From assembly GCF_000949635.1 (NCBI RefSeq), contig NZ_BAFN01000001.1:2531673-2595672 (forward strand): a stretch of 64,000 bases of DNA, given 5' to 3'. Positions 1 to 64,000 of this stretch are shown here, in pieces (within the stretch, counting starts at the first letter, position 1; the number at the start of each line of letters is the position of its first letter). The position numbers and the translations under genes were made by a program. The DNA is from Candidatus Brocadia sinica JPN1 (GTDB lineage Bacteria > Planctomycetota > Brocadiia > Brocadiales > Brocadiaceae). The notes below the pieces were generated by a model. The model was not told where the DNA came from. It saw nothing but the letters and a program-made list of their open reading frames with translations, and did no database searches.

Positions 1-565
1 CAGGCACATTGTCTGAGGCATCTCCTGAGAGGGCAAGGACGTCCACTACCTGCTCTGGCCGTATGCCTTTTTCTTTGAAAAGGACTTCCCGATCAATCAT
101 CAAACCTTTCTTTGCATTCAATATTTTTACACATGGACTTAATAATTGTTCCATATCTTTATCTGAGGTTACTATGACAATTTCGACAGGTTTGTCGGAT
201 AGTAATTTTACCAGGGTACTAATTACATCATCTGCTTCATATCCCTTGGCTGCGTAAACGGGAATGTTATGCGCCCTGACAACTTTGTAAATCAGAGGAA
301 TTTGTACCTGTAATTCATCAGGTGTCGGTTTACGGTTTGCCTTATACTCACGGTAATTATAATGTCTGTGGGTAATCCATTTAGTATCGAAAACCACAAC
401 TATGTATTCCGGCCGATGCTCCCTGAGCAGCTTTTGCAGCATCCTCGTGAATCCGTATACTGCATTTGCTGGTTTTCCATCGGGCGTTGTAAGTCTTGCC
501 GTGATGGCATAAAAAGCCTGGTAACAGTGTGAATGACCATCGATGATAAAGAATCGCTCTGACAT
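1..565 (-). CDS. polA: DNA polymerase I, N-terminal 5'-3' exonuclease part (cut by window edge)
   Basis: Reading the minus strand from an ATG at 565 gives 188 open codons that run off the left edge. The protein has the signatures of the 5'-nuclease domain at the N-terminus of bacterial PolA: IIDGHS near residue 7, VVVFD near 58, a YKANRK stretch, EADDVI near 120, TSDKDM, and SGDASDNVP at the window edge, which is the helix-hairpin-helix entry. The acidic residues of these motifs bind the catalytic metals. The domain removes RNA primers and flaps during replication and repair. The polymerase domain would lie outside the window. A stand-alone exonuclease of the same fold cannot be excluded. Confidence 0.9.
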   Translation of the reverse strand, partial: MSERFFIIDGHSHCYQAFYAITARLTTPDGKPANAVYGFTRMLQKLLREHRPEYIVVVFDTKWITHRHYNYREYKANRKPTPDELQVQIPLIYKVVRAHNIPVYAAKGYEADDVISTLVKLLSDKPVEIVIVTSDKDMEQLLSPCVKILNAKKGLMIDREVLFKEKGIRPEQVVDVLALSGDASDNVP

Positions 566-1138
566 TCTCGGTTAGCGATGTAAAGCCTTGCGTACCATCA
601 AACCAGTGATTTGCTCAGGAGCATCAGTAACAGAGACAGGCAATTGTTAGGCAAGACAGGTTGCGGAGATATACCGTAAAATTTATTTATAATTTATGTT
701 CTTAAAACTGGAGAAAATCAAGATATTATAACTCTGCAATAAAGATGCTGAAACTGTTATTTAAAAATGTTGGAAAATACCAGAACAAACTTAGGAAAGA
801 TTAGCTTACCACTATGCTAACTTTAGGCTGGATAACCTATCATTAACCAAAAAATTATTATGGATAATTTTTATAAATAGTAACATCGTTGAAAATTATT
901 GTCAAGCTAAATAATAAATTTTATCTTGTCTGTGTTTGGTGCAAAACTCGCAGGATTTCGCCCGATTTATATCGGGATTCAGAATCCGCAGTATATTTCA
1001 GGAATATTCCTTGAAAATATTTGCGGGAGGTGTTATCCTTTGTCCATTGATAAAGATTCTTTTAATGACTTTAAAGAACGAAAGTTGTCTTAAGTTCCCA
1101 TTCTTGAATAGTTCATTTCGAAAATACTTGAAACGGGT
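566..1138. other. AT-rich intergenic region
   Basis: This stretch of about 570 bases separates the divergent polA start from the tRNA. It is AT-rich and I see no convincing gene. One short TTG-started reading frame on the plus strand runs into the tRNA and looks accidental. The polA promoter and the tRNA promoter should both lie here, but I could not pick -35/-10 boxes with confidence. Confidence 0.5.
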
Positions 1139-1214
1139 GGCGGTGTAGCTCAGTTGGTAGAGCAGCGGACTCATAAGCCGCGCGTCGGGGGTTCAATTCC
1201 CTCCACCGCTACCA
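1139..1214 (+). tRNA. tRNA with CAU anticodon (elongator tRNA-Met or tRNA-Ile2)
   Basis: The sequence folds as a full cloverleaf. The 7-bp acceptor stem begins GGCGGTG and closes with one G-U pair. The D stem is GCTC/GAGC. The anticodon loop is CTCATAA with anticodon CAT, the T arm has a TTCAATT loop, and an encoded CCA follows discriminator A. The first acceptor pair is G-U rather than the C-A mismatch of initiators, so this is not tRNA-fMet. A CAU anticodon can belong to elongator Met or to lysidine-modified Ile2. The overall sequence resembles elongator Met more closely, but identity is not settled. Pair 31-39 is an A-G mismatch. Confidence 0.93.
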
Positions 1215-1467
1215 AAATCAGGTAGTCCAAAGCCCGATACTCCGGGGGGGCATTTTCTTGAACGCAAATTCATTAACATGGGGATATCCTCATTTGTATA
1301 GCCGTAGATACTTGCTTCCTTTTTTAGAAAGTTTTTCCATAATATGCTGTAAAGCAAACTTGCGTTCGCTTTACCTCAATCACCGTTTGTAAGGGTGTAA
1401 AAAAGGTTAATGTGGTTACGGCGTTGCTTCGTTAAGAATTTTGCATAAAACATAATGGAGGATTACT

Positions 1468-2040
1468 TTGAAAAAAACCTTAGTTATACTTATCATCGCC
1501 CTATTTTGTGTCGTGCAATCTGCCTGGGCGAATTCGCAAAATCCCCGTATTCGGCTGGAAACCAATAAAGGTATTATTATCCTGGAGCTTGATGCAAAGG
1601 CAGCTCCAAAGACGGCGGAGAATTTTCTCCGCTATGTCAAGGATGGATTTTATGATGGCACCATCTTTCATCGGGTGATAAAAGGGTTTATGATACAGGG
1701 TGGAGGCTTAACTGGTAATATGCGGGAGAAATCTACACGTGCACCGATAACCAATGAGGCTGATAATGGGCTCGAAAACCGCCGCGGTACGGTGGCTATG
1801 GCTCGCACCATGGATCCCCACTCCGCCACAGCTCAATTCTTCATTAACACCGTGGACAACGCCTTCCTTGACCACAAAGGGAAAACTACCAGCGGCTGGG
1901 GCTATTGCGTATTTGGTAAAGTCGTGAAGGGTATGAATGTGGTGGATACTATCGAAAACCTGTCTACCGCAACCAAGTCTGGATTTCAGGATGTCCCCAC
2001 TTCTCCTGTCGTTATTGAAAAGGCAATGACGGAGGAATAA
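1468..2040 (+). CDS. Exported cyclophilin-type peptidyl-prolyl cis-trans isomerase
   Basis: The 190-residue protein starts at a TTG preceded by a good GGAGG ribosome site. Residues 1-21 form a signal peptide ending AWA, so the enzyme should act in the periplasm. The cyclophilin fold follows, with the active-site motifs [13 protein letters not shown] near 70 and TAQFFINT near 122, and WGYCVFGKV near 143. It catalyses proline isomerisation during folding of exported proteins. The length is typical of the short PpiA/PpiB group. It stands alone between the tRNA and the efflux operon on the other strand. Confidence 0.93.
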
Positions 2041-2081
2041 GTTTACGTAAAAAGGGATATCTCTGTAAGATTCAGGTATTG

Positions 2082-2101
2082 GTTTATAATTTGTTATAAA
2101 C
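2082..2101. terminator. Small AT-rich palindrome between convergent genes
   Basis: A perfect 8-bp inverted repeat (GTTTATAA, loop TTTG, TTATAAAC) lies in the 170-base gap between the convergent cyclophilin and RND permease genes. It could act as a weak bidirectional terminator, but it lacks a GC-rich stem and a clear T-run. Confidence 0.25.
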
Positions 2102-2210
2102 TACGCGTGTATGTGCAAGTTGTACCGTAGCCGTACCTGGTTAAATCGCATGAGGAATAACAGGCTGAGAAATACCCTCTTTACCATTCATGATATGCCT
2201 TTCTATCTTT

Positions 2211-5200
2211 TCAATGGTATTCTGAAACCTTCACCATCTCTCCTGGCTGTTGTCCTGTCATCTCCTTCCCTGAGGATAGCTGAAATATTTTTCGAATTTT
2301 TTCCTGAAAGGTGTCCATGTAGGTGTAAAAAACAGGGGTGAGGTAAAGGGTGACAATCTGTGAAAAAAGCAGACCGCCTACCATGACAAGACCCAGGGGA
2401 CGGCGCGCCTCTGCCCCTGCGCCAAAGCCAAGGGCTATCGGTAAAGCGCCCATGAGAGCTGCCATGGTGGTCATCATGATGGGGCGGAACCGGATCAGAC
2501 ACCCCTCATATATTGCTTCTAAAGGGTTCTTGCCCTCGTCTCTTTGTGCTTCCAGGGCAAAATCGATCTGCATAATGGCGTTTTTTTTGACGATCCCTAT
2601 TAACATGATAAGACCCACAAAGGCGTAGACATCCAAATCCATACGGAAGATGAAAAGGGTTAAAAGTGCACCTAAACCAGCAGAAGGAAGTCCCGACAGG
2701 ATGGTTATTGGGTGGATGAAGCTTTCATAAAGTATTCCCAGTACAATATAAATGACCAGAATGGCCATACCTAATAACATTCCCAGACCCTCTATCGACG
2801 ATTGAAACTCCTGGGCTGTTCCCTGAAAACTGGTATTGATGGCAAGGGGCAAGGTCCTGAGTGCAAGTTCGTTAACCGAGGTAACGGCCTCGCTTAGGGA
2901 AACCCCGGGTCTGAGGTTAAATGAAATCGTGACGGCAGGGAACTGTCCCATATGGTTAATTGTCTGTGGGCCTAGATTCTCAGTCAGTGTTGCTACCGCA
3001 TATAAAGGAACTGGGAGCCCATTCGATGAGTTTACATAAAGCATACGCAGGGCATCCTGATTTATTTGATACTGCGGGTCTAATTCCATAATGACCTTAT
3101 ATTGGTCATTGGATGCATAGATTGTTGAGACCCATCGGTTGCCATAGGCGCTGTAGAGCGCACTTTCAATTTGTCTCGCTGTTACTCCAAGTGTTGAAGC
3201 CTTATCCCGGTGAATTACGACGTTTATCTGCGGATTCCTGACCTGCAGATCACTAGTTACATCCTGCAATATCGGCAGATTCTGCATTTCAGCTTCGAGG
3301 ATTGGGGCATAGTGATACAATTCTTCAATATCCGGACTTTGTAAGGTAAATTGATACAGGCTTTTTGTCAGTCGCCCCCCGATACGAATTTCAGGAGGGT
3401 CTTGCATGAAAATTCTGATACCCGGAATCGTGGCGAGCTTTTGACGCAATTCCTCAATTACCTGTACAGAACTCAGACGGCGTCCGGGTCGTGGTTTTAA
3501 ATGGATAAACAAGACGCCCTGGTTGGGACTGGCTGCAGCGCCGGAACTACCAACACTCGAATAAAAGCACTTAACATTTGGATCTTCGTGGACTATATCT
3601 GCCACGGCCTGCTGGAGTTGTACCATCTTATCGAAAGAGGTTCCCTCTTGCGCTTCTGTAATGGTGAAAATCGTTCCCTGATCCTCGTTTGGAAGGAATC
3701 CTTTGGGAATTGTTGCAAAAAGATATCCCGTAGCCAAAAGGATGACGCCGGAAGCTGCCATTGTGGTCAGACGATACTGTAAAGCCAGCCTGAGACTCCG
3801 GTCATAAACTTTAAGCATAGTATTAAAGAAATTTTCAATAATCATGTAAAGACGTCCGTGTTTCTTCTCAGATGGTGGACGTAAGAAACGACTGCAAAGC
3901 ATAGGCGTGAGACTGAGAGAGACAAAACCCGATATCAGGATTGCCACACAGATTGTAACGGCAAATTCCCGGAATAATCGTCCGACAACACCTCCCATAA
4001 ACAGCACGGGAATAAAGACGGCTGCGAGTGAAAGTGTCATGGATAAAATAGTAAAACTGATTTCCCCGGACCCTTTGAGCGCCGCCTGAAGTGGCTTTTC
4101 TCCCATCTCCATATGACGGACGATGTTTTCAAGGATGACAATGGCATCGTCCACCACGAATCCTATTGCAAGAATCAAGGCCATGAGAGAGAGGTTGTCC
4201 ATGCTGTAATTCATCAGATACATCACTGCAAAGGTACCCACGATGGATAGTGGAAGCGCCAGACTGGGAATCATCGTGGCGGAAAAATTGCGCAGGAAAA
4301 GTAGTATGGTCATAACAACCAGGACCAAAGTCAGGATCATGGTAAATTTGACTTCATGGATCGATTTCTGGATTGATTCAGAGCGGTCATAGAGAATATG
4401 CATTTCGGCCGAAGGTGGAAGATGCGATTGGAAGACGGGCAGGAGTTTTTTGACGGCGCCCGCCACTTCGACTGCATTTGTTCCCGGCTGGCGCTGAACT
4501 GCCAGTACGACAGCCCGCTGGCTTCCGTTTTGGTCCATGTACCAGGCAGCGGCTTTATCATTTTCAACGCTGTCAACGATCCTTCCCAGTTCTTCAAGAT
4601 GTACTGGTGAACCGTCACGATAAGTTACAATAACGGAACGGTAGTCGCTGGCTTTAAATAATTGTCCGGTAGCAAGGATGGTAAATGCCTCGTGGGTTCC
4701 CTGCAGGGTTCCTGTGGGCAGATTTACATTTGCATTGTGCAGCGCCTCTTCTACTGTATCGATTCCAATACCCCTACTGGCAAGGGCATGGGGGTCAAGC
4801 TGAACGCGAACGGCGTACTTCTGCGGTCCGTAAATCTGTACCTGAGAAACCCCGCTGGTCATGGAGATACGCTGCGCCATCATGGTGTCCGCATAATCGT
4901 GCAGTTCCCAGAGAGGTAGTGTCCGGGAAGTCAGGGCAATATACAAGATAGGCTGGTCAGCAGGGTTTACCTTCTTGTAGGTTGGAGGTTGGGGCATATC
5001 CTGAGGAAGAAACGGCGTGGCTTGGGTAATGGCAGTCTGTACGTCCTGAGCTGCCGCATCAATATTCCGGTTCAGGCTAAACTGAAGTGTGATCTGAGTG
5101 GAGCCCAAAGAACTGGTGGAAGTCATGGAGTCTAATCCTTCAATAGTTGAAAACTGCCGTTCCAGGGGAGTCGCGACAGATGAAGACATGGTTTCAGGAC

Positions 5201-5363
5201 TGGCGCCAGGAAGGCTGGCGCTTACCAGAAGCGTGGGAAAGTCAACGCTGGGAAGGTCGCTTACCGGCAGGAATCTGTACCCTGCAATACCAAAGAGAAG
5301 TATCCCGATCATAACGAGGGTTGTCATGACAGGGCGACGAATAAAGGATCCTGAGATGCTCAC
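2211..5363 (-). CDS. RND multidrug efflux permease (AcrB/MdtB type, HAE1 family)
   Basis: This 1050-residue inner-membrane protein has the family's usual length and layout. The first membrane segment lies around residues 12-30, two large periplasmic loops follow, and membrane bundles lie near 340-540 and 865-1020. The motif GFVVDDAIVILENI near 405 contains the paired aspartates of the proton relay. As an H+ antiporter it would export drugs, detergents or metabolites across both membranes with an adaptor and an outer-membrane channel. Its ATG overlaps the stop of the upstream adaptor gene (ATGA), so the two are translationally coupled. No TolC-like channel gene is in the cluster, so one must be supplied from elsewhere. 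Confidence 0.95.
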   Translation of the reverse strand: MSISGSFIRRPVMTTLVMIGILLFGIAGYRFLPVSDLPSVDFPTLLVSASLPGASPETMSSSVATPLERQFSTIEGLDSMTSTSSLGSTQITLQFSLNRNIDAAAQDVQTAITQATPFLPQDMPQPPTYKKVNPADQPILYIALTSRTLPLWELHDYADTMMAQRISMTSGVSQVQIYGPQKYAVRVQLDPHALASRGIGIDTVEEALHNANVNLPTGTLQGTHEAFTILATGQLFKASDYRSVIVTYRDGSPVHLEELGRIVDSVENDKAAAWYMDQNGSQRAVVLAVQRQPGTNAVEVAGAVKKLLPVFQSHLPPSAEMHILYDRSESIQKSIHEVKFTMILTLVLVVMTILLFLRNFSATMIPSLALPLSIVGTFAVMYLMNYSMDNLSLMALILAIGFVVDDAIVILENIVRHMEMGEKPLQAALKGSGEISFTILSMTLSLAAVFIPVLFMGGVVGRLFREFAVTICVAILISGFVSLSLTPMLCSRFLRPPSEKKHGRLYMIIENFFNTMLKVYDRSLRLALQYRLTTMAASGVILLATGYLFATIPKGFLPNEDQGTIFTITEAQEGTSFDKMVQLQQAVADIVHEDPNVKCFYSSVGSSGAAASPNQGVLFIHLKPRPGRRLSSVQVIEELRQKLATIPGIRIFMQDPPEIRIGGRLTKSLYQFTLQSPDIEELYHYAPILEAEMQNLPILQDVTSDLQVRNPQINVVIHRDKASTLGVTARQIESALYSAYGNRWVSTIYASNDQYKVIMELDPQYQINQDALRMLYVNSSNGLPVPLYAVATLTENLGPQTINHMGQFPAVTISFNLRPGVSLSEAVTSVNELALRTLPLAINTSFQGTAQEFQSSIEGLGMLLGMAILVIYIVLGILYESFIHPITILSGLPSAGLGALLTLFIFRMDLDVYAFVGLIMLIGIVKKNAIMQIDFALEAQRDEGKNPLEAIYEGCLIRFRPIMMTTMAALMGALPIALGFGAGAEARRPLGLVMVGGLLFSQIVTLYLTPVFYTYMDTFQEKIRKIFQLSSGKEMTGQQPGEMVKVSEYH

Positions 5364-6499
5364 CGATCCATGCCTCCGTTTTGTGCCAAGGGTTCTGTGT
5401 TATTTTTAATTTCCACTTTACTCCCATGGGCAAGCTGAAATTGACCATCAATTACTACTTTTTCTCCGGGTCGGAGTCCCTTTGTGATGACCGTTTCCTG
5501 ATGAAAACGATTTCCTAAAACAACTGGACGGGATTCTACGGTAAAGTCGGATCTGACGACGAAGACATAATGGCCTTCTTGTCCTATCTGGATCGCCCGC
5601 GAAGGAATTACTACTGCGTCATATTGTATCGTGAGAGTTAATGCCACGTTAACAAACTGCCTCGGCCAAAGAGATTCATCTTCATTGGCAAAGAGCGCTT
5701 TCAGCAGAATGGTTCCTGTCGATTTATTTACCTCGTTGTTTATGAAGGTCAGTTTCCCAGCGGCGGGATTCATTTCATCGTTGGGAACAATAGCCTCTAC
5801 TTTCAAATCTTTCTGGGCCATGTGTCGCCTGACTTCTGATAGTTCCTGTTCAGGCAAAAAAAAGGTGACGTATATCGGTTTCGTCTGATTAATCGTTACC
5901 AGTATGGTATCAATGTCTTTAACAATGTTGCCCTGGTTAACCTCGATCCTTCCGATACGTCCGTTTATGGGGGAACGGATATGACAGTATCCAAGCTGAA
6001 GTTTGGCATTTACTACAGCGGCCTCATCAGCTCTTACAGTCGCACTAAGCGCCTCAAAATTGGTACGATATTGGTCGTATTCCTGCTTAGAAACCACGCC
6101 ACTTTTTAACAACTCTTCGTAACGACGGACATCTGCCTCTGCCTTTTTCATCTGAGCTGTATCTCTTGCCAGATTGGCTTCAAATTGCCTGAGCAATGCC
6201 TTAAAAGGACGGGAATCAATCATGAACAGGAGATCACCTTTTTTCACCTCTTGCCCCTCTTTGAAATAGACGTGCGACAGTTCTCCTTCGACCCGTGTCT
6301 TGACCAATACCGTAGAATAGGCCTCCACGTTTCCAATGGTGCGTATTTGAATGGGGACGTCGTTTTGTTCAGCGACTGCCACGGTAACCGGTAGGCTGGT
6401 GGGCATTGCATGTTTCTCCTTTGATCCGGGAGAACAAGAAATTGTGAGGATTACGATTCCCAGGATAAAACTGCGTCTTATAATGAGAAAAAAAGTCAT
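5360..6499 (-). CDS. RND efflux periplasmic adaptor, lipoprotein (MdtA/AcrA type)
   Basis: The 379-residue protein has a lipobox-like signal sequence ending LTISCS, so it is probably anchored by a lipidated cysteine near residue 22. It shows the membrane fusion protein order: a barrel-sandwich half near 60-100 (VEGELSHVYFKEGQEVKKG), a helical hairpin near 100-165, the second barrel-sandwich half (SPINGRIGRIEVNQG) and beta-barrel domains. It bridges the RND pump and an outer-membrane channel. It lies between the TetR regulator and the permease with overlapping start and stop codons on both sides, so all three form one operon. Confidence 0.94.
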   Translation of the reverse strand: MTFFLIIRRSFILGIVILTISCSPGSKEKHAMPTSLPVTVAVAEQNDVPIQIRTIGNVEAYSTVLVKTRVEGELSHVYFKEGQEVKKGDLLFMIDSRPFKALLRQFEANLARDTAQMKKAEADVRRYEELLKSGVVSKQEYDQYRTNFEALSATVRADEAAVVNAKLQLGYCHIRSPINGRIGRIEVNQGNIVKDIDTILVTINQTKPIYVTFFLPEQELSEVRRHMAQKDLKVEAIVPNDEMNPAAGKLTFINNEVNKSTGTILLKALFANEDESLWPRQFVNVALTLTIQYDAVVIPSRAIQIGQEGHYVFVVRSDFTVESRPVVLGNRFHQETVITKGLRPGEKVVIDGQFQLAHGSKVEIKNNTEPLAQNGGMDR

Positions 6500-7074
6500 T
6501 TCACGGTTCCTTTGATAAAGATTACGACGAATTCTCTGATGATCGCGTCAGTATCAGTACGCCGGTATTTTTTCAGTAACAAAAAATTCTCGGCATCGAA
6601 ATAGGAAAAGAACATTCCAAGGAATGCCCTTGCCCCTAATTCTGTATCAAAAGTTCTCAGGATTCCCTTCTTTTGCATTTCAGCAAAGTAGGATGCAAGG
6701 GTCTTCAATATTTCATCAATAATGGAATGATAAATCCTATGGATTTTCTCGGTATAGCGGTGTATTTCTGAATGCATAATCCGTATTAAGTCTTTTCTCT
6801 CCGTGAGAGAGTCCAGAAACCTTTTGGAAATTACCCGTAATCCTTCTTCATATGGTAATCCGGCGATCTCCGGAAGGAGTCCTCTGAGAGCCGGCAGAAA
6901 AGAATGGGTATTGATTACCTCCTCAAAGAGTTTTTCCTTTGAAGGAAAATGCCTGAACAGGGTGATTTCAGCAATACCGGCCGTCCTTGCAATTTCTTTT
7001 GTGGTTGCGCCAAGATAGCCCTTTTTCGAAAAGAGTTTCAGCCCCGTCTCCAGGATTTTATCCTTTGTTTTCAT
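6496..7074 (-). CDS. TetR/AcrR family transcriptional regulator of the efflux operon
   Basis: The 192-residue protein has a TetR DNA-binding domain at residues 1-50 (ILETGLKLFSKKGY, then TKEIARTAGIAEITLFRHFPSKEKL) and an all-helical ligand-binding C-terminus. I chose the ATG at 7074. An in-frame ATG at 7116 is also open, but it would place the 24-base palindrome at 7091-7114 inside the coding sequence, whereas that palindrome looks like the operator. It is the first gene of the efflux operon and probably represses itself, the adaptor and the pump until a pump substrate binds. The ligand is unknown. Confidence 0.9.
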   Translation of the reverse strand: MKTKDKILETGLKLFSKKGYLGATTKEIARTAGIAEITLFRHFPSKEKLFEEVINTHSFLPALRGLLPEIAGLPYEEGLRVISKRFLDSLTERKDLIRIMHSEIHRYTEKIHRIYHSIIDEILKTLASYFAEMQKKGILRTFDTELGARAFLGMFFSYFDAENFLLLKKYRRTDTDAIIREFVVIFIKGTVK

Positions 7075-7090
7075 AATGCCCGTTTTATAA

Positions 7091-7114
7091 GTATGTAAGT
7101 TATTACTTACATAC
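7091..7114. promoter_or_regulatory. Probable TetR operator (perfect inverted repeat)
   Basis: GTATGTAAGT, a TATT spacer and ACTTACATAC form a perfect 10-bp inverted repeat directly upstream of the chosen tetR start. Size, symmetry and position match autoregulatory TetR-family operators. Binding there would block transcription of the tetR-adaptor-permease operon. Confidence 0.75.
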
Positions 7115-7278
7115 ATAATAGTCTTAAAAATTTTCTTATCAATAGAAAATTCTGTCTCTTTAACTATACGATAAAACCTCAGTTCTTCACGTCTTGTGCC
7201 GGCATTTCATGAAATCTTATAAAGAGGCTGTGATTTTATCTGCGTAATCTGTAAAATCTGAGGCTTCTTTCCTTTTCT

Positions 7279-8025
7279 CTATTGGTCTAAGGCTTTTCTT
7301 GCCAGTTCATGCCTGAAAATCAATTCCTTCATCTCTGAAACGGCCTTCTGGATTCCTACAAAGACCGCTCGCGACACAATGCTGTGCCCAATATGCAATT
7401 CTTCGACGTCCATGGATTCCACGAGTAATCCAACATTCTGATACGTCAGCCCATGTCCCGCATTTACCCGCAATCCCAATTTTTGAGCAACCTCCATACC
7501 GCTCTGAAGTTTCCCGATCGTTTTACTTTTAGAAATATCATCTCTAGCATGGGCATAATTTCCCGTATGCAATTCAATATACTGTGCCCCAACATCCTTT
7601 GATGCAGATATCTGATCTTCCTCCGGATCGATAAAAAAACTAACGCAGATGCCAGCATCTCTGAATCTTTTAACGATATCCACAAGTACCTTTTTATGAG
7701 AAACAACATCCAATCCCCCTTCAGTTGTAACCTCCTGCCTTTTTTCAGGTACAAGGGTTACCTGCTCCGGTTTCGTTTCAATTGCAATGTCTACAATCTC
7801 CCGTGCAATGGACATCTCAAGATTCAGCTTGGTAAACACTGTTCCCCGAAGCAATCTCACGTCACGGTCCTGGATATGCCTTCGATCCTCTCTCAGATGA
7901 ACGGTAATAATATCAGCGCCTCCAAGAATTGCCAGAGATGCCGCCGTAACCGGGTCTGGTTCGAATGTCTTTCTTGCCTGCCGTATTGTGGCAACATGGT
8001 CTATATTTACTCCCAGCTTTATCAT
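7279..8025 (-). CDS. pdxJ: Pyridoxine 5'-phosphate synthase
   Basis: The 248-residue protein matches PdxJ over its whole length. [16 protein letters not shown] is at the N-terminus, HLREDRRHI with its catalytic and phosphate-binding residues is near 45, NAGHGLTY near 190 and [10 protein letters not shown] near 212. It condenses 1-deoxy-D-xylulose 5-phosphate with 3-amino-2-oxopropyl phosphate to make pyridoxine phosphate in the DXP-dependent vitamin B6 pathway. Its start overlaps the end of the YbbR gene by 4 bases, so it is the last gene of a folP-cdaA-ybbR-pdxJ run. Confidence 0.96.
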
Positions 8026-9026
8026 TTTACCTCCGCAGAACGTATGGTTTCCCGAATGTCCAGGTGTACTTCCGGTAATTTATCGACAAGTTCAACGTTT
8101 TTGGGTAGAATGCTTTTGACCGGTTGTTTATAGGGTCCCGGTGGTTTTAATGAAGTAACGTCAATATATAATACAATATCTTCAGCATTCAATTTATCTA
8201 ATAAAAGCTTGGGACCTTTTATCCTCACATTGGCAAATTCATCCTGCAGCTTAATTGTGTAAGGATACTCCGCAGGTCCTATTATCTTGATCTTCATTTT
8301 CTCAAACAATCTTGTATCTTGCTGCTCCACAATCTGTAACCATACCCGTACATCCTCATTGCATACGACCGGCACTGAAATGGTTTTATCGCCTCGCTTA
8401 ATTATCACCTTCTGGTCTATTTCAATCCTCCAGGGAAACGTACGGTTTTGCTCTCCGGTAATTCCACCAATGTCAATAGGAACCGTATGAATAAAAGAGG
8501 CCTCTTTTAAGGCGTTTAAGGGACCTGTTACCTCCACTTCACCCGGAAATACGAATTCATTTGCGACAGCATATCCGATTGCCGGTTCGCCTTTCTTTTG
8601 CAAACTGACTTTTAACCTTTTCTTTTGTAATTTACCGAGCACGATATCGACCTTATCAGGATAGACGGAAACCAATTTAACGGCGCTTGGCAGATCCAGG
8701 TTTTCTCTTCTGATGGAGATCGTTTGTTTGACTTGGTCTTCAATCATATTCGGAGATTCCCGCACAGTATATCTCGCCAAAATTTTCCGATCTTTTATCA
8801 TATCTTCAACCGTGTCAATCACATTTTGCGGGCCTCGCAGATGTATGGTAATCTCCTCAAAGTTTTGTTCCAGTACGGTGATGCCTTCAGGGACAGAAAC
8901 AGTCAGGCCAACCACCTCCGTCAAATCACCGGTATGCCGGTTGATAGCGTATAACCAAAGGGCAACTGCCATAACCAGTGCCATAAGTTTTGTAGGGATA
9001 TTGCCGGTAAATATCTCTTTGATCAA
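8022..9026 (-). CDS. YbbR-domain membrane protein (CdaR-like)
   Basis: The 334-residue protein has one N-terminal membrane segment (about residues 12-30) followed by repeated YbbR beta domains outside the cytoplasm. In Firmicutes the equivalent protein, CdaR, binds and modulates the diadenylate cyclase CdaA. The gene directly follows the cdaA homologue with a 4-base overlap, so the same partnership is likely here, though it has not been shown for this lineage. Sequence similarity within YbbR repeats is low, so the number of repeats (three or four) is uncertain. Confidence 0.85.
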
Positions 9027-9841
9027 ACGTGGGCGCTCCTTGCAACTCCAAATCTTTCTGTGGATAGTTCATCGAGAACCTTTTTCAATCCTTTTTCATC
9101 GACATTCCGATTCAACACCCCTTTAAACCCGGTAGAAATCGTACCAGTTTCTTCTGATACAATGATAACCATAGCATCGGTTTCTTCCGTAAGTCCAATA
9201 CCCGCCCTATGGCGCGTGCCAAGGCTCTTTGATAGTTCCGTCTTTTCAGTAAGCGGGAGCAAACAGCCCGCAGCGCTTATCTTCTGCTCTTGAATGATAA
9301 CAGCCCCGTCATGTAAGGGCGAACCAGGCCAAAATATGGCATTGAGCAATTCGCTCGATACATTCGCATTCAACTTCGTTCCCGTTTCCACGAAATTATC
9401 CAGGCCAATTTCTCTTTCAAGAGCAATGAGCGCGCCAATTTTATTTCTGGATAAAATTTCAACAGCCTTTATAATTTCATTAGTCACCTGATATTCAGAC
9501 TTTGAAAACATGCGGAAAACGGGATTTTGACCGAGTTTTAACAGTGCACGCCGGAATTCAGGTTGAAAGAGAATAATAATGGGAATGATAAATACGGGGA
9601 CAAACTCTGTCATTAACCAATCGATTGTGTAGAGTTGCAATTTTCGCACAAAAAACAGTACGCCAATGGAGATCAAAACGATAATGAATGCCAGACCTCT
9701 CAGAATGCTCGTCCCGCTGGTACCCTGCATGATTCGTAAAACAACATATACCACCGTATAGATAAGAAATATCTCACCCAGAGACCTCCCTATCATCCAG
9801 ACATTTATATTGTTGAATAAATCAGCTATACTTTCTAACAT
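9023..9841 (-). CDS. cdaA: Membrane-bound diadenylate cyclase (c-di-AMP synthase)
   Basis: The 272-residue protein has about three N-terminal membrane segments (roughly residues 15-90) and a DisA_N/DAC catalytic domain. Both catalytic signatures are intact: LHDGAVII (DGA motif) near 177 and GTRHRAGIGLTEETDA (RHR motif) near 209. It condenses two ATP into cyclic di-AMP, a second messenger usually tied to potassium, osmotic and cell-wall control. It is followed by its presumed regulator YbbR and preceded by folP, a gene order also seen around cdaA in other phyla. Confidence 0.95.
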   Translation of the reverse strand: MLESIADLFNNINVWMIGRSLGEIFLIYTVVYVVLRIMQGTSGTSILRGLAFIIVLISIGVLFFVRKLQLYTIDWLMTEFVPVFIIPIIILFQPEFRRALLKLGQNPVFRMFSKSEYQVTNEIIKAVEILSRNKIGALIALEREIGLDNFVETGTKLNANVSSELLNAIFWPGSPLHDGAVIIQEQKISAAGCLLPLTEKTELSKSLGTRHRAGIGLTEETDAMVIIVSEETGTISTGFKGVLNRNVDEKGLKKVLDELSTERFGVARSAHV

Positions 9842-10743
9842 GAACTATTCCTGATTGCGTCACACATCGTTACAACGTGGACAGCTTCGCGCACATCATG
9901 AACTCTTACAATGTGCGCGCCATTCATGACTGCGATGGCAAGAGTTGCAAGCGTCCCATACAAACTTTCCTGAACAGGAAGTTTTAAAATAGTACCGATA
10001 AACCTTTTTCGTGACGTACCGATTAAGATGGGAAAGCCCATGCTTTTGAGATCTTGCAATCTTTTCAGTATCACCAGATTCTGTTGTAAGGTTTTACCAA
10101 AACCGATACCGGGATCTAAAATAATTTTCTCTTCCTCCACCCCTGCATCGAGTGCAATGGAAACGGACTTTCTCAGAGAAGATAATATTTCCGGCAATAC
10201 ATTTTTCCGTATGGGATATTTTTGCATCGTTCTGGGTGTGCCTTTTTTATGCATAATGATAACAGGCGCTTTTGTCTCTGCGGCGACTTTTGCCATCTTC
10301 CTATCCATAAGCAACCCGCCGATGTCATTGATAATCGATGCCCCTGCATCAATCGCTTTTTCAGCAACCTTTGCCTTATAGGTATCAATGGAAATTGGTT
10401 TCCGTATCTGTTTTGATAACAACTTTATCACAGGAATAACCCTCTGTATTTCTTCGGCCTCCGATACGGGATATGCGCCGGGTCTCGTAGATTCACCACC
10501 AACGTCAATAATATCTGCCCCTTCCTCCACCATTTCGAGCGCATGATCAATGGCATTTTCCCGTGTGTTATATCTTTCACCGTCATAAAATGAGTCCGGA
10601 GTTACATTCAGGATTCCCATGACATATGTTTTCCTACCGAGATGTAATATGCCACGTAGAGACGGCACATCGAAAAACTCTCTATTGAAATTATCAGTAA
10701 TATCCTCGTTTTTTTGTTCGTATTCGTATAGATTCGTATTCAT
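9835..10743 (-). CDS. folP: Dihydropteroate synthase
   Basis: The protein carries the DHPS signatures: MGILNVTPDSFYDGERY, IIDVGGESTRPGA, SIDTYKA, NDIGG, PGIGFGKT and the C-terminal GTSRKRFIG. It joins 6-hydroxymethyl-dihydropterin diphosphate to p-aminobenzoate in folate synthesis. I chose the ATG at 10743 (302 residues). An in-frame TTG at 10794 would add 17 residues with no family match. About 40 residues at the N-terminus precede the conserved domain, more than in E. coli FolP. The gene overlaps cdaA by 7 bases. Confidence 0.95.
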   Translation of the reverse strand: MNTNLYEYEQKNEDITDNFNREFFDVPSLRGILHLGRKTYVMGILNVTPDSFYDGERYNTRENAIDHALEMVEEGADIIDVGGESTRPGAYPVSEAEEIQRVIPVIKLLSKQIRKPISIDTYKAKVAEKAIDAGASIINDIGGLLMDRKMAKVAAETKAPVIIMHKKGTPRTMQKYPIRKNVLPEILSSLRKSVSIALDAGVEEEKIILDPGIGFGKTLQQNLVILKRLQDLKSMGFPILIGTSRKRFIGTILKLPVQESLYGTLATLAIAVMNGAHIVRVHDVREAVHVVTMCDAIRNSSC

Positions 10744-10892
10744 TGAAATTAAAGATAAGGAGGTGGCCGTTACCAGGGAGAGATGCAATAACAATTTCCA
10801 CCGCCAGATGCCTTTAGCGTACTGCCTGCCGCATCATTTTTGCAGATGGTTACACCATCCGCTCAGGTTTCCAGCACAACCATCTCAGTGTA

Positions 10893-11531
10893 TTACCAGT
10901 CCTCTTCCATAGCATCCACAATACTTTGGGCAACTTTTACAAATGCCTCATTACCGGAAGAAGTAAGTGTTTCATTTCTGCGAACGATAAATTCCGTAGG
11001 TCTTTTGATGTTTCTCCGCTCAACAATGGTTCTTCCTGTCCTCTTGTCTACCCATCGAATTTCGATTGTCACCGTAACCCGGCTTTCAACGATGTTATCT
11101 TCCCTGTCTTCAATTAAGACGTTCTCATCAACACCCGTGATCTTCCCAAACAAGATGGAATCAGCCTCATCCTTATCAACAATGTCAAGACGCGTTCTGA
11201 GCAATATCTGGTCACGGACGGCCTTGGTAAGGTCAAACTCATACCCTCTCCGAAAGGTATTATTATCAAAAATCGGGATATAGATACTCCGGACATTGGA
11301 ACGGAGCAACGATTTTGAAGAATAGCCGCAACTTCCGATAAAAACAGTAAAAAGCAGTAACAAAGCGACAGAGGCAAAAGACGTTATAGTATTACCCGGT
11401 AAAAACTTCTTTTTCGAGAAAACTTTTTCATTTCCCCCCCTGTTCTCCCTTACAAAGGGAGAACAGAGAGGGGTCTTTTGGTTGACGCCGTCCTGCGCTC
11501 TGTATTTGTATTTCAGCATATGGCCTGGCAA
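10893..11531 (-). CDS. LptE-like lipopolysaccharide-assembly lipoprotein
   Basis: The protein has a hydrophobic signal ending in a lipobox (FIGSCGYSS), followed by the LptE-type pattern: SIYIPIFDNNTFRRGYEFDLTKAV, a VDKDEADSILFGKI strand and a C-terminal helix of the AMEEDW kind. LptE plugs the LptD barrel that inserts LPS in the outer membrane. The start is uncertain. The upstream in-frame ATG gives a 65-residue leader that reads through a palindromic repeat, and a better-looking ATGAAAAAG lies in another frame just downstream. The N-terminus may therefore be shorter, or carry a frameshift. It sits after a BamD-like gene, which supports an outer-membrane assembly role. Confidence 0.75.
   Translation of the reverse strand: MPGHMLKYKYRAQDGVNQKTPLCSPFVRENRGGNEKVFSKKKFLPGNTITSFASVALLLLFTVFIGSCGYSSKSLLRSNVRSIYIPIFDNNTFRRGYEFDLTKAVRDQILLRTRLDIVDKDEADSILFGKITGVDENVLIEDREDNIVESRVTVTIEIRWVDKRTGRTIVERRNIKRPTEFIVRRNETLTSSGNEAFVKVAQSIVDAMEEDW
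11434..11473. repeat. Palindromic repeat in the 5' part of the LptE-like gene
   Basis: An 11-bp perfect inverted repeat (TGTTCTCCCTT / AAGGGAGAACA, 3-base loop) is flanked by C-rich and G-rich runs. It resembles dispersed REP-type palindromes and lies where the coding start of the LptE-like gene is unclear. Confidence 0.5.
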
Positions 11532-11581
11532 TTCGCTTAGTAAAAATATTCTGACATTTTTGGCAAAATGTACCGGTTTTC

Positions 11582-12511
11582 CTATTTTATTGCCTCAATC
11601 ATTCTCAGGAATTCAATCTTTTCATTAGCCCTCTCTGCCCAGATTGTATCAGGAAAATCGGCCTTAACATATTCAAAATACATGGCAGCCGAAGCAGGTT
11701 TTTTCACTCTCAGATAAAACTCTCCAATGTTAAATTCCCTTTCCGCCTCAATAATCCTTATTTCTTCAATTATTCTTTTCGCGTCCTCTGCATGGATACC
11801 CTGTGGATTTGAGACTAAATATTCTTCAAAACCTTCCCGGGCAGAAATCAGGAGACCATAATTGCGTTCTTGTTGCTTCTCATGATGAACTTTTGAAAGC
11901 GGTATCTGGTATTGTACGTAAGGAACCCATTCACTCTTTGGATAATTTTCCAAAAACTTCTCATAAGCGTCAAGGGCTTCTTCATATTGGCCGAGTTTAA
12001 AGTAACAATCCGCTATTTTTACTTGTGCATCAGAGGCAATAGGTCCTAAATGATGCTTTTCTATAATCTTTTCAAAAACACCGATTGCCGCTTCCTCATT
12101 GGTGTCCATCTGTGCAACGCCGACCTGATACTCCCTTCTGAGTATTTCCTCTGTCCTTTTTGTCCCCGGATATTTTTGTAAGACCTTCTCGTAGGCCTTC
12201 AACGCCCTTTTGTAATCACTGTTGAGAAAATAGGCCCATCCAATATTTATCTGAGAAGCTTCCGCATATTCAGAATCAGGAGCGGTACTAATAATCGATT
12301 CAAATTCTTTTACTGCAATGGTGTACTTTTGTTCTACCAGAAGGGAAAGGGCATATTTGTAACGTTGATCCAATGTTGAAATTGCAGTGGAAGGGGATTC
12401 CATCCAGCCCGTCTCCTTATTCCACACCCATTTTCCATAGGAAGAAGTCGCCGTCATACAGAATATGATCCCTGCGAGAAAAAGATATTGTAATTTTATC
12501 ATGTTATTCAC
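11582..12511 (-). CDS. BamD/YfiO-like tetratricopeptide repeat protein
   Basis: The 309-residue protein has an N-terminal signal-like hydrophobic stretch (residues 6-25) and then several TPR units, for example near 52-85, 90-125, 135-190 and 245-300 (YFKLGQYEEALDAYEKFLENYP is a clear one, near 175). The spacing and YP endings are like BamD/YbgF outer-membrane assembly proteins. I do not see a certain lipobox cysteine, so it may be periplasmic rather than lipidated. It is likely part of envelope assembly, next to the LptE-like gene. Confidence 0.75.
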   Translation of the reverse strand: MNNMIKLQYLFLAGIIFCMTATSSYGKWVWNKETGWMESPSTAISTLDQRYKYALSLLVEQKYTIAVKEFESIISTAPDSEYAEASQINIGWAYFLNSDYKRALKAYEKVLQKYPGTKRTEEILRREYQVGVAQMDTNEEAAIGVFEKIIEKHHLGPIASDAQVKIADCYFKLGQYEEALDAYEKFLENYPKSEWVPYVQYQIPLSKVHHEKQQERNYGLLISAREGFEEYLVSNPQGIHAEDAKRIIEEIRIIEAEREFNIGEFYLRVKKPASAAMYFEYVKADFPDTIWAERANEKIEFLRMIEAIK

Positions 12512-12524
12512 TCAAAATATCCCG

Positions 12525-13274
12525 TTAAATCTTGATATATTTCCAGGAATTGAGTCCTTTGTTTAAGAGAGAATTTATATAGTATCTCAGCATCTTTTCT
12601 ATTTCAACACAAATAGATGATTGTATCCTGACACGTTCCAACCTCTGCAAATTAATATCCACGAATCGACCGGCAATGCTTATTGCACCGGCAGGAACAA
12701 CAATCCCATTTTTAAATTTAACCTGGCATCTTCTGCACAATATCCCACCTTCTCTTGCGTTAAAATATACCCCGGAAATCTGCGGAATGCTGTTTTTGCA
12801 ATTCACACAACACCCCCATTCAGGTAAATACCCCAGGATCTTCAGCATTTTTATCTCAAAGGCTAACAATGATATCATAGCATCGGTATCCCTTGCTATT
12901 CCCGTCAGCGTGTTTACAAAAACATCAAAGAGCTGTTCACTGGGATCATTTTCTCCGGTAAATTCGTTAACGAGTTCTGCCGCACACGAAGCCATATAGT
13001 ATCTATCTAGATCGGTTCGTAGCATTGGGTAATTATCTTGTAAAACTGCCTCCGTAAGGGTATGAAGAGACGTATGTGTTTTTTTAATAAAGAGAATCTG
13101 ATAGTACGTCAACAGATCTACTGCTTTCGAGCTGTACCTTCCCGATGTACGCTTGAACCCTTTAGCAAGGGTATGGATTTTACCGTAGTCACGGGTGTAG
13201 AAGGTAATTATTTGACTGGAATCGCTGTAATCTGTCCTTCCCAGTGCAACCGCCTCTGTTCTGAAGATGGACAT
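12525..13274 (-). CDS. recO: DNA repair protein RecO
   Basis: The 249-residue protein has the RecO N-terminal OB fold (EAVALGRTDYSDSSQIITFYTRDYGKI, then LAKGFKR) and a zinc site made of CCVNC near 150 and CRRC near 178. RecO works with RecR to load RecA on SSB-coated DNA and promotes strand annealing. Length and layout match the family. It lies between ybeY and the TPR gene on the same strand. Confidence 0.94.
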   Translation of the reverse strand: MSIFRTEAVALGRTDYSDSSQIITFYTRDYGKIHTLAKGFKRTSGRYSSKAVDLLTYYQILFIKKTHTSLHTLTEAVLQDNYPMLRTDLDRYYMASCAAELVNEFTGENDPSEQLFDVFVNTLTGIARDTDAMISLLAFEIKMLKILGYLPEWGCCVNCKNSIPQISGVYFNAREGGILCRRCQVKFKNGIVVPAGAISIAGRFVDINLQRLERVRIQSSICVEIEKMLRYYINSLLNKGLNSWKYIKI

Positions 13275-13297
13275 ATTTTTGTCTAAGGAAACGTTGT

Positions 13298-13759
13298 TCA
13301 GTTCGGTAAAGGGACACGATAACCAAAATTCGACAATAGTTCCCCTTCTCTCTGGTGCATCTTTTTCGCATCTCCTTTCTGTTTGTCATCATACCCGATC
13401 AGATGCAATAAACCATGAACCAGATAAAGGGCAACTTCCCCTTCAATTGAATATCCACGTTTTTGTGCTAGTTTTGCAGCCATTTCAACAGAGATAATAA
13501 TTTCTCCGTTGATGTTATTTTTGAGGGAATGCCCCTGATAGGGAAAACTCAGTACATCGGTGGCATAGTTATGTCTCAGGAATGTCCTGTTAATTTCTTT
13601 CATCCTTTTGTTATCGACAAAAACAACACTGAGTTCTGCATTCTTCCCTTCTTTTTCAGCTTTTAGAACACCGGCAACAAGTTTTTTTATTTTGCTTTTA
13701 TTAATAGGATGAAATTTTTGCAGATCTGTAATCTCTAATTTTATAAAATTTTTTTGCAT
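13298..13759 (-). CDS. ybeY: Endoribonuclease YbeY (rRNA maturation factor)
   Basis: The 153-residue protein has the UPF0054 signature HGLLHLIGYDD near 118, followed by KMHQRE. YbeY takes part in 16S rRNA 3'-end maturation and ribosome quality control. In the common form the motif ends GYDH and the third histidine binds zinc. Here it is aspartate, a possible alternative ligand. The gene lies 2 bases after the phoH stop, the usual phoH-ybeY pairing. Confidence 0.93.
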   Translation of the reverse strand: MQKNFIKLEITDLQKFHPINKSKIKKLVAGVLKAEKEGKNAELSVVFVDNKRMKEINRTFLRHNYATDVLSFPYQGHSLKNNINGEIIISVEMAAKLAQKRGYSIEGEVALYLVHGLLHLIGYDDKQKGDAKKMHQREGELLSNFGYRVPLPN

Positions 13760-13761
13760 CG

Positions 13762-14754
13762 TTATGATTCATACGCATCAACAATATCCTGAACGAGCTT
13801 GTGCCGGACAATATCGGCTTTGGTCAGATATACAAAAGAGACGTTGTTGATGTTCATCAGTCTTTCCTGGACATCGATTAATCCGGACATCTCTCCGGCA
13901 GGTAAATCAACCTGTGTAATATCACCTGTTACCACCACCTTCGATTTAACACCCAGTCTCGTTAAAAAAGTTTTCATCTGTTTTACGGTACAGTTTTGCG
14001 CTTCATCCAAAATGATAAAGGAATCGTTTAGCGTTCTTCCGCGCATATAGGCAAGGGGGAGAATCTCTATCAGGTCAGTTTCCAGATATTTTTTTACATG
14101 TCCAACATCCATCATATCCGCGATGGCATCATAGAGCGGGCGCAGATAGGGATTTACTTTAGCCTTAATATCACCGGGCAAATATCCGAGTTTTTCACCT
14201 GCTTCCACGGCCGGCCTGGCAAGCACAATCCTCCTTATCCGTCCACTTTTCAGAAAAGAAAGTGCCAGGGCTACTGCTAAATACGTCTTTCCCGTCCCTG
14301 CAGGCCCTATACAAAAAACCAGATCATTTTTTTTAATCGCCTCTATGTATTTTGCCTGGCCATCTGTCTTTGGTTTTATAAAGATACCCCGTTGGAAGAC
14401 GTCGATCGTTTGGGAGGAATCCTCACCTGACACGTTTTTTGCATCAACAATGGCTTGCTCCACGTCTTCCAGATCCAATCTTCCTGTAGAACGAACGATT
14501 TCCAGCAATCTGTTCAACACTTCTTTGCTGGCATCTACCTGCTCTTTTTCTCCTTCGAGTTTCAGGAGCCCATGACGGGCTACTAATTGGACATGAAAGG
14601 CATCCCTGATAAGACGCAAATGTCTATCATGACTGCCATACAGGACGGATGCTTCCGCGTCGTTTTCAAGGATGAGTGTATTCTGATAGGTGAGAGGTTC
14701 TTGAAAATATTCTTTGTTTACAGGATGTTTTTGAATTTTAACTTTTTGATTCAT
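13762..14754 (-). CDS. PhoH family ATPase (YbeZ type)
   Basis: The 330-residue protein has a KH-like N-terminal region (about 55-90) and a PhoH P-loop domain with GPAGTGKTYLA near 150, LARPAVEAGEKLGYLPG near 185 and ILDEAQN near 246. PhoH/YbeZ is a nucleotide-binding protein linked to RNA processing and works with YbeY. The adjacent ybeY supports this. The gene is 1 base from the cdsA stop on its other side. Confidence 0.93.
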   Translation of the reverse strand: MNQKVKIQKHPVNKEYFQEPLTYQNTLILENDAEASVLYGSHDRHLRLIRDAFHVQLVARHGLLKLEGEKEQVDASKEVLNRLLEIVRSTGRLDLEDVEQAIVDAKNVSGEDSSQTIDVFQRGIFIKPKTDGQAKYIEAIKKNDLVFCIGPAGTGKTYLAVALALSFLKSGRIRRIVLARPAVEAGEKLGYLPGDIKAKVNPYLRPLYDAIADMMDVGHVKKYLETDLIEILPLAYMRGRTLNDSFIILDEAQNCTVKQMKTFLTRLGVKSKVVVTGDITQVDLPAGEMSGLIDVQERLMNINNVSFVYLTKADIVRHKLVQDIVDAYES

Positions 14755-14755
14755 A

Positions 14756-15597
14756 CTAAACTAATTGAAAAAATACGAAGAAATAATACGCAACCGGCAT
14801 GCTAACCAATAGACAATCAATAACATCCAGTACCCCCCCAAAGGCAGGTACCAGGCGGCCTGAATCTTTTACATTTGCATCCCGTTTGAGAAGTGATTCT
14901 GCCAAATCGCCCAACAGAGCAGAAAAACCTATGGTTACTCCAAACAATAGAGACCACGGCAAACTCATCACCCTGGTTTGCGGGATAAGATTAAAAATCA
15001 GCGCTATGAAAACACTTGATAAAAGCGAAAAACAGGCGCCCTCTATCGTCTTATTCGGACTGATAACCCTTGACAGCTTGTGTTTTCCATATTTTCTGCC
15101 GAATAAATAGCCTCCAATGTCGCCAAACTTGGAAACGAGTAAAACCAGAATTACGATACAAAGACCGTGAGGGAAATGACGCAAGGCGATGGCGAAACTC
15201 AGGAGAAAGATTACGTAAAAGATACCGAATAGAGTTACCGCAATATTTTTTATGGCATCCCGGGTACCACGGATGAAAGTCTGGATGAGTAAAAGCCAGA
15301 AGATAAGGATAACCATGGTTTCGTGTCTGAGAAAATGGGAACCAATGCCAGAATTTGTGCGTACAGATAGCCAATACGACACAGATAACCACACGCCGGC
15401 AACAATACCAGAAATACGAAATGGAGAAAAATTGTTTTTCCCTGCAATATGGTAAAATTCATATAAACCAATTCCACCAGCCAAAATAGCCAAACACCCG
15501 AATCCTATATCTGTGGAATAAACAGAGTCTAATGCCAGAATGCCAAAGAACAGCGCGAACATAATAACGCCGAACATGATCCTCGTTTGAAGCGTAC

Positions 15598-15601
<4 letters not shown>
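14756..15601 (-). CDS. cdsA: Phosphatidate cytidylyltransferase
   Basis: The 281-residue integral membrane protein has about eight hydrophobic segments and the CDP-diglyceride synthetase signature near the C-terminal third (SKFGDIGGYLFGRKYGKHKL and then SPNKTIEGACF). It turns phosphatidate and CTP into CDP-diacylglycerol for phospholipid synthesis. I chose the GTG at 15601, which overlaps the uppS stop (GTGA). The frame is open further upstream to 15727, but those residues lie inside uppS and have no family match. It is co-transcribed with uppS. Confidence 0.94.
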
Positions 15602-17984
<2,383 letters not shown>

Positions 17985-18707
17985 TTAGTTCTTTCCAAAC
18001 ACTTCTTTCAGGAGGTCTGTCACCCTTGCCGCAGGATTTTTTCTGATGTTCTTTTCCTCCTCCCCTACCATGTAAAAAAGCCCATCAAGGGCCTTGTTTG
18101 TCACATAATCATCAAGATCAATTGACTCCGCTTTCATGAAAGGAATCGCCGTGAATTTACCCATCATGTCCTTATAATAATTTGTAACCCCTACCTGGTT
18201 CATTGAGTCAGAAATAGTTGGCTTGAACGAGTCGTAAAGTTTATTGTATGTTTTTTTCCTGAAGAAATCAGTGGCTGCAGTGTCTCCGCCATCCAGGATT
18301 TTCATGGCATCCTTGAAAGTCATCTGTTTTATAGCATCGACGAAATATTCCCTCGCGACAGGCGCCGCCTTTTCCGCTGCGCGGTTCATACTCAGCACAA
18401 AGTCATCGACCTGTTTCTGGAATCCGAATTTCCCCAGGGTATCTGCTACCTTTTGGATCTTTTCAGGCATTAAAATCTTAATAGCCTTATTGGCAAAATA
18501 ACCATCAAGAGAGGATACGGAGGCTATAGTTTTATCCGTTGCAACGGACAGGGCCTCTTTTAACCCGGATATAACCGTACTCTCATCAAGGCCAGTTTTT
18601 GAAACACCACCACCTCCCTTTTTAAAAAGATTACTCAGAAACCCTCCATATGTGGTGCTTGCCGTCAGTACCAATGCCAGCATAATCACAATGTTTTTCT
18701 TTTTCAT
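17985..18707 (-). CDS. DUF4197 domain protein, exported
   Basis: The 240-residue protein has a signal peptide (MKKKNIVIMLALVLTASTTYG) and then matches the DUF4197 layout: GLDESTVISGLKEALSVAT near 38, and a C-terminal part with YYKDMMGK and DYVTNKALDGLFYMVGEEEKNIRKNPA. The function of the family is unknown; members are periplasmic in Gram-negatives. I chose the ATG at 18707 because the residues upstream are not signal-like. It follows the glycine-zipper lipoprotein gene on the same strand. Confidence 0.85.
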   Translation of the reverse strand: MKKKNIVIMLALVLTASTTYGGFLSNLFKKGGGGVSKTGLDESTVISGLKEALSVATDKTIASVSSLDGYFANKAIKILMPEKIQKVADTLGKFGFQKQVDDFVLSMNRAAEKAAPVAREYFVDAIKQMTFKDAMKILDGGDTAATDFFRKKTYNKLYDSFKPTISDSMNQVGVTNYYKDMMGKFTAIPFMKAESIDLDDYVTNKALDGLFYMVGEEEKNIRKNPAARVTDLLKEVFGKN

Positions 18708-18738
18708 AAAAATTATTATCCTCAAAGAAAGCTTATAT

Positions 18739-19161
18739 TTATTCCCACCCGATAACCGTGTACCCCTTATCACCTAAGCATTTTTCCATATATTGTCTGA
18801 CCAAAGGGTCAGGATCTCTGGCTTTAAATAAACCAAAGAAAAGCCCGCTGGCACCCCCACCGGCGGCTCCTGCAGCGGCACCACGTCCGACGTCGCCGGT
18901 AACAGCCCCTACAGCCGCACCTGTCGCTGCCCCTACAGCAGCACCCACAACTGTCTGTTCGGCAACTTTCTTTTCAGTGCCATACTTACCAACATATGCC
19001 TCTGCAAGCTGAAAACAGTCATCGATATCTTTATCAGCTATTTCACGTCCGACCTTATTGAGATGCTCATTGGGATAAAGGACAGGCCTTTTTGTGGCAC
19101 ACGAAGTGGTTATGAATAGTACTGAAAGAAGAACTATAAATAAATGATGTATCATTTTCAT
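18739..19161 (-). CDS. Glycine-zipper lipoprotein
   Basis: The protein of about 140 residues has a lipoprotein signal (LLSVLFITTSCAT) and a central glycine-zipper helix made of repeated GAAxGAA and GAAVGA steps (about residues 75-110). The C-terminal CLGDKGYTVIGWE ending is seen in many small outer-membrane glycine-zipper lipoproteins. Glycine zippers pack helices in membranes. No specific function is known. Several in-frame methionines precede the signal and I chose the one at 19161. Confidence 0.75.
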   Translation of the reverse strand: MKMIHHLFIVLLSVLFITTSCATKRPVLYPNEHLNKVGREIADKDIDDCFQLAEAYVGKYGTEKKVAEQTVVGAAVGAATGAAVGAVTGDVGRGAAAGAAGGGASGLFFGLFKARDPDPLVRQYMEKCLGDKGYTVIGWE

Positions 19162-19281
19162 AGTACGAAACATTATAAACAACAATAGCTATTTTTAAAA
19201 TCAAATTATTCTGCACTCCTAAAAGAGATGTTCCTTTGTTTCGACGCCTTTTCATGAAGCAACTGTGTAGCTCACATAAAG

Positions 19282-20148
19282 TCAGCGAAATTGGCCATTC
19301 AAATAATCTTCGAAGGTATTCAATAATGCTTTCTGATTCATGCCTTTGTGCTTATGGGTGAGTAGGGTGCAGACCTGTTTTTTGGCATTGTTCAAAAGAA
19401 TCCTGTGATCATAGATTAATCGGGCTACATCCTGAATTTCCAGATAGAGTTCAAGGATGTCTCCGCCTGGACTGCTCATAATACAGCGCTCATCCCAGCC
19501 CAGCCAGTCCCACTTGCATACCAGATTTAATTTCCCTGCAATAAATGTATTGAAGATCGCCTGAAACCAGAGGCGATGGTACCTGCCATCAAAGACTATA
19601 TAAGCAGGTTCACCCCAATGGCCTTCGCAGGATGACCATGTTGAAATCCCAAGGGAAGAAATTGATTTCACCAGGCGTGCTATGAAAGGTTCCAGATCAT
19701 ATACCCGTATCGCAGGAAGTTGCCCGTATGTCATAAAGTGATCGAACCTGCCGTACCGGTCCCGCTCCCAATTTAAACGAAAAAGATCAACAGGAATCTC
19801 ATTTGTAAAGAGCTCAATTACATATTGATTGTTATTTGTATCATACAATTGTGTATCGATATGGTCAAAATATACATGCCGGTTCTGAAGACTGTCCTCG
19901 TTATCATGTTTGTCAATAGCGTCCTGATGCGGTTTGTTATAAATCTTTTTATAATCGATATTCCGCAGGACTTCCAGGAATTCACCATCCTCTCTATGTG
20001 AATCATCACTCAATCGTATTTTTCCGGAATCCCTGTCCAATTCCAGTAAAAATCCCCGTGCCGAAAAGATTTCATAAAAACGTTCAAGATGTTCTTTTTT
20101 CCCATATGTTATTTTTTCAGTAAACTTTTCTATAAGGGATGTGTTCAT
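19282..20148 (-). CDS. Unrecognised conserved-looking protein
   Basis: I do not recognise this 288-residue protein. It is soluble with no signal peptide or membrane segment when started at the ATG at 20148 (MNTSLIEKF). The first 100 residues are charged. The central part has a WSSCEGHWGEPAYIVFDGRYHRLWFQA stretch rich in W, C, E, G and H, which is the best candidate for a functional site. The rest is aromatic-rich. It is divergent from the radical SAM gene pair that starts 170 bases away, with which it may share a control region. The codon pattern and length make it a real gene. Confidence 0.7.
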   Translation of the reverse strand: MNTSLIEKFTEKITYGKKEHLERFYEIFSARGFLLELDRDSGKIRLSDDSHREDGEFLEVLRNIDYKKIYNKPHQDAIDKHDNEDSLQNRHVYFDHIDTQLYDTNNNQYVIELFTNEIPVDLFRLNWERDRYGRFDHFMTYGQLPAIRVYDLEPFIARLVKSISSLGISTWSSCEGHWGEPAYIVFDGRYHRLWFQAIFNTFIAGKLNLVCKWDWLGWDERCIMSSPGGDILELYLEIQDVARLIYDHRILLNNAKKQVCTLLTHKHKGMNQKALLNTFEDYLNGQFR

Positions 20149-20317
20149 TTGTTGGCAGAAGTATGAATATATGTGACAAAAAATTGATTTTGTCATGCGA
20201 ATAATTGTATAATAACCGTCAAGGAAATACAACTTTTAATGTTGCTGGAATACATTTTTGCCTGATATACTTTGCAATATTTCTATTTCTTTAGGTGAAA
20301 AGAATTTTTAATTTTGC

Positions 20318-21655
20318 ATGTCAGGACAAACGATCCTTCTCACCATCTTGCCGTTAACCTGGCCTAATATGCCTCCCATTGGACTGGGATACCTCCAGGC
20401 ATTTCTTGCACAAAAAGGGATTAGTGCAGACTTAATAGATTTTAATCAGATTTTTTATACCTTTTCAGACCATCAACTGCAAAAGCAGTGGCTAATAAGT
20501 TGTAATACGCTTTTAGAAGAAAATATCCTTTCTCTTTTGAAACAGAACAATTCGGGGGAATTTCAGGATGCAATAGAGAAGATGTTGGACTATGAGGTTG
20601 TAGGATTCTCTTGTTTCAAGAGTAACTTTGAAACCACTGTGAGTATAGCAGAACTCCTGAAATCAAAGAAAAATACCCTTAAGGTCGTATTAGGGGGACC
20701 AGAAATAACCCGCCAATATTTTAAAAGTGAAGGCAGTTTTCACGAGAAAGTCCTCCAGGTAGCTGATTACCTGGTTGTGGGTGAAGGTGAAATACCTTTG
20801 TATCAATATCTTATTGGCAACAATACCCATAAAACGGCAGCAACGTTTGAACAACTTAGTGATTTAACAGACCTCCCGTTTCCCCGTTATACAGGAATTG
20901 ACCTGAATGCCTATCCCAGGAAAAATACCATACCATTACAGTTTTCAAGGGGATGTATTCGAAGATGTAACTTTTGTTCGGAAAGGCTTCTCTACAACAA
21001 TTTCAGGACCAGGGAAGTTAACAACCTTATTGATGAAATCAAATATCACAAGACCCACAACAATATTACCTATTTTGTGTTTTATGACTCGTTAATCAAT
21101 GCAAACCTGAAGAAATTGGAGGCCTTGTGTGATAACATCATAAATCATTTTGGTTCGATTCCCTGGGAGGCGCAGATAGCCATAAGGAACGATATGGACA
21201 AAAGGCTCTTGAAAAAGATGAAGCAGAGTGGCTGCTATAGTCTTTTTGTCGGGCTGGAGTCTGCGTCAAATACCACCCTTAAGAACATGAACAAGGGTTT
21301 TACTACCGATGATGCCCTCAATTTCTTTCATGCCCTTCATCAGGTGAATCTTTTTTTTGGCATAAGTATCATAGTAGGTTATCCTGGTGAGACCGACGAG
21401 GATTTTCAAAATACCCTTGATTTTATTATTCATCATAAAGAGATTATACCTCAAGTTGCTCAAATTAATCCCTTTACGTATTATGATGGCACAACGGCTG
21501 ATGAAACGGCAGATTATCGAACAAATCCAATAGCCCTGAAAAGAATGGAAATCTTTGTTAAAGAAATTAAAAAACATAAACTTAAGTATACCAATGCATT
21601 CATTGGGAATTTAATAGAGAAACTGAACTGTCGCAAATATGCTGGAAATTCATGA
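20318..21655 (+). CDS. B12-binding-domain radical SAM protein
   Basis: The 445-residue protein has an N-terminal cobalamin-binding-like domain (PLTWPNMPPIGLGYLQAFL near 13; VGFSCFKSN and VLGGPE further on) and a radical SAM core with the cluster motif CIRRCNFC near 212. The TGETDEDF-like GETDEDFQNTLDF near 350 is typical of this class. Such enzymes catalyse methylations, ring contractions or other difficult C-C chemistry; the substrate here is unknown. The B12 base-off motif DxHxxG is not visible, so cobalamin may be bound without His or not at all. The gene overlaps the next radical SAM gene by 17 bases. Confidence 0.87.
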   Translation: MSGQTILLTILPLTWPNMPPIGLGYLQAFLAQKGISADLIDFNQIFYTFSDHQLQKQWLISCNTLLEENILSLLKQNNSGEFQDAIEKMLDYEVVGFSCFKSNFETTVSIAELLKSKKNTLKVVLGGPEITRQYFKSEGSFHEKVLQVADYLVVGEGEIPLYQYLIGNNTHKTAATFEQLSDLTDLPFPRYTGIDLNAYPRKNTIPLQFSRGCIRRCNFCSERLLYNNFRTREVNNLIDEIKYHKTHNNITYFVFYDSLINANLKKLEALCDNIINHFGSIPWEAQIAIRNDMDKRLLKKMKQSGCYSLFVGLESASNTTLKNMNKGFTTDDALNFFHALHQVNLFFGISIIVGYPGETDEDFQNTLDFIIHHKEIIPQVAQINPFTYYDGTTADETADYRTNPIALKRMEIFVKEIKKHKLKYTNAFIGNLIEKLNCRKYAGNS

Positions 21656-22481
21656 AATTACGATAAACAGGATATTGAATCCCACCTCTATAGATTTAGG
21701 GGAGTACGTAATAAATCCCTATATGGGTTGCGAGTTTTCTTGCCTTTATTGTTACGTGAGGTCAAACAAGGTCGTTCGTAAGAGGGAGAAACCCTGGGGC
21801 ACATACGTAGATGTAAGAAAAAACTCACCTGATTTACTCGAAAAAGAAGTTTTGGAGAAAAAACCAAAGATCGTACTTCTTGGTTCTACGACAGAGTGTT
21901 TCCAGCCCATTGAAAAGGAATACCAGCTAACCGGAAAGCTCCTTGAAATTTTAAACAGATATAAAGTTTTTTATGTGATACTTACCCGTTCCCCCTATAT
22001 TGTGGACTCTATTCCATTGCTCAATCAGGGATTTTGCAAAAGGATATATTTTACGGTAAACAATTTCAGCCATACTCTGAAACAGGTTTTAGAACCAAAA
22101 AGCCCGTCATTTCCTTCCCGAAGTAATGCAGTTCGTATCCTGCTTGATGAGGGTTTATCTGTCATACCCTATTTTTCTCCCGTTATTCCCTGGTTAACTG
22201 ATATCAAAGAAGCGTTCTCAGCCTTTGAAAAGGCAGAAAGGATTGAATTCGAGCACTTAAATTTCAATTTCAAAAATACGCAGGAAATCATAAACAGTAT
22301 TTCCCTTGCGCAGCCTGTACTGAAAGAGAAATTTACATCAATGATCTGCGAAAGAGTCTTCTATGAGCAAATCTGGAAAGAATTAGATGAGGAAATAGAA
22401 AGGCAGGCAAAAGGAGTAAAGAAGGGGTATAAAATATATAAACACAGTTTTGGTGAATATTTTAAAAATACATATTTGTAA
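21639..22481 (+). CDS. Radical SAM protein (spore photoproduct lyase-like)
   Basis: The 280-residue protein has the radical SAM motif CEFSCLYCYV near 31, preceded by INPYMGC, as in the SPL-like/Rv2578c-type family. A TTECFQPIEKEYQLTG segment and a VILTRSPY segment match the same family. Its job is unknown; several relatives are proposed DNA-repair or nucleic-acid enzymes. It overlaps the preceding B12-type radical SAM gene, so the two probably act together. Confidence 0.85.
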   Translation: MLEIHEITINRILNPTSIDLGEYVINPYMGCEFSCLYCYVRSNKVVRKREKPWGTYVDVRKNSPDLLEKEVLEKKPKIVLLGSTTECFQPIEKEYQLTGKLLEILNRYKVFYVILTRSPYIVDSIPLLNQGFCKRIYFTVNNFSHTLKQVLEPKSPSFPSRSNAVRILLDEGLSVIPYFSPVIPWLTDIKEAFSAFEKAERIEFEHLNFNFKNTQEIINSISLAQPVLKEKFTSMICERVFYEQIWKELDEEIERQAKGVKKGYKIYKHSFGEYFKNTYL

Positions 22482-22561
22482 ACACGACTTTTAAGCAGTT
22501 TGGCCTGGCTTACGACAAAGCCTTGCCTTTTCAAACCATCAGTTCCTGTTGTCATCTCTTT

Positions 22562-23560
22562 TTACGCAACGACCACATGCGATGGTGGCGCCATAAATTC
22601 CGGTCCAACAGGTTCCTTGATAACCTTTTTCACAATTTGTTCAATGGTCAGGCGCGACGTATCATCCATCGCCCATCCCATCACATCCACCACAGGGTCT
22701 AACTGATCGGGCCTGCGTGCGCCCCACAGTGCTATGCTTACGCCCGGCTGGTCAAGCAACCAGCGGACTGCCAGCGCCAGCACACTTGTGCCAAAACGCT
22801 CACGGGCGAAATGCTCAAGCTGCGCGACGGCTTCAAGGTACTGACCATATCGTGGCTGCTGAAATTTCGGATCGACCTTTCGCAGATCGTCCCCCGTAAA
22901 TTCCGTATCAGATTTCATCTTTCCGGTGAGCAATCCCCGGCATAGGGCACCGTAAGTTAGCGTAGTCAGGTTGTGTTTGCGGACGTAAGGCAGTACATCT
23001 TGTTCTATCTGGCGCTCGAATAGGTTATATGGCGGTTGCACAACGTGCAGTGGAGCGGCCTGGCGGAAGGTATCCATCTGTTTTGGCGAATAATTGCTTA
23101 CACCAATAGCGCGGATCTTGCCCTGGCGATAAAGCTGTTGCATAGCCTCAGCGGTTTCCTCAATGGGAACCAAAGAATCAGGCCAGTGTACCTGGTAAAT
23201 ATCGATGACTTCGGTGCGCAGGCGTTGCAATGAATCCTCGATCTCTTTAAGGATTCGATCTTTTTTAGAATTGCGGAAGACCTTTGTGTCACGCCACTCT
23301 AAACCAACCTTGGTGGCCATAATAACGTCCTTGCGTTTACCGTACAACTCTATCGCCTTTCCGACAATCTCCTCCGAACGACCCTGTCCGTAAACTGGCG
23401 CGGTATCAATCAAATTGATCCCTTGTTCAATGGCCTTATGGATGGTGCTGATCGCTGCTTGTTCTTCGGTGCCTCCCCACATCCAGCCGCCGATAGCCCA
23501 TGTTCCCAAACCAATTCGCGAAGCGCGTAATTCCGTTCCTGGGATATTGACGTATTCCAT
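22562..23560 (-). CDS. Aldo/keto reductase
   Basis: The 332-residue protein has the AKR TIM-barrel with the catalytic tetrad in place: IDTAPVYGQGRSE (Asp and Tyr) near 51, ATKVG (Lys) near 80 and YQVHWPDSL (His) near 121. The C-terminal region around RWLLDQPGVSIALWGARRPDQL (given here as its ends) binds NADP(H). It reduces aldehydes or ketones; the substrate is unknown. It is on the same strand as the CysH-like gene, 67 bases downstream of it. Confidence 0.93.
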   Translation of the reverse strand: MEYVNIPGTELRASRIGLGTWAIGGWMWGGTEEQAAISTIHKAIEQGINLIDTAPVYGQGRSEEIVGKAIELYGKRKDVIMATKVGLEWRDTKVFRNSKKDRILKEIEDSLQRLRTEVIDIYQVHWPDSLVPIEETAEAMQQLYRQGKIRAIGVSNYSPKQMDTFRQAAPLHVVQPPYNLFERQIEQDVLPYVRKHNLTTLTYGALCRGLLTGKMKSDTEFTGDDLRKVDPKFQQPRYGQYLEAVAQLEHFARERFGTSVLALAVRWLLDQPGVSIALWGARRPDQLDPVVDVMGWAMDDTSRLTIEQIVKKVIKEPVGPEFMAPPSHVVVA

Positions 23561-23626
23561 AGAGATTTTTTTTGCCTTTGACAGAAAATTTTTATAATAC
23601 GCGGTCTATGCTTTTGTCTGCTGGTA

Positions 23627-24367
23627 TCAAATCCCGGAGCCATCTGAGCAATTAATGTTGCAGTACTTCGGTCCTTCATCGCCTGCACTTACCAGATGTC
23701 TCCAACGGCCAGCACGCGGGTCTTCACCCGGTTCGACCGATGTGGTGCAGCACTCGCATCCGATGCTGGGATAGTTTTGCTTATGCAAGGGGTGTACAGG
23801 TACATCATACTCCTGAAGATATGTCTGAATCTGTTTGTCTGTCCAGTCGAATATCGGATGCAGGGTATATCCATGAGTACGTGGATCTTGTAAAAGTGGA
23901 TTCAGTTTGGCACGCCGGCCTCCTTCGCTGCGACGCAAACCAACCATTGCAAGTTTACGCCCGTACTGCTTCATATGGTTGAGGAATGGAACTGTCTTAC
24001 GCAAGCGACAGCATTCTTTCTGTCCGTCGGCAAAGAGATATAATTTCCTTTCGAAGTTTTTTTCCTGTTGCTCCGGGGTTAATTCCGGGTACAACGTCAC
24101 CATATTTAATTTATAACGCCGCATGAATTCATCACGAAGCAGCAAAGTTTCGCGAAAATGATATCCAGTGTCTACGAAGAGTATCTCATTTTCCAGTTCC
24201 ATGCTATAAAAGTAATGCATCAGCACAGAGGCCGAACTCTGCATGCTGCTCAACAGTACGGCATCCTTGCCAAAGGTTTCCACTGCCCAGCGGATCCGGT
24301 CCGCGGCTGTCAAATCCTGGAGCAGCTTATTTACAGCCATCAGATCTGGTTCTACAATATGTTTCAT
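23627..24367 (-). CDS. CysH-like APS/PAPS reductase with an abnormal C-terminus
   Basis: The protein (246 residues from the ATG at 24367, which has an AGGA site) matches the CysH family. It has SSMQSSASVLMHYF near the N-terminus, FVDTGYHFRETL, GLRRSEGGRRA and YPSIGC. The CC pair and the CxxC pair (CCRLRK and CECC) should hold a 4Fe-4S cluster, which marks the APS-reductase type. The tail after GEDPRAGRW, however, lacks the catalytic ECGLH motif and instead ends GPKYCNINCSDGSGI. Neither other frame restores the motif. Classical thiol-dependent reduction of adenylyl sulfate would need that cysteine, so either the C-terminal YCNINC cysteines replace it or the enzyme has another job. It is monocistronic or paired with the AKR gene. 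Confidence 0.85.
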   Translation of the reverse strand: MKHIVEPDLMAVNKLLQDLTAADRIRWAVETFGKDAVLLSSMQSSASVLMHYFYSMELENEILFVDTGYHFRETLLLRDEFMRRYKLNMVTLYPELTPEQQEKNFERKLYLFADGQKECCRLRKTVPFLNHMKQYGRKLAMVGLRRSEGGRRAKLNPLLQDPRTHGYTLHPIFDWTDKQIQTYLQEYDVPVHPLHKQNYPSIGCECCTTSVEPGEDPRAGRWRHLVSAGDEGPKYCNINCSDGSGI

Positions 24368-24574
24368 TGTTGTTTTTTCCTGAATGAAAGGATTTTTCAA
24401 TCAATATCATCAAAATCTCTTTCAGATTATGTTTGTTTTGCTCGTTTGCGAAAATACAGGAATGTAAGCATAATAATTATTATACAGAAAAGACCTCCAA
24501 TCGCAATATTTTATGCAGTATAATATGAAGAGTCAGTTTCTTTCAATAAAAAACAGCAAGAGGAAATAGTCCAG

Positions 24575-25774
24575 ATGAACAATCAGAAATCCTCAGCCGC
24601 CGTTGAAGAAGGGCTTATTCAAGAGTGTTACACTCGTTCGCTACGGTTATTAAAAAGCAATTCAACCCCTGACGGTATTATTGCGTGTGCAAAATCGAAG
24701 AAGGCTGTGGACAGGTCCTATGCCAGCATTTTTGGGCGAGATGCAGCCATCTGTTCCCTGGGGATGATTGCATCGAAAGACCGAGAACTCGTGCACAATG
24801 CAAAGATAAGTATCCTCACCCTGGCGCACTATCAGGCCCCGAACGGACAGATTCCAAAATACGTAAAACCCGAACTCAAAGAGGTCGATTTCTGGTATTC
24901 GGGATGCATTGACGCCACACTCTGGTGGCTGATCGCCATAAACTTTTACGACCATTTCTTTCCCGAAGAACGGTTTGCGGAGCAGTTACGTGCGGCAATA
25001 GATCGCGCCTTTAACTGGCTTTTCTGCCAGGAACATCAGGGGTTATTCCTGCTACTGCAGAATGAGGCAAGCGATTGGGCAGATATTATGCCGAGATCTG
25101 GTTTTGTGCTTTATTCCAATGCCCTGTGGTATCATGTAAAAAAACTGTACAAAATTCCTACTGCAGACAAGACGAGACAGTATTTCAAAGTCATATTCTT
25201 TCCTTTTGATAAGGCGGTACCGGAACACCGGCGGGTGCGTATTCTGATGCACTATATCAGGAACAGGGCAAAGCGCAGCGATTTTTATCTCAGCTTTGTG
25301 AATTTTTCCTTCTGGGGAGAAGAGATAGACATTTTTGGCAACATCCTCAGCGCCTTTTTCGGACTGGCATACGCTTCCAAGTCATCCCGCATGGTTGATG
25401 CCCTGCTCAATTTAAAGATTCATCAACCTTATCCCGTGAGGGTAGTCCATGATCCCATACGGGAAAACAGCCCATTCTGGCGTCCTTACATGCGACGCCA
25501 CAAGCAAAATCATCCCTATCAATACCACAATGGCGGCATTTGGCCATTTGTTGGCGGGTTTTGGGTAATGCTGCTGGCAAAATTAGGAAGGAGAGAGCTT
25601 GCGTGGAAAGAATTGGAGCGACTTGCTGAGGCAAATAGGGTCAATAACTGGGAGTTCAATGAATGGTTTCATGGAACGACAGGTGAACCAATGGGTATGG
25701 CAGGACAGTCCTGGAATGCGGCAATGTTCATACTGGCATTTCATGTCCTGCGGGATAACATTCATTTATACTAA
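24575..25774 (+). CDS. Glycoside hydrolase, (alpha/alpha)6-barrel type
   Basis: The 399-residue protein has the signature pattern of amylo-alpha-1,6-glucosidase/GH100-like six-hairpin glycosidases: FGRDAAICSLGMI near 53, the acidic EASDWADIMPRSG near 168, HNGGIWPFVGGFWVML near 315 and GEPMGMAGQSWNAAMF near 368. No signal peptide is visible, so it should be cytoplasmic. Candidate substrates are glycogen branch stubs, sucrose or compatible-solute glucosides, but I cannot choose between them. A good GAGGAAA site precedes the ATG, and a strong terminator follows the stop at once. Confidence 0.82.
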   Translation: MNNQKSSAAVEEGLIQECYTRSLRLLKSNSTPDGIIACAKSKKAVDRSYASIFGRDAAICSLGMIASKDRELVHNAKISILTLAHYQAPNGQIPKYVKPELKEVDFWYSGCIDATLWWLIAINFYDHFFPEERFAEQLRAAIDRAFNWLFCQEHQGLFLLLQNEASDWADIMPRSGFVLYSNALWYHVKKLYKIPTADKTRQYFKVIFFPFDKAVPEHRRVRILMHYIRNRAKRSDFYLSFVNFSFWGEEIDIFGNILSAFFGLAYASKSSRMVDALLNLKIHQPYPVRVVHDPIRENSPFWRPYMRRHKQNHPYQYHNGGIWPFVGGFWVMLLAKLGRRELAWKELERLAEANRVNNWEFNEWFHGTTGEPMGMAGQSWNAAMFILAFHVLRDNIHLY

Positions 25775-25781
25775 CTTTCAT

Positions 25782-25820
25782 AAACAAGAAGGGCAACCTC
25801 ATGGTTGCCCTTCTTGTTTT
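25782..25820. terminator. Strong bidirectional intrinsic terminator
   Basis: A perfect 17-bp stem (arms 25782-25798 and 25803-25819) has a 4-base TCAT loop. The arms contain AAGAAGGGCAACC and its complement, and end in an A-run on the left and a T-run on the right. It ends the glycosidase gene on the plus strand and the small exported-protein gene on the minus strand. Confidence 0.92.
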
Positions 25821-25895
25821 ATGGATTTTGATTTTACACAACACTGAAACGTAACATTACTTCACTTGTTGTGTTCCATAGGATGATTTTAACAG

Positions 25896-26132
25896 TTAAA
25901 TCAATTCACCCGACTTTCCTTCTTTGTCCTTCTCTTTGCTTTTGTCTTCAGACATGATGGAGCCAGCGAAGGCGGTCTTTACGGAGCCAGTCATTAATTC
26001 ATCCGACTTTCCCTCTTTATCCTTCTCTTTGTCTTCCGCCAGGACAGAGCTAATAAAAGAACTATTTACAACACCAGCGCTGAACGTTAAGGCACTTACA
26101 GCAATAAGACTATAACCAAACTTCTTTAACAT
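25896..26132 (-). CDS. Small exported, charged duplicated protein
   Basis: I do not recognise this 78-residue protein. It has a signal peptide with a cleavage-like site around VLAED (about residue 32), then two copies of a charged module: EKDKEGKSDEL and EKDKEGKSGEL. The copies are separated by a stretch that repeats the end of the signal (SFISSVLAEDK and AGSIMSEDK). The DNA duplication is visible in the sequence. A very strong GAGGAGAAGGA site precedes the ATG, which suggests high expression, and the terminator at 25782 follows. The mature peptide of about 45 residues is almost all K, E, D, S and G. Confidence 0.6.
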   Translation of the reverse strand: MLKKFGYSLIAVSALTFSAGVVNSSFISSVLAEDKEKDKEGKSDELMTGSVKTAFAGSIMSEDKSKEKDKEGKSGELI

Positions 26133-26745
26133 TTCCTTCTCCTCCTCACACTATTGGAAATTGAGCCATGCCGCCGAGAACACTCCCAGCACACCTAGCC
26201 GGCTTTTTAAGACACTTTTTATATGTCATGTAATTGATTCATTGTCAACAAATTATTTTTGTAATTCCAGTAACATACCTATAATGCTGCTTTATATATT
26301 GACAACAATAAATTCTTGTAAAATTTCGCCTTGTCGTGTGTCTTTTTGTCAGTTCAAATTAATCAAGAATGACATTCAATTTCAGCCATCTTTAGGCATG
26401 AAAGGCCATTAGTATATAGCGGGAGGGGGGTGAGGCCCCATATCGCTAACTTAAAATGACGGATCAATTTAACCGTATTATTGAATAACGAATATCGAAT
26501 ATCGAACAAGGAATTTCGAATTATGGGTTTTCTTATCCTCCTTTGTACGAATAATTCTGACGGCAAAATCTATGAAGCGTTCTTCAAGATCAAAAAGTTT
26601 TCTATTATCCTTCGACATTCATTATTCCTTGTTCGATATTGGAATCCTTATAAAAAGATAGTCCAATCTTTCTGTATTGCATATCTCATTCGTTTCAGAT
26701 ATAGTAATAAACCTGATACAATAAATTTTATTGGGAAAAAAACGA
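26133..26745. other. Intergenic region with an inverted-repeat element
   Basis: No gene is apparent in these 600 bases. The first part should carry the promoter of the small exported protein. The second part holds the inverted repeat listed separately at 26498-26640. Confidence 0.5.
26498..26640. repeat. MITE-like inverted repeat
   Basis: AATATCGAACAAGGAAT at 26498-26514 is matched exactly by its reverse complement at 26624-26640, with about 110 bases between. Palindromic elements built around CGAACAAGGAAT occur as dispersed repeats in many environmental bacterial genomes. No transposase is inside. Confidence 0.6.
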
Positions 26746-28251
26746 ATGATGGGAGATGATTTGAATAAACCCGATGCATCTCTGAAAAATGACATAACTA
26801 TCACCGCTGAAGAGCTGGCAAAGAAAAATAAAGAACTTCAAGCTGAAATTGTTGAGCGCAAAAGGGCGGAGGAAGAACTTCGCAAGTTATACCGCGCTAT
26901 AGAACAAAGTTCAAGTACGATTGTGATTACGAACAACTGGGGCATTATCGAATACGTAAACCCCAAGTTCACTCAGTTAACAGGCTACCGTCCCGAAGAA
27001 GTCATAGGGAAAAATCCACGCATCCTAAAACCCGACAATGTATCGTCTGAAGAATTCCGTCAATTGTGGCAAACTATTACCGCGGGAAGGGAGTGGCGGG
27101 GAGAATTTTGTAATAGAAAAAAGAATGGTGAACTCTATTGGGAATTCGCATCCATTTCTGCAGTAAAGAACTCAGAGGGTGTCATCACCCACTTTGTTGC
27201 CGTTAAAGAAGATATTACCGAGCGCAAGCGGGCGGAAGAAGAAAGAAATAAACATATTAAGGAACTCGAGGATTTCATGTCCTATTCCACAACCATGAAC
27301 GATGCGACAACAGAAGATGCGGTGTTTAAACACATGGTTCTTGCCTTACGAAAATATTTCGACCCGGATATTGTTGCTGCAATAATGCTGGACAGAGAGA
27401 GAAATATGCTGTATGTGCCTATTATTGATCCCCCTGTGCCTGTAAATGAACTCGTCAGGAACGAGGTCATCCTTGATCCCGCTTTATGCCGTGTAATTAA
27501 GACAGGCAAGGAGTGTTTTATAAAAGATATAACCAAAGATGCTTCCTGTGAGTGCGTAGTCCGCAAAAATGAAGAGGTTGGATATTTGTGCATTCCTTTA
27601 ATAGCAGGTGGGATAACGTTTGGAATCGTTATGCTGATAAAAAAGGATATTCGTTGCTGGGACGATGAAAAGACCCACAGGCTTATATCAAACTATGTGG
27701 GGCTGACCGCTTTGTCTCTTCATAGACTGGAGCTCCTGGATATCGCGAAACATAGAAACATAACAGACGAGCTTACGGGGGTATACAATAGAAGATTCTT
27801 TAATGAGATACTGGACAAACAGTTGATCCTGGCAAAAAGACGTAACGAACACGTTAGTCTCCTTATTCTGGATTTGGATCATTTCAAAAATTTAAATGAC
27901 GCATACGGAAATAGGGTAGGTGACCGTTTATTGCAACAAATAGCCAGGGTTCTGAGTGATTCTGTAAGTAAATCAGATATTGTTGCGTGGTACGGCGGCG
28001 AAGAATTTGCCATTATTATGCCCACATTGTTTGCAACAAAAGCCATTGTGAAGGCAGATGCAATTCGGAGAATCATTGAAGCCACGGACTTTGATGATAT
28101 TGTATCGGGACAGACCCTTAAAATAACCATAAGCATTGGGATCGCTTCATACCCGGAGCATGGGACAGAACAAGAAACCCTGATAAAGCTTGCAAACAAG
28201 GCGTTGCATAAGGCCAAAGAAGAAGGAAGGAACAGGGTAGAATCGCTTTAA
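26746..28251 (+). CDS. PAS-GAF-GGDEF diguanylate cyclase
   Basis: The protein of about 501 residues has a short coiled N-terminus and a PAS/PAC domain near 40-165 (IVITNNWGIIEYVNPKFTQLTGY; given in two parts it is the PAS core). A GAF domain follows near 180-325, then a GGDEF domain near 345-500 with intact YGGEEFAIIMP. The RxxD inhibitory site upstream of GGEEF is not obvious. It makes cyclic di-GMP from GTP under control of the sensory domains. This is relevant because c-di-GMP riboswitch candidates lie 10 and 20 kb away. The start could be ATG 26746 or TTG 26761, the latter having GGGAG at good spacing. Confidence 0.92.
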   Translation: MMGDDLNKPDASLKNDITITAEELAKKNKELQAEIVERKRAEEELRKLYRAIEQSSSTIVITNNWGIIEYVNPKFTQLTGYRPEEVIGKNPRILKPDNVSSEEFRQLWQTITAGREWRGEFCNRKKNGELYWEFASISAVKNSEGVITHFVAVKEDITERKRAEEERNKHIKELEDFMSYSTTMNDATTEDAVFKHMVLALRKYFDPDIVAAIMLDRERNMLYVPIIDPPVPVNELVRNEVILDPALCRVIKTGKECFIKDITKDASCECVVRKNEEVGYLCIPLIAGGITFGIVMLIKKDIRCWDDEKTHRLISNYVGLTALSLHRLELLDIAKHRNITDELTGVYNRRFFNEILDKQLILAKRRNEHVSLLILDLDHFKNLNDAYGNRVGDRLLQQIARVLSDSVSKSDIVAWYGGEEFAIIMPTLFATKAIVKADAIRRIIEATDFDDIVSGQTLKITISIGIASYPEHGTEQETLIKLANKALHKAKEEGRNRVESL

Positions 28252-28500
28252 GTGTTTCTCTTCTGAAATGTACCTACAAAACGATAATACCCTTTTTCTT
28301 ACCGGTTTGATTCAATTTTCCATCATTTCTCCATACCATTTAACCAAGTCACTCGTATCGATGTAAACGATCTCTTCTATAACGCAAATAAGTTTTCTTG
28401 ACATCTTAAATCCTAGTTGATATGTTATGAAATCTTTTTAAATATTAATGAAACGTTATGTGCTATTTAAATTATCCCTTCATTTAAAGGCTGAAAAAAC

Positions 28501-29553
28501 GTGTTCGTAAAAAAAGAAAATACGGGCTTTAAGGGTGGTTTAAATCTCCTGGATGTTTATCCGCTAAAATTTTGTAGCATCATAGAAGAAATTTCCTCTG
28601 ACGGCATACCTGAGACATTTCAATTCCAGGTCCCAGATCACCAGGTAGAGCATATTATTGTAAATCTCTGTCCCACCGAACCATGGGCATTACCCAACTG
28701 GGTAATCCTGAAGCACAAAACTCCATTGTTCCTCAACATGCTCAGAGAGATAAAAACCCGCTACTTTTCGGAGGCAAAATTTTCCCTGGCGATCAATGAA
28801 AAAGAAGGCAGGGTTGTTGAGGATGCGGGGAATTTTGCATCCAATGAAGATTGGATGCGTGTCTTTCCATTATATGCGAAATATCCACAAGACGATCCTG
28901 TTTTATTGACGAAGGTCATTCTGGGTATGGATGTTCATTTTGGCCAGGATGCGAAGCCGCTCGGTGTATTGATACTCGATGCCCAGACAGTTTCAGCCAT
29001 TTATGAAAGTTGCATCCTGAGAAAGAACGTTAATTCGCGCTTCATCGTTCTTTCAGGTACGGGTTTAACGGAGAACGAGATTGTCAATGTTCAACTGGGG
29101 ACGCCTCTTGAAAAGATCATGAAGGACAAAAGAAAAACTACGGGCAGGCATCGTGTGTTTATCAACGGTCCCTTACGTGGTCAAGAAATAACCGACTTGT
29201 CGCAGAAGATAGACTGGTCTGTCAATCATATTGTGGTCTTAGAGGAGAAAAATCGGAAAGTAATATTTCCCATGATCAAGTCGGATGAATTCGTGTTGAC
29301 CACAAATTTGCTTGGTGAATTACGGCGATGCGTCTACTGTAATTATTGTGATGATATTTGTCCGGTAGATTTAGAGCCTGCACTCTATTATCACAGTTAT
29401 ATGAGAGGGGAAAAGCATAAGGCGCGTCTTTATAATCTGGGAAAATGTATTGAATGCGGCTTGTGCAGCTTTATCTGTCCGTCGAAGTTAGAACTCTTAC
29501 AAATTATTAAAGAATGCAAGGCGCTGGATAAACAAAATGAAAAAATTACTTAA
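28501..29553 (+). CDS. nqrA: Na+-NQR subunit A variant with two RnfC-like 4Fe-4S motifs
   Basis: The 350-residue protein matches the NqrA/RnfC fold in its first 270 residues. It then carries CVYCNYCDDICP near 278 and CIECGLCSFICP near 316, two complete CxxCxxCxxxCP motifs for 4Fe-4S clusters. Classical NqrA has no such motifs; RnfC does. It begins a cluster with unmistakable NqrB, C, D, E and F genes, so it fills the NqrA place. It starts at a GTG and overlaps nqrB by 17 bases. The clusters suggest an extra electron entry or exit point in the cytoplasm, possibly ferredoxin. Confidence 0.85.
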   Translation: MFVKKENTGFKGGLNLLDVYPLKFCSIIEEISSDGIPETFQFQVPDHQVEHIIVNLCPTEPWALPNWVILKHKTPLFLNMLREIKTRYFSEAKFSLAINEKEGRVVEDAGNFASNEDWMRVFPLYAKYPQDDPVLLTKVILGMDVHFGQDAKPLGVLILDAQTVSAIYESCILRKNVNSRFIVLSGTGLTENEIVNVQLGTPLEKIMKDKRKTTGRHRVFINGPLRGQEITDLSQKIDWSVNHIVVLEEKNRKVIFPMIKSDEFVLTTNLLGELRRCVYCNYCDDICPVDLEPALYYHSYMRGEKHKARLYNLGKCIECGLCSFICPSKLELLQIIKECKALDKQNEKIT

Positions 29554-30640
29554 ACCTGTAGAACCCGTTCTGGACAAGGGTCTCGACACCGTAGAATCTT
29601 TTATTCATACCCATCCCAAAGTAAATTTCCTCTTTGGTGCCCTTTTTGGGGCATTTGATGGCCTTCTCCGGAGTTCTGAGGAAACAACGCATACTCAGCC
29701 ATTTATCCGGAACAACTACGACGTAAAACGGTTTATGGGCGCTGTGCTGGTGGCATTGGTAGCTGGATGGGTATTGCCGGCCATATATTTTTACGGTTGG
29801 CAGAGCGTTGCATCCAAACTGATCGTTTCATTTATTATTGGTATATTTGTTGTGGATGTGATTTGGGCTATTATCGCCCGGGAAGAACATATCAGCGAGG
29901 GTGGATTTGTTTCGTGCCTGTTCATTCCGGCTATCCTGCCTCCGCAGGCACCGCTCTGGTTAATAGGCTTGGGGGCTGCACTGGCCATTATCTTTAGAAA
30001 TATCATGGGTGGAGTTGGGAATAATCTTGTAAATCCAGCCCTTTTCAGCCGTTTGTTTTTAACCATCTGTTTCCCCGCGCTTTTGGTTACCGGCTATCAA
30101 ACACCCTTTGTGGGTATACCCGACCTTCATACCTTTCGCTATGGGCTGGATGCCGTTACCCATGCAACCCCGTTGACGGCATTCAAGGCCAATGGAGAAG
30201 TTGCATCGTATCTTTCCCTGTTACTGGGTACAGCAAGCGGTTCTTTGGGTGAAACGTGCCGGTTGGCGCTGATACTGTCTGGTTTGTGGTTAATCAAAAT
30301 GAAGGTTGCAAACTGGCGGATACCTGCGTCCTATCTGGGCAGCGTACTTGTCTTTTCGGTATTCTTCTCATTCATTTTGGGTAAGACGGTTGCCCCACCC
30401 CTCTTTCAGCTTCTGAGCGGTGGATTGATCCTCGGGGCATTTTTTATGGCTACTGACCCCATAACGGCAACATACAATCAGACTGCAAAGTGGATATTTG
30501 GCGCCGGGTGTGGATTTGTTACCGTGCTGATAAGGGATTTTACCACATTGCCAGAAGGGGTAATGTATTCCATCTTACTCATGAACCTTCTGGCCATACC
30601 GATTCAATCATTCATGGTGAAAATACGGTATCGTGTATGA
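29537..30640 (+). CDS. nqrB: Na+-translocating NADH:quinone reductase subunit B
   Basis: The 367-residue membrane protein has about ten hydrophobic segments. DAVTHATPLTAFK near 210 contains the threonine that carries covalent FMN in the NqrB/RnfD family, and GNNLVNPALFSRLF near 156 and ATDPITATYNQTAKWIFG near 310 are typical. It carries riboflavin/FMN and is central in quinone reduction and sodium pumping. Confidence 0.93.
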   Translation: MKKLLKPVEPVLDKGLDTVESFIHTHPKVNFLFGALFGAFDGLLRSSEETTHTQPFIRNNYDVKRFMGAVLVALVAGWVLPAIYFYGWQSVASKLIVSFIIGIFVVDVIWAIIAREEHISEGGFVSCLFIPAILPPQAPLWLIGLGAALAIIFRNIMGGVGNNLVNPALFSRLFLTICFPALLVTGYQTPFVGIPDLHTFRYGLDAVTHATPLTAFKANGEVASYLSLLLGTASGSLGETCRLALILSGLWLIKMKVANWRIPASYLGSVLVFSVFFSFILGKTVAPPLFQLLSGGLILGAFFMATDPITATYNQTAKWIFGAGCGFVTVLIRDFTTLPEGVMYSILLMNLLAIPIQSFMVKIRYRV

Positions 30641-30781
30641 GAATAATGCCAAAGTTATGATCAGTTTAATACCAAACGACATAAGATGTATATTAAATGG
30701 CTGAGGATTTACTCACGGTATCATGACGAATCACTGAAAAAATCTGTGCCATCTCTGGAATTTGCAGTTTTTTAAAAATAC

Positions 30782-31501
30782 ATGGAAGAACTTAAAAAAA
30801 TTATACTCCGGATTGTTTCAATCCTCCTGATTACCTTTTTGCCCTGCGGCGGGCTTCTGATGGTATATTTTTACACGTCTCCCAAAATTGCCGAATACTA
30901 CGATGTGAAGGAGAAGCGTGCCGTATTGGATATTTTTAAGATACCTTACCGCGCTAAGGAAAATAACATATTGGGTTTTCATTTTAAGAGCTACGACAAA
31001 AAGGATATCAAGGAGGTTTTTGGAAAAAACATAACAATCGAAGAACCAACATCGGTATCCTGGAATGTTCAACGGGCTGGCACACAAACAGTCAAAGAAA
31101 AACCAAACGGTGGGAAAAGGATTTTTAAATATGTAAAAGATGGAAATTTGCAGGGTGTTGGATTTGTTGAATCCAGGATGGGTTACGGTTACAACAAATC
31201 GAGTATTATGTCTCTTTTTATCTGTGTTGAGCCTGATCTGGAAACACTGAAAGGTATTGAGGTGCTGGACCATAGTGAAACACCCGGTTTGGGGGGTAGG
31301 CTTACCGAGGATCAGTTTAAGAAACAATTTATTGGAAAAAAGTTGAGACCCAGGATACTGGTGGTTAAGGGAAGGAAGGCTGCGGGTGCTAATGAGGTGG
31401 ATGCGATTACTGGCGCCACGAATACAAGCAAAGGAATCGAGTCTTTTCTTAACGATGCCATGAAAGAATTTTGGGAAGGGCAAGGGGACATTAAATGGTA
31501 G
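30782..31501 (+). CDS. nqrC: Na+-translocating NADH:quinone reductase subunit C
   Basis: The 239-residue protein has one N-terminal membrane helix (about 12-32) and a periplasmic FMN-binding domain. The flavin-attachment motif ITGATNTSKGIE is near 208, and HSETPGLGGRL near 163 is also typical. FMN is joined to the threonine by a phosphoester bond. A 141-base gap separates it from nqrB, and it overlaps nqrDE by 7 bases. Confidence 0.93.
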   Translation: MEELKKIILRIVSILLITFLPCGGLLMVYFYTSPKIAEYYDVKEKRAVLDIFKIPYRAKENNILGFHFKSYDKKDIKEVFGKNITIEEPTSVSWNVQRAGTQTVKEKPNGGKRIFKYVKDGNLQGVGFVESRMGYGYNKSSIMSLFICVEPDLETLKGIEVLDHSETPGLGGRLTEDQFKKQFIGKKLRPRILVVKGRKAAGANEVDAITGATNTSKGIESFLNDAMKEFWEGQGDIKW

Positions 31502-32910
31502 GGTTAAAACGAAACATACGAAAGATTTCCAAATATTTTATGAGGGATAACCTCATCCTGACGGCCGGAGCAGGACTTGGGTTCTGCTCCTCCCTTGCAG
31601 TAACAAACAAACTGGAAAATTCCCTCACCATGGGAATCGGCGTAACACTGGTAACATCTGGCAGCTTTTGCATGGTCTATCCCTTCAAGCGGCTTATATC
31701 CACAGCCGGAACACATCATAAAATTTCCCTTTTAATGATTATTGTATCTGTCTTTGTGGCCATTTTTGGATTTTTTGCACAGGCCTTTGTTCCTGAGATT
31801 ACAGCCAATATAAAGGCATACATCGATCTTATTACGACGAATTGCATCGTGCTTGCCGTTATTTCCGAGGGGTTGACTGTTGACTTTTGGGAGGCCCAAA
31901 AGAAGATATTGAAGGCCTGCCTTGGATATTCCATGGCTTTGATCCTGCTTGCATTTCTGCGGGAACCCCTGGGTTTTGGAACGATTATGGGCTTTCCTGT
32001 GCTTTCGGATACATTCCCGCGGGTTGTTCTCATGGTTACACCGGTGGGGGGATTCTTTGCGCTTGCTGCCTTCAGACTCCTGTTGCGTCCTTTTCTTCTC
32101 AGGGCAGGGATTGTATATCAAGAGGCATCTTCTTGTGAGTGTGCCGCTGCTACAAACGGAGGAGTTCCCATTGTCACATCCCGTCCGAAGCGGGGAATCT
32201 CCAGGGTATCTTTAGTCGCAATAGGGTTGGGTGTCTGTCTGTTTATTAGCCTTATTATCCATATGCAAACAATCCCGACTCTTCATCAGCATTTCCTCAT
32301 TCTTTTCCCTGTCCTGCTCAATGCCCTTTTCTTTGATGGGATTGTGCTAAGTAAACTGTTAGGGATATGCCCCTTGCTAAACAAATCACGTCAAATTGAT
32401 GCGGCATGGAAGATGGGAGTTGCTGTGATTATTGTCATAACATTGTCCACGGCATTGAACTGGTTGGTATATCATCATATCCTGGTCAGGTGCAGTGACT
32501 TCCTGTCCACATATTCGTCTCTCCCTATCCGGTTAGAAGCTATTTTCTATCTGACGGTCTTCATCGTTACTATTGCCGTGTTCGTGCAGATTTTGAGTGT
32601 GCTCTTAAGAAAATTTGCAAAAAATGTATACGAACAGATGGGGCAGTTCCTGGAACTTATCACGGTCAATTGTATTGTCCTTGCCAGCGCCACGTTTACG
32701 ATTCCCACGGGGGCAAAGTTTCTGGTTACAACCGTGACGGCGTTTGGATACGGGCTTCACTGGATGATGGTCGTTGTGTGGTTGGCCTTGTTAAGACGTC
32801 AGCGTCTCTTCGTTCCAACTACTGCCTGGGATGAAGACACCATTGCTATTTTACTTCTGGGTATCATGGCTGCTATCTTTACTGGTATTGGCATGATTCA
32901 TATTTTTTAA
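31495..32910 (+). CDS. nqrDE: Fused Na+-NQR subunits D and E
   Basis: The 471-residue membrane protein contains two homologous halves, each about 200 residues. The first matches NqrD (CSSLAVTNKLENSLTMGIGV near 28, ITTNCIVLAVISEGL near 106, FLREPLGFG). The second matches NqrE (ITVNCIVLASATF near 387, GYGLHWMMVVVWLALLR). NqrD and NqrE are normally separate, topologically inverted six-helix proteins. A linker of about 40 residues with a cysteine-containing loop (SSCECAAATNG) joins them. The reading frame is continuous and no ribosome site lies between the halves. Confidence 0.92.
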   Translation: MVGLKRNIRKISKYFMRDNLILTAGAGLGFCSSLAVTNKLENSLTMGIGVTLVTSGSFCMVYPFKRLISTAGTHHKISLLMIIVSVFVAIFGFFAQAFVPEITANIKAYIDLITTNCIVLAVISEGLTVDFWEAQKKILKACLGYSMALILLAFLREPLGFGTIMGFPVLSDTFPRVVLMVTPVGGFFALAAFRLLLRPFLLRAGIVYQEASSCECAAATNGGVPIVTSRPKRGISRVSLVAIGLGVCLFISLIIHMQTIPTLHQHFLILFPVLLNALFFDGIVLSKLLGICPLLNKSRQIDAAWKMGVAVIIVITLSTALNWLVYHHILVRCSDFLSTYSSLPIRLEAIFYLTVFIVTIAVFVQILSVLLRKFAKNVYEQMGQFLELITVNCIVLASATFTIPTGAKFLVTTVTAFGYGLHWMMVVVWLALLRRQRLFVPTTAWDEDTIAILLLGIMAAIFTGIGMIHIF

Positions 32911-32925
32911 GCTTGGAGTGAAACA

Positions 32926-34554
32926 ATGACCATCCCCCTTATACTTGGTGCAGGTATACTTGCACTGTTGGTTTTGCTACTCAGTATATTTAGCGAGATA
33001 GCCTACCAATTCTTTGGGCGAGGTGAAAAACGCAAGCTTACGGTATTGAGTGATGACGAGTACAAAAAGGAGTTAGACATCGAGGGGGGGGAAAGGCTCC
33101 TTTCCTTGCTTCAGAACAGAGGATTTAACATTCCTGCCGCCTGTGGGGGTATGGCTACCTGTGGCCAGTGTAAGGTAAAACTCCTCACCGATGTCGGGAC
33201 TTATACGGCTGTAGAAACTCCCCATTTTGACATGCGTACCAGAGAGGCATCCAGGAAATTTTTAGAGCAGGGAGAAGGTGATGGATATGTGCGATTGGCC
33301 TGCCAGGTCAGGGTCGAAAAGGACATAGAACTGTATCTCCCAAAAGATACATTGCATGTGAAAAAATACACTGCCCGGGTAATTAAGAAAAGGGCGCTTA
33401 CCAGCGATAAGATGGAGATGTGGCTCAAACCATCGAAACCTATTCAATATAAGCCAGGACAATATATCCAATTAGCAATTCCTGAAGATTTTGTAGAAGA
33501 GCATTATAAAAAGTATGGCAACTTTATTAAGGAAGCATGCAAGAATCTGGGAAAAGAGTTCATTCCGTATGTGCCAGGCACTACGCTGTACAGGGGATAT
33601 TCACTGGCCTCTACGGAGCCGGAACTTTTAAAACTCATTGTTCGAATGGCTCCTGTTGATCCGACCATGTCCATAGAAAAGGGCGGTCCTCCTTGCATAG
33701 GGCCGAGTTGTGTGCATAACTATATCCTGGAGAAAAGCCTGTGGAATTTTTTTCGTGGTGAAAAGATTCATTTTACCGGGCCTTATGGTCATTTTATGCT
33801 GAAGGGAGAACCGCACACTGCTGTTTTTGTGGCTGGCGGGGCAGGTTTGGCGCCCATTATGGCAGTTTTGGATCAATGGTTTCAGGAAGGCAGGCAGGAT
33901 AAGGCGATATTTTTCCTGGGTGAGAGACGATTCCAGGATATTCCCATGGCTTATTTACCCAGGTGGTTAAACTGGCAACGAAAGAACCCCAATTATAAAT
34001 TTGTACCGGTACTTTCAGGCGCATTTCGAGGCGACAATCCTGCCGAATTGAATGATGTGGACAAAAAATGCCTCCACTGCGTTCCTCCGGAAGGCAAGCA
34101 GATTATCAAAGAACAAGGGCTTGTGGATGAGACGGGTAATCAATGGAAAGGTGAGGTCGGGTTTATAGGGCCGCTCCTGAGAAAATATCTTTCACCCGAT
34201 CTCAATATCGTGTTTTATCTCTGTGGGCCGTCTCCGATGACAGTAACCGTTATTGATGCGGCAGCAAACCAATTGGACTTAAAGAAGGAAAATGCCCTTT
34301 TTGACGACTTCACCGGCACCCTGACTCCCTCTGTAGACCTGATCTATCAAAAGCTCGAAATCAAAGAAAAGATTTATGGCTTAAACATACCCAACGCCGA
34401 CAAGCTCATCGAAAAGATCGGCCATATCCTTATCATCCAATTGATATTGAAAGACAAGATTGAAGAAAGTTACCGCTTCCTCGACCTGGTAAGAGGGGCG
34501 CTTGGGAAGTCAGCACAAGAATTGGAATCGATGCTGCTTTCATATAAAAGCTAA
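32926..34554 (+). CDS. nqrF: Na+-translocating NADH:quinone reductase subunit F
   Basis: The 542-residue protein has one N-terminal membrane helix, a 2Fe-2S ferredoxin domain (CGGMATCGQCKVKL near 68 plus a later cysteine near 125), an FAD domain (RGYSLAS near 224) and an NAD domain (AGGAGLAPIM near 304; YLCGPSPMTVTV near 429). It oxidises NADH and passes electrons to FAD and then to the iron-sulfur cluster. It is longer than the typical 405-residue NqrF: there are extra insertions around 155-220 and 245-280, and an extra 80 residues at the C-terminus after the NAD domain. Confidence 0.93.
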   Translation: MTIPLILGAGILALLVLLLSIFSEIAYQFFGRGEKRKLTVLSDDEYKKELDIEGGERLLSLLQNRGFNIPAACGGMATCGQCKVKLLTDVGTYTAVETPHFDMRTREASRKFLEQGEGDGYVRLACQVRVEKDIELYLPKDTLHVKKYTARVIKKRALTSDKMEMWLKPSKPIQYKPGQYIQLAIPEDFVEEHYKKYGNFIKEACKNLGKEFIPYVPGTTLYRGYSLASTEPELLKLIVRMAPVDPTMSIEKGGPPCIGPSCVHNYILEKSLWNFFRGEKIHFTGPYGHFMLKGEPHTAVFVAGGAGLAPIMAVLDQWFQEGRQDKAIFFLGERRFQDIPMAYLPRWLNWQRKNPNYKFVPVLSGAFRGDNPAELNDVDKKCLHCVPPEGKQIIKEQGLVDETGNQWKGEVGFIGPLLRKYLSPDLNIVFYLCGPSPMTVTVIDAAANQLDLKKENALFDDFTGTLTPSVDLIYQKLEIKEKIYGLNIPNADKLIEKIGHILIIQLILKDKIEESYRFLDLVRGALGKSAQELESMLLSYKS

Positions 34555-34670
34555 CTATAAAAAAAATCATTGAGATACTGAGGCGCATAAGATTTATTTT
34601 ACAACACTTTTCTATACGCCCTGTTTCTCTTCTGTGTACTCTGTGGTCGCCACCTGTAGAATGACTTTTC

Positions 34671-35357
34671 ATGAGATACCTAATTTTAATTACTTTATTT
34701 TTCATAACTTTTGCATCCGCTCCTCAGATGTCTGCGCAAGATTTTTTCCCCATTACAGACTTTAGTAAGGAGGAACTGGCTAAGGGTGAGCCTGTGGGCT
34801 GGAAGACCCATAAAGGTATTTGCAGGGAGATTAAGAGCAAGATCATGCCCAGGATAGTGGAAATTGAAGGTCGAAGGACACTCTATGTAAATGCCCGTGA
34901 TAATGGTTCTATTCTCTTTAAGCCAGCAGGTCTTAACCCGAAAGAATATCCCTTTTTGAGCTGGAACTGGAAGATATCCAACATCCTGCCGGAAAGCCGG
35001 GAAAAAGAAATTGGTGGCGATGATTACCCTGCTGCTGTGTGTATAGTTTACGGTAAGACATTTCTTTCAATACCATATTGGTACAGGATATTAATCTATG
35101 TTTATGGAAATAACGTAGCTATGGGGGAACGATTTGAAAATCCCTGTGAGGTCAAGGCAAGGATGATCGTAGTGCAGAGTGGTGAAAAAGATGCGGGTAA
35201 GTGGCTCAGTTATAAGATGAACCACTACCAGGACTATATCAGGGAATTTGGAGAGGAACCACCCAGGATTATCTATGTGGGAATTCAGACCAATGCCGAC
35301 CGCACCCACGGAAGGGTTGAGGCATGGTACTCGGATATTTTTTTGAATAGATACTAA
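34671..35357 (+). CDS. DUF3047 family exported protein
   Basis: The 228-residue protein has a signal peptide (YLILITLFFITFASAPQMSA) and matches DUF3047 in its core: FLSWNWKISNILPE near 100, GDDYPAAVCIVYG, and a C-terminal IYVGIQTNADRTHGRVEAWYSDIFL (its ends given). Function is unknown. It lies 116 bases after nqrF on the same strand but has its own gap, so linkage to the NQR operon is uncertain. Confidence 0.85.
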   Translation: MRYLILITLFFITFASAPQMSAQDFFPITDFSKEELAKGEPVGWKTHKGICREIKSKIMPRIVEIEGRRTLYVNARDNGSILFKPAGLNPKEYPFLSWNWKISNILPESREKEIGGDDYPAAVCIVYGKTFLSIPYWYRILIYVYGNNVAMGERFENPCEVKARMIVVQSGEKDAGKWLSYKMNHYQDYIREFGEEPPRIIYVGIQTNADRTHGRVEAWYSDIFLNRY

Positions 35358-35700
35358 CCCAAGGTTGGGTAACGCTGAATGCCCACAACGTAATCTCCCC
35401 ACGTCTCCCTTTGAGACTGTGTCGTAATTACCGCGAAAGGGGGGGGATTAATTGTGCTATGCCAAAAGAAGAACAGCAGACGGTAAGCGTTTCCTTAGTA
35501 TTTTTTCCTAAAAAAGTATCATCTTTTTCATAAGTACCTGAAGAAACAACATCTATTCAAACTGAAGTACGAATTCAAATAGCAAGTGATATTGAACTCG
35601 GACGTCACTTGCGAATTGAGGGTAACGGAACACGCCAGCTTGGTAGCGCCTACAATTGTTGTATAGCGAGTGTTCTGCGGTAAATCCAGGCATGTTCATG
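35358..35700. other. Intergenic region before the IS element
   Basis: The 340 bases hold no clear gene. A short 24-codon frame beginning MPKEEQQTVSV near 35460 may be a relic of a lost gene. Nothing else is recognised. Confidence 0.35.
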
Positions 35701-37353
35701 TTAGCCCGACTTTCGCAATTCGCACTCAAAAACGGTTATTTTTGGGCATGTATAGCTGGGAAACCCTTGATATTAAAGGGGTGAATTTTCAAAACGGCTT
35801 GTAGTGCCGACCTAGCCTATTGACGCATGCAAGGGAAACTGCGAAAATGCTTGCATGTTTCTCCGAGAAAAATCACGGACGAAGGATGGAAAAACACACC
35901 GGTATTGGAGCGTTGTAGAGAACCGCCGGGTCAGCGGAAGAAGAGTGGTGCAGCGGCAAGTGCTCTACCTGGGAGAACTCAATGATAACCAACGGGCGGG
36001 ATGGATTCGAACGATAGAGGCGATTTCGGGTGCAAAACCCAAAGCAAAACAACTGGCGTTATTTCCGGATGACTAGGAAGAATTGCCCATACTGGGCTGT
36101 GAAACCATCCGGGTGAGGTTGGACAAAATAGAATTGCGCCGTCCGTGTGAATGGGGTGCGAGCTGGTTGGGATTGTATGTGTGGAATCTTCTGGAACTGG
36201 ACACCTTTTGGAGAGGGCGTTTGCCGTCAAGCCGCAAGGGGACAAGCTGGCTGAATATGCTGAAGGCGCTCGTCTGTTACCGGCTGATAGATCCGGGAAG
36301 CGAATTTCGTTTTCACCGTGAGTGGTATGTGCGGAGCGCAATGGGAGAGCTGTTGGGGGAAGATGATTCGCTGGCACAGAAGGACAAGCCGTATCGTTGT
36401 TTGGATTTGCTGCTTGAGCATCGCGACGAGCTGTTTGGTTTTTTAAAAGGGCAATGGGGCAAGCTGCTTGGCGCGAAGTATGATGTGCTGCTGTATGATT
36501 TGACGAGTGCGTATTTTGAAAGTGATCCGCCACCGACGGGATCTGGGGGTAAAAAACGGTTTGGGTACAGCCGGGACAAACGTTCAGATTGCGTTCAGGT
36601 ATTAACGCCGGAAGGATTTCCCGTGGCCTACGAAGTATATCCCGGGAATACAAGAGACACTGCGACACTGGAGGAATTTCTGGATAGGATCGAAAAGCAG
36701 TATGGGAAATTCCGGCGCACCTGGCTCATGGATCGTGGTATTCCAACGGAGGATATGTTGGAAAAGATGCGTTCCCGAGGGATTGATTATTTGGTTGGCA
36801 CCCCGAAGGGACATTTGACCCGTGTTGAAAAACCGTTGCTCGAACAGACCTGGATGCAGGCGCGAGAAAGCGTCAGCGTGAAAAGTCTTCAGCAAGAATC
36901 GAAGTTCTACGTCTCTGTGAAAAGCCATGACCGTGTAGCCAAGGATCGCTTTCCATCCGTCCCATATGGCACCAATTGGAAAAGAGAATTGAAGCCCATA
37001 TTTTTGTCTCCTTTTTGGCTTTTTGTCTCCACACGGCGTTGCGAAATCTTGCGCGGGAACGAGCCGCAGGGCTGACATCCGAAGCCATTTTGGAAAAAAT
37101 GTCGAACATTCAAATGATTGATGTTCATTTACCAACCACGGATGGCCGTCACATTGTCATGAGCCGATATACACAGCCAGAAAAGGATGTTTCTCTCCTT
37201 TTGGCACAATTGGGATTGACGCTTCCTGAACAACCTCCGCCCAAGGTTTATGCCTCAGGACAGGTCGGTCTGTAGTGCCGACCTTTTTCCACGATCCCTT
37301 GAATTTACTGGCTTAGCGGCTTATACACCCCTCGAATTGCGAAGGTCTGGTTA
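35701..37353 (+). mobile_element. Decayed IS1634-type insertion sequence
   Basis: Imperfect terminal inverted repeats of about 20 bases bound the element. On the left is TTAGCCCGACTTTCGCAATT at 35701; on the right, the reverse complement of the sequence ending at 37353 reads TAACCAGACCTTCGCAATTC. The inner transposase is broken (see the pseudogene). About 155 bases of 5' non-coding sequence precede the transposase. A 5' fragment of a second copy lies at 47596. No target duplication is evident. Confidence 0.8.
35855..37275 (+). pseudogene. IS1634-family transposase, broken by a stop and an internal deletion
   Basis: The frame starting at 35855 (MFLREKSRTKDGKTHRYWSV) is cut by an in-frame TAG at 36074-36076. 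It continues in the same frame from 36083 with typical transposase motifs: YDLTSAYFE, RFGYSRDKRSDCVQV-like KKRFGYSRDKRSD, and TWLMDRGIPT. Near 36948 about 100 residues of the family sequence are missing, and the downstream part (LEKRIEAHIFVSFLAFCLHT and MIDVHLPTTDGRHIV) lies in another frame ending at 37275. The DDE-type enzyme is therefore inactive. Confidence 0.88.
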
Positions 37354-37503
37354 GGAAATTTTCTGATATAAATTTATATTTTTTCATTGACACATATGTA
37401 TGAATTTTAGAGAATTCCCGTTAATTCCTGAGCTAAACCACCCGCTAGCCACCAGCTACGCTGGTGGTACTGAGTTAATGCAAGGAATTTCAAATTGCAG
37501 TTG

Positions 37504-37554
37504 TAGCACGAACTTCAGTTCGCTTACATCCCATGCGAACTAAAGTTCGCGCTA
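37504..37554. repeat. Long hairpin directly before intron copy 1
   Basis: Arms 37504-37523 and 37535-37554 are 20 bases each and pair with two mismatches (TAGCACGAACTTCAGTTCGC against its partner), with an 11-base loop. The group II intron starts at the very next base. Palindromes with GCGAACT-AAGTTCGC arms are REP-like. A smaller palindrome (CCACCAGC-TAC-GCTGGTGG) lies about 50 bases upstream. Confidence 0.8.
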
Positions 37555-38283
37555 GTGCGCCTGAGAGTGCGCAATGTCAGAGGGGTGAAAGTCCCCTTCA
37601 GGGAAAACGCTTTCCAAACCTGTAACCGACCGTAACTGCGACACCGTGAGGTGTGGTGGAGAGCAACGGGAGGTGAAAAGCTGGTTCGTAGGATAACAAA
37701 CTCGATTCGGCCTGTTGTAACGGTGAGCCTGCTAGGGAATGGCGAAGCCCAGACCTTTGAGAGGAGAAAAAAGAAGAAAGGAAGCCTCATAAGCTGAGGG
37801 GTAGCGTGATAAAGCGATGGTAGGGAACAATGGGTGGTTGGAGACGGAATGGCTGGAAGGCAAGGTGCATGAATCAGGAATACCTGATAGAGGGAGTGAC
37901 TGTATCAGGAGATAGAGCCTCCATAGGAGCGAAGAGACACCGTAATGGGTGTGGAGCAAAGGGAGGCAGGAAGGTGGAGGTATGAAGTGGACAAGTCAGG
38001 AAGCCAAACCAATGTGAGTGGCCGAGATGCCTAAGCAAATTGGAGAAATCCAGAGAGAACAGGATTGAACTTGGCTTGTAGCGGAATACTTGCTGACGGT
38101 CGATATAAGATGAATGATGAGAAGCGCTGCCATCATTATTAATCTTGGGTTGTTCACGGTAATCACAGCCCATGTATTAATCTGTCAATCCCGAAGGGGT
38201 AACCACTGACTGGAGAGCCGTATGCGGGAGATCCGCCTGTACGGTTCGGAGGGAGGGGAGGCGAAAGCCTTCCCTACCCCTAT
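37555..38283 (+). mobile_element. Group II intron without an intron-encoded protein, copy 1
   Basis: The 729-base unit starts GTGCGCC, matching the GUGYG 5' consensus. It ends with a domain V hairpin (GAGCCGTATGCGGG to TGTACGGTTC near 38215-38247) carrying the AGC triad, then a domain VI hairpin with a bulged A seven bases from the 3' end at ...CCCTAT. Domain I-type sequences such as GGTGAAAGTCC and CGTAACTGCGACACCGTGAGG are present. Domain IV holds no reverse transcriptase; a start like ATGAAGTGGACA is stopped within 12 codons. The copy at 47886 is nearly identical. It would need a maturase in trans to move. Confidence 0.87.
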
Positions 38284-38334
38284 CGTTGAAAAAGTTGCCG
38301 AAAAGGCCTGATTTAAACGACAACAAAGAAAGAC

Positions 38335-38455
38335 ATACGATAAGGGCAAACCCTGAGTGATCAGGGGACGCAAAGGAAAGGGTCTTGATAAGCCGTTGAA
38401 ACGGTTTAAACAGTTTCAGCGGCTTATGGGAAAGATAGCCTTACTGCCGAAGATG
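38335..38455 (+). promoter_or_regulatory. Cyclic di-GMP-I (GEMM) riboswitch aptamer
   Basis: The sequence has the GEMM-I landmarks in order: AAGGGCAAACC at 38342, GGGGACGCAAAG at 38363, GGGTCTTGA, an extra stem (AAGCCG...CGGCTT), and GATAGCCTTACTGCCGAAG at 38434. These match the conserved P2 tetraloop receptor, the G that stacks on c-di-GMP and the closing strand. The aptamer's 3' strand is also the 5' arm of a terminator, so ligand binding should favour read-through into the large secreted-protein gene. Copy 2 is at 48843 on the other strand. Confidence 0.85.
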
Positions 38456-38492
38456 TTTTTAGGAAAATCTTTGCAGTAAGGCTTTTTTGTTT
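38438..38492 (+). terminator. Riboswitch-controlled intrinsic terminator
   Basis: GCCTTACTGC (38438-38447) pairs with GCAGTAAGGC (38473-38482) and is followed by TTTTTTGTTTT; an inner AAGAT/ATCTT pairing extends the hairpin. The first arm is part of the c-di-GMP aptamer, so the two folds exclude each other. This predicts a genetic ON switch for the gene at 38589. Confidence 0.85.
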
Positions 38493-38588
38493 TGTAGGAA
38501 GATTGTTTTAACCACAGAGACACAAAGAAAAGCCTTCTGGATTACGGACATTTTCGCCGGATTCATCTTGAAAAGGAGGGGTAATTTT

Positions 38589-41500
38589 ATGAGGAATAGA
38601 TCCACTTTATTATTGGCCGGTCTTGTTGCAGCAATGCTTGCCACGTGGTTTATAGACAGTTCAAACCTCGCAAGTGAGGATAGAACAGAACAGAACAGAA
38701 CAGAACAGAACAGAACAGAACAGAACACAAACACCTTATATTGTCCTCACATAAAATATGGTCTGGATTGGCAGACATCCGTTCAGATCACGAATATTGA
38801 ATGCAGTTGTAAACAGAAAAGGGTTCGGGTAAAACTCTCCACCCATGATAATAACGGTACATTTACCGGTACTATAAAGAATGTTAGGAAACTCAAGGCA
38901 AATGAAACAAAGGTTATTGATCCCCAATCATTGCCTCCCAGTGCGGCATCTTTAAAGATTGCACCCAACGGAAACCTCATATCCCACGTCATTTACAGGA
39001 CAAACGACGGTAAAAAATCAGAAGTAGTCCCTGCCGTAAAAGCGCCATCCATGCAACTGGACTTTCCCGTATTGGCCGATTATGAAGACGTTTTTATCTA
39101 CGAAACGATCACCCTTTTAAATCCAAATCCAACCCCTGCAAGTATCGAGATGATAGCCTTAGATAAAAACGGATATGAAATAGAGCGCATGGCAGTATCA
39201 CCCCTTTCTTCGTGGGAGAGCAATACCATCGCTCTCGTAGATATCTTTGGACCAAAAACATTAAAAGACCTTTCAACGGTAAGGGTTGTTTCAGACACCA
39301 ATATTGCCGGAATTCAGCTTGTGGATTATCCGGGGAATGACCTCGTTGGTCTGCCGGCGCTGACCGTTGCCAGTAAAGGCTGGACATTTCCCATTGCAAC
39401 GGAAGGCGGCAACCAGGCGCTCTGGACAAGGGTTGGGGTGATAAATCCCGGAGGCGAAACTGCTGATATCAGTGTTGAGGCCTTCGATGCAAGTAACAAT
39501 TCCCTTGGAGCCATCGACAGAAAAAGTCTTTTACCCGGTGCGATATATTTTACCGGCACAGAAAACACAAGTACGGATGGTGGTGTCATACCATTAAATG
39601 CCGCTTATATAAAGGTCACCGCTGATAGACCTATAAGTGGATTCGAGGTTGTTGGCGTTATAGATGGTAGCGGTCTTGCGGCAGTTATGGGAATTCCTGA
39701 GGAAGACCTGACCGCAGTGGGATTTGAGATAACAGGCACCAATGACAGTGGTGTACTGAATGCATATTTGATGGTGAGAATGGAAGATGGGAGTGTGAAG
39801 TCAACTGCGATGAGTTTGGAAAATGAAGAGTGGAACAAAGTTTTAAAACTAATCATGGAATCCGAAATAGCAGGAGATTTTACACTAAAAAAGGATTTAG
39901 CAAGAGAAAGAGATGCCTTTATACCCTCCTATTACCCCTCTGACGTTAAACCTTGTGAAGCTAAATTAATTAAAAAGCTAGAGAAAAAAGGAGCTAAAGT
40001 AATATATTTAAATCCTAGCAATGAAAAAAAACCAGTTTGTACACAAGGAACAGGATGTGGTGAGTGGGAATGTTATGATGAAAGAAAAGTTGCTGATAAA
40101 GTGGCAGATATGCTTTACGCTGAAGGATACTCAGTAATTGTGGATTACGACCAATATAATGCAGGAAAGAGGGCGAATGAGGAAAGTACACTACCAAATG
40201 TATTTGTATCAATCCACTCCAATGCAACGACTGAAGAACTTACAAATATTTGCAAAGGAAAACAAACCGGTCCAGAAACTTGGTGGGAAAATAGTAATAC
40301 AGGTGATGAGACTTTGTCACTAAATATTCAAAACGCACTTGTGGCAGAACTGAGAAAAAACGAGTACAAGGGCAATTTAAACCGTGGAATAAAGGACTGG
40401 AATAAAAAGGAATGCCGTAACTGTGATAATGATAACTGTAGTAATCCGAAAAATTGTAAACATCCGATGTGGCCTAATTGGTATGAGGCCAAAATGCCCG
40501 CGTGCTTAGTTGAGACACTCTTTCACGATAATCCAGAGGATGCATATATTTTATGTTCTAAGGCAGAAATAGTTGCACAAGGAATTGCTGATGGAATAAT
40601 AACATTTCTTACTGCCACACCTCCGCCTTCTCCCTTCTTGTCGTTCCCATTACGAGGCAAAAATGCTTATAACGCGGAGATAATATCGGTTTTTGATCAT
40701 TCAATGAAAAAGAAAATGAGGTATTGTCCCGACAACGTTAAAGATTCTTTACACAGTTCGGTAATTGCATATACAGGTGAAAAAGGAACAGAACCAAATG
40801 AAAAAGAAAGTGGTAAGTCTGGTACGAATTGTCCTGGCCATAAAATTTATAGTTTTTTTAAGAGTCAGGATGATAAAACACCATTTTATATAAATGGCCA
40901 TTACGTTGGTACAAAAAATAGTGGACCTAATACATTGAATTATGATGGCCATCCGGGATATGATTATAATATTGAGCATGTTGATGGAAAAGATGTTCTT
41001 GCGGCAGGAACAGGAACGGTAATTGTGGCAGATTGGGAAAATACAGAAAACCATGACAAAGGACTAGGCCTTCGCATAATTATAGATCACAATAACGGTT
41101 ATCGTACTATATATGGACATTTATCATCTGTAAAAGTACAAAAGAATGACAAGATAACTACAGTAGGGCAAGTTATTGGAGAATGGGGTAGCACGGGTAA
41201 TTCAGGTGGGCGCCATCTTCATTTTGAAGTGCGAACTGAAGATGATATATCAGTCGATCCCTATGGTTGGGATCAGGATAAATTAGGAGACGACCCATAC
41301 ACACTATATAATCCAGGAGTAGTTAATTATACACTTTGGGTGACAACAGCCATCCTTCCAAAAATTACCTCAATTAGTCCGACGAGCGGAGTTTCTGGCA
41401 CTTCAGTAACAATAAATGGTACGAACTTTGGTACAACGCAAGGGACGGTAAAATTTGGCACAGCGGAAGCCACCGTTACTTCATGGAGTGATACCAAAAT

Positions 41501-43706
41501 TGTTGCAACTGCACCTGCTGGTACTGGAACGGTAAACGTGACGGTAACAACAAATGCAGGAACAAGCAATGGGGTACCATTTGCATATACCACTGTCACT
41601 ATCATCTTTCCCAATGGAGGCGAACACTTACTAGCTGGCAGCGAACAAACAATTGAATGGAAGGTAGATGGTGATACTTCACAAATTAAAGACTTCCTGG
41701 TCGCTTCCTCCATCGATGGAGGAACCAACTATACAGCAATAGGTACGGTAACTGCTACTGACCGCTTTTTGTCTAAAAAGATACCTTCCTATGTATTATC
41801 TACGCAGTGTAAGGTAGCGGTGGTTGCCCATGATGCTTCAGGACGCACTTTGGCAGGGGATGCCAGTGATAATAACTTTACCATATCAAAATGTCAGATG
41901 CCTGGTACATTCACCCTTACAGCCTCTCCTGGGTGTAACGGCAGTAGTTCTCAGATATTGTTAAGCTGGACTGGTTCGAGTGACGCAACATCATACGATC
42001 TCTATCGTAACGGAAGCTCGTATAAAACCGGATTAAATGGTACACAATACACAGATAAGTCAGTAACATCAGGAACGATATATACCTACTACGTGACAGC
42101 AAAAAACTCCTGCGGTTCCACCAAATCCAATACCGCCTCTGCAACAGCAAACGATTGTAACACAACATTCACCGTTACTTATCCCAATGGAGGTGAGACA
42201 TGGCAGACAGGGAGTACCCAGAAAGTTACGTGGACTTACAAGGGTGACCCAGGACCAAATGTGAAGATTGAACTTCTAAAGGGCGGTGCTTGGAACTACA
42301 CCATTGCTTCAAGTACATCGATAGGAAGCAATGGAAGCGGATCATATATCTGGACGGTTCCTAAAGATCAAGCTTCGGGAAGCGATTACAAGATCAGAAT
42401 CACCAGTACGAACGTTTACACTGATACGAGTGATGGCAATTTTACGATAGGAGGCACTATTCCAAGCATTGCCTCAATTAATCCTATGAGTGGAACTGCT
42501 GGCACTTCAGTAACGATAAATGGTAAGAACTTTGGTACAACGCAGCAGGGTACAAGCACAATAAAATTCGGCATTGCAACAGCAACTGTTACTTCATGGA
42601 GTGACACCAAAATTGTTGCAATTGCGCCTACTAATAGCGGAACGGTTAACGTGACGGTTACCACAACCTCAGGAACAAGCAATGGTATACCGTTTACTTA
42701 TAATGAAAATCCACCGCACATTGACAGTGTGAGTCCGAATCCGGTGATAGGTTCAAACAGCCCCCAGATCGTCACGCTTTACGGCCAGTACTTTGCATCG
42801 GGATTGACGGTGACGGTTGGCTGGACTGGGGGTTCAAAGGTGTTGAGCAGTTCACAGGTATTTGTGGACAGTTCAACCCAGGTGCGTATCTCAATTACCA
42901 CAACCACCGATCCGGACACGTGGACGGTAAAGGTAACGAATCCTGACGGACAGAGTTCCAATACGGCGTACTTCCAGGTGATCGCGCCACCACCAAATCC
43001 ACCGCACATTGACAGTGTGAGTCCCAATCCGGTGATAGGTTCAAACAGCCCCCAGATCGTCACGCTTTACGGCCAATACTTTGCATCGGGATTGACGGTG
43101 ACGGTTGGCTGGACTGGGGGTTCAAAGGTGTTGAGCAGTTCACAGGTATTTGTGGACAGTTCAACCCAGGTGCGTATCTCAATTACCACAACCACCGATC
43201 CGGACACGTGGACGGTAAAGGTAACGAATCCTGACGGACAGAGTTCCAATACGGCGTACTTCCAGGTGATCGCGCCTACCACCGAGGTAATTGTTGACGA
43301 TCAAAGCTCTGGTTTCAGCAAGTACGGAGGCTCTTCTTACTGGTATGAGGCATGGATTGGTTACAATGGTCACATGTTTTGGACTACTAACAATCAAAAT
43401 ACAATTTATAATTCTGCAAAATGGCAGCCAAATCTCTCAAACGGAGGGGCTGGATATTATGCAGTGTATGTCTATATTCCAAGTGATTTTTCTAATACAA
43501 CGAATGCAACCTATACCATTTTTCACAACGGTATTACCGATACTCGTTCGGTTAACCAAAATAATTATTCTGACCAGTGGGTTTTGTTGGGAAATTTCTA
43601 TTTCTCCGCTAATGGAAGTGAATATGTTGAATTGGTTGACAAAACTGGTGAAACATTTAATACAAAAAAGATTGGCTTTGATGCAGTAAAATGGGTTAAG
43701 CAGTGA
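38589..43706 (+). CDS. Giant secreted multi-domain protein with two peptidoglycan-hydrolase domains
   Basis: The 1705-residue protein starts at an ATG with a strong AAGGAGGGG site. After a signal peptide come three RTEQN units encoded by nine copies of a 5-base repeat. Then follow a beta-rich region (50-400) and an Amidase_3-like domain near 468-677 (VFVSIHSNA; VETLFHDNPEDA), whose first zinc histidine appears missing. An M23 peptidase with intact HPGYDY and HLHFEV lies at 788-880. Next come an IPT/TIG domain, a FPNGGE module, an Fn3-like domain, a YPNGGE module and a second TIG. Two near-identical 92-residue repeats (1375-1563) and a golvesin C-terminal-like domain close it. It likely acts outside the cell in wall remodelling or adhesion, under riboswitch control. 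Confidence 0.85.
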   Translation: MRNRSTLLLAGLVAAMLATWFIDSSNLASEDRTEQNRTEQNRTEQNTNTLYCPHIKYGLDWQTSVQITNIECSCKQKRVRVKLSTHDNNGTFTGTIKNVRKLKANETKVIDPQSLPPSAASLKIAPNGNLISHVIYRTNDGKKSEVVPAVKAPSMQLDFPVLADYEDVFIYETITLLNPNPTPASIEMIALDKNGYEIERMAVSPLSSWESNTIALVDIFGPKTLKDLSTVRVVSDTNIAGIQLVDYPGNDLVGLPALTVASKGWTFPIATEGGNQALWTRVGVINPGGETADISVEAFDASNNSLGAIDRKSLLPGAIYFTGTENTSTDGGVIPLNAAYIKVTADRPISGFEVVGVIDGSGLAAVMGIPEEDLTAVGFEITGTNDSGVLNAYLMVRMEDGSVKSTAMSLENEEWNKVLKLIMESEIAGDFTLKKDLARERDAFIPSYYPSDVKPCEAKLIKKLEKKGAKVIYLNPSNEKKPVCTQGTGCGEWECYDERKVADKVADMLYAEGYSVIVDYDQYNAGKRANEESTLPNVFVSIHSNATTEELTNICKGKQTGPETWWENSNTGDETLSLNIQNALVAELRKNEYKGNLNRGIKDWNKKECRNCDNDNCSNPKNCKHPMWPNWYEAKMPACLVETLFHDNPEDAYILCSKAEIVAQGIADGIITFLTATPPPSPFLSFPLRGKNAYNAEIISVFDHSMKKKMRYCPDNVKDSLHSSVIAYTGEKGTEPNEKESGKSGTNCPGHKIYSFFKSQDDKTPFYINGHYVGTKNSGPNTLNYDGHPGYDYNIEHVDGKDVLAAGTGTVIVADWENTENHDKGLGLRIIIDHNNGYRTIYGHLSSVKVQKNDKITTVGQVIGEWGSTGNSGGRHLHFEVRTEDDISVDPYGWDQDKLGDDPYTLYNPGVVNYTLWVTTAILPKITSISPTSGVSGTSVTINGTNFGTTQGTVKFGTAEATVTSWSDTKIVATAPAGTGTVNVTVTTNAGTSNGVPFAYTTVTIIFPNGGEHLLAGSEQTIEWKVDGDTSQIKDFLVASSIDGGTNYTAIGTVTATDRFLSKKIPSYVLSTQCKVAVVAHDASGRTLAGDASDNNFTISKCQMPGTFTLTASPGCNGSSSQILLSWTGSSDATSYDLYRNGSSYKTGLNGTQYTDKSVTSGTIYTYYVTAKNSCGSTKSNTASATANDCNTTFTVTYPNGGETWQTGSTQKVTWTYKGDPGPNVKIELLKGGAWNYTIASSTSIGSNGSGSYIWTVPKDQASGSDYKIRITSTNVYTDTSDGNFTIGGTIPSIASINPMSGTAGTSVTINGKNFGTTQQGTSTIKFGIATATVTSWSDTKIVAIAPTNSGTVNVTVTTTSGTSNGIPFTYNENPPHIDSVSPNPVIGSNSPQIVTLYGQYFASGLTVTVGWTGGSKVLSSSQVFVDSSTQVRISITTTTDPDTWTVKVTNPDGQSSNTAYFQVIAPPPNPPHIDSVSPNPVIGSNSPQIVTLYGQYFASGLTVTVGWTGGSKVLSSSQVFVDSSTQVRISITTTTDPDTWTVKVTNPDGQSSNTAYFQVIAPTTEVIVDDQSSGFSKYGGSSYWYEAWIGYNGHMFWTTNNQNTIYNSAKWQPNLSNGGAGYYAVYVYIPSDFSNTTNATYTIFHNGITDTRSVNQNNYSDQWVLLGNFYFSANGSEYVELVDKTGETFNTKKIGFDAVKWVKQ
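38682..38726 (+). repeat. Pentanucleotide tandem repeat AGAAC x9 inside the coding region
   Basis: Nine perfect copies of AGAAC lie between codons 32 and 46 of the giant secreted protein, just after the signal peptide. Because the unit is 5 bases, gain or loss of one copy shifts the frame and would stop translation early. This is the form of a slipped-strand phase-variation tract. Confidence 0.95.
42711..43276 (+). repeat. Two 278-base direct repeats within the giant secreted-protein gene
   Basis: Bases 42711-42988 and 42999-43276 differ at about two positions. Each encodes one Ig-like IPT/TIG-type module beginning PPHIDSVSPNPVIGSN. The near identity shows a recent duplication or ongoing homogenisation. 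Confidence 0.95.
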
Positions 43707-43728
43707 CAAGGGAAAGACAATCCAAGTA

Positions 43729-43810
43729 TATTTTCTTGCTACCACTGACTCATATAATACTACGGTGTTCAGGATAGATGATGTCAGCCTAATGTCAGAT
43801 GGGAATTGAT
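43729..43810 (+). pseudogene. C-terminal fragment of a secreted carbohydrate-binding-like domain
   Basis: The frame TTDSYNTTVFRIDDVSLMSDGN, ending at the stop at 43808-43810, resembles the last strand pair of jelly-roll carbohydrate-binding modules. It has no start and follows the giant protein gene by about 20 bases, so it looks like a remnant of a former C-terminus or of a second gene. Confidence 0.5.
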
Positions 43811-43954
43811 TTAATACACGGGAACTGTCATCCGCTTACGAGGTTTCAGTTTTTCCTGGATGGCCTGCTCTATCCTTTCAGCCTCAGCGCCAGGTATCCA
43901 GAGTTCGTTACATTGGTCACAGACCTGTACAGGGACTTTTTTATTAAAAGGCTG
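43811..43954 (-). pseudogene. YgiT/MqsA-type zinc-finger antitoxin fragment
   Basis: The minus strand encodes NKKVPVQVCDQCNELWIPGAEAERIEQAI and ends KRMTVPVY, with no start. The VCDQC-ELW pattern and the helix after it resemble the C-terminal half of the zinc-binding domain of YgiT/MqsA-type antitoxins. The N-terminal CxxC and any toxin gene are missing. Confidence 0.55.
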
Positions 43955-44092
43955 GAACTACAGTGAGGGGAAGTTTTTTAGACTTTGTGCGGATTTTTCA
44001 GGCGTTATTTTCACTTTCTAAAAAAGGCAAAGAGTACCCCGACAATCGCCCAGAACTGCCCAAAGATGAATATGAACATCCATATTAAGAGA
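43955..44092. other. Gene-remnant region before the MITE
   Basis: On the minus strand a short frame reading MFIFIFGQFWAIVGVLFAFF then RK and stop (about 44018-44083) looks like the end of a small membrane protein. The MITE at 44093 cuts it off from any upstream part. No complete gene is present. Confidence 0.3.
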
Positions 44093-44238
44093 TTGGGGCT
44101 GTCTAAAAAGTTCGATTTTCAAACGTCATTGCGAGCGTTAGCGAAGCAATCTATTTTGAAACCCTTTAATGATCAGGGGATTGCTTCAGTCGTTCCTCCT
44201 TCGCAATGACATGGTAATGACTTTTTGGACAGCCCCAA
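44093..44238. mobile_element. MITE-like element with terminal inverted repeats
   Basis: TTGGGGCTGTCTAAAAAGT at 44093-44111 and its reverse complement at 44220-44238 match at 18 of 19 bases. Inside is a second palindrome built from CGTCATTGCGAGCG and CTTCGCAATGAC, a very common dispersed repeat type. The element has no gene. A further REP-like motif (TGTCATTCTGAATGAAGCGG) follows at 44256. Confidence 0.75.
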
Positions 44239-44386
44239 TGACACGCATACACTGTCATTCTGAATGAAGCGGAGCGGAATGAAGAATCCATAAGGGTTTT
44301 ACCAAAGATGCATTTCAAAAAGCTAAATTAGTACAAAATTATAACAACGTTTCATAAAGGTTTCATAAAAGGAAGAGGGTAAATAT

Positions 44387-47300
44387 ATGAGAAACACCGT
44401 ATTTAGCCTTGTGCATGGCAGATCTGGTATTTTGTGGTGTATGGCAGTTCTTTTATCGGTAACATTCCTAGCAGAAGCAATTCTGGCTGAACAGGAGGGG
44501 GTGGATAATGTGAGGTTGGACGAAACGCGCCCAACGGAAATCTGCAAACTCCTCACAAACAAAACTGCCTCCGAAAAAGCACAAATCAAATCCCGTGAAA
44601 TTGCCAGGCAGGATTTTAAGGGTGAATACATAAACACGCAGTACGGCGTAAAGGTGGAAATAATCGGTGAAGTAAAAGAGATTAACATCAATGGACAGAG
44701 CGGTATAGAACTCTTTGCAAAGGCGTGGAAAGGCGACAAACAACTCGGTTTCGGTAAAGACGGCTCGGTGGAAATAGAAAGGTTTAGGATATTTAACCCT
44801 CCCATTCTGGTGGACGACCCGAATGGTGATATTGTAAGAGAATGGACGGATGAAAAAACCGGCGAACTAAAACAAAGAAAACTAAGAGAAGACCCGATTG
44901 AAGCAATACGGCAGACAGTTGCCCATAATGTCAAAATTGTCGGAAAAGAGAACGCTCAAATAGTAATTGGTAAAATCGGCAATACCACCTCCACTTTTTA
45001 TCCAGACGCTCACCCAGAAAACACAAGCCACGATGCAATGTTATACACCAGTCCTAATGCTTCTTGGGATACTGTTCACGATACGGCAAATGCAGACGGA
45101 GCACTTGATAATTACTCCGGTCCAGACCGATTCGTCTATTCTGGCAAAGATGGAGATAATTTCAGGATAATAAGATTCCAAACTCTTTTTGACACTTCAG
45201 CTATTGGTTCAGATACTGTAAGCTCCGCCACCGCTTCTTTGTATGTTAATTTGGTGAATAATGGCGATAACGACGGTGATGATTACATAGCGGTTGTTTC
45301 TTCCAATCCTGCTTCTAACACAGGTGCGGCTGTTGGTGATTATTCTTTAATGGGAACAACTGCTTATTCCAATACAATAGACTTATCTTCCATGTCCACA
45401 GGTGATTACGTTGACTGGACGATTAATGCGACCGGTTTGGCGGCAATTAATACCAGCGGAATTACCAAATTCGGTTTTCGCGAAGGGCACGATATTATTG
45501 ATAGTGCTTATGCCGGAGGATTTGATACAGTAAACTCTATTGTTACCTACGCGGCTGAAGCATCCGGTACCGCCAACGATCCAAAACTTGTAGTGGTACA
45601 TAGTACGCCTACCCCAACACCCACGCCGACACCAATCGACACCTCCGCCCCAAGCGGTTCAATAAGCATCAACAGCGGCGATTCATATACTAATTCAACC
45701 AGCGTTAACCTGACGCTTTCAGCAACGGATAATGTCGGGGTGACGGGTTATTACCTCTCTACCAGTTCAACCAAGCCCTCTGCCTCAGATTCTGGCTGGG
45801 TATCCGTCTCTTCCACCACCAGTTTTAGTACCAGTATTTCATATGCATTAAGCAGCGGTGACGGTAGTAAGACGCTCTATGCCTGGTATAAGGATTCTGG
45901 GGGAAATGTGTCAGATACCGCCAGTGATTCCATTATTTTAGACACCACATCGTCAACAGTGACTATTACTAACCCCACCACAGAGTCTACCTATACGACA
46001 ATGAGTAGTACAATAAACCTAGGAGGTACCGCTTCGGATAGCACCAGCGGCGTAAATAGTGTGACGTGGAGCAATAATAGGGGAGGTATCGGCACGGCAG
46101 GTGGAACGACGAACTGGATCGTTTCCAGTATAAGTCTGTCATACGGAGATAATATAATAACGGTAACAGCTACGGATGGGGCGGGCAATCCGGGGAAAGA
46201 TACAATAACCGTAAATTATATTCACGTAGATACACCACCACCAACGCCATCACCAACTCCCTGCACGGACGATTATGAGCCAAACAATAGCTTTAGCACG
46301 GCGTATGGTCCATTGACGTCAGGAAACAGCTATACTGGCAGGATATGCAGCGCCTCAGATGTGGATTATTTTAAGATAATAGTAGACAGCGCCGGTACGA
46401 TCTCGCTGACGCTTGGAGTGCCGTCCAACAGGGATTACGATCTTTACCTCTACGATGCATTACAAAATGAGGTTGCACTTTCACAAAAAGACACGGGAAT
46501 TACTGAAACAATATCATACGATACATCTACGACAGGGACATATTACATAAAGGTCGTTGGCTTTCAAAATGACTACGACGAGAGTCAAGCGTATACACTA
46601 TCAGGGACATGGTCTATATCCGATGAAACAGGCGATATTTATGGCAGGGTAACAGACGCAAAGGCAGGTACTGGTATTAATGGGGCGACAGTATCGACCG
46701 ATACGGGTAAATCTACCACAACGAGCAGACAGAGAGGACAGGATGGAGCTTATGTGTTGCAGGATGTAACCGCAGGGGTACGCACGATAACCGCAACGGC
46801 ATCTGGCTATGCATCGTCTTCTCAATCTGTCACGGTTGATTCTGGTGAGCAAGAAAGGCTTGATTTTGTATTGACATCTGCTACAACTCCTCCACCGACA
46901 CCAACAACAACTGTCTCACCTGTGCCAACACCCACATTTACCGGCAGCATTGAAGGCGAGGTCGTGAATCAGACAGATGGGAAACCTATTGCAGGTGCAA
47001 GCGTGGTGCTGGATTCAAAGGCGAATGTAACCAAGACCGATACAATTGGTCATTATCGTTTTGATAATGTATCTGTCGGGCAGCATAAGATAACAGCAGG
47101 GGCAAAGGGCTTCAAACAATCAGAAATAGAGACAATTACGGTAATTGCAAATCAAACAGCACATCAAAACTTTTCTTTAATGCCGTTGACTACCCCAACA
47201 CCAGTGGTATCGCCAACACCAATATCATCGCCAACGCCGGAAGTAATGCCCACACCGCCATGTGAGGCAGAATTGATGGAGGTATTTCCGGTAGAACTCG

Positions 47301-47566
47301 AACTTGAAAAAGAGGAGAGCAGTGAGGTGACGATTACTATCACGTGCGAGGATGGTATTACCCCTGTTCCCGGAGAAAAGGTGAAGGCAAAGGTCAAACC
47401 TGGCGGCGATATTGTGACGGTCTCTCCGTCAAACGCAGCTACCGATTCCAACGGTCAAGCCGTATTTACCATTACTGCTAAAAATAAGGCAGGAAAAGCA
47501 AAAGTGATGTTCAAGGACCAAGCCGCTGGCCTTAAGACAAGGGTAAAAGTGAAGGTAATAAAATGA
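44387..47566 (+). CDS. Large secreted multi-domain protein with PPC and carboxypeptidase-regulatory-like domains
   Basis: The 1059-residue protein has a signal peptide (about 1-34) and an N-terminal region of unknown type. A DNRLR/beta-sandwich-like part (200-400) ends in a TPTPTPTPTP linker near 408. Ig-like modules follow (415-620), then a pre-peptidase C-terminal domain near 625-740 (DDYEPNNSF; DVDYFKI; YYIKVVG). Two carboxypeptidase-regulatory-like domains lie near 749-830 (GDIYGRVTDA) and 853-930 (GSIEGEVVNQ), and a C-terminal Ig-like domain near 958-1059. Pro-Thr linkers join them. It is probably exported and involved in surface structure or adhesion. The MITE sits between it and the gene remnants upstream. 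Confidence 0.85.
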   Translation: MRNTVFSLVHGRSGILWCMAVLLSVTFLAEAILAEQEGVDNVRLDETRPTEICKLLTNKTASEKAQIKSREIARQDFKGEYINTQYGVKVEIIGEVKEININGQSGIELFAKAWKGDKQLGFGKDGSVEIERFRIFNPPILVDDPNGDIVREWTDEKTGELKQRKLREDPIEAIRQTVAHNVKIVGKENAQIVIGKIGNTTSTFYPDAHPENTSHDAMLYTSPNASWDTVHDTANADGALDNYSGPDRFVYSGKDGDNFRIIRFQTLFDTSAIGSDTVSSATASLYVNLVNNGDNDGDDYIAVVSSNPASNTGAAVGDYSLMGTTAYSNTIDLSSMSTGDYVDWTINATGLAAINTSGITKFGFREGHDIIDSAYAGGFDTVNSIVTYAAEASGTANDPKLVVVHSTPTPTPTPTPIDTSAPSGSISINSGDSYTNSTSVNLTLSATDNVGVTGYYLSTSSTKPSASDSGWVSVSSTTSFSTSISYALSSGDGSKTLYAWYKDSGGNVSDTASDSIILDTTSSTVTITNPTTESTYTTMSSTINLGGTASDSTSGVNSVTWSNNRGGIGTAGGTTNWIVSSISLSYGDNIITVTATDGAGNPGKDTITVNYIHVDTPPPTPSPTPCTDDYEPNNSFSTAYGPLTSGNSYTGRICSASDVDYFKIIVDSAGTISLTLGVPSNRDYDLYLYDALQNEVALSQKDTGITETISYDTSTTGTYYIKVVGFQNDYDESQAYTLSGTWSISDETGDIYGRVTDAKAGTGINGATVSTDTGKSTTTSRQRGQDGAYVLQDVTAGVRTITATASGYASSSQSVTVDSGEQERLDFVLTSATTPPPTPTTTVSPVPTPTFTGSIEGEVVNQTDGKPIAGASVVLDSKANVTKTDTIGHYRFDNVSVGQHKITAGAKGFKQSEIETITVIANQTAHQNFSLMPLTTPTPVVSPTPISSPTPEVMPTPPCEAELMEVFPVELELEKEESSEVTITITCEDGITPVPGEKVKAKVKPGGDIVTVSPSNAATDSNGQAVFTITAKNKAGKAKVMFKDQAAGLKTRVKVKVIK

Positions 47567-47595
47567 AACATGGGGTTCAATATACTTGCCTTTGT

Positions 47596-47833
47596 TAACC
47601 CGACTTTCGCAATTTGCACCCAAAAACGGTTATTTTGGGCATGTATAGCTGGGAAACCCTTGATATTAAAGGGGTGAATTTTCAAAACGGCTTGTAGTGC
47701 CGACCTACCCTATTGACGCGTTCACTGAAAACTGAGAAAATGTTTTCATGTTTTTACGGGCAAAATCACGGATGAAAGATGGCAAAACGCACCGTTATTG
47801 GAGCGTGGTGGAGAATCGTCGGGTGAGCGGGGG
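47596..47833 (+). mobile_element. 5' fragment of a second IS1634-type element
   Basis: The sequence from TTAACCCGACTTTCGCAATT at 47596 follows the left end of the IS at 35701 closely, including the TGTAGTGCCGACCTA segment and the first 25 or so codons of the transposase (MFLRAKSRMKDGKTHRYWSV). It stops abruptly at about 47833 and changes into a different repeat. It is a truncated relic. Confidence 0.85.
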
Positions 47834-47885
47834 AGGGCGTGCCTTGAAGTATGGAATACCTGAGTGGTTGAAAATACCACCTCTG
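47833..47885 (+). repeat. Dispersed repeat between IS fragment and intron copy 2
   Basis: GGCGTGCCTTGAAGTATGGA and the following bases (...GGTTGAAAATACCACCTCTG) match at about 80% the sequence at 58174-58226 after murA. A short hairpin (GTGGT...ACCAC) lies at its end, and the group II intron starts right after CTCTG. Confidence 0.6.
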
Positions 47886-48619
47886 GTGCGCCTGAAAGTG
47901 CACAATGCCAGAAGGGTGAAAGTCCCTTTCAGGGAAAACGCTTTCTGCCCTGTAACCGACCGTAACTGCGACACCGTGAGGTGTGGTGGGGAGCAACGGG
48001 AGGTGAAAAGCTAGTCCGTAGGTTAACAAACTCGATTCGGCCTGTTGTAACGGCGAGCCTTCTAGAGAATGGCGAAGCCCAGACCTTTTGAGAGAAGAGA
48101 GAAAAAAAAGAAGGAAGCCTATCAAGCTGAGGGGTAGCGTGATAAAGCGATGGTAGGGAACAACGGGTGGTTGGAGGCGGAATGGCTGGAAGGCAAGGTG
48201 CATGAATCAGGGATACCTGATAGAGGGAGTGACTGTATCAGGAGACAGAGCCTCCATAGGAGCGAAGAGACACCGTAATGGGTGTGGAGCAAAGGGAGGC
48301 AGGAAGGTGGAGGTATGAAGTGGACAAGTCAGGAAGCCAAACCAATGTGAGTGGCCGAGATGCCTAAGCAAATTGGAGAAATCCAGAGAGAACAGGATTG
48401 AACTTGGCTTGTAGTGGAATACTTGCTGACGGTCGATATAAGATGAATGATGAGAAGCGCTGCCATCATTATTAATCTTGGGTTGTTCACGATAATCACA
48501 GCCCATGTATTAATCTGTCAATCCCGAAGGGGTAACCACTGACTGGAGAGCCGTATGCGGGAGATCCGCCTGTACGGTTCGGAGGGGGGGGGAAGGCGAA
48601 AGCCTTTCCTACCCCCTAT
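47886..48619 (+). mobile_element. Group II intron without an intron-encoded protein, copy 2
   Basis: The 734-base unit starts GTGCGCC and ends ...CCCCCTAT. It matches copy 1 (37555) at nearly every base, including domain V (GAGCCGTATGCGGG to TGTACGGTTC) and domain VI. It also lacks a reverse transcriptase. Its 5' exon (ACCACCTCTG) differs from that of copy 1, so this is a separate insertion event and not part of a larger duplication. Confidence 0.87.
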
Positions 48620-48801
48620 CCTAACAGTCCAGTACTCATACTTTTTCTCTGAAGTTTATGCACGGCCCATCATTAAATATCCGCACTAAAAGCCGTCTTA
48701 TTTTACGGCTTTAGTACGGATAATACTCTTACTGGCGACTACTATATGCCCATTTCGGCGTATAATGCATGATTTTCAGGTCACAATCGTTTTTAACTCA
48801 T
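48620..48801. other. Region with a long hairpin between intron copy 2 and riboswitch copy 2
   Basis: No gene is visible. Bases 48679-48722 form a long hairpin (ATCCGCACTAAAAGCCGT paired with ACGGCTTTAGTACGGAT, 8-base loop). On the minus strand this would lie downstream of the riboswitch, where a regulated gene is expected but absent. Confidence 0.5.
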
Positions 48802-48855
48802 AAAAAAAAGCCTTACTGCAAAAATGTTCTCTTAAAACATCTTCGGCAGTAAGGC
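48802..48855 (-). terminator. Terminator of riboswitch copy 2
   Basis: On the minus strand GCCTTACTGC (48855-48846) pairs with GCAGTAAGGC (48819-48810) and runs into eight T. Sequence and layout copy the terminator at 38438. Confidence 0.85.
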
Positions 48856-48966
48856 TATCTTTTTCACTAAAGGATAAGGTATCGTCTTAAACTACATCCC
48901 TGTGTGTTTAAAAGACCCGTTACTTTGCGCCCCCCGATTACTCAGAGTTTGCCTTTATCGTGATTT
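48843..48966 (-). promoter_or_regulatory. Second c-di-GMP-I riboswitch aptamer, orphan
   Basis: Read on the minus strand, the landmarks AAAGGCAAACTCT, GGGGGGCGCAAAG, ACGGGTCTTTT and GATAGCCTTACTGCCGAAG appear in GEMM-I order, close to copy 1. The terminator overlaps the last block in the same way. Downstream on this strand are only a hairpin, the antisense side of intron copy 2 and an IS fragment. Its target gene seems lost. Confidence 0.78.
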
Positions 48967-49038
48967 TTTTATTACTCTCCTTTTATAAGGAGTAGCCATT
49001 GTATATCAAATATCTCTTTTAGATGTCAAGAAAAAAAA

Positions 49039-49518
49039 TTACAAGGCAGTACCTCGTCCATTGTTTTTATTCAATTCGTAAATCAGCGGGATTTCTCCAC
49101 AATCAGGGAATTTATGGCATTTGACACATTCTGACCATATCTTGTGAGGCAGGGTTTCCTTCTCTACCCTGCGGAATCCGCATTTCTCAAAGAACTCAGG
49201 CACATAGGTAAGGACAAACATCTTTGCAATTTGCAATTTCTTTGCCTCCCGTACACAAGCCATCGCAAGTTTTTTACCAACACCTTTGCGCTGGTGAGAT
49301 TCCAGCACAGCGACTGACTTTATCTCCGCAAGGTCCTTCCAGAAAATATGCAAGGCTGCACAACCAATCAGATTATCATTTTCTATAAACACAAAAAAGT
49401 CCCTGATATTTTCGTACAGCTCGCTCAACGAACGAGGCAGCATCACATTTTTTGCCGCAAAATCGTTGATGAGTTTGTAAATCTTTTCTACATCTTCAAT
49501 GATTGCTTTTCGTAACAT
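49039..49518 (-). CDS. GNAT family N-acetyltransferase (ArgA-like)
   Basis: The 159-residue protein has the GNAT core with the acetyl-CoA-binding QRKGVGKKLA motif near 82 and an AEIKSVAVLESHQ strand before it. FFEKCGFRRVEKETLPHKIW near 118 resembles the short argininosuccinate-lyase-linked or stand-alone N-acetylglutamate synthases. The cysteines in CVKCHKFPDC near 138 fit the same family. I chose the ATG at 49518 because the upstream residues do not match. It may make N-acetylglutamate for arginine synthesis; the substrate is inferred. Confidence 0.82.
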   Translation of the reverse strand: MLRKAIIEDVEKIYKLINDFAAKNVMLPRSLSELYENIRDFFVFIENDNLIGCAALHIFWKDLAEIKSVAVLESHQRKGVGKKLAMACVREAKKLQIAKMFVLTYVPEFFEKCGFRRVEKETLPHKIWSECVKCHKFPDCGEIPLIYELNKNNGRGTAL

Positions 49519-49613
49519 GTATTTCTCACACGACACTAAGGCACAAGGACACAAAGGAAAAAATAGTTTTGTTCTTCGTGCCACGATGGCTTTGTGGTAA
49601 AAAACCATTTAAA

Positions 49614-50984
49614 TTAACCAAGTACATTATACTTTCTTATCCTGAAATCTACCCCAAGCTCCTGGGCAATCTTTTTACATTTTTCTGTATCTATACCGGG
49701 CATTTCTACTATAGAAACCTGTACATTGGGTATTGCCCGCTTTGCGCTCTTGATAAACTGAATGAGGGCAGGATATGCCTTTTCCCCAAAAACCGGTTTA
49801 CAGATCTCTTCATACTTTTCTGCCGTATCAGCATTCAAACTAATGCACATGGTATCGATCAGGCCTTTTAATTCGTTGATAATGGGCCTCCCGTTGATCA
49901 GGTCACCATGACCGTTTGTGTCTAATCGAATACGCTTCCCCTTCGATTTCAGGAATCGAGCAACGGCTATCAACACATCCAACCGTTCCGTAGGTTCACC
50001 ATAGCCACAAAAGACGGCCTCGTCATAACCACCCGGATCTCCAATGGCGTGTATTACCTCTTCTGCAGTCGGTTCTTTTTTTAAGCCCAAATGGTGTCCC
50101 TTAACAATAGGATAGGTCTCCCTCATGCAAAAGGTACACACATTTGAACACCGATTTGTGAGATTTATGTATAAAGAATTTCGTATGGCGTAAGCAACCT
50201 TCCCTTCCTGTTCAGGCTCACCGATTCCAAATAATTTATACGCATTAAAGGTGGTAATTCGTTTAATATCCTGTACAGACAGTCCGTAGACATCGGCTAG
50301 TATAGGAATAATGAAGGATAGATAGGAGGGCTCGTTGCGTTCCCCCCTTTTGGGTTGCGGCGACAAAAAAGGGCAATCTGTTTCTAAAAGGAGCCTTTCA
50401 ACAGGAACTGTTTTGGCAATCTCACGCAGATTGTTCGCATTTGAAAAAGTGATCGGCCCTGCAAAAGAGATATATAATCCCAGCTCTATGCATTTTTCTG
50501 CAGTTTCCTTTGTTCCGCTAAAACAATGAATAACACCCTTTATCACAGTATTTTTGTACTCATGTAATATTGTTAAGCAATCGTTACTGGCTTCACGGCA
50601 GTGGATAATGACCGGCAGGTTGTGGGATTTCGCCAGAGTCAGGTGTTTGCGAAAAATATGCTGCTGGTCCTCATGGGGACTGCGATTCCTGTAGTAGTCA
50701 AGTCCCGTTTCCCCTATCGCTATCACCTTCGGCTCTTTTACCAGGGATTCCAGCGTCTGCCAATCCTGTTCTGAAACCTTTGAGGAGTCGTGGGGGTGAA
50801 TCCCGATACTCGCATAGATATTGTCAAATCGATTAGCTAACGCAATACTTTTCTTGCTCGATGCAAGGCTTGTCCCCACATTAATAATACAGCCTACATC
50901 GGCTTCCTTTGCGCGAGATAAAACAGATTCCAGGTCTCCTTTATATTCGGGAAAATCGAGATGGGCGTGAGTATCAATAATCAT
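49614..50984 (-). CDS. TatD-family hydrolase fused to a radical SAM domain
   Basis: Residues 1-255 of this 456-residue protein match TatD metal-dependent DNases (THAHLDFPEY near 4, GETGLDYYR near 92, HCFSGTKETA near 152, LLETDCPFLSP near 198). Residues 270-456 form a small radical SAM domain with CSNVCTFC near 279 and CGYGEPTERLD near 325. The frame is continuous, so one polypeptide is made. TatD and this type of radical SAM protein are adjacent or fused in several bacteria, but their joint function is unknown. It overlaps yraN by 4 bases. Confidence 0.92.
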   Translation of the reverse strand: MIIDTHAHLDFPEYKGDLESVLSRAKEADVGCIINVGTSLASSKKSIALANRFDNIYASIGIHPHDSSKVSEQDWQTLESLVKEPKVIAIGETGLDYYRNRSPHEDQQHIFRKHLTLAKSHNLPVIIHCREASNDCLTILHEYKNTVIKGVIHCFSGTKETAEKCIELGLYISFAGPITFSNANNLREIAKTVPVERLLLETDCPFLSPQPKRGERNEPSYLSFIIPILADVYGLSVQDIKRITTFNAYKLFGIGEPEQEGKVAYAIRNSLYINLTNRCSNVCTFCMRETYPIVKGHHLGLKKEPTAEEVIHAIGDPGGYDEAVFCGYGEPTERLDVLIAVARFLKSKGKRIRLDTNGHGDLINGRPIINELKGLIDTMCISLNADTAEKYEEICKPVFGEKAYPALIQFIKSAKRAIPNVQVSIVEMPGIDTEKCKKIAQELGVDFRIRKYNVLG

Positions 50985-51448
50985 ATGAAGCTTCGCGTCC
51001 CGGAAGCCGCCAAATCGCTTTTAGCAAAGGCATTTTTAAAAAGTGTTATCGTCGGATGTTTTTTATCTGGCGGGTAAAAGATGGAAACTACGTCAAAGCG
51101 CAGATTTCTATCTTCTATCTTCTTTTCTGCAATATACTGCAAGGCGACCTTGATAATTTGTCTCTTTTTGGCTTCAGTAACAGAGAGTTCCGGAGGACCA
51201 TATTTGTCAGAATAACGTGTCTTTACCTCGACAAATGCGATGGTTCCGTGATCGTAACAAACAATATCGATTTCCCCATTTCTGCGCCTGTAATTTCGCT
51301 GCAGTATTTTATATCCCCTTTTTTTCAGAAATTTTACGGCAAGCATCTCCCCCTTTGTACCGATAGCTTGCTTGTAAGGTAGTTCCTGAATTTTGCGTTT
51401 GAACAGATGTATTATCAAAGTAGCATATTTAGCACAAAATAGTTGCAA
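50981..51448 (-). CDS. YraN/UPF0102 family endonuclease-like protein
   Basis: The 155-residue protein has the UPF0102 signatures: GTKGEMLAVKFLKKRGYKIL near 30, RRNGEIDIVCYD near 56 and FVEVKTRY near 72. The fold is of the restriction-endonuclease/Holliday-junction type, and GEID with EVK form its catalytic-type acidic site. The cellular role is not settled. The start may be internal, since the first 25 residues do not match the family. Confidence 0.87.
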   Translation of the reverse strand: MQLFCAKYATLIIHLFKRKIQELPYKQAIGTKGEMLAVKFLKKRGYKILQRNYRRRNGEIDIVCYDHGTIAFVEVKTRYSDKYGPPELSVTEAKKRQIIKVALQYIAEKKIEDRNLRFDVVSIFYPPDKKHPTITLFKNAFAKSDLAASGTRSFI

Positions 51449-51540
51449 TATTTTCTTTCCCGGAAACTGCTCGTTTGTTTTTTTGACAAATTCTCAATTC
51501 AAAAAAGAAGTGTTTCTGCAATAATTACGATAAAATTACG

Positions 51541-51942
51541 TTATTTATCTTCTCCCTGAACTTTGGTGCTTTGTGTTGAGCCGCTTTTCGATGCGGTAGT
51601 TTCAAATTTTTCCTGCAATCTTGTTCCCTTGCTTGTTCTCTCGCGCATATAATAAAGTTTTGCACGCCTTACTCTGCCCGATTTTATGACTTTAATATCA
51701 ACGATCTTTGGTGAATGAACAGGAAACACCCGCTCTACCCCTTCACCCTGAACAATTCGTCTTACAGTAAAAGTTTCTTTAAAACCACCACCATTCTTTG
51801 CTATTACGACGCCACTAAAAACCTGTACACGCTCCTTATCACCCTCAACAATCTTTACTGATACATCCACCTGATCCCCCACAGAAAATTGCTGTGTTGT
51901 TTTTTTCATTTGTTCTTTTTCAATAGCATCAATGATATTCAT
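51541..51942 (-). CDS. rplS: 50S ribosomal protein L19
   Basis: The 133-residue protein has the L19 signature (FSVGDQVDVSVKIVEGDKERVQ near 23, GGFKETFTVRRI, KSGRVRRAKLYYMRER). I chose the ATG at 51942, which has AGGAG at 9-base spacing; upstream in-frame ATGs have poorer spacing. L19 sits at the 30S-50S interface. A short KQ-rich tail (about 15 residues) is extra. It is part of the rpsP-trmD-rplS run. Confidence 0.96.
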   Translation of the reverse strand: MNIIDAIEKEQMKKTTQQFSVGDQVDVSVKIVEGDKERVQVFSGVVIAKNGGGFKETFTVRRIVQGEGVERVFPVHSPKIVDIKVIKSGRVRRAKLYYMRERTSKGTRLQEKFETTASKSGSTQSTKVQGEDK

Positions 51943-52012
51943 GGTCATCATCTCCTGACTTAGCTTATAAAATTCCTGGTGCGGCTGCGCCACAACCAGA
52001 CGAAAAGTTAGA

Positions 52013-52693
52013 TTATATCTTGCTTAAAAGATCCGGCCTTCTTTCCATAGTTCTTTTCAGAGCATGGTCTCTTTGCCATTCTTTTATCTTCTGATGATTC
52101 CCGGACATCAACACATCAGGTACCTTCATACCCCTGTATTCCGCCGGCCGGGTATATTGAGGATACTCCAGCGAAACCTCAGTAAAAGATTCATTGGTGG
52201 TGGAATCCAGATCACCTAGTACCCCCGGAATCAGGCGAACCACGGTATCTATAACCACCATTGCAGGTATCTCGCCGCCGGAAAGTACATAATCGCCAAT
52301 AGAAAGTTCCGTCACATCCAATCCGATCCGTACCCTTTCGTCGAACCCTTCATAGTGACCGCATATCAGCATCAGATAAGATTCTTTTGCCAGTTCTCTG
52401 GCAACGGATTGCGAAAACGGATGCCCCTGGGGTGTTAATAATATCCGTTTGGAACAAACACCAGTTTGTTGTTCGATAGCCTCTATCGTATTGAAAATAG
52501 GCTCGGGCTTCATCACCATGCCCGGTCCCCCGCCATAGGGCCGGTCATCTACGCATCGCCTGTTTTCGGCATATTCCCGGATATTGAACAGGTTATACTG
52601 AACGAGCCCTTTCTCTCTGGCGATCTTCAAAATACTATGCCCCAGCACGTTTTCAAACATCTCTGGGAATAATGTTAAAATATCGATACGCAT
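52013..52693 (-). CDS. trmD: tRNA (guanine-N1)-methyltransferase
   Basis: The 226-residue protein has the TrmD SPOUT-fold motifs: DILTLFPEMF at the start, DDRPYGGGPGMVM near 50, GHYEGFDERV near 114 and LSIGDYVLSGGE near 131. It methylates G37 of tRNAs with an adjacent G, which prevents frameshifting. It lies in the standard rpsP-trmD-rplS order, but rimM, usually between rpsP and trmD, is absent. Confidence 0.97.
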   Translation of the reverse strand: MRIDILTLFPEMFENVLGHSILKIAREKGLVQYNLFNIREYAENRRCVDDRPYGGGPGMVMKPEPIFNTIEAIEQQTGVCSKRILLTPQGHPFSQSVARELAKESYLMLICGHYEGFDERVRIGLDVTELSIGDYVLSGGEIPAMVVIDTVVRLIPGVLGDLDSTTNESFTEVSLEYPQYTRPAEYRGMKVPDVLMSGNHQKIKEWQRDHALKRTMERRPDLLSKI

Positions 52694-52696
52694 GTC

Positions 52697-52954
52697 TTAT
52701 TTTTTGAACGGAATACCAAACTTTTTCAGCACAGCAGCAACCGACTCCGTCGGCTTTGCGCCTACACTCAACCAATATTCCACCCGGTCTTTTTTCAAAG
52801 TAACCTGCTTTTCATTATTTGATTCCAGAGGGTCATATGTTCCCAGATTTTCAATCACCTTTCCGTCTCGTTCTTCATGGGCATCAAATGCCCCAATCCT
52901 ATAATACGGTCTATTTTTACGGCCCATCCTCTTCATTCTAATCCTTACAGCCAT
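52697..52954 (-). CDS. rpsP: 30S ribosomal protein S16
   Basis: The 85-residue protein matches S16 end to end (RIRMKRMGRKNRPYYRI near 4, ENLGTYDPL near 35, WLSVGAKPTESV near 61). It is 3 bases before trmD and 24 bases after ffh, so it is within a translation operon. Confidence 0.97.
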   Translation of the reverse strand: MAVRIRMKRMGRKNRPYYRIGAFDAHEERDGKVIENLGTYDPLESNNEKQVTLKKDRVEYWLSVGAKPTESVAAVLKKFGIPFKK

Positions 52955-52978
52955 TTTTTTCTCCTGACAAAATATACA

Positions 52979-54331
52979 TTATCGCATCATTCCCTTACCA
53001 AAGGGTAAACTGTTGGATAACTGTTTCATTTTCTTCAGACTTTTTTCATTTCCTTTAAAATGTTTCATCAATTTCTTCATTGACTTAAATTGTTTCAGCA
53101 ATTGATTTACATCCTGAATGGTTGTCCCGCTTCCATTGGCTATTCGCTGTCTCCTGCTTCCGTTAATGATGTCCGGTACCGACCTTTCCTGAATTGTCAT
53201 GGATCTGATTATCGCTTCAACCCTCAGTAACTGTTTTTCATCCACATTCAGTCCATCCATCTTATTTCCCATACCCGGAATCATCCCGAGGACCTCCTTT
53301 ATCGGCCCCATCTTTTTAATCTGTTGAAGTTGCATAAGAAAATCGTCCAGGCTGAGCGAATCATCTTGTATTTTTCTGCTCAGCTTCTGGGCTTCTTCCA
53401 GATCAATCGCTTGCTGTGCCCGTTCTACAAGGGATACAACGTCTCCCATCCCAAGTATCCTAGAGGCCATGCGATCCGGATGAAACTCTTCCAGGCGATC
53501 TAACTTCTCTCCGATACCTACAAATTTAATCGGCTTCCCGGTAACCGCCCGTATTGAGAGGGCAGCCCCACCCCGCGTGTCACCATCAAGCTTGGTTAAA
53601 ATCGCACCATCAAATCCTAGCTGGGTGTTGAACTCCTTTGCGCTGTTAACGGCGTCCTGACCCGTCATCGAATCACAAACAAAATAGATCTGTTCCGGCT
53701 GGAGTTTTTCTTTGATCTCCTTTAATTCCAACATCAGTTCGTCATCGATGTGTAACCTTCCTGCAGTATCAAGGATAACAACATCATTTGCATTTTCCCT
53801 GGCATGCTTGACCGCATTCTTGCATATCTTCACAGGCTGAGAATTCGTTTCAAAGTACACCGGGACATTGAGTTGTTGACCCAGCACCTTCAACTGCTCA
53901 ATTGCAGCGGGCCGCTGCACATCCGCGGCCACGAGCAGGGGTTTTCTCCCTTTCGAAAGTATCGTTTTGGCAAGTTTTCCCGCCGTAGTAGTCTTTCCGC
54001 TACCCTGTAACCCCACCAGCATGATCAACATCGGCTCGCCATCCTTAAAAGGAATCGATGTATCAGACTCCCCCATCAGTTTAATCAGCTCATCGTGAAC
54101 AATCTTGATAACCTGCTGGCCTGGGGCAATACTCTTAATCACTTCTTCACCAACAGCGCGCTCCGTAGCATGCTGAATAAAATCCTTAACGACTTTATAA
54201 TTTACATCTGCCTCGAGGAGCGCCAAGCGTACCTCATGCAACCCATCCTTGATGTTGGCCTCCGTCAGACGCCCCTTCCCGCGAAGTTTGCTGAAAACAC
54301 CTTCCAGGCTATTTGTAATTGCCTCAAACAT
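52979..54331 (-). CDS. ffh: Signal recognition particle protein Ffh
   Basis: The 450-residue protein has the N domain, the GTPase G domain (GLQGSGKTTTAGKLA near 107, DTAGRLHID near 191, TKLDGDTRGG near 248, GVGEK-like VGIGEKLDRLEEF) and a methionine-rich M domain (IPGMGNKMDGL; RQRIANGSG). It binds signal sequences and 4.5S RNA and targets ribosomes to the membrane. It is the first gene of the ffh-rpsP-trmD-rplS run and diverges from rpmE. Confidence 0.97.
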   Translation of the reverse strand: MFEAITNSLEGVFSKLRGKGRLTEANIKDGLHEVRLALLEADVNYKVVKDFIQHATERAVGEEVIKSIAPGQQVIKIVHDELIKLMGESDTSIPFKDGEPMLIMLVGLQGSGKTTTAGKLAKTILSKGRKPLLVAADVQRPAAIEQLKVLGQQLNVPVYFETNSQPVKICKNAVKHARENANDVVILDTAGRLHIDDELMLELKEIKEKLQPEQIYFVCDSMTGQDAVNSAKEFNTQLGFDGAILTKLDGDTRGGAALSIRAVTGKPIKFVGIGEKLDRLEEFHPDRMASRILGMGDVVSLVERAQQAIDLEEAQKLSRKIQDDSLSLDDFLMQLQQIKKMGPIKEVLGMIPGMGNKMDGLNVDEKQLLRVEAIIRSMTIQERSVPDIINGSRRQRIANGSGTTIQDVNQLLKQFKSMKKLMKHFKGNEKSLKKMKQLSNSLPFGKGMMR

Positions 54332-54557
54332 AAACCCTTAAATCCAATATCTCAACAATGAAATAGGTAAATATAAACCTAAAACTCCTATTATAGGTAA
54401 TTACTATAAATATTCAAATGAATTTTTATCACTATTATAAAATTCTATTGCAGAATGTTAGCCGGTCTGTTAAAATTTTCAGCGTGTTCAGGATACTTGG
54501 TTATCTCGTTTTTATTTATGCGTTCTATGAACGCATTGTTTATTTTAGGAGAAAGCA

Positions 54558-54788
54558 ATGAAGGAAGGAATTCATCCGGAATATAGAGAAACTATTGTGA
54601 CATGTGGATGTGGTGAGACTTTCAAGACACGGTCAACAAAACAGAAAATTGCTGTAGAAGTCTGTTCAAAGTGCCACCCCTTTTATACAGGCAGGCAGAA
54701 GTTTGTCGATAGCGCAGGCCAAATAGAAAAGTTTCACAAGAGGTTTCAAAAGAGTCAAAAGGCTGAAGAAGTTGTAAAACAAAAATGA
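54558..54788 (+). CDS. rpmE: 50S ribosomal protein L31
   Basis: The 76-residue protein matches zinc-type L31. It has [15 protein letters not shown] at the start and [10 protein letters not shown] near 36, which provides the cysteines for zinc. It overlaps the start of prfA by 4 bases (ATGA). L31 bridges the ribosomal subunits. Confidence 0.96.
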
Positions 54789-55876
54789 ATGATAAGTTGT
54801 TAAAAAAGTTAGAAAAAATATACGAAAGATATACTGAGCTGGAAAGACTGTTGTCTGACCCTGAGGTGATTGCAGATTCGGGTCGTTATACCACATGTAT
54901 AAAGGAGCACGGCAGCCTTTCGAAAATGGCAAACAAATACCTGCAACTAACGGAAACCCTTGCCAGGAAAAAGGAAACTGAGGGCCTTTTGGCCCAGGAA
55001 AGCGAAGATAAGGAATTAGCCAAGATGGCTCAGGATGAGTTAGGATTCCTGGAAAAACAGGAAGAAGCCTTGTTTGATGAAATCAAGGGGTTGTTCATCA
55101 CGGAGGATAAAATCTCCGGCAAAAACGTGATTGCCGAAATACGTGCCGGTACAGGCGGCGAGGAGGCAGCTATCTTTGCGGCCGATCTGTTCCGCATGTA
55201 CACCAAATATGCAGAGAATCAGGGGTGGAAGGTGGAACTTTTTGACTGCAGTGAAACAGACCTCGGGGGATTCAGAGAAGTCACCTTTTCCATTGAGGGA
55301 AATAACGTGTACCAAAAGCTGCGCTTTGAAAGTGGAACCCATCGCGTTCAAAGGGTACCGCGGACAGAAGCCAGCGGCAGGGTTCACACATCAACGGCGA
55401 CGGTAGCTATTCTTCCGGAAATTGAAGAGGTAGAAATCGATATCAACCCGAACGATATTTTAGTGGACACATTCCGTGCCTCTGGCCCTGGCGGGCAAAA
55501 GGTCAATAAAACCAGTTCTGCTGTCAGGATTACGCATGTTCCCACGGGGTTGGTTGTAAAATGCCTTGACGAAAAATCCCAGCACAAAAACCGGGCAAAG
55601 GCCATGCGTATCCTAAGAAGCCGCCTATACGAATTAATCGAGGGGCAAAAGCGGAATGAACGCGACCAAATACGCCGTGATCAGATTGGAACCGGTGATC
55701 GCAGTGAGAAGATACGCACCTATAACTATCCGCAAAATCGGGTTACCGATCATCGGATAAACTTCTCCGTACATAATCTGGAACAAGTAATGCTGGGATA
55801 TCTCGACGAAATCGTTGACGCTTTAATGGGCTATTATAAAGACGAGCAATTAAAGCAACTTGCGGCAAGCATATAA
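54785..55876 (+). CDS. prfA: Peptide chain release factor 1
   Basis: The 363-residue protein has the GGQ motif ([14 protein letters not shown] near 235) that triggers peptide release, and the stop-codon reading region [17 protein letters not shown] near 190. Its PxT tripeptide is PRT rather than the more common PAT or PVT. It recognises UAA and UAG. It is followed by prmC, the methylase of the GGQ glutamine, as in many bacteria. Confidence 0.97.
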
Positions 55877-55902
55877 AAGAACCGTTAATAAATCAGACAA
55901 AG

Positions 55903-56916
55903 ATGCCGCCCGAAACTCATGGAACAAGCATGCCTCATGAAGATTCAACACAAGATGCAAATTACCACCCACTCATTCAGGATTCCCAGGATAAAGACGT
56001 TACCGGAGGGAAGAAAAATGCATTTCCGGACAAATATACCGTGTCCAGTCTCGTTCAGTGGGCAAGTACGATGCTACAAATGCATGGCATCGATTCCCCG
56101 CGTCTGGATGCGGAGGTTATTTTATCATATCTTTTGGGTTGTAAACGCATCGACCTTTATGTAAACCCTGAAAAGCCCATAGAAAATGCTCTGGTGATAA
56201 GCTACCAAAAAGCCGTCCAGAGGCGTGCACTACGGGTTCCGCTACAATATATCACCAATCATGCAGAATTTATGTCCCTGGATTTTTACGTAGACGAACG
56301 GGTGCTCATTCCGCGCCCTGAAACGGAATTGGTTGTTGACACCGTTATGAAAAGGGCAGAAACCCTATCCGAAGAAAATGAGATTGTCATTGTGGATATT
56401 GGGGTGGGAAGCGGTAACATTGCAATAGCTTTGGCAAAAAAACTAGAGAAAGCCAGGATATTTGGCATAGACATATCACCAGGCGCCTTAGCGGTAGCCA
56501 GAATCAATGCTCAAAAACACGAAGTGCTCGATAAGATAACCTTTTTCTGTGGCGATGTCTTCAAACCGCTCGAAGGATACGGAATCGAATCAAAGGTAAA
56601 TTTCATAGTATCCAACCCCCCTTATATATCAAGCGACGAATTCAATATCCTGCAAAAGGAGGTAAGGGATTATGAACCGTATGCTGCACTTGTCAGTAGC
56701 CAGGATGGTTTACACATGTTCAAACGTATTATCTCACAGGCAAATACATGGCTGAGATCCGGAGGTTTTATTATTTTTGAGGTCGGTGAAAAACAGGCAC
56801 ACCAGGTAGGGATGTTGTTAGAGAAGACAGGGTGTTTTAAAAAGCCGGAATGTATGAAGGACTATCAGCACATAGACCGCATCGTCATTGCACAAATGGA
56901 GGGGGATTGTGGATAA
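55903..56916 (+). CDS. prmC: Release factor glutamine methyltransferase
   Basis: The 337-residue protein has the PrmC N-terminal helical domain (about 45-120), the VLIPRPETELVVD linker near 136, a SAM-binding IVDIGVGSGNIAIALAK near 167 and the catalytic NPPYIS near 245. It methylates the glutamine of the GGQ motif in release factors. The first 45 residues are not conserved, so the true start may be a little downstream. It overlaps murA by 8 bases. Confidence 0.95.
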   Translation: MPPETHGTSMPHEDSTQDANYHPLIQDSQDKDVTGGKKNAFPDKYTVSSLVQWASTMLQMHGIDSPRLDAEVILSYLLGCKRIDLYVNPEKPIENALVISYQKAVQRRALRVPLQYITNHAEFMSLDFYVDERVLIPRPETELVVDTVMKRAETLSEENEIVIVDIGVGSGNIAIALAKKLEKARIFGIDISPGALAVARINAQKHEVLDKITFFCGDVFKPLEGYGIESKVNFIVSNPPYISSDEFNILQKEVRDYEPYAALVSSQDGLHMFKRIISQANTWLRSGGFIIFEVGEKQAHQVGMLLEKTGCFKKPECMKDYQHIDRIVIAQMEGDCG

Positions 56917-58174
56917 AATCGTCATTGAGGGAGGAAATTGTTTAGAGGGAAGTGCAAGAATTAATGGGGCAAAAAACGCTGCCTTACCCATTATGGCAGC
57001 CTGTTTATTATTAAATGGTCCGTCTCGGATAAAAGGAATACCAAATATTGTCGATATCCAGACACAATCGGAAATACTGAGAAATCTTGGAGGAGAAGTC
57101 AAAAAACTTGACGATGAAACCCTTGAAATAATATTCAGGGATGGGGAAAATAGCGATAAATTCACAGCGCCCTATGAACTTGTCAGAAAGATGAGGGCAT
57201 CCATATGCGTTTTAGGCCCGTTGTTAAGCAAGAGACGCAGGGCAAAAGTCTCCTATCCCGGAGGGTGTGTTATTGGTCAACGTCCCATCGATTTGCACAT
57301 AAAAGGGCTTAGCGCATTGGGCGCCCAGATAGAAACGACGGAAGGTTACGTAAACGCTTCAGCGGATAAGCTGGTAGGAACAAATATTTCTTTTACGGGA
57401 AAAACAGTACTTGGAACGTGCAATGTTATGACTGCGGCTGTATTGGCAGAAGGTACAACCACAATCGAGTACGCAGCTTGCGAACCTGAAGTGCAGGATC
57501 TTGCAAATTTCTTAAACAAAGCAGGCGCAAAAATTACCGGCATTGGTGAAAGCAAGTTAACGATTGAAGGCGTTCAGGAATTACGTGGTGTTGACTATGA
57601 AATCATTCCTGATCGGATTGAGGCAGGAACCTTTATGATTGCCAGCGCTATTACCAGGGGTGACATAACACTGCAAAATGTAAGGGCAGACCATTTAAGC
57701 GCGGTGATCGATAAATTAAGAGAAACCGGTGTAGAAATAACTATTACCGGCAATGAAATCAGAGTCAAAGGGAATACTGTATATCATGCCGTTGACCTGA
57801 TGACAGTACCTTATCCGGGCATGCCTACTGATATGCAGGCGCAGTTTATGGCCTTGTTGTGCATTGTGGAAGGAAAAAGCATTATTACCGAAAAGATATT
57901 CCCCGATAGATTTATCCATGCTGCTGAATTGCGGCGGATGGGTGCCGATATCCGTGTAGATGGACCCAGCGCGATTATAAGGGGGGCCCCTTTTCTCTCC
58001 GGTACCGAAGTAATGGTTTCTGATCTGCGTGCCGGCGCAGGTCTTGTACTCGCTGGTTTGGTGGCAAAAGGGACTACACATATACATCGCGTTTATCATT
58101 TAGACCGGGGATATGAACGGCTCGAAGACCGCCTATCGAAGCTTGGCGCAGCCATAAAACGCGTTAGAGTGTAG
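56909..58174 (+). CDS. murA: UDP-N-acetylglucosamine 1-carboxyvinyltransferase
   Basis: The 421-residue protein has the MurA motifs: INGAKNAALPIMAA near 18, MRASICVLGPLL near 92 and PGGCVIGQRPIDLHI near 114, whose cysteine forms the PEP adduct and is the fosfomycin target. DRIEAGTFM and the C-terminal DRGYERLEDRL are also present. I chose the GTG at 56909, which follows GGAGGGGG. It makes the first committed step of peptidoglycan synthesis, so this organism should make a wall. Confidence 0.97.
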   Translation: MDKIVIEGGNCLEGSARINGAKNAALPIMAACLLLNGPSRIKGIPNIVDIQTQSEILRNLGGEVKKLDDETLEIIFRDGENSDKFTAPYELVRKMRASICVLGPLLSKRRRAKVSYPGGCVIGQRPIDLHIKGLSALGAQIETTEGYVNASADKLVGTNISFTGKTVLGTCNVMTAAVLAEGTTTIEYAACEPEVQDLANFLNKAGAKITGIGESKLTIEGVQELRGVDYEIIPDRIEAGTFMIASAITRGDITLQNVRADHLSAVIDKLRETGVEITITGNEIRVKGNTVYHAVDLMTVPYPGMPTDMQAQFMALLCIVEGKSIITEKIFPDRFIHAAELRRMGADIRVDGPSAIIRGAPFLSGTEVMVSDLRAGAGLVLAGLVAKGTTHIHRVYHLDRGYERLEDRLSKLGAAIKRVRV

Positions 58175-58284
58175 GCGCGCCTTGAAGTGTTGGATGCCTT
58201 GAACGGTTGAAAAGACCATTTCTGCAAGACAGACCCTCCGGAGAGAAGTTTGTGCCTCTGCATGTACAATGGAGTAATTCGTTT
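58174..58284 (+). repeat. Dispersed repeat copy after murA
   Basis: GGCGCGCCTTGAAGTGTTGG and the bases to about 58226 (...GGTTGAAAAGACCATTTCTG) match at about 80% the sequence at 47833 next to intron copy 2. The remaining bases to the VWA gene stop show no other feature. Confidence 0.55.
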
Positions 58285-60360
58285 TCATTGTTTAGTAGTA
58301 TTTCCGACATGAATATTCGTTGACCACATCTCTGTTTGAGTTGTATCCCCTTCTCCACAAAATGCCTGTCCCCTATCATAAATTGAGTTATCCAGTTTAA
58401 ACGGTATTACAAAACCATCCTCGTTAATATCGGTGACAACAATCTTACAAAGAGTCCCAAAAACACCAAATGGCAGGTACTTGCGGGGGGCATTCTGGTC
58501 AGGAGCGGTTAATCTATACCTGCCATCCCCGAGATTTTTTAACGTCCAATCCTGGCATAAGCCGCCCTCATTAAAAGAAGTAAGTGTTACTTCATAAGGC
58601 TTGTCGGTACCGATCCAGAAATGAAAATCATTAATATATCGTGGTGCATGTTCACACCACATAAATATTTCAGCCCTGTTGTATTTAATAATAGAAGGAG
58701 CAGTAAAACGAATAACCCCCACGTTCGTCTTGCTGAAAATCGAAGAAGGGTCTATTTCGTCTTGCAATAAAGGGGTGCCGGTAACGCCATTATAGGTAAT
58801 TTCACTCGCCACCTTGAAACTCCCGTCCTCAGGCTTTTTGGGAGAAATATACTTTATTTTATATTGACCTTTTACATCAGTAATCGTCTGTTTAAATCTT
58901 TCCTGTAAAACCTTCAGATTTTCAGCGTAAACATAGGTGCCCCCGGTTTCAAAAGCAATGTTTTTTAACACATTTTCCTCACGTATATTACCTATTCCAA
59001 CCGCAAAAATATGGACGTTCCGGTCTTTTGCTAATGCGATAATGTCATCGGGGGTCTTGAAACTGCTATTGTCAAATCCGTCTGATAAAAACACAAGTGT
59101 TTTAAAGACATTCGGATCAGGTTTTTCCGGAAACTGTTGCAGTCCTTTTTGCACGGCATCCCAGCAGCATGAAAAGTCACTATATATCTTACTTGTGCTG
59201 AAATTGTTAATAGCCTCTTTTGCTGAATTTTTATAGGTAGTAAATGATTGAAGGACTGCCGGTGGTTCATCAGGCCGATGGAATTCTACCACCCCTATTT
59301 GATGTGTTTCTTTCAGGCTATCAATTAAATCATTTACACTTGCGAGCATCTTATTAATATCCTCATTTGTTTCATACATTGACGCTGAAAAATCCAAAAC
59401 AAGCATTACTTGTAATTCAAAATCGTCTTGTGCATAAAGAAGTGCATGACTTTCCAGATAGTCAATTTCATTGTTGTTTTCCCATATTTTTATGTTTTTC
59501 CAGTCAACTTTGTCTGGAGCAAATAGAATAGCGTGATTATTCTGATTTCGTAAAGAAAATATAAATTGAACGGTGCTTGGAAACTGATGGTCGTTCGTTT
59601 GATTTAGCACTTTAATTGACGAAAGGGGCTGAAAAATCTTTATTGGTCCAACTTCATCAAATAGTTTGGAGTCTCCGGCATCCTCTACCCTAATCGCATA
59701 ACCGCTGTCCTCCCTTACAAAGTTACTGACCTTCCACAGAAAAGACCCTTTACCATCACTGTCTTTTCTGTAGTTATAATTCTGCGCAATTGTTTCAATA
59801 TTCTCTCCTCTTAAAGATAAAGAAATATTGGCAAAATTACTCACGCCCGAAGTTGCTGACCATTCTGTCAATACTTCATCGCCAATTGAAAAAGAGGAAT
59901 TTGTTGTCGGGGAAGTAATAATTATTTTTTCCTTCTCTTTTTGAGCTAATATCCGAACAACACTGTCTCCTCCATTTGTAAAAATCCGTAATTCTTCTAT
60001 AGTACTTTCCGGAGGAAGAAGACGTCTGTCAATCTTTACAACAATTGTTTCCTGCTCATCTTCAACAGTGCCTGATATTGGCTGAACAGTAAGCCATCCT
60101 GGAGCTTGCCTGGCATCAATAGTAAATTTTAACGGAGTAACTCCTCGTTGAAAGAAACCTCTGGCCTTTGCCGTATTTTTTACGGTAAACACCATTTCAT
60201 TTTTTTTGTCGCCAAAATCCAAACCAATCGGAGAAAGGTTCAGAACTGGCGGGACGTTTCTGCGCAACAGCAGGATCACGACTGCTATCAATAGCAGGAT
60301 GAGGGGAAATGCTACATATATTGCCTTCTTCTTTCTTTTTTTGTTATTTTCAAAAGACAT
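58285..60360 (-). CDS. Membrane-anchored VWA domain protein
   Basis: The 691-residue protein has one N-terminal membrane helix after a basic start (about 13-33), so most of it lies outside the cytoplasm. Ig-like/ASPM-type beta domain (36-140) and a TSPTTNSSFSIGDEV module near 148 come first. A von Willebrand A domain follows near 310-500 with the metal-site motif LDFSAS and FLSDGFDNSS. The last 170 residues are beta-rich, with CEHAPRYI near 575. VWA domains bind protein partners through a metal ion. The gene's role is unknown. It converges with murA and stands alone. Confidence 0.85.
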   Translation of the reverse strand: MSFENNKKRKKKAIYVAFPLILLLIAVVILLLRRNVPPVLNLSPIGLDFGDKKNEMVFTVKNTAKARGFFQRGVTPLKFTIDARQAPGWLTVQPISGTVEDEQETIVVKIDRRLLPPESTIEELRIFTNGGDSVVRILAQKEKEKIIITSPTTNSSFSIGDEVLTEWSATSGVSNFANISLSLRGENIETIAQNYNYRKDSDGKGSFLWKVSNFVREDSGYAIRVEDAGDSKLFDEVGPIKIFQPLSSIKVLNQTNDHQFPSTVQFIFSLRNQNNHAILFAPDKVDWKNIKIWENNNEIDYLESHALLYAQDDFELQVMLVLDFSASMYETNEDINKMLASVNDLIDSLKETHQIGVVEFHRPDEPPAVLQSFTTYKNSAKEAINNFSTSKIYSDFSCCWDAVQKGLQQFPEKPDPNVFKTLVFLSDGFDNSSFKTPDDIIALAKDRNVHIFAVGIGNIREENVLKNIAFETGGTYVYAENLKVLQERFKQTITDVKGQYKIKYISPKKPEDGSFKVASEITYNGVTGTPLLQDEIDPSSIFSKTNVGVIRFTAPSIIKYNRAEIFMWCEHAPRYINDFHFWIGTDKPYEVTLTSFNEGGLCQDWTLKNLGDGRYRLTAPDQNAPRKYLPFGVFGTLCKIVVTDINEDGFVIPFKLDNSIYDRGQAFCGEGDTTQTEMWSTNIHVGNTTKQ

Positions 60361-60889
60361 TTTTTAGGCTCCTGTTTTTCTGTCATGTATTCAAAACAAT
60401 CAAATGGTTGAATATGCATTCTCCTGCAAGGGGGCGTTCCAAACCATATTCACCATATTAACCAAAGAGGAAATTGCCGTCAATACATTTATCATTGCAA
60501 CGTAATCGTTTTCTCTATGGGATTGATAATATTGATAATAAGGTAATTGCATTACAAATTACTGACTTATAGTACTGCAGTGGACTTGAATTGCTATGCC
60601 ACAGCAATCACTGAAATGGCATATTATATGATATGCGCAATAGAGTATCGTAATTGTAATCTTTGGTGAGAAGTAATGATTCCAGATGATGTAATCCAAA
60701 AAACTTGAAACCATACTTTGCCAAACTCTTTAAAAATTTACACTTAAATCCATTTCTGAACTGTTGAATGCCCACTTGATAATAATAGTTCTGCCGTTCA
60801 TCATGTTACGAAAGCAGTATCATGAAATCGTGAAAATGTTCATTTTTTTCATAGTAACAGAAATTTTTGTATAAAAAACGAACAAAAAA
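60361..60889. other. Divergent control region, no gene seen
   Basis: These 530 AT-rich bases separate the divergent VWA protein and porin genes. I see no reading frame, RNA or clear operator; the promoters of both genes should lie here. Confidence 0.4.
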
Positions 60890-62344
60890 GTGAAAAAAAG
60901 TGTATTTGTAATTCTATTTTTTGTATTGGGATTATCCGATACGACATTTGCAGCCCAGGACCCTCAAATACAATATTTAATTGATCGTCTTCATATTCTT
61001 GAAAAAACGGTTAATATCCAAAAAGAGGAAATATGCGCCCAAAAAAAAGAAATTGAGACACTGAGAGATGAAGTTACAACATTAAAGGAGGAAAAATCCC
61101 AGGTACTTCCTCACCTTACAAGAGAAAAATGTGCCGATTCTTTTGCAAAAGAGATTAGAGAAGATTTGAAACCCATTTCAGATGAAAAATCCTTTAATAT
61201 ATCAAATGACAATCAAAGCGCTGAGGAGACTAACAAATCTGTGGCCGATACTTCCTCATCTTATGTCAGGGTAGGATATGAGACAGGGAAAGGTTTCTAT
61301 CTTAATACCGTGGATGATAAATATCTGTTAAATATCCACCAAAGGACTCAACTTCTTTACACTTTTACCGATAACGACTGTTCTGAAGATGTCAGCTCAT
61401 TTCGCATCCGTCGTCAAAGGGTTAATTTTGAAGGCCATGTATTCACCAGTAACCTTACCTATGAAGTGGAATGGGATCTTTTTGCAGAATCCGGCAGGGG
61501 AGAGTTAAAGGATGCATATATCAACTATAAACTGGCAGACTGGCTTCAGCTTCGTGGTGGGCAATGGAAGGTCCCTTATAACCGGCAGAAGATGATATCT
61601 TCTGCAAAGATGCAATTTGTAGACAGGTCACTGGCAAGCGAAGAGTTCCATTTGAGCAGAGATATAGGCATCATGATGCATGGAGAATCCGTGGAAGAAC
61701 TTTTTGAGTATAAGCTTGCTGCCATGCAGGGGGCCGGCGAAAATGAAAAGAAAAATGACGACACCAAACACCTCTATGTAACTCGGTTTGCCATAAACCC
61801 TTTTGGAAAATTTAAATCATATTCTGAATCTGACCTCGAGCATGAAAAAACACCCAAGCTGGCATTAGGCGCCGCATATGCCGTGAATAGCGGCAAACAG
61901 TTGTTTGTTAGAGACGAGATTATGACCTTCCATAACGATCTTGACGTAGAACAGGCTACGGTAGATGTTAGACTCAAATGGCTCGGTTTTTCTTTTATCA
62001 GTGATTGTTTCTGGAGAGATATCGATGCCCACGAAGGAGAAGAGGAAGGGTTTAGGTCGGGCGGTATTATTGCCAATGGCTATACTGTGCAAGGTGGGTG
62101 CTTTGTGCCTGTTTCGTCGCTCCAGAAACATCTGGAATTTGCTGGACGGTATAGCCGAATTGATCCGGATACCGAAATAGTCAATGACTCAAAGAGCGAG
62201 GTGGGTTTCGGCATCAATTGGTTCTTTAAAGGCCATGGCCATAAGCTCCAGGCTGATATTAGACGCATAACTACTCAACAGGATCCACCGCAGGATGAAA
62301 AACGAGACATTGAATTCAGGATGCAATATCAGCTAATATTCTGA
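60890..62344 (+). CDS. Phosphate-selective-type porin (OprO/OprP family)
   Basis: The 484-residue protein starts at a GTG and has a signal peptide ending TFAAQ. A coiled coil follows (about 27-75, with EICAQKKEIETLRDEVTTLK), as in trimeric porins with a periplasmic stalk. From about residue 120 to the end it is a beta barrel of the OprP type: GKGFYLNTVDDKYLLNIHQRTQL, RIRRQRVNFEGHVF and LQLRGGQWKVPYNRQ, closing in FRMQYQLIF with a terminal phenylalanine typical of outer-membrane proteins. It probably passes anions such as phosphate, but selectivity cannot be read from sequence. Confidence 0.88.
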   Translation: MKKSVFVILFFVLGLSDTTFAAQDPQIQYLIDRLHILEKTVNIQKEEICAQKKEIETLRDEVTTLKEEKSQVLPHLTREKCADSFAKEIREDLKPISDEKSFNISNDNQSAEETNKSVADTSSSYVRVGYETGKGFYLNTVDDKYLLNIHQRTQLLYTFTDNDCSEDVSSFRIRRQRVNFEGHVFTSNLTYEVEWDLFAESGRGELKDAYINYKLADWLQLRGGQWKVPYNRQKMISSAKMQFVDRSLASEEFHLSRDIGIMMHGESVEELFEYKLAAMQGAGENEKKNDDTKHLYVTRFAINPFGKFKSYSESDLEHEKTPKLALGAAYAVNSGKQLFVRDEIMTFHNDLDVEQATVDVRLKWLGFSFISDCFWRDIDAHEGEEEGFRSGGIIANGYTVQGGCFVPVSSLQKHLEFAGRYSRIDPDTEIVNDSKSEVGFGINWFFKGHGHKLQADIRRITTQQDPPQDEKRDIEFRMQYQLIF

Positions 62345-62570
62345 CAAACTGTTCGGTAACCGATTGGCATGAGATGGTAAAAATAAAGTGTGCTCATCCA
62401 AATGGACGGCAAGGATTCTCCTCTTTTCAATGAATAACAATATAATGATCGCTACAAAAACTCTTGACAATAGCAAAAATATGATATCAAATCTCAGAGT
62501 CGAAGTTTGCAGGGTGATAATCCTCTGGCTACAAAATTATCGGATTAACAGGAGCCTTCCGGGGTAAATC

Positions 62571-63482
62571 ATGAGTAGAGCAATTGTCACGGGTTTCATT
62601 CTCTTGTTGAATTTTATCCTTGCAGGAATTGCCTATAATCAGGAGGCGCCACAAAAGAACGTTATCACCATGGGCAGAGTCACTGAAAAAGTGTTTAAGC
62701 TACAAAAGGACATTGAACCCATCATAACCTATCTGGCATCCAGGCTCCGGGATGTGGGAATTGAACGGGGGGAGGTAGTGCCCGTCAGTAATAATAAGAC
62801 GATAATCAGGTACTTGAGAGAAGGAAAAATCGATATCGTTCTGGAAACGCCATTTTCAGCCCAGACGTATAGAGCCGGGGCAAATGTGACCCCCATACTT
62901 CTGGTCTGGAGAAAAGGAGAGGGAGAATATAACAGTTTTATCTTTGCCAGAAAGGATAGCGGAATAAACCGTCTGGAGGATTTGAAAGGGAGGATAATCG
63001 CCTTTGAAGATGAGGGATCGACTTCTGCGTATTTCCTGCCAAAATTCTCAATGGAGGCAAAAGGACTAAACTTGACAAAAATCAGTTATGCCGATCCCTG
63101 TGTTCCAAAAGATGTGGTAGGGTATGTTTTTGCTGGTTCGGAGTTGAATATCTCCAGTTGGGTTTTCTTTAAGAAAGCAGGCGCAGGGGTATTGAGTTGT
63201 TCAGATTGGTTTGATCAGAGAGATAATCCAAGGGCTTACAGGAAAGAGTTTAAAATTATTTATAAAACGCAAAAACTGCCAAGGATGTTAGTTATGGTAA
63301 GAGCCGGGTTGGATGAAAGATTTGTAGCAAGGGTCAAGGAAGAGCTGCTCAATATGGATAAGAGCAAAGAAGGAAAAGAAGCTTTGAACGAGTTCGATAT
63401 AAAGAAATTCGTTGCACTGCCAAAGGGCGCGTTAAGGCGCATTGAACACCTATATGGAGAGAAAGCTCGTATCTTAGATTGA
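62571..63482 (+). CDS. PhnD-like phosphate/phosphonate-type periplasmic binding protein
   Basis: The 303-residue protein has a signal peptide (about 1-23) and a PhnD/PtxB/TauA-like bilobal fold: YLREGKIDIVLETPFSAQTYRAG (ends given) near 85, FIFARKDSGINRLEDLKGRIIAFEDEGSTSAYFLPKF in parts near 125-165 and RMLVMVRAGLDERFVARVKE near 240. No ABC permease or ATPase gene is nearby. The next gene is a membrane sensor, so it may deliver ligand to a sensor kinase instead of a transporter, as some PhnD-like proteins do. Confidence 0.85.
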   Translation: MSRAIVTGFILLLNFILAGIAYNQEAPQKNVITMGRVTEKVFKLQKDIEPIITYLASRLRDVGIERGEVVPVSNNKTIIRYLREGKIDIVLETPFSAQTYRAGANVTPILLVWRKGEGEYNSFIFARKDSGINRLEDLKGRIIAFEDEGSTSAYFLPKFSMEAKGLNLTKISYADPCVPKDVVGYVFAGSELNISSWVFFKKAGAGVLSCSDWFDQRDNPRAYRKEFKIIYKTQKLPRMLVMVRAGLDERFVARVKEELLNMDKSKEGKEALNEFDIKKFVALPKGALRRIEHLYGEKARILD

Positions 63483-63540
63483 AAATAGCCATTCCTGATT
63501 GCTGGATAATCGCAAAAATCTCCGGAGAAATTTTATTCAG

Positions 63541-64000
63541 ATGTTTTACCTGAGAAGCATCAAGACAAAGTTCTGCTTATTCATTGCTTTATTAATCCTC
63601 CTGCCCATGGGACTCTTTGTTGGTGTGGCAATTCATATCCACCGAAGCAATCTCTCACAGGTGGAGAAAATGAACTCCTTCCTTTTGACAACAACTCTTA
63701 TGAATGAATGGAAAGAGAAAACATATTCGATGGCGGCGCTTCTTGCAAAAGAATTTGCTCAACCTATTTTTGAACTGGATATTCACGAAATGAAATATCT
63801 TGCCAAATTGGTTACAGAAGGAGATGGATTCCGTTATATTTACGTCCAGGACGAAAAAGGAAGGGTGCTGGTTGATACTACTGAAGGTTCTCAGTTGCTG
63901 GGCGAAGTGCTCAATGATACGCTTACCAGGAAGGCGCTCGCTGTCAACCGGATACTCATGCAAAAACAGGCAGATATTGTTGATGTGGCGGCACCAGTTA
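63541..64000 (+). CDS. Membrane sensor protein, N-terminal part (cut by window edge)
   Basis: An ATG at 63541 opens 153 codons to the window end. The protein has a membrane helix near 10-31 (FCLFIALLILLPMGLFVGVA) and then a periplasmic region with WKEKTYSMAALLAKEFAQP and YIYVQDEKGRVLVDT, typical of a double-Cache/PAS-like sensor. It is probably a histidine kinase or diguanylate cyclase; the output domain is beyond the window. It lies 58 bases after the binding-protein gene on the same strand, which suggests a joint sensory role. Confidence 0.75.
   Translation, partial: MFYLRSIKTKFCLFIALLILLPMGLFVGVAIHIHRSNLSQVEKMNSFLLTTTLMNEWKEKTYSMAALLAKEFAQPIFELDIHEMKYLAKLVTEGDGFRYIYVQDEKGRVLVDTTEGSQLLGEVLNDTLTRKALAVNRILMQKQADIVDVAAPV

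Follow-up and report, generated by a model that had tools for sequence, protein, structure and literature searches.

The leader under study, in a 64,000-nucleotide stretch of the genome of Candidatus Brocadia sinica JPN1 (hereafter the window; Table 1), is confirmed by family membership as a genuine c-di-GMP-I riboswitch. It is very probably a transcriptional ON switch and one of ~54 copies of a cassette that serves a broad surface regulon. With 56 similar switches in the genome, the data suggest that c-di-GMP, acting through RNA, switches on many proteins that are secreted or sit at the surface.

Aptamer and terminator in the focal leader

Compared with the family model RF01051 by cmscan, the focal leader scored 57.0 bits (gathering score 35; E = 1.7e-8) over the complete model, positions 1-87, and it retains the ligand-contact residues which, in name and numbering, we take to be G20, A47 and C92. 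A sequence-only reading had placed this leader in the c-di-GMP-I class from an ordered set of GEMM-I landmarks and had proposed an Infernal comparison as the check; all the landmarks were found in the sequence, and the comparison bears out the class. A chance or degenerate match is ruled out by the score together with the recurrence of such leaders across the genome.

The last landmark was also said to double as the first arm of an intrinsic terminator, and it does. GCCTTACTGC pairs with GCAGTAAGGC in a hairpin followed by a T run, with a folding energy of -25.1 kcal/mol when taken by itself, and six bases (38439-38442, 38444 and 38445) are paired both in the aptamer and in the terminator arm. 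Aptamer and terminator are mutually exclusive, so that bound ligand should give read-through. The ON logic proposed from the sequence is supported by this computed identity of the aptamer 3' strand with the terminator 5' arm; ligand binding and read-through are inferred.

At low c-di-GMP, the terminator would form from the aptamer 3' strand and the GCAGTAAGGC arm, and transcription would end ahead of the gene. At high c-di-GMP, the folded, ligand-bound aptamer would keep that same strand in P3, the polymerase would read through and the large secreted protein would be produced. Note that RNAfold prefers the terminator state of the ligand-free, finished focal RNA by 18.1 kcal/mol; given this preference, the choice is presumably kinetic, and the decision between termination and read-through would fall while the RNA is still being transcribed.

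TTGAC occurs at most 110 nt upstream of 33 of the 56 aptamers, compared with 210 of 2000 random stretches, an enrichment by which most switches seem to own a promoter. The focal switch is among the other 23, and no sigma-70 consensus promoter was found at 38150-38620; it may therefore use an atypical or distant promoter. The same observations could mean that a group II intron took the promoter, leaving the gene unexpressed and the switch a silent relic, since 50 bp separate the aptamer from the end of the intron, and the ortholog in another Brocadia genome (G001) has CTTGACA upstream. However, the 1705-codon frame is intact, as are aptamer and terminator, and a promoter may be of a non-consensus kind or sit within the intron or ahead of it, so that we consider such silencing unlikely and retain a working ON switch as the preferred reading.

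Table 1. Features of the window around the focal switch, in window coordinates
Feature	Coordinates	Strand	Evidence or remark
PAS-GAF-GGDEF protein	26731..28251	+	GGEEF motif; about 10 kb upstream; possible ligand source
Group II intron copy lacking a reverse transcriptase	35699..38284	+	3' end 50 bp upstream of the focal aptamer
c-di-GMP-I (GEMM-I) riboswitch aptamer	38335..38451	+	RF01051 covariance match and G/A/C ligand-contact positions
Intrinsic terminator	38438..38492	+	Arms 38438-38447 / 38473-38482, then T run; 5' arm is the aptamer 3' strand
Gene for 1705-aa secreted multidomain protein	38589..43706	+	Signal peptide, N-domain, Amidase_3, M23, TIG, golvesin C-terminal
Perfect AGAAC x9.2 tandem repeat	38682..38727	+	TRF score 92, 100% matches; in the CDS just after the signal peptide
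N-terminal domain without Pfam match	38718..39878	+	56-79% identity to counterparts in four further anammox genomes
Amidase_3-like domain	40080..40601	+	48.5 bits; first zinc-binding His replaced by Asn (alignment to 4rn7)
Peptidase_M23 domain	40950..41261	+	78.9 bits; H-x3-D and HxH motifs
Following gene, partly related to the anammox S-layer glycoprotein Kustd1514	44387..47566	+	208.8 bits, below the model cut-off of 1400
Second group II intron copy	47593..48620	+	95% identical to the first copy over the 3' part
Second c-di-GMP-I switch	48841..48962	-	RF03167 59.3 bits, RF01051 57 bits; same platform including terminator

The focal gene and its surroundings

The likely start of the gene behind the switch is the ATG at 38589, which has GGAGG just 5' of it. 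The signal-peptide-like start and the domain matches agree with the earlier view that the target is secreted, and Pfam matches comprise, besides the Amidase_3 and Peptidase_M23 domains, TIG repeats, a Kre9/KNH-like Ig domain and a golvesin C-terminal domain. The claim of two peptidoglycan-hydrolase domains holds for one of them and is weakened for the other. The hallmark motifs of Peptidase_M23, H-x3-D and HxH, are intact as HPGYD and HLH. Amidase_3 scores well above its cut-off of 27 bits, with a shorter piece slightly below it (26.1 bits), but NPSNEK stands in the alignment where 4rn7 has DPGHGG, the motif that carries a zinc-binding His. The first zinc-binding His is missing, which makes the activity of this domain doubtful; judged from the alignment, one of the two focal hydrolase domains looks catalytically impaired.

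The first ~400 residues match no Pfam family, and the predicted structure of this N-domain, with a mean pLDDT of 44, is too poor for a fold search. In the four orthologs the N-domain is fused to other enzymes: two M23 domains in G001, an alpha/beta-hydrolase in G003, M23 with PA14 in G020 and an M6/M12-type protease in G016. The focal protein belongs to a secreted family with exchangeable catalytic domains; a search of genome contigs returned no named relatives of the giant protein as such. A c-di-GMP-I switch lies just upstream of two of the four orthologs, both from Brocadia (G001 and G003), and none was found in the upstream stretches read for G020 and G016. The G003 ortholog has two c-di-GMP-I switches in tandem ahead of it (L055/L267). 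Within the focal gene, 42707-43283 holds two 288-bp direct repeats, 98% identical, which we read as a recent duplication of a TIG module.

The AGAAC tract that follows the signal peptide has 7.2 copies in the G001 ortholog (L266), where, in a draft genome, the signal-peptide frame breaks off before the rest of the protein. A non-triplet tract that is in frame here, together with an out-of-frame relative, is as expected of phase variation, and the focal gene is possibly phase-variable, two states having been seen, one of them in a draft genome. A repeat scan with imperfect anchoring found no such tracts at the starts of the other switch-controlled genes; its only further hits were AAGA x4, a long way behind two switches.

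Two ORF-less intron copies in direct orientation flank a 9.3-kb segment that contains the giant gene and the S-layer-like gene, and the first of them is split by a DDE-transposase insertion at about 35937-37552. A functional link of intron and riboswitch, as in allosteric ribozymes, was rejected: the focal intron ends before the aptamer begins, and the other runs antisense to its switch. An intron-domain motif, used without calibration on the window's own copies, was found at none of 82 loci of the genome, and blastn with the intron gave, among the matches listed, none beyond the stretch that also matches the insertion. The introns beside both window switches are thus treated as coincidence.

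The sequence-only reading had missed the second switch of the window, as well as the 54 others in the genome. Downstream of this second switch comes a group II intron copy in antisense, and no plausible gene. At the corresponding site in congeners, a subtilase comes next in two of the four cases where the match ran through the switch, with other genes elsewhere; given the subtilase in these relatives, the window copy looks orphaned. A GGDEF cyclase had been pointed out as lying nearby. It is present upstream of the focal switch, to which it may or may not be linked; the genome has 17 GGDEF matches, this one included.

The set in the genome and among relatives

The genome (4.08 Mb), which two hydrazine synthase alpha domain matches identify as that of an anammox organism, contains 56 RF01051 matches at E <= 0.001, of which 55 exceed the gathering score. 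By script, the terminator 5' arm is the aptamer 3' strand in 51 of them; in 3 more, the covariance match ends early and the same strand and hairpin are found there, bringing the total to 54. Hairpins with a T run at or below -17 kcal/mol accompany 54 of the 56 switches, compared with 17 of 400 random 190-nt stretches drawn from the window, which itself contains two switches. The cassettes have a median pairwise identity of 72%, with paired changes in the hairpin in two of them (C1:3485240 and C1:2104847), and the G/A/C contact residues are found in 54 of the 56 matches (51 by script, 3 by eye).

Several members depart from the common form. C1:568048-568160 (L048) has A at position 20 and a lipoprotein-like gene behind it. 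C1:2104847-2104936 (L052), at 33.6 bits below the gathering score, has U at position 92; the ORF behind it carries response-regulator, PAS and GAF domains and seems to run into a GGDEF domain (C1:2108184, 1483-aa open frame), so that a feedback of this switch on c-di-GMP synthesis is possible. C1:10559 and C1:4031780 (L205 and L209) are without the common terminator, lie ahead of giant LamG proteins and possibly use another platform. GTTTAAAC palindromes, often repeated, occur in the P3 loops of 20 of the 56 switches. Two pairs of switch loci, 13664/35985 and 20403/42059 (C1, about 13.6-20.5 kb and 36.0-42.2 kb), are almost identical, which suggests a duplicated block. A mobile cassette carried by viruses was discarded, an 18-mer of the cassette giving 0 matches among viral contigs.

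RF01051 matches number 19-45 in each of ten other genomes of the genus, 1-28 in the other 22 genomes of the family and 0-11 in 26 genomes of the order's other families. Counts within the genus include 45 in Ca. B. pituitae, 42 in carolinensis, 37 in Brocadia sp. WS118 and 20 in sapporoensis; beyond it, we counted 28 in Jettenia ecosi, 18 in Kuenenia hertensis and 5 in Scalindua sediminis, and further out 1 in a Thermodesulfovibrionales genome and 0 in a Bryobacterales genome. Among 149 sampled Planctomycetota, five family members had from 5 to at least 27 matches and none of the other 144 had more than 5 among the 27 candidates scored per genome, all of these being lower bounds (the genome studied here gives at least 27 in that survey vs 56 in the full count). 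The maximum was 10 among 61 genomes from the phylum of a Thermodesulfovibrionales genome (E <= 1e-8). To the sequence-only reading, direct c-di-GMP control of such a surface protein had seemed undescribed in this lineage, which proved too narrow rather than wrong, the set being genus-wide. At loci from the family's other genera (L278, L292, L293, L294, L302, L303 and L307), a separate terminator lies behind the aptamer, its own 5' arm resembling the aptamer 3' strand; these platforms could be OFF switches or collapsed tandems.

The genes behind the switches are enriched for secreted products: most copies of the cassette stand in front of secreted or surface proteins, and some in front of regulators. 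Signal-peptide-like starts were found, by a home-made rule, in 31 of 47 first genes of at least 100 aa vs 55 of 206 background ORFs taken from the same stretches and scored by the same rule (odds ratio 5.3, p = 8e-7), the first genes including non-independent paralogues and several small or doubtful ORFs. Pfam matches downstream range from LamG/Ig giants, RCC1 proteins with carboxypeptidase-regulatory domains, SBBP propellers, DUF11, RHS, beta-helix proteins and cytochromes to sigma-54 activators, a LuxR-type regulator, UDP-glucose pyrophosphorylase, an ABC-2 exporter, radical SAM, PqqD and a caspase-like protein. At least 15 of the 56 downstream proteins have a homologue right behind a switch, in a comparison of 126 loci that were picked by the switch motif and are hence biased to switch-bearing loci; the weakest of these homologues, for C1:2104847, has 20% identity.

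One abundant GEMM RNA is merRNA; the term reportedly occurs in a Bdellovibrio paper. The ~54 near-identical terminated leaders, and the second window switch without a plausible gene behind it, could be viewed in this way, the c-di-GMP-I RNA being chiefly a source of short terminated leaders, 54 of which would together bind and buffer free c-di-GMP with minor read-through. We hold this to be very unlikely since, besides the orphan, nearly every switch has a close ORF downstream on the same strand, with signal peptides enriched among these, and the switch is retained ahead of orthologous genes. Control of the genes behind remains our preferred reading of the set.

Relation to known switches and meaning for Brocadia

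The focal match resembles RF01051 in being full-length, well over the gathering score and with its contact residues kept, and it differs in the repeated, lineage-specific expression platform and, in the set, the often long P3 extension with GTTTAAAC repeats (20 of 56). RF03167, c-di-GMP-I-GGC, whose name presumably denotes G in place of A47, matches the second window switch and that of G001 with scores a little over its cut-off. This variant identity was rejected, as the defining base is absent, both window switches having A there: at the place of GACGCGAA in the RF03167 consensus, the genome has CGCAAA (or CGCAAT, CTCAAA).

GEMM-I switches are also found in many copies per genome in Geobacter (reportedly 30 in G. 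uraniireducens), with the same fold, and in GEMM-I a change of G to A at position 20 makes the difference between cGAMP and c-di-GMP. That the focal switch senses another dinucleotide such as 3',3'-cGAMP, which Geobacter GEMM-I switches favour according to a review (PMC8683041), is highly improbable, the discriminating position being G in the focal switch and in 55 of the 56 matches (three of these were missed by the regular expression and read by eye as G) and A only at 568048.

The Bc2 RNA of Bacillus thuringiensis is an experimentally shown ON switch for the surface adhesin cap (PMC4933901). It shares with the leaders described here the c-di-GMP class I aptamer, the ON logic through loss of a terminator and a surface adhesion protein as target; it differs in being one switch, Gram-positive and experimental, whereas ~54 copies are predicted here in an anammox planctomycete. 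Two genome-wide studies (PMC12452182, PMC9943018) cover tandem or antisense c-di-GMP switches, and the terms Brocadia, Kuenenia and Planctomycet are absent from their main texts. A search of the open-access literature, with subscription journals largely outside it, found no description of a c-di-GMP riboswitch regulon in Brocadia, anammox bacteria or Planctomycetes. Neither the riboswitch class nor its ON logic is new; the novelty is the size and uniformity of the set.

The genome has 9 PilZ matches, so that predicted RNA receptors exceed PilZ domains by ~6:1, a comparison that covers PilZ among the protein receptors. Through such a set, c-di-GMP would control a broad surface regulon directly via RNA, plausibly for aggregation. 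Anammox granules serve in wastewater treatment. Their aggregation has been linked to c-di-GMP, and an article by Guo from 2017 reportedly bears the title 'Role of c-di-GMP in anammox aggregation'. A correlation of c-di-GMP with EPS is stated in a review (PMC11224092). The switches may have a role in aggregation. A more far-reaching picture, which we offer tentatively and would sooner doubt than endorse as a whole, is that in Brocadia RNA, not protein, may be the main c-di-GMP receptor. One ON cassette would have been multiplied to ~54 copies and would wire c-di-GMP directly to a regulon for surface and secretion, which drives the formation of granules and takes in sigma-54 regulators and possibly, as feedback, a diguanylate cyclase gene; the focal gene would have a second gate, phase variation by repeat length, choosing the responsive cells.

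The ~54 predicted ON switches are a defined list of targets in an organism not readily open to genetics, and a testable one because each switch can be assayed in vitro or in E. coli. If true, the wiring proposed here would make for an unusually RNA-centred second-messenger network.

Follow-up and report, generated by a model that had tools for sequence, protein, structure and literature searches.

Does a pentanucleotide repeat that lies inside the coding sequence of a large secreted-protein gene, behind a c-di-GMP riboswitch, turn that gene on and off in Candidatus Brocadia sinica JPN1? We addressed this question in the window, the whole 64,000-nt stretch of DNA that was analysed (NZ_BAFN01000001.1, positions 2,531,673 to 2,595,672). 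A preliminary description had pointed to nine error-free AGAAC units in codons 32-46 of a 1705-residue protein, right behind a signal peptide; the sequence and the open reading frame agree on the repeat, and a signal-peptide-like N terminus was read by eye at the expected place. The start of the gene carries the following features.

38573..38581, + strand: Shine-Dalgarno-like AAGGAGGGG, directly ahead of the ATG, seen in the sequence and conserved in Brocadia sp. AMX1
38589..43706, + strand: gene of a 1705-aa secreted multidomain protein, an ATG open reading frame that is in the ON frame with 9 units
38589..38675, + strand: signal-peptide-like N terminus, about residues 1-29, MRNRSTLLLAGLVAAMLATWFIDSSNLAS, from a by-eye reading of the translation, conserved in AMX1
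38682..38726, + strand: (AGAAC)9 pentanucleotide tract, codons 32-46, encoding TEQNR repeats, without a stop in any frame

The units of the tract match at 100%, and one further matching base at 38727 extends the period-5 run to 46 bp, making this the top-scoring short-unit array within the window. The longest period-5 run across 100 windows simulated with a dinucleotide Markov model was 16 bp, indicating that the tract is not attributable to chance. No other site in the whole 4.08-Mb genome (4,077,002 bases, 3 contigs) carries at least four AGAAC units, and the idea of a genome-wide AGAAC phasome was therefore rejected. Simple-repeat statistics come from genome stretches sampled at systematic spacing and totalling 1.2 Mb, in which seven repeats passed the thresholds. 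Two of these were coding, with 3-bp and 6-bp units that preserve the frame, and lay near gene ends; since the sampled coding repeats are so few and all of this kind, the AGAAC tract is exceptional. Classical simple-repeat phase variers have many loci of the phase-variable coding type. There was no sign of such a large set here, with one locus in about 31% of the genome. Nor is AGAAC a common repeat of Planctomycetes, as at least five units were present in only 4 of 392 genomes. Two of these are Brocadia genomes, and the remaining two have five units each, in one case in a low-complexity stretch and in the other just past the 3′ end of an open reading frame.

We then computed the products expected at different unit numbers. 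With 6, 9 or 12 units a complete protein of 1700-1710 aa is encoded; with 7, 8, 10 or 11 units the product is only 51-73 aa, as the preliminary description had supposed in stating that a change of one or two units shifts the frame and abolishes the protein. It had also placed the present copy number in the ON frame, and nine units indeed give the intact 1705-aa reading frame. Whatever the frame, (AGAAC)n contains no stop codon, so translation always passes through the tract. The tract thus has features expected of a contingency locus, namely at least five uninterrupted units, a unit length not divisible by three, a position inside a reading frame, and loss of the 1705-aa product when the unit number changes. 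Work on the Neisseria phasome implies a threshold of five units for pentanucleotides, with opa loci of 1-4 repeats falling below the cut-off (PMC5953494), and the nine units found here exceed it.

The protein body was examined by Pfam, which matched Amidase_3, Peptidase_M23, TIG, KNH-like and Golvesin_C domains.

40080..40601, + strand: Amidase_3-like domain, residues 498-671 (Pfam)
40950..41261, + strand: Peptidase_M23 domain, residues 788-891 (Pfam), with the zinc-site motifs HxxxD and HLH present
41358..41588, + strand: IPT/TIG domain, residues 924-1000, one among several (Pfam)
42707..43283, + strand: tandem duplication of 288 bp within the gene, the copies 99% identical and in frame
43287..43691, + strand: Golvesin_C domain, residues 1567-1701 (Pfam)

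In the Amidase_3 part the SIHSNA and LVE motifs are retained but the first GHGG motif is missing, so that its activity is doubtful. The protein is best read as a predicted peptidoglycan hydrolase, either secreted or at the cell surface. The 288-bp duplication near the C terminus is a second, in-frame source of length variation.

The leader of the gene was studied for the second layer of control, the c-di-GMP riboswitch that the preliminary description had placed ahead of the gene.

37387..37415, + strand: best upstream sigma-70-like promoter match, beyond the group II intron
37552..38283, + strand: short group II intron with no long open reading frame inside and a domain 5 match at 38213-38283, between the promoter match and the aptamer
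38335..38451, + strand: c-di-GMP-I riboswitch aptamer (RF01051), ending 137 bp upstream of the ATG
38438..38489, + strand: intrinsic terminator, -22.3 kcal/mol, its 5′ arm overlapping the 3′ end of the aptamer

The riboswitch scored 57 bits against a gathering threshold of 35 and is followed by the terminator, in agreement with that claim. When the aptamer was folded alone, the bases shared with the 5′ arm of the terminator paired with the 5′ end of the aptamer. As the terminator arm uses bases of the aptamer's 3′ end, the ligand should block termination, and from this overlap the riboswitch is most likely ON with c-di-GMP. Promoter matches upstream of the gene were no more numerous than in shuffled sequence. 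The intron ends 52 bp ahead of the riboswitch; a second copy in the same orientation (47883-48620) lies 10.33 kb downstream, and the pair brackets the gene and its neighbour. We also observed a fragment of a DDE transposase gene (36083-37075) just 5′ of the intron. A search for inverted repeats of at least 14 bp at the locus returned the riboswitch arm and the terminator arms only. An invertible switch of the Clostridioides difficile type was rejected, because no inverted repeats flank the segment between riboswitch and gene.

On the anatomy of the locus and the comparisons described below, we consider it probable that the tract is a slipped-strand translational phase-variation switch acting on this secreted peptidoglycan-hydrolase or surface protein. 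We infer that polymerase slippage in living populations would add or remove 5-bp units just past the signal peptide. Every third copy number (6, 9, 12 and so on) would then put the signal peptide and the body in one frame, the ON state, and the remaining copy numbers would give the 51-73-aa stub, the OFF state. Upstream, the c-di-GMP-I riboswitch would gate transcription, most likely being ON with its ligand. Because the gate and the frame switch combine, the protein would be made only at high c-di-GMP in cells with an ON-frame tract. Switching may also be of benefit to the cell. The pathogen setting invoked in the preliminary description has to be dropped, since the organism is a non-pathogenic anammox planctomycete, to which immune evasion is inapplicable.

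If the tract switches, intact genes in the OFF frame might be found among relatives, and such a gene is present in Brocadia sp. AMX1 (G001 = WYAU01). Closely similar homologues occur in 2 of the 10 other members of the genus and in two of the remaining family members, a distribution that is patchy within the genus. The AMX1 orthologue retains the riboswitch, ribosome site, signal peptide and tract, the last reading AGAAC-AGGAAC-(AGAAC)4, which is 14 nt shorter than in the window, copy numbers from metagenome assemblies being consensus values. The frame is OFF: the signal peptide enters a 52-aa stub and a 1420-aa body follows in a different frame. This body is free of stops and has a dN/dS of 0.23 against the window gene, and derived residues are divided 22:22 between the AMX1 and window lineages (outgroups G003 and G020), with no excess in AMX1. 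The undecayed body, its dN/dS and the even division together indicate that the OFF copy is recent or reversible. An OFF copy whose body is intact and under purifying selection, as expected of a contingency locus, was thus obtained in one orthologue only. The preliminary description had expected unit numbers to vary among relatives, and the AMX1 tract does differ and does stand in the OFF frame; however, the 14-nt difference is no plain step of one or two units. It represents either three units lost and one G gained or a single 14-nt deletion, and would also suit an ordinary frameshift or a young pseudogene. By arithmetic, the frame would be regained at 7 or 4 units if the extra G stays. The tract is absent at the corresponding place in the G003 and G020 homologues, and was therefore probably gained; on this comparison it appears as a recent, lineage-specific feature, absent from more distant homologues. 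The leader of the G003 homologue (L009 1000-1260) apparently carries, as read by eye, two tandem c-di-GMP-I aptamers. An exact DNA pattern search gave AMX1 as the sole match among genome contigs and none among viral contigs, and a protein search of genome contigs for relatives gave none that was confirmed.

A second OFF-frame tract was obtained by a family-wide pattern search in a third Brocadia species (G008), in a gene unrelated to the hydrolase gene of the window.

L251 4741-4825, G008: AGAAC x17 from codon 4, directly behind the ATG (ATG ACT TAC AGA ACA...) of a SAM methyltransferase gene

The reading frame has a good ribosome site. At 17 units the frame is OFF, giving 50 aa; at 16 or 19 units a methyltransferase (Methyltransf_11) of 257-262 aa is encoded. 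No start codon precedes the SAM motif in the methyltransferase frame, so the enzyme cannot be made without a frame change. On one side, the closest long gene belongs to the heptosyltransferase family, as expected for an envelope-polysaccharide setting. This tract is the strongest independent support for the putative AGAAC frame switches in Brocadia. The intact but OFF frames of the methyltransferase and of AMX1 could also be recent losses. Taken together, the claim of slipped-strand phase variation draws support from the anatomy, the frame logic, the undecayed OFF orthologue and the OFF tract of 17 units in G008, and is weakened by an AMX1 break that is not of whole units.

Among the other explanations, the one that survives best, although we regard it as unlikely, is that the tract is a linker prone to slippage yet neutral under selection, a hydrophilic TEQNR spacer in which only three-unit steps are tolerated and frameshifted cells are merely defective mutants. 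Without the extra G, the two species do have nine and six units, a difference of three; the window copy reads in frame, the TEQNR peptide would do no harm as a linker at the N terminus of the mature protein, and the other coding repeats sampled in this genome have units in multiples of three. However, a linker that is tolerated should not have a 5-bp unit, and neither the AMX1 copy nor the unrelated methyltransferase is in frame. It is less likely still that the gene is being lost, with the AMX1 copy an ordinary recent pseudogene and the tract a mutational accident with no regulatory role. That only two of ten congeners have a closely similar homologue and that the AMX1 break includes a non-unit nucleotide would suit such a loss, but the stop-free AMX1 body with its low dN/dS and no derived-residue excess, and the conservation of riboswitch, ribosome site and signal peptide ahead of it, argue against it. 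Finally, an artefact of sequencing or assembly in the unit count or the frame break is very improbable: the published B. sinica genome (4.07 Mb, 3 contigs) was obtained by pyrosequencing plus fosmids (PMC4400429) and AMX1 is a metagenome assembly, but the longest homopolymer in the tract is AA, and an independent assembly, built with a k-mer (127, from the contig name k127_...) that spans the tract, shows the repeat at the orthologous position.

Returning to the phase-variation reading, we asked how the tract stands in relation to c-di-GMP control elsewhere in the genus. The B. sinica genome (G000) has 55 c-di-GMP-I riboswitches above the Rfam cut-off, two sister species have 45 and 35 matches, and 14 control genomes have 0; the literature searched held no paper naming both c-di-GMP riboswitches and Brocadia. 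The longest two repeats of the 1.2-Mb sample, (ACACTAAC)12.9 and (TAACCCAC)5.5, each start just past a TTGACA-17-TATTT promoter and stop about 30 bp upstream of a c-di-GMP-I aptamer. The chance of two of the seven repeats lying within 450 bp of a riboswitch was 0.004, in a test devised after the first matches had been seen. Another Brocadia species (G006) has three more 8-bp arrays in the same placement, with the riboswitch confirmed at two of them and the third array running off its contig.

48841-48962, - strand: second c-di-GMP-I riboswitch of the window
L064 1383-1485: 8-bp array in the promoter-to-riboswitch interval
L082 1435-1478: 8-bp array in the promoter-to-riboswitch interval
L252 1299-1460: 8-bp array in the promoter-to-riboswitch interval
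L254 about 4478-4580, - strand: 8-bp array in the promoter-to-riboswitch interval
L253 2262-2316: 8-bp array behind a promoter; the contig ends inside the array, hence no riboswitch is visible

By their sequence and placement, the ACACTAAC and TAACCCAC arrays are an apparent module common to two Brocadia species. They shift no reading frame. In the paralogues of the gene with the ACACTAAC array, the upstream regions are unrelated and carry no array. The leaders of three near-identical secreted-protein genes under riboswitch control (L064, L065 and L066) are nearly identical from the aptamer onward and diverge upstream of it, where L064 stands apart from L065 and L066, as though riboswitch and gene moved together as a cassette. 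In the B. sinica genome, a CAG x8 repeat lies within the variable arm of a c-di-GMP-I riboswitch (L117 432-455). We tentatively raise the possibility that Brocadia has built stochastic repeat switches onto an unusually large c-di-GMP regulon, in which coding AGAAC tracts would flip the frame and 8-bp arrays (5.5 to about 21 units) would tune or switch leader transcription, a two-layer bet-hedging of surface and granule genes in a non-pathogen.

In wastewater plants anammox bacteria grow as compact granules and biofilms, and the protein concerned here is a surface protein of the cell-wall-hydrolase type, controlled by c-di-GMP. Should the switching prove real, this would be the first simple-repeat phase variation described in anammox bacteria within the literature searched. 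It would also offer a source of differences between cells that PCR could test directly, in an organism that cannot so far be grown in pure culture, and would extend contingency loci well beyond host-adapted pathogens.

The closest known arrangement is that of Neisseria opa (CTTCT; PMC5953494), in which pentanucleotide units likewise lie in the 5′ part of the coding sequence of a surface-protein gene and their number sets the frame. However, the Opa proteins are an outer-membrane family with several copies in a host-adapted bacterium, whereas B. sinica, an environmental anammox bacterium, has a single copy of a gene for a large, secreted hydrolase of the cell wall. The Pfam matches (M23, Amidase_3, TIG, Golvesin_C and KNH-like) include no Opa barrel and thus no protein relationship to Opa. 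The opa tract lies within the codons of the leader peptide, and the AGAAC tract just behind the leader. The flgB and cmrRST loci of C. difficile combine, as proposed here, a c-di-GMP riboswitch and a stochastic, phase-variable DNA switch on one transcription unit (PMC5386303, PMC8844915). Their switch is an invertible element that is moved by a recombinase and acts on transcription, while the putative switch in Brocadia is a coding tandem repeat and would act on the frame. The 8-bp arrays resemble the phase-variable repeats in the 5′ leader of Moraxella uspA2, but they precede a riboswitch aptamer.
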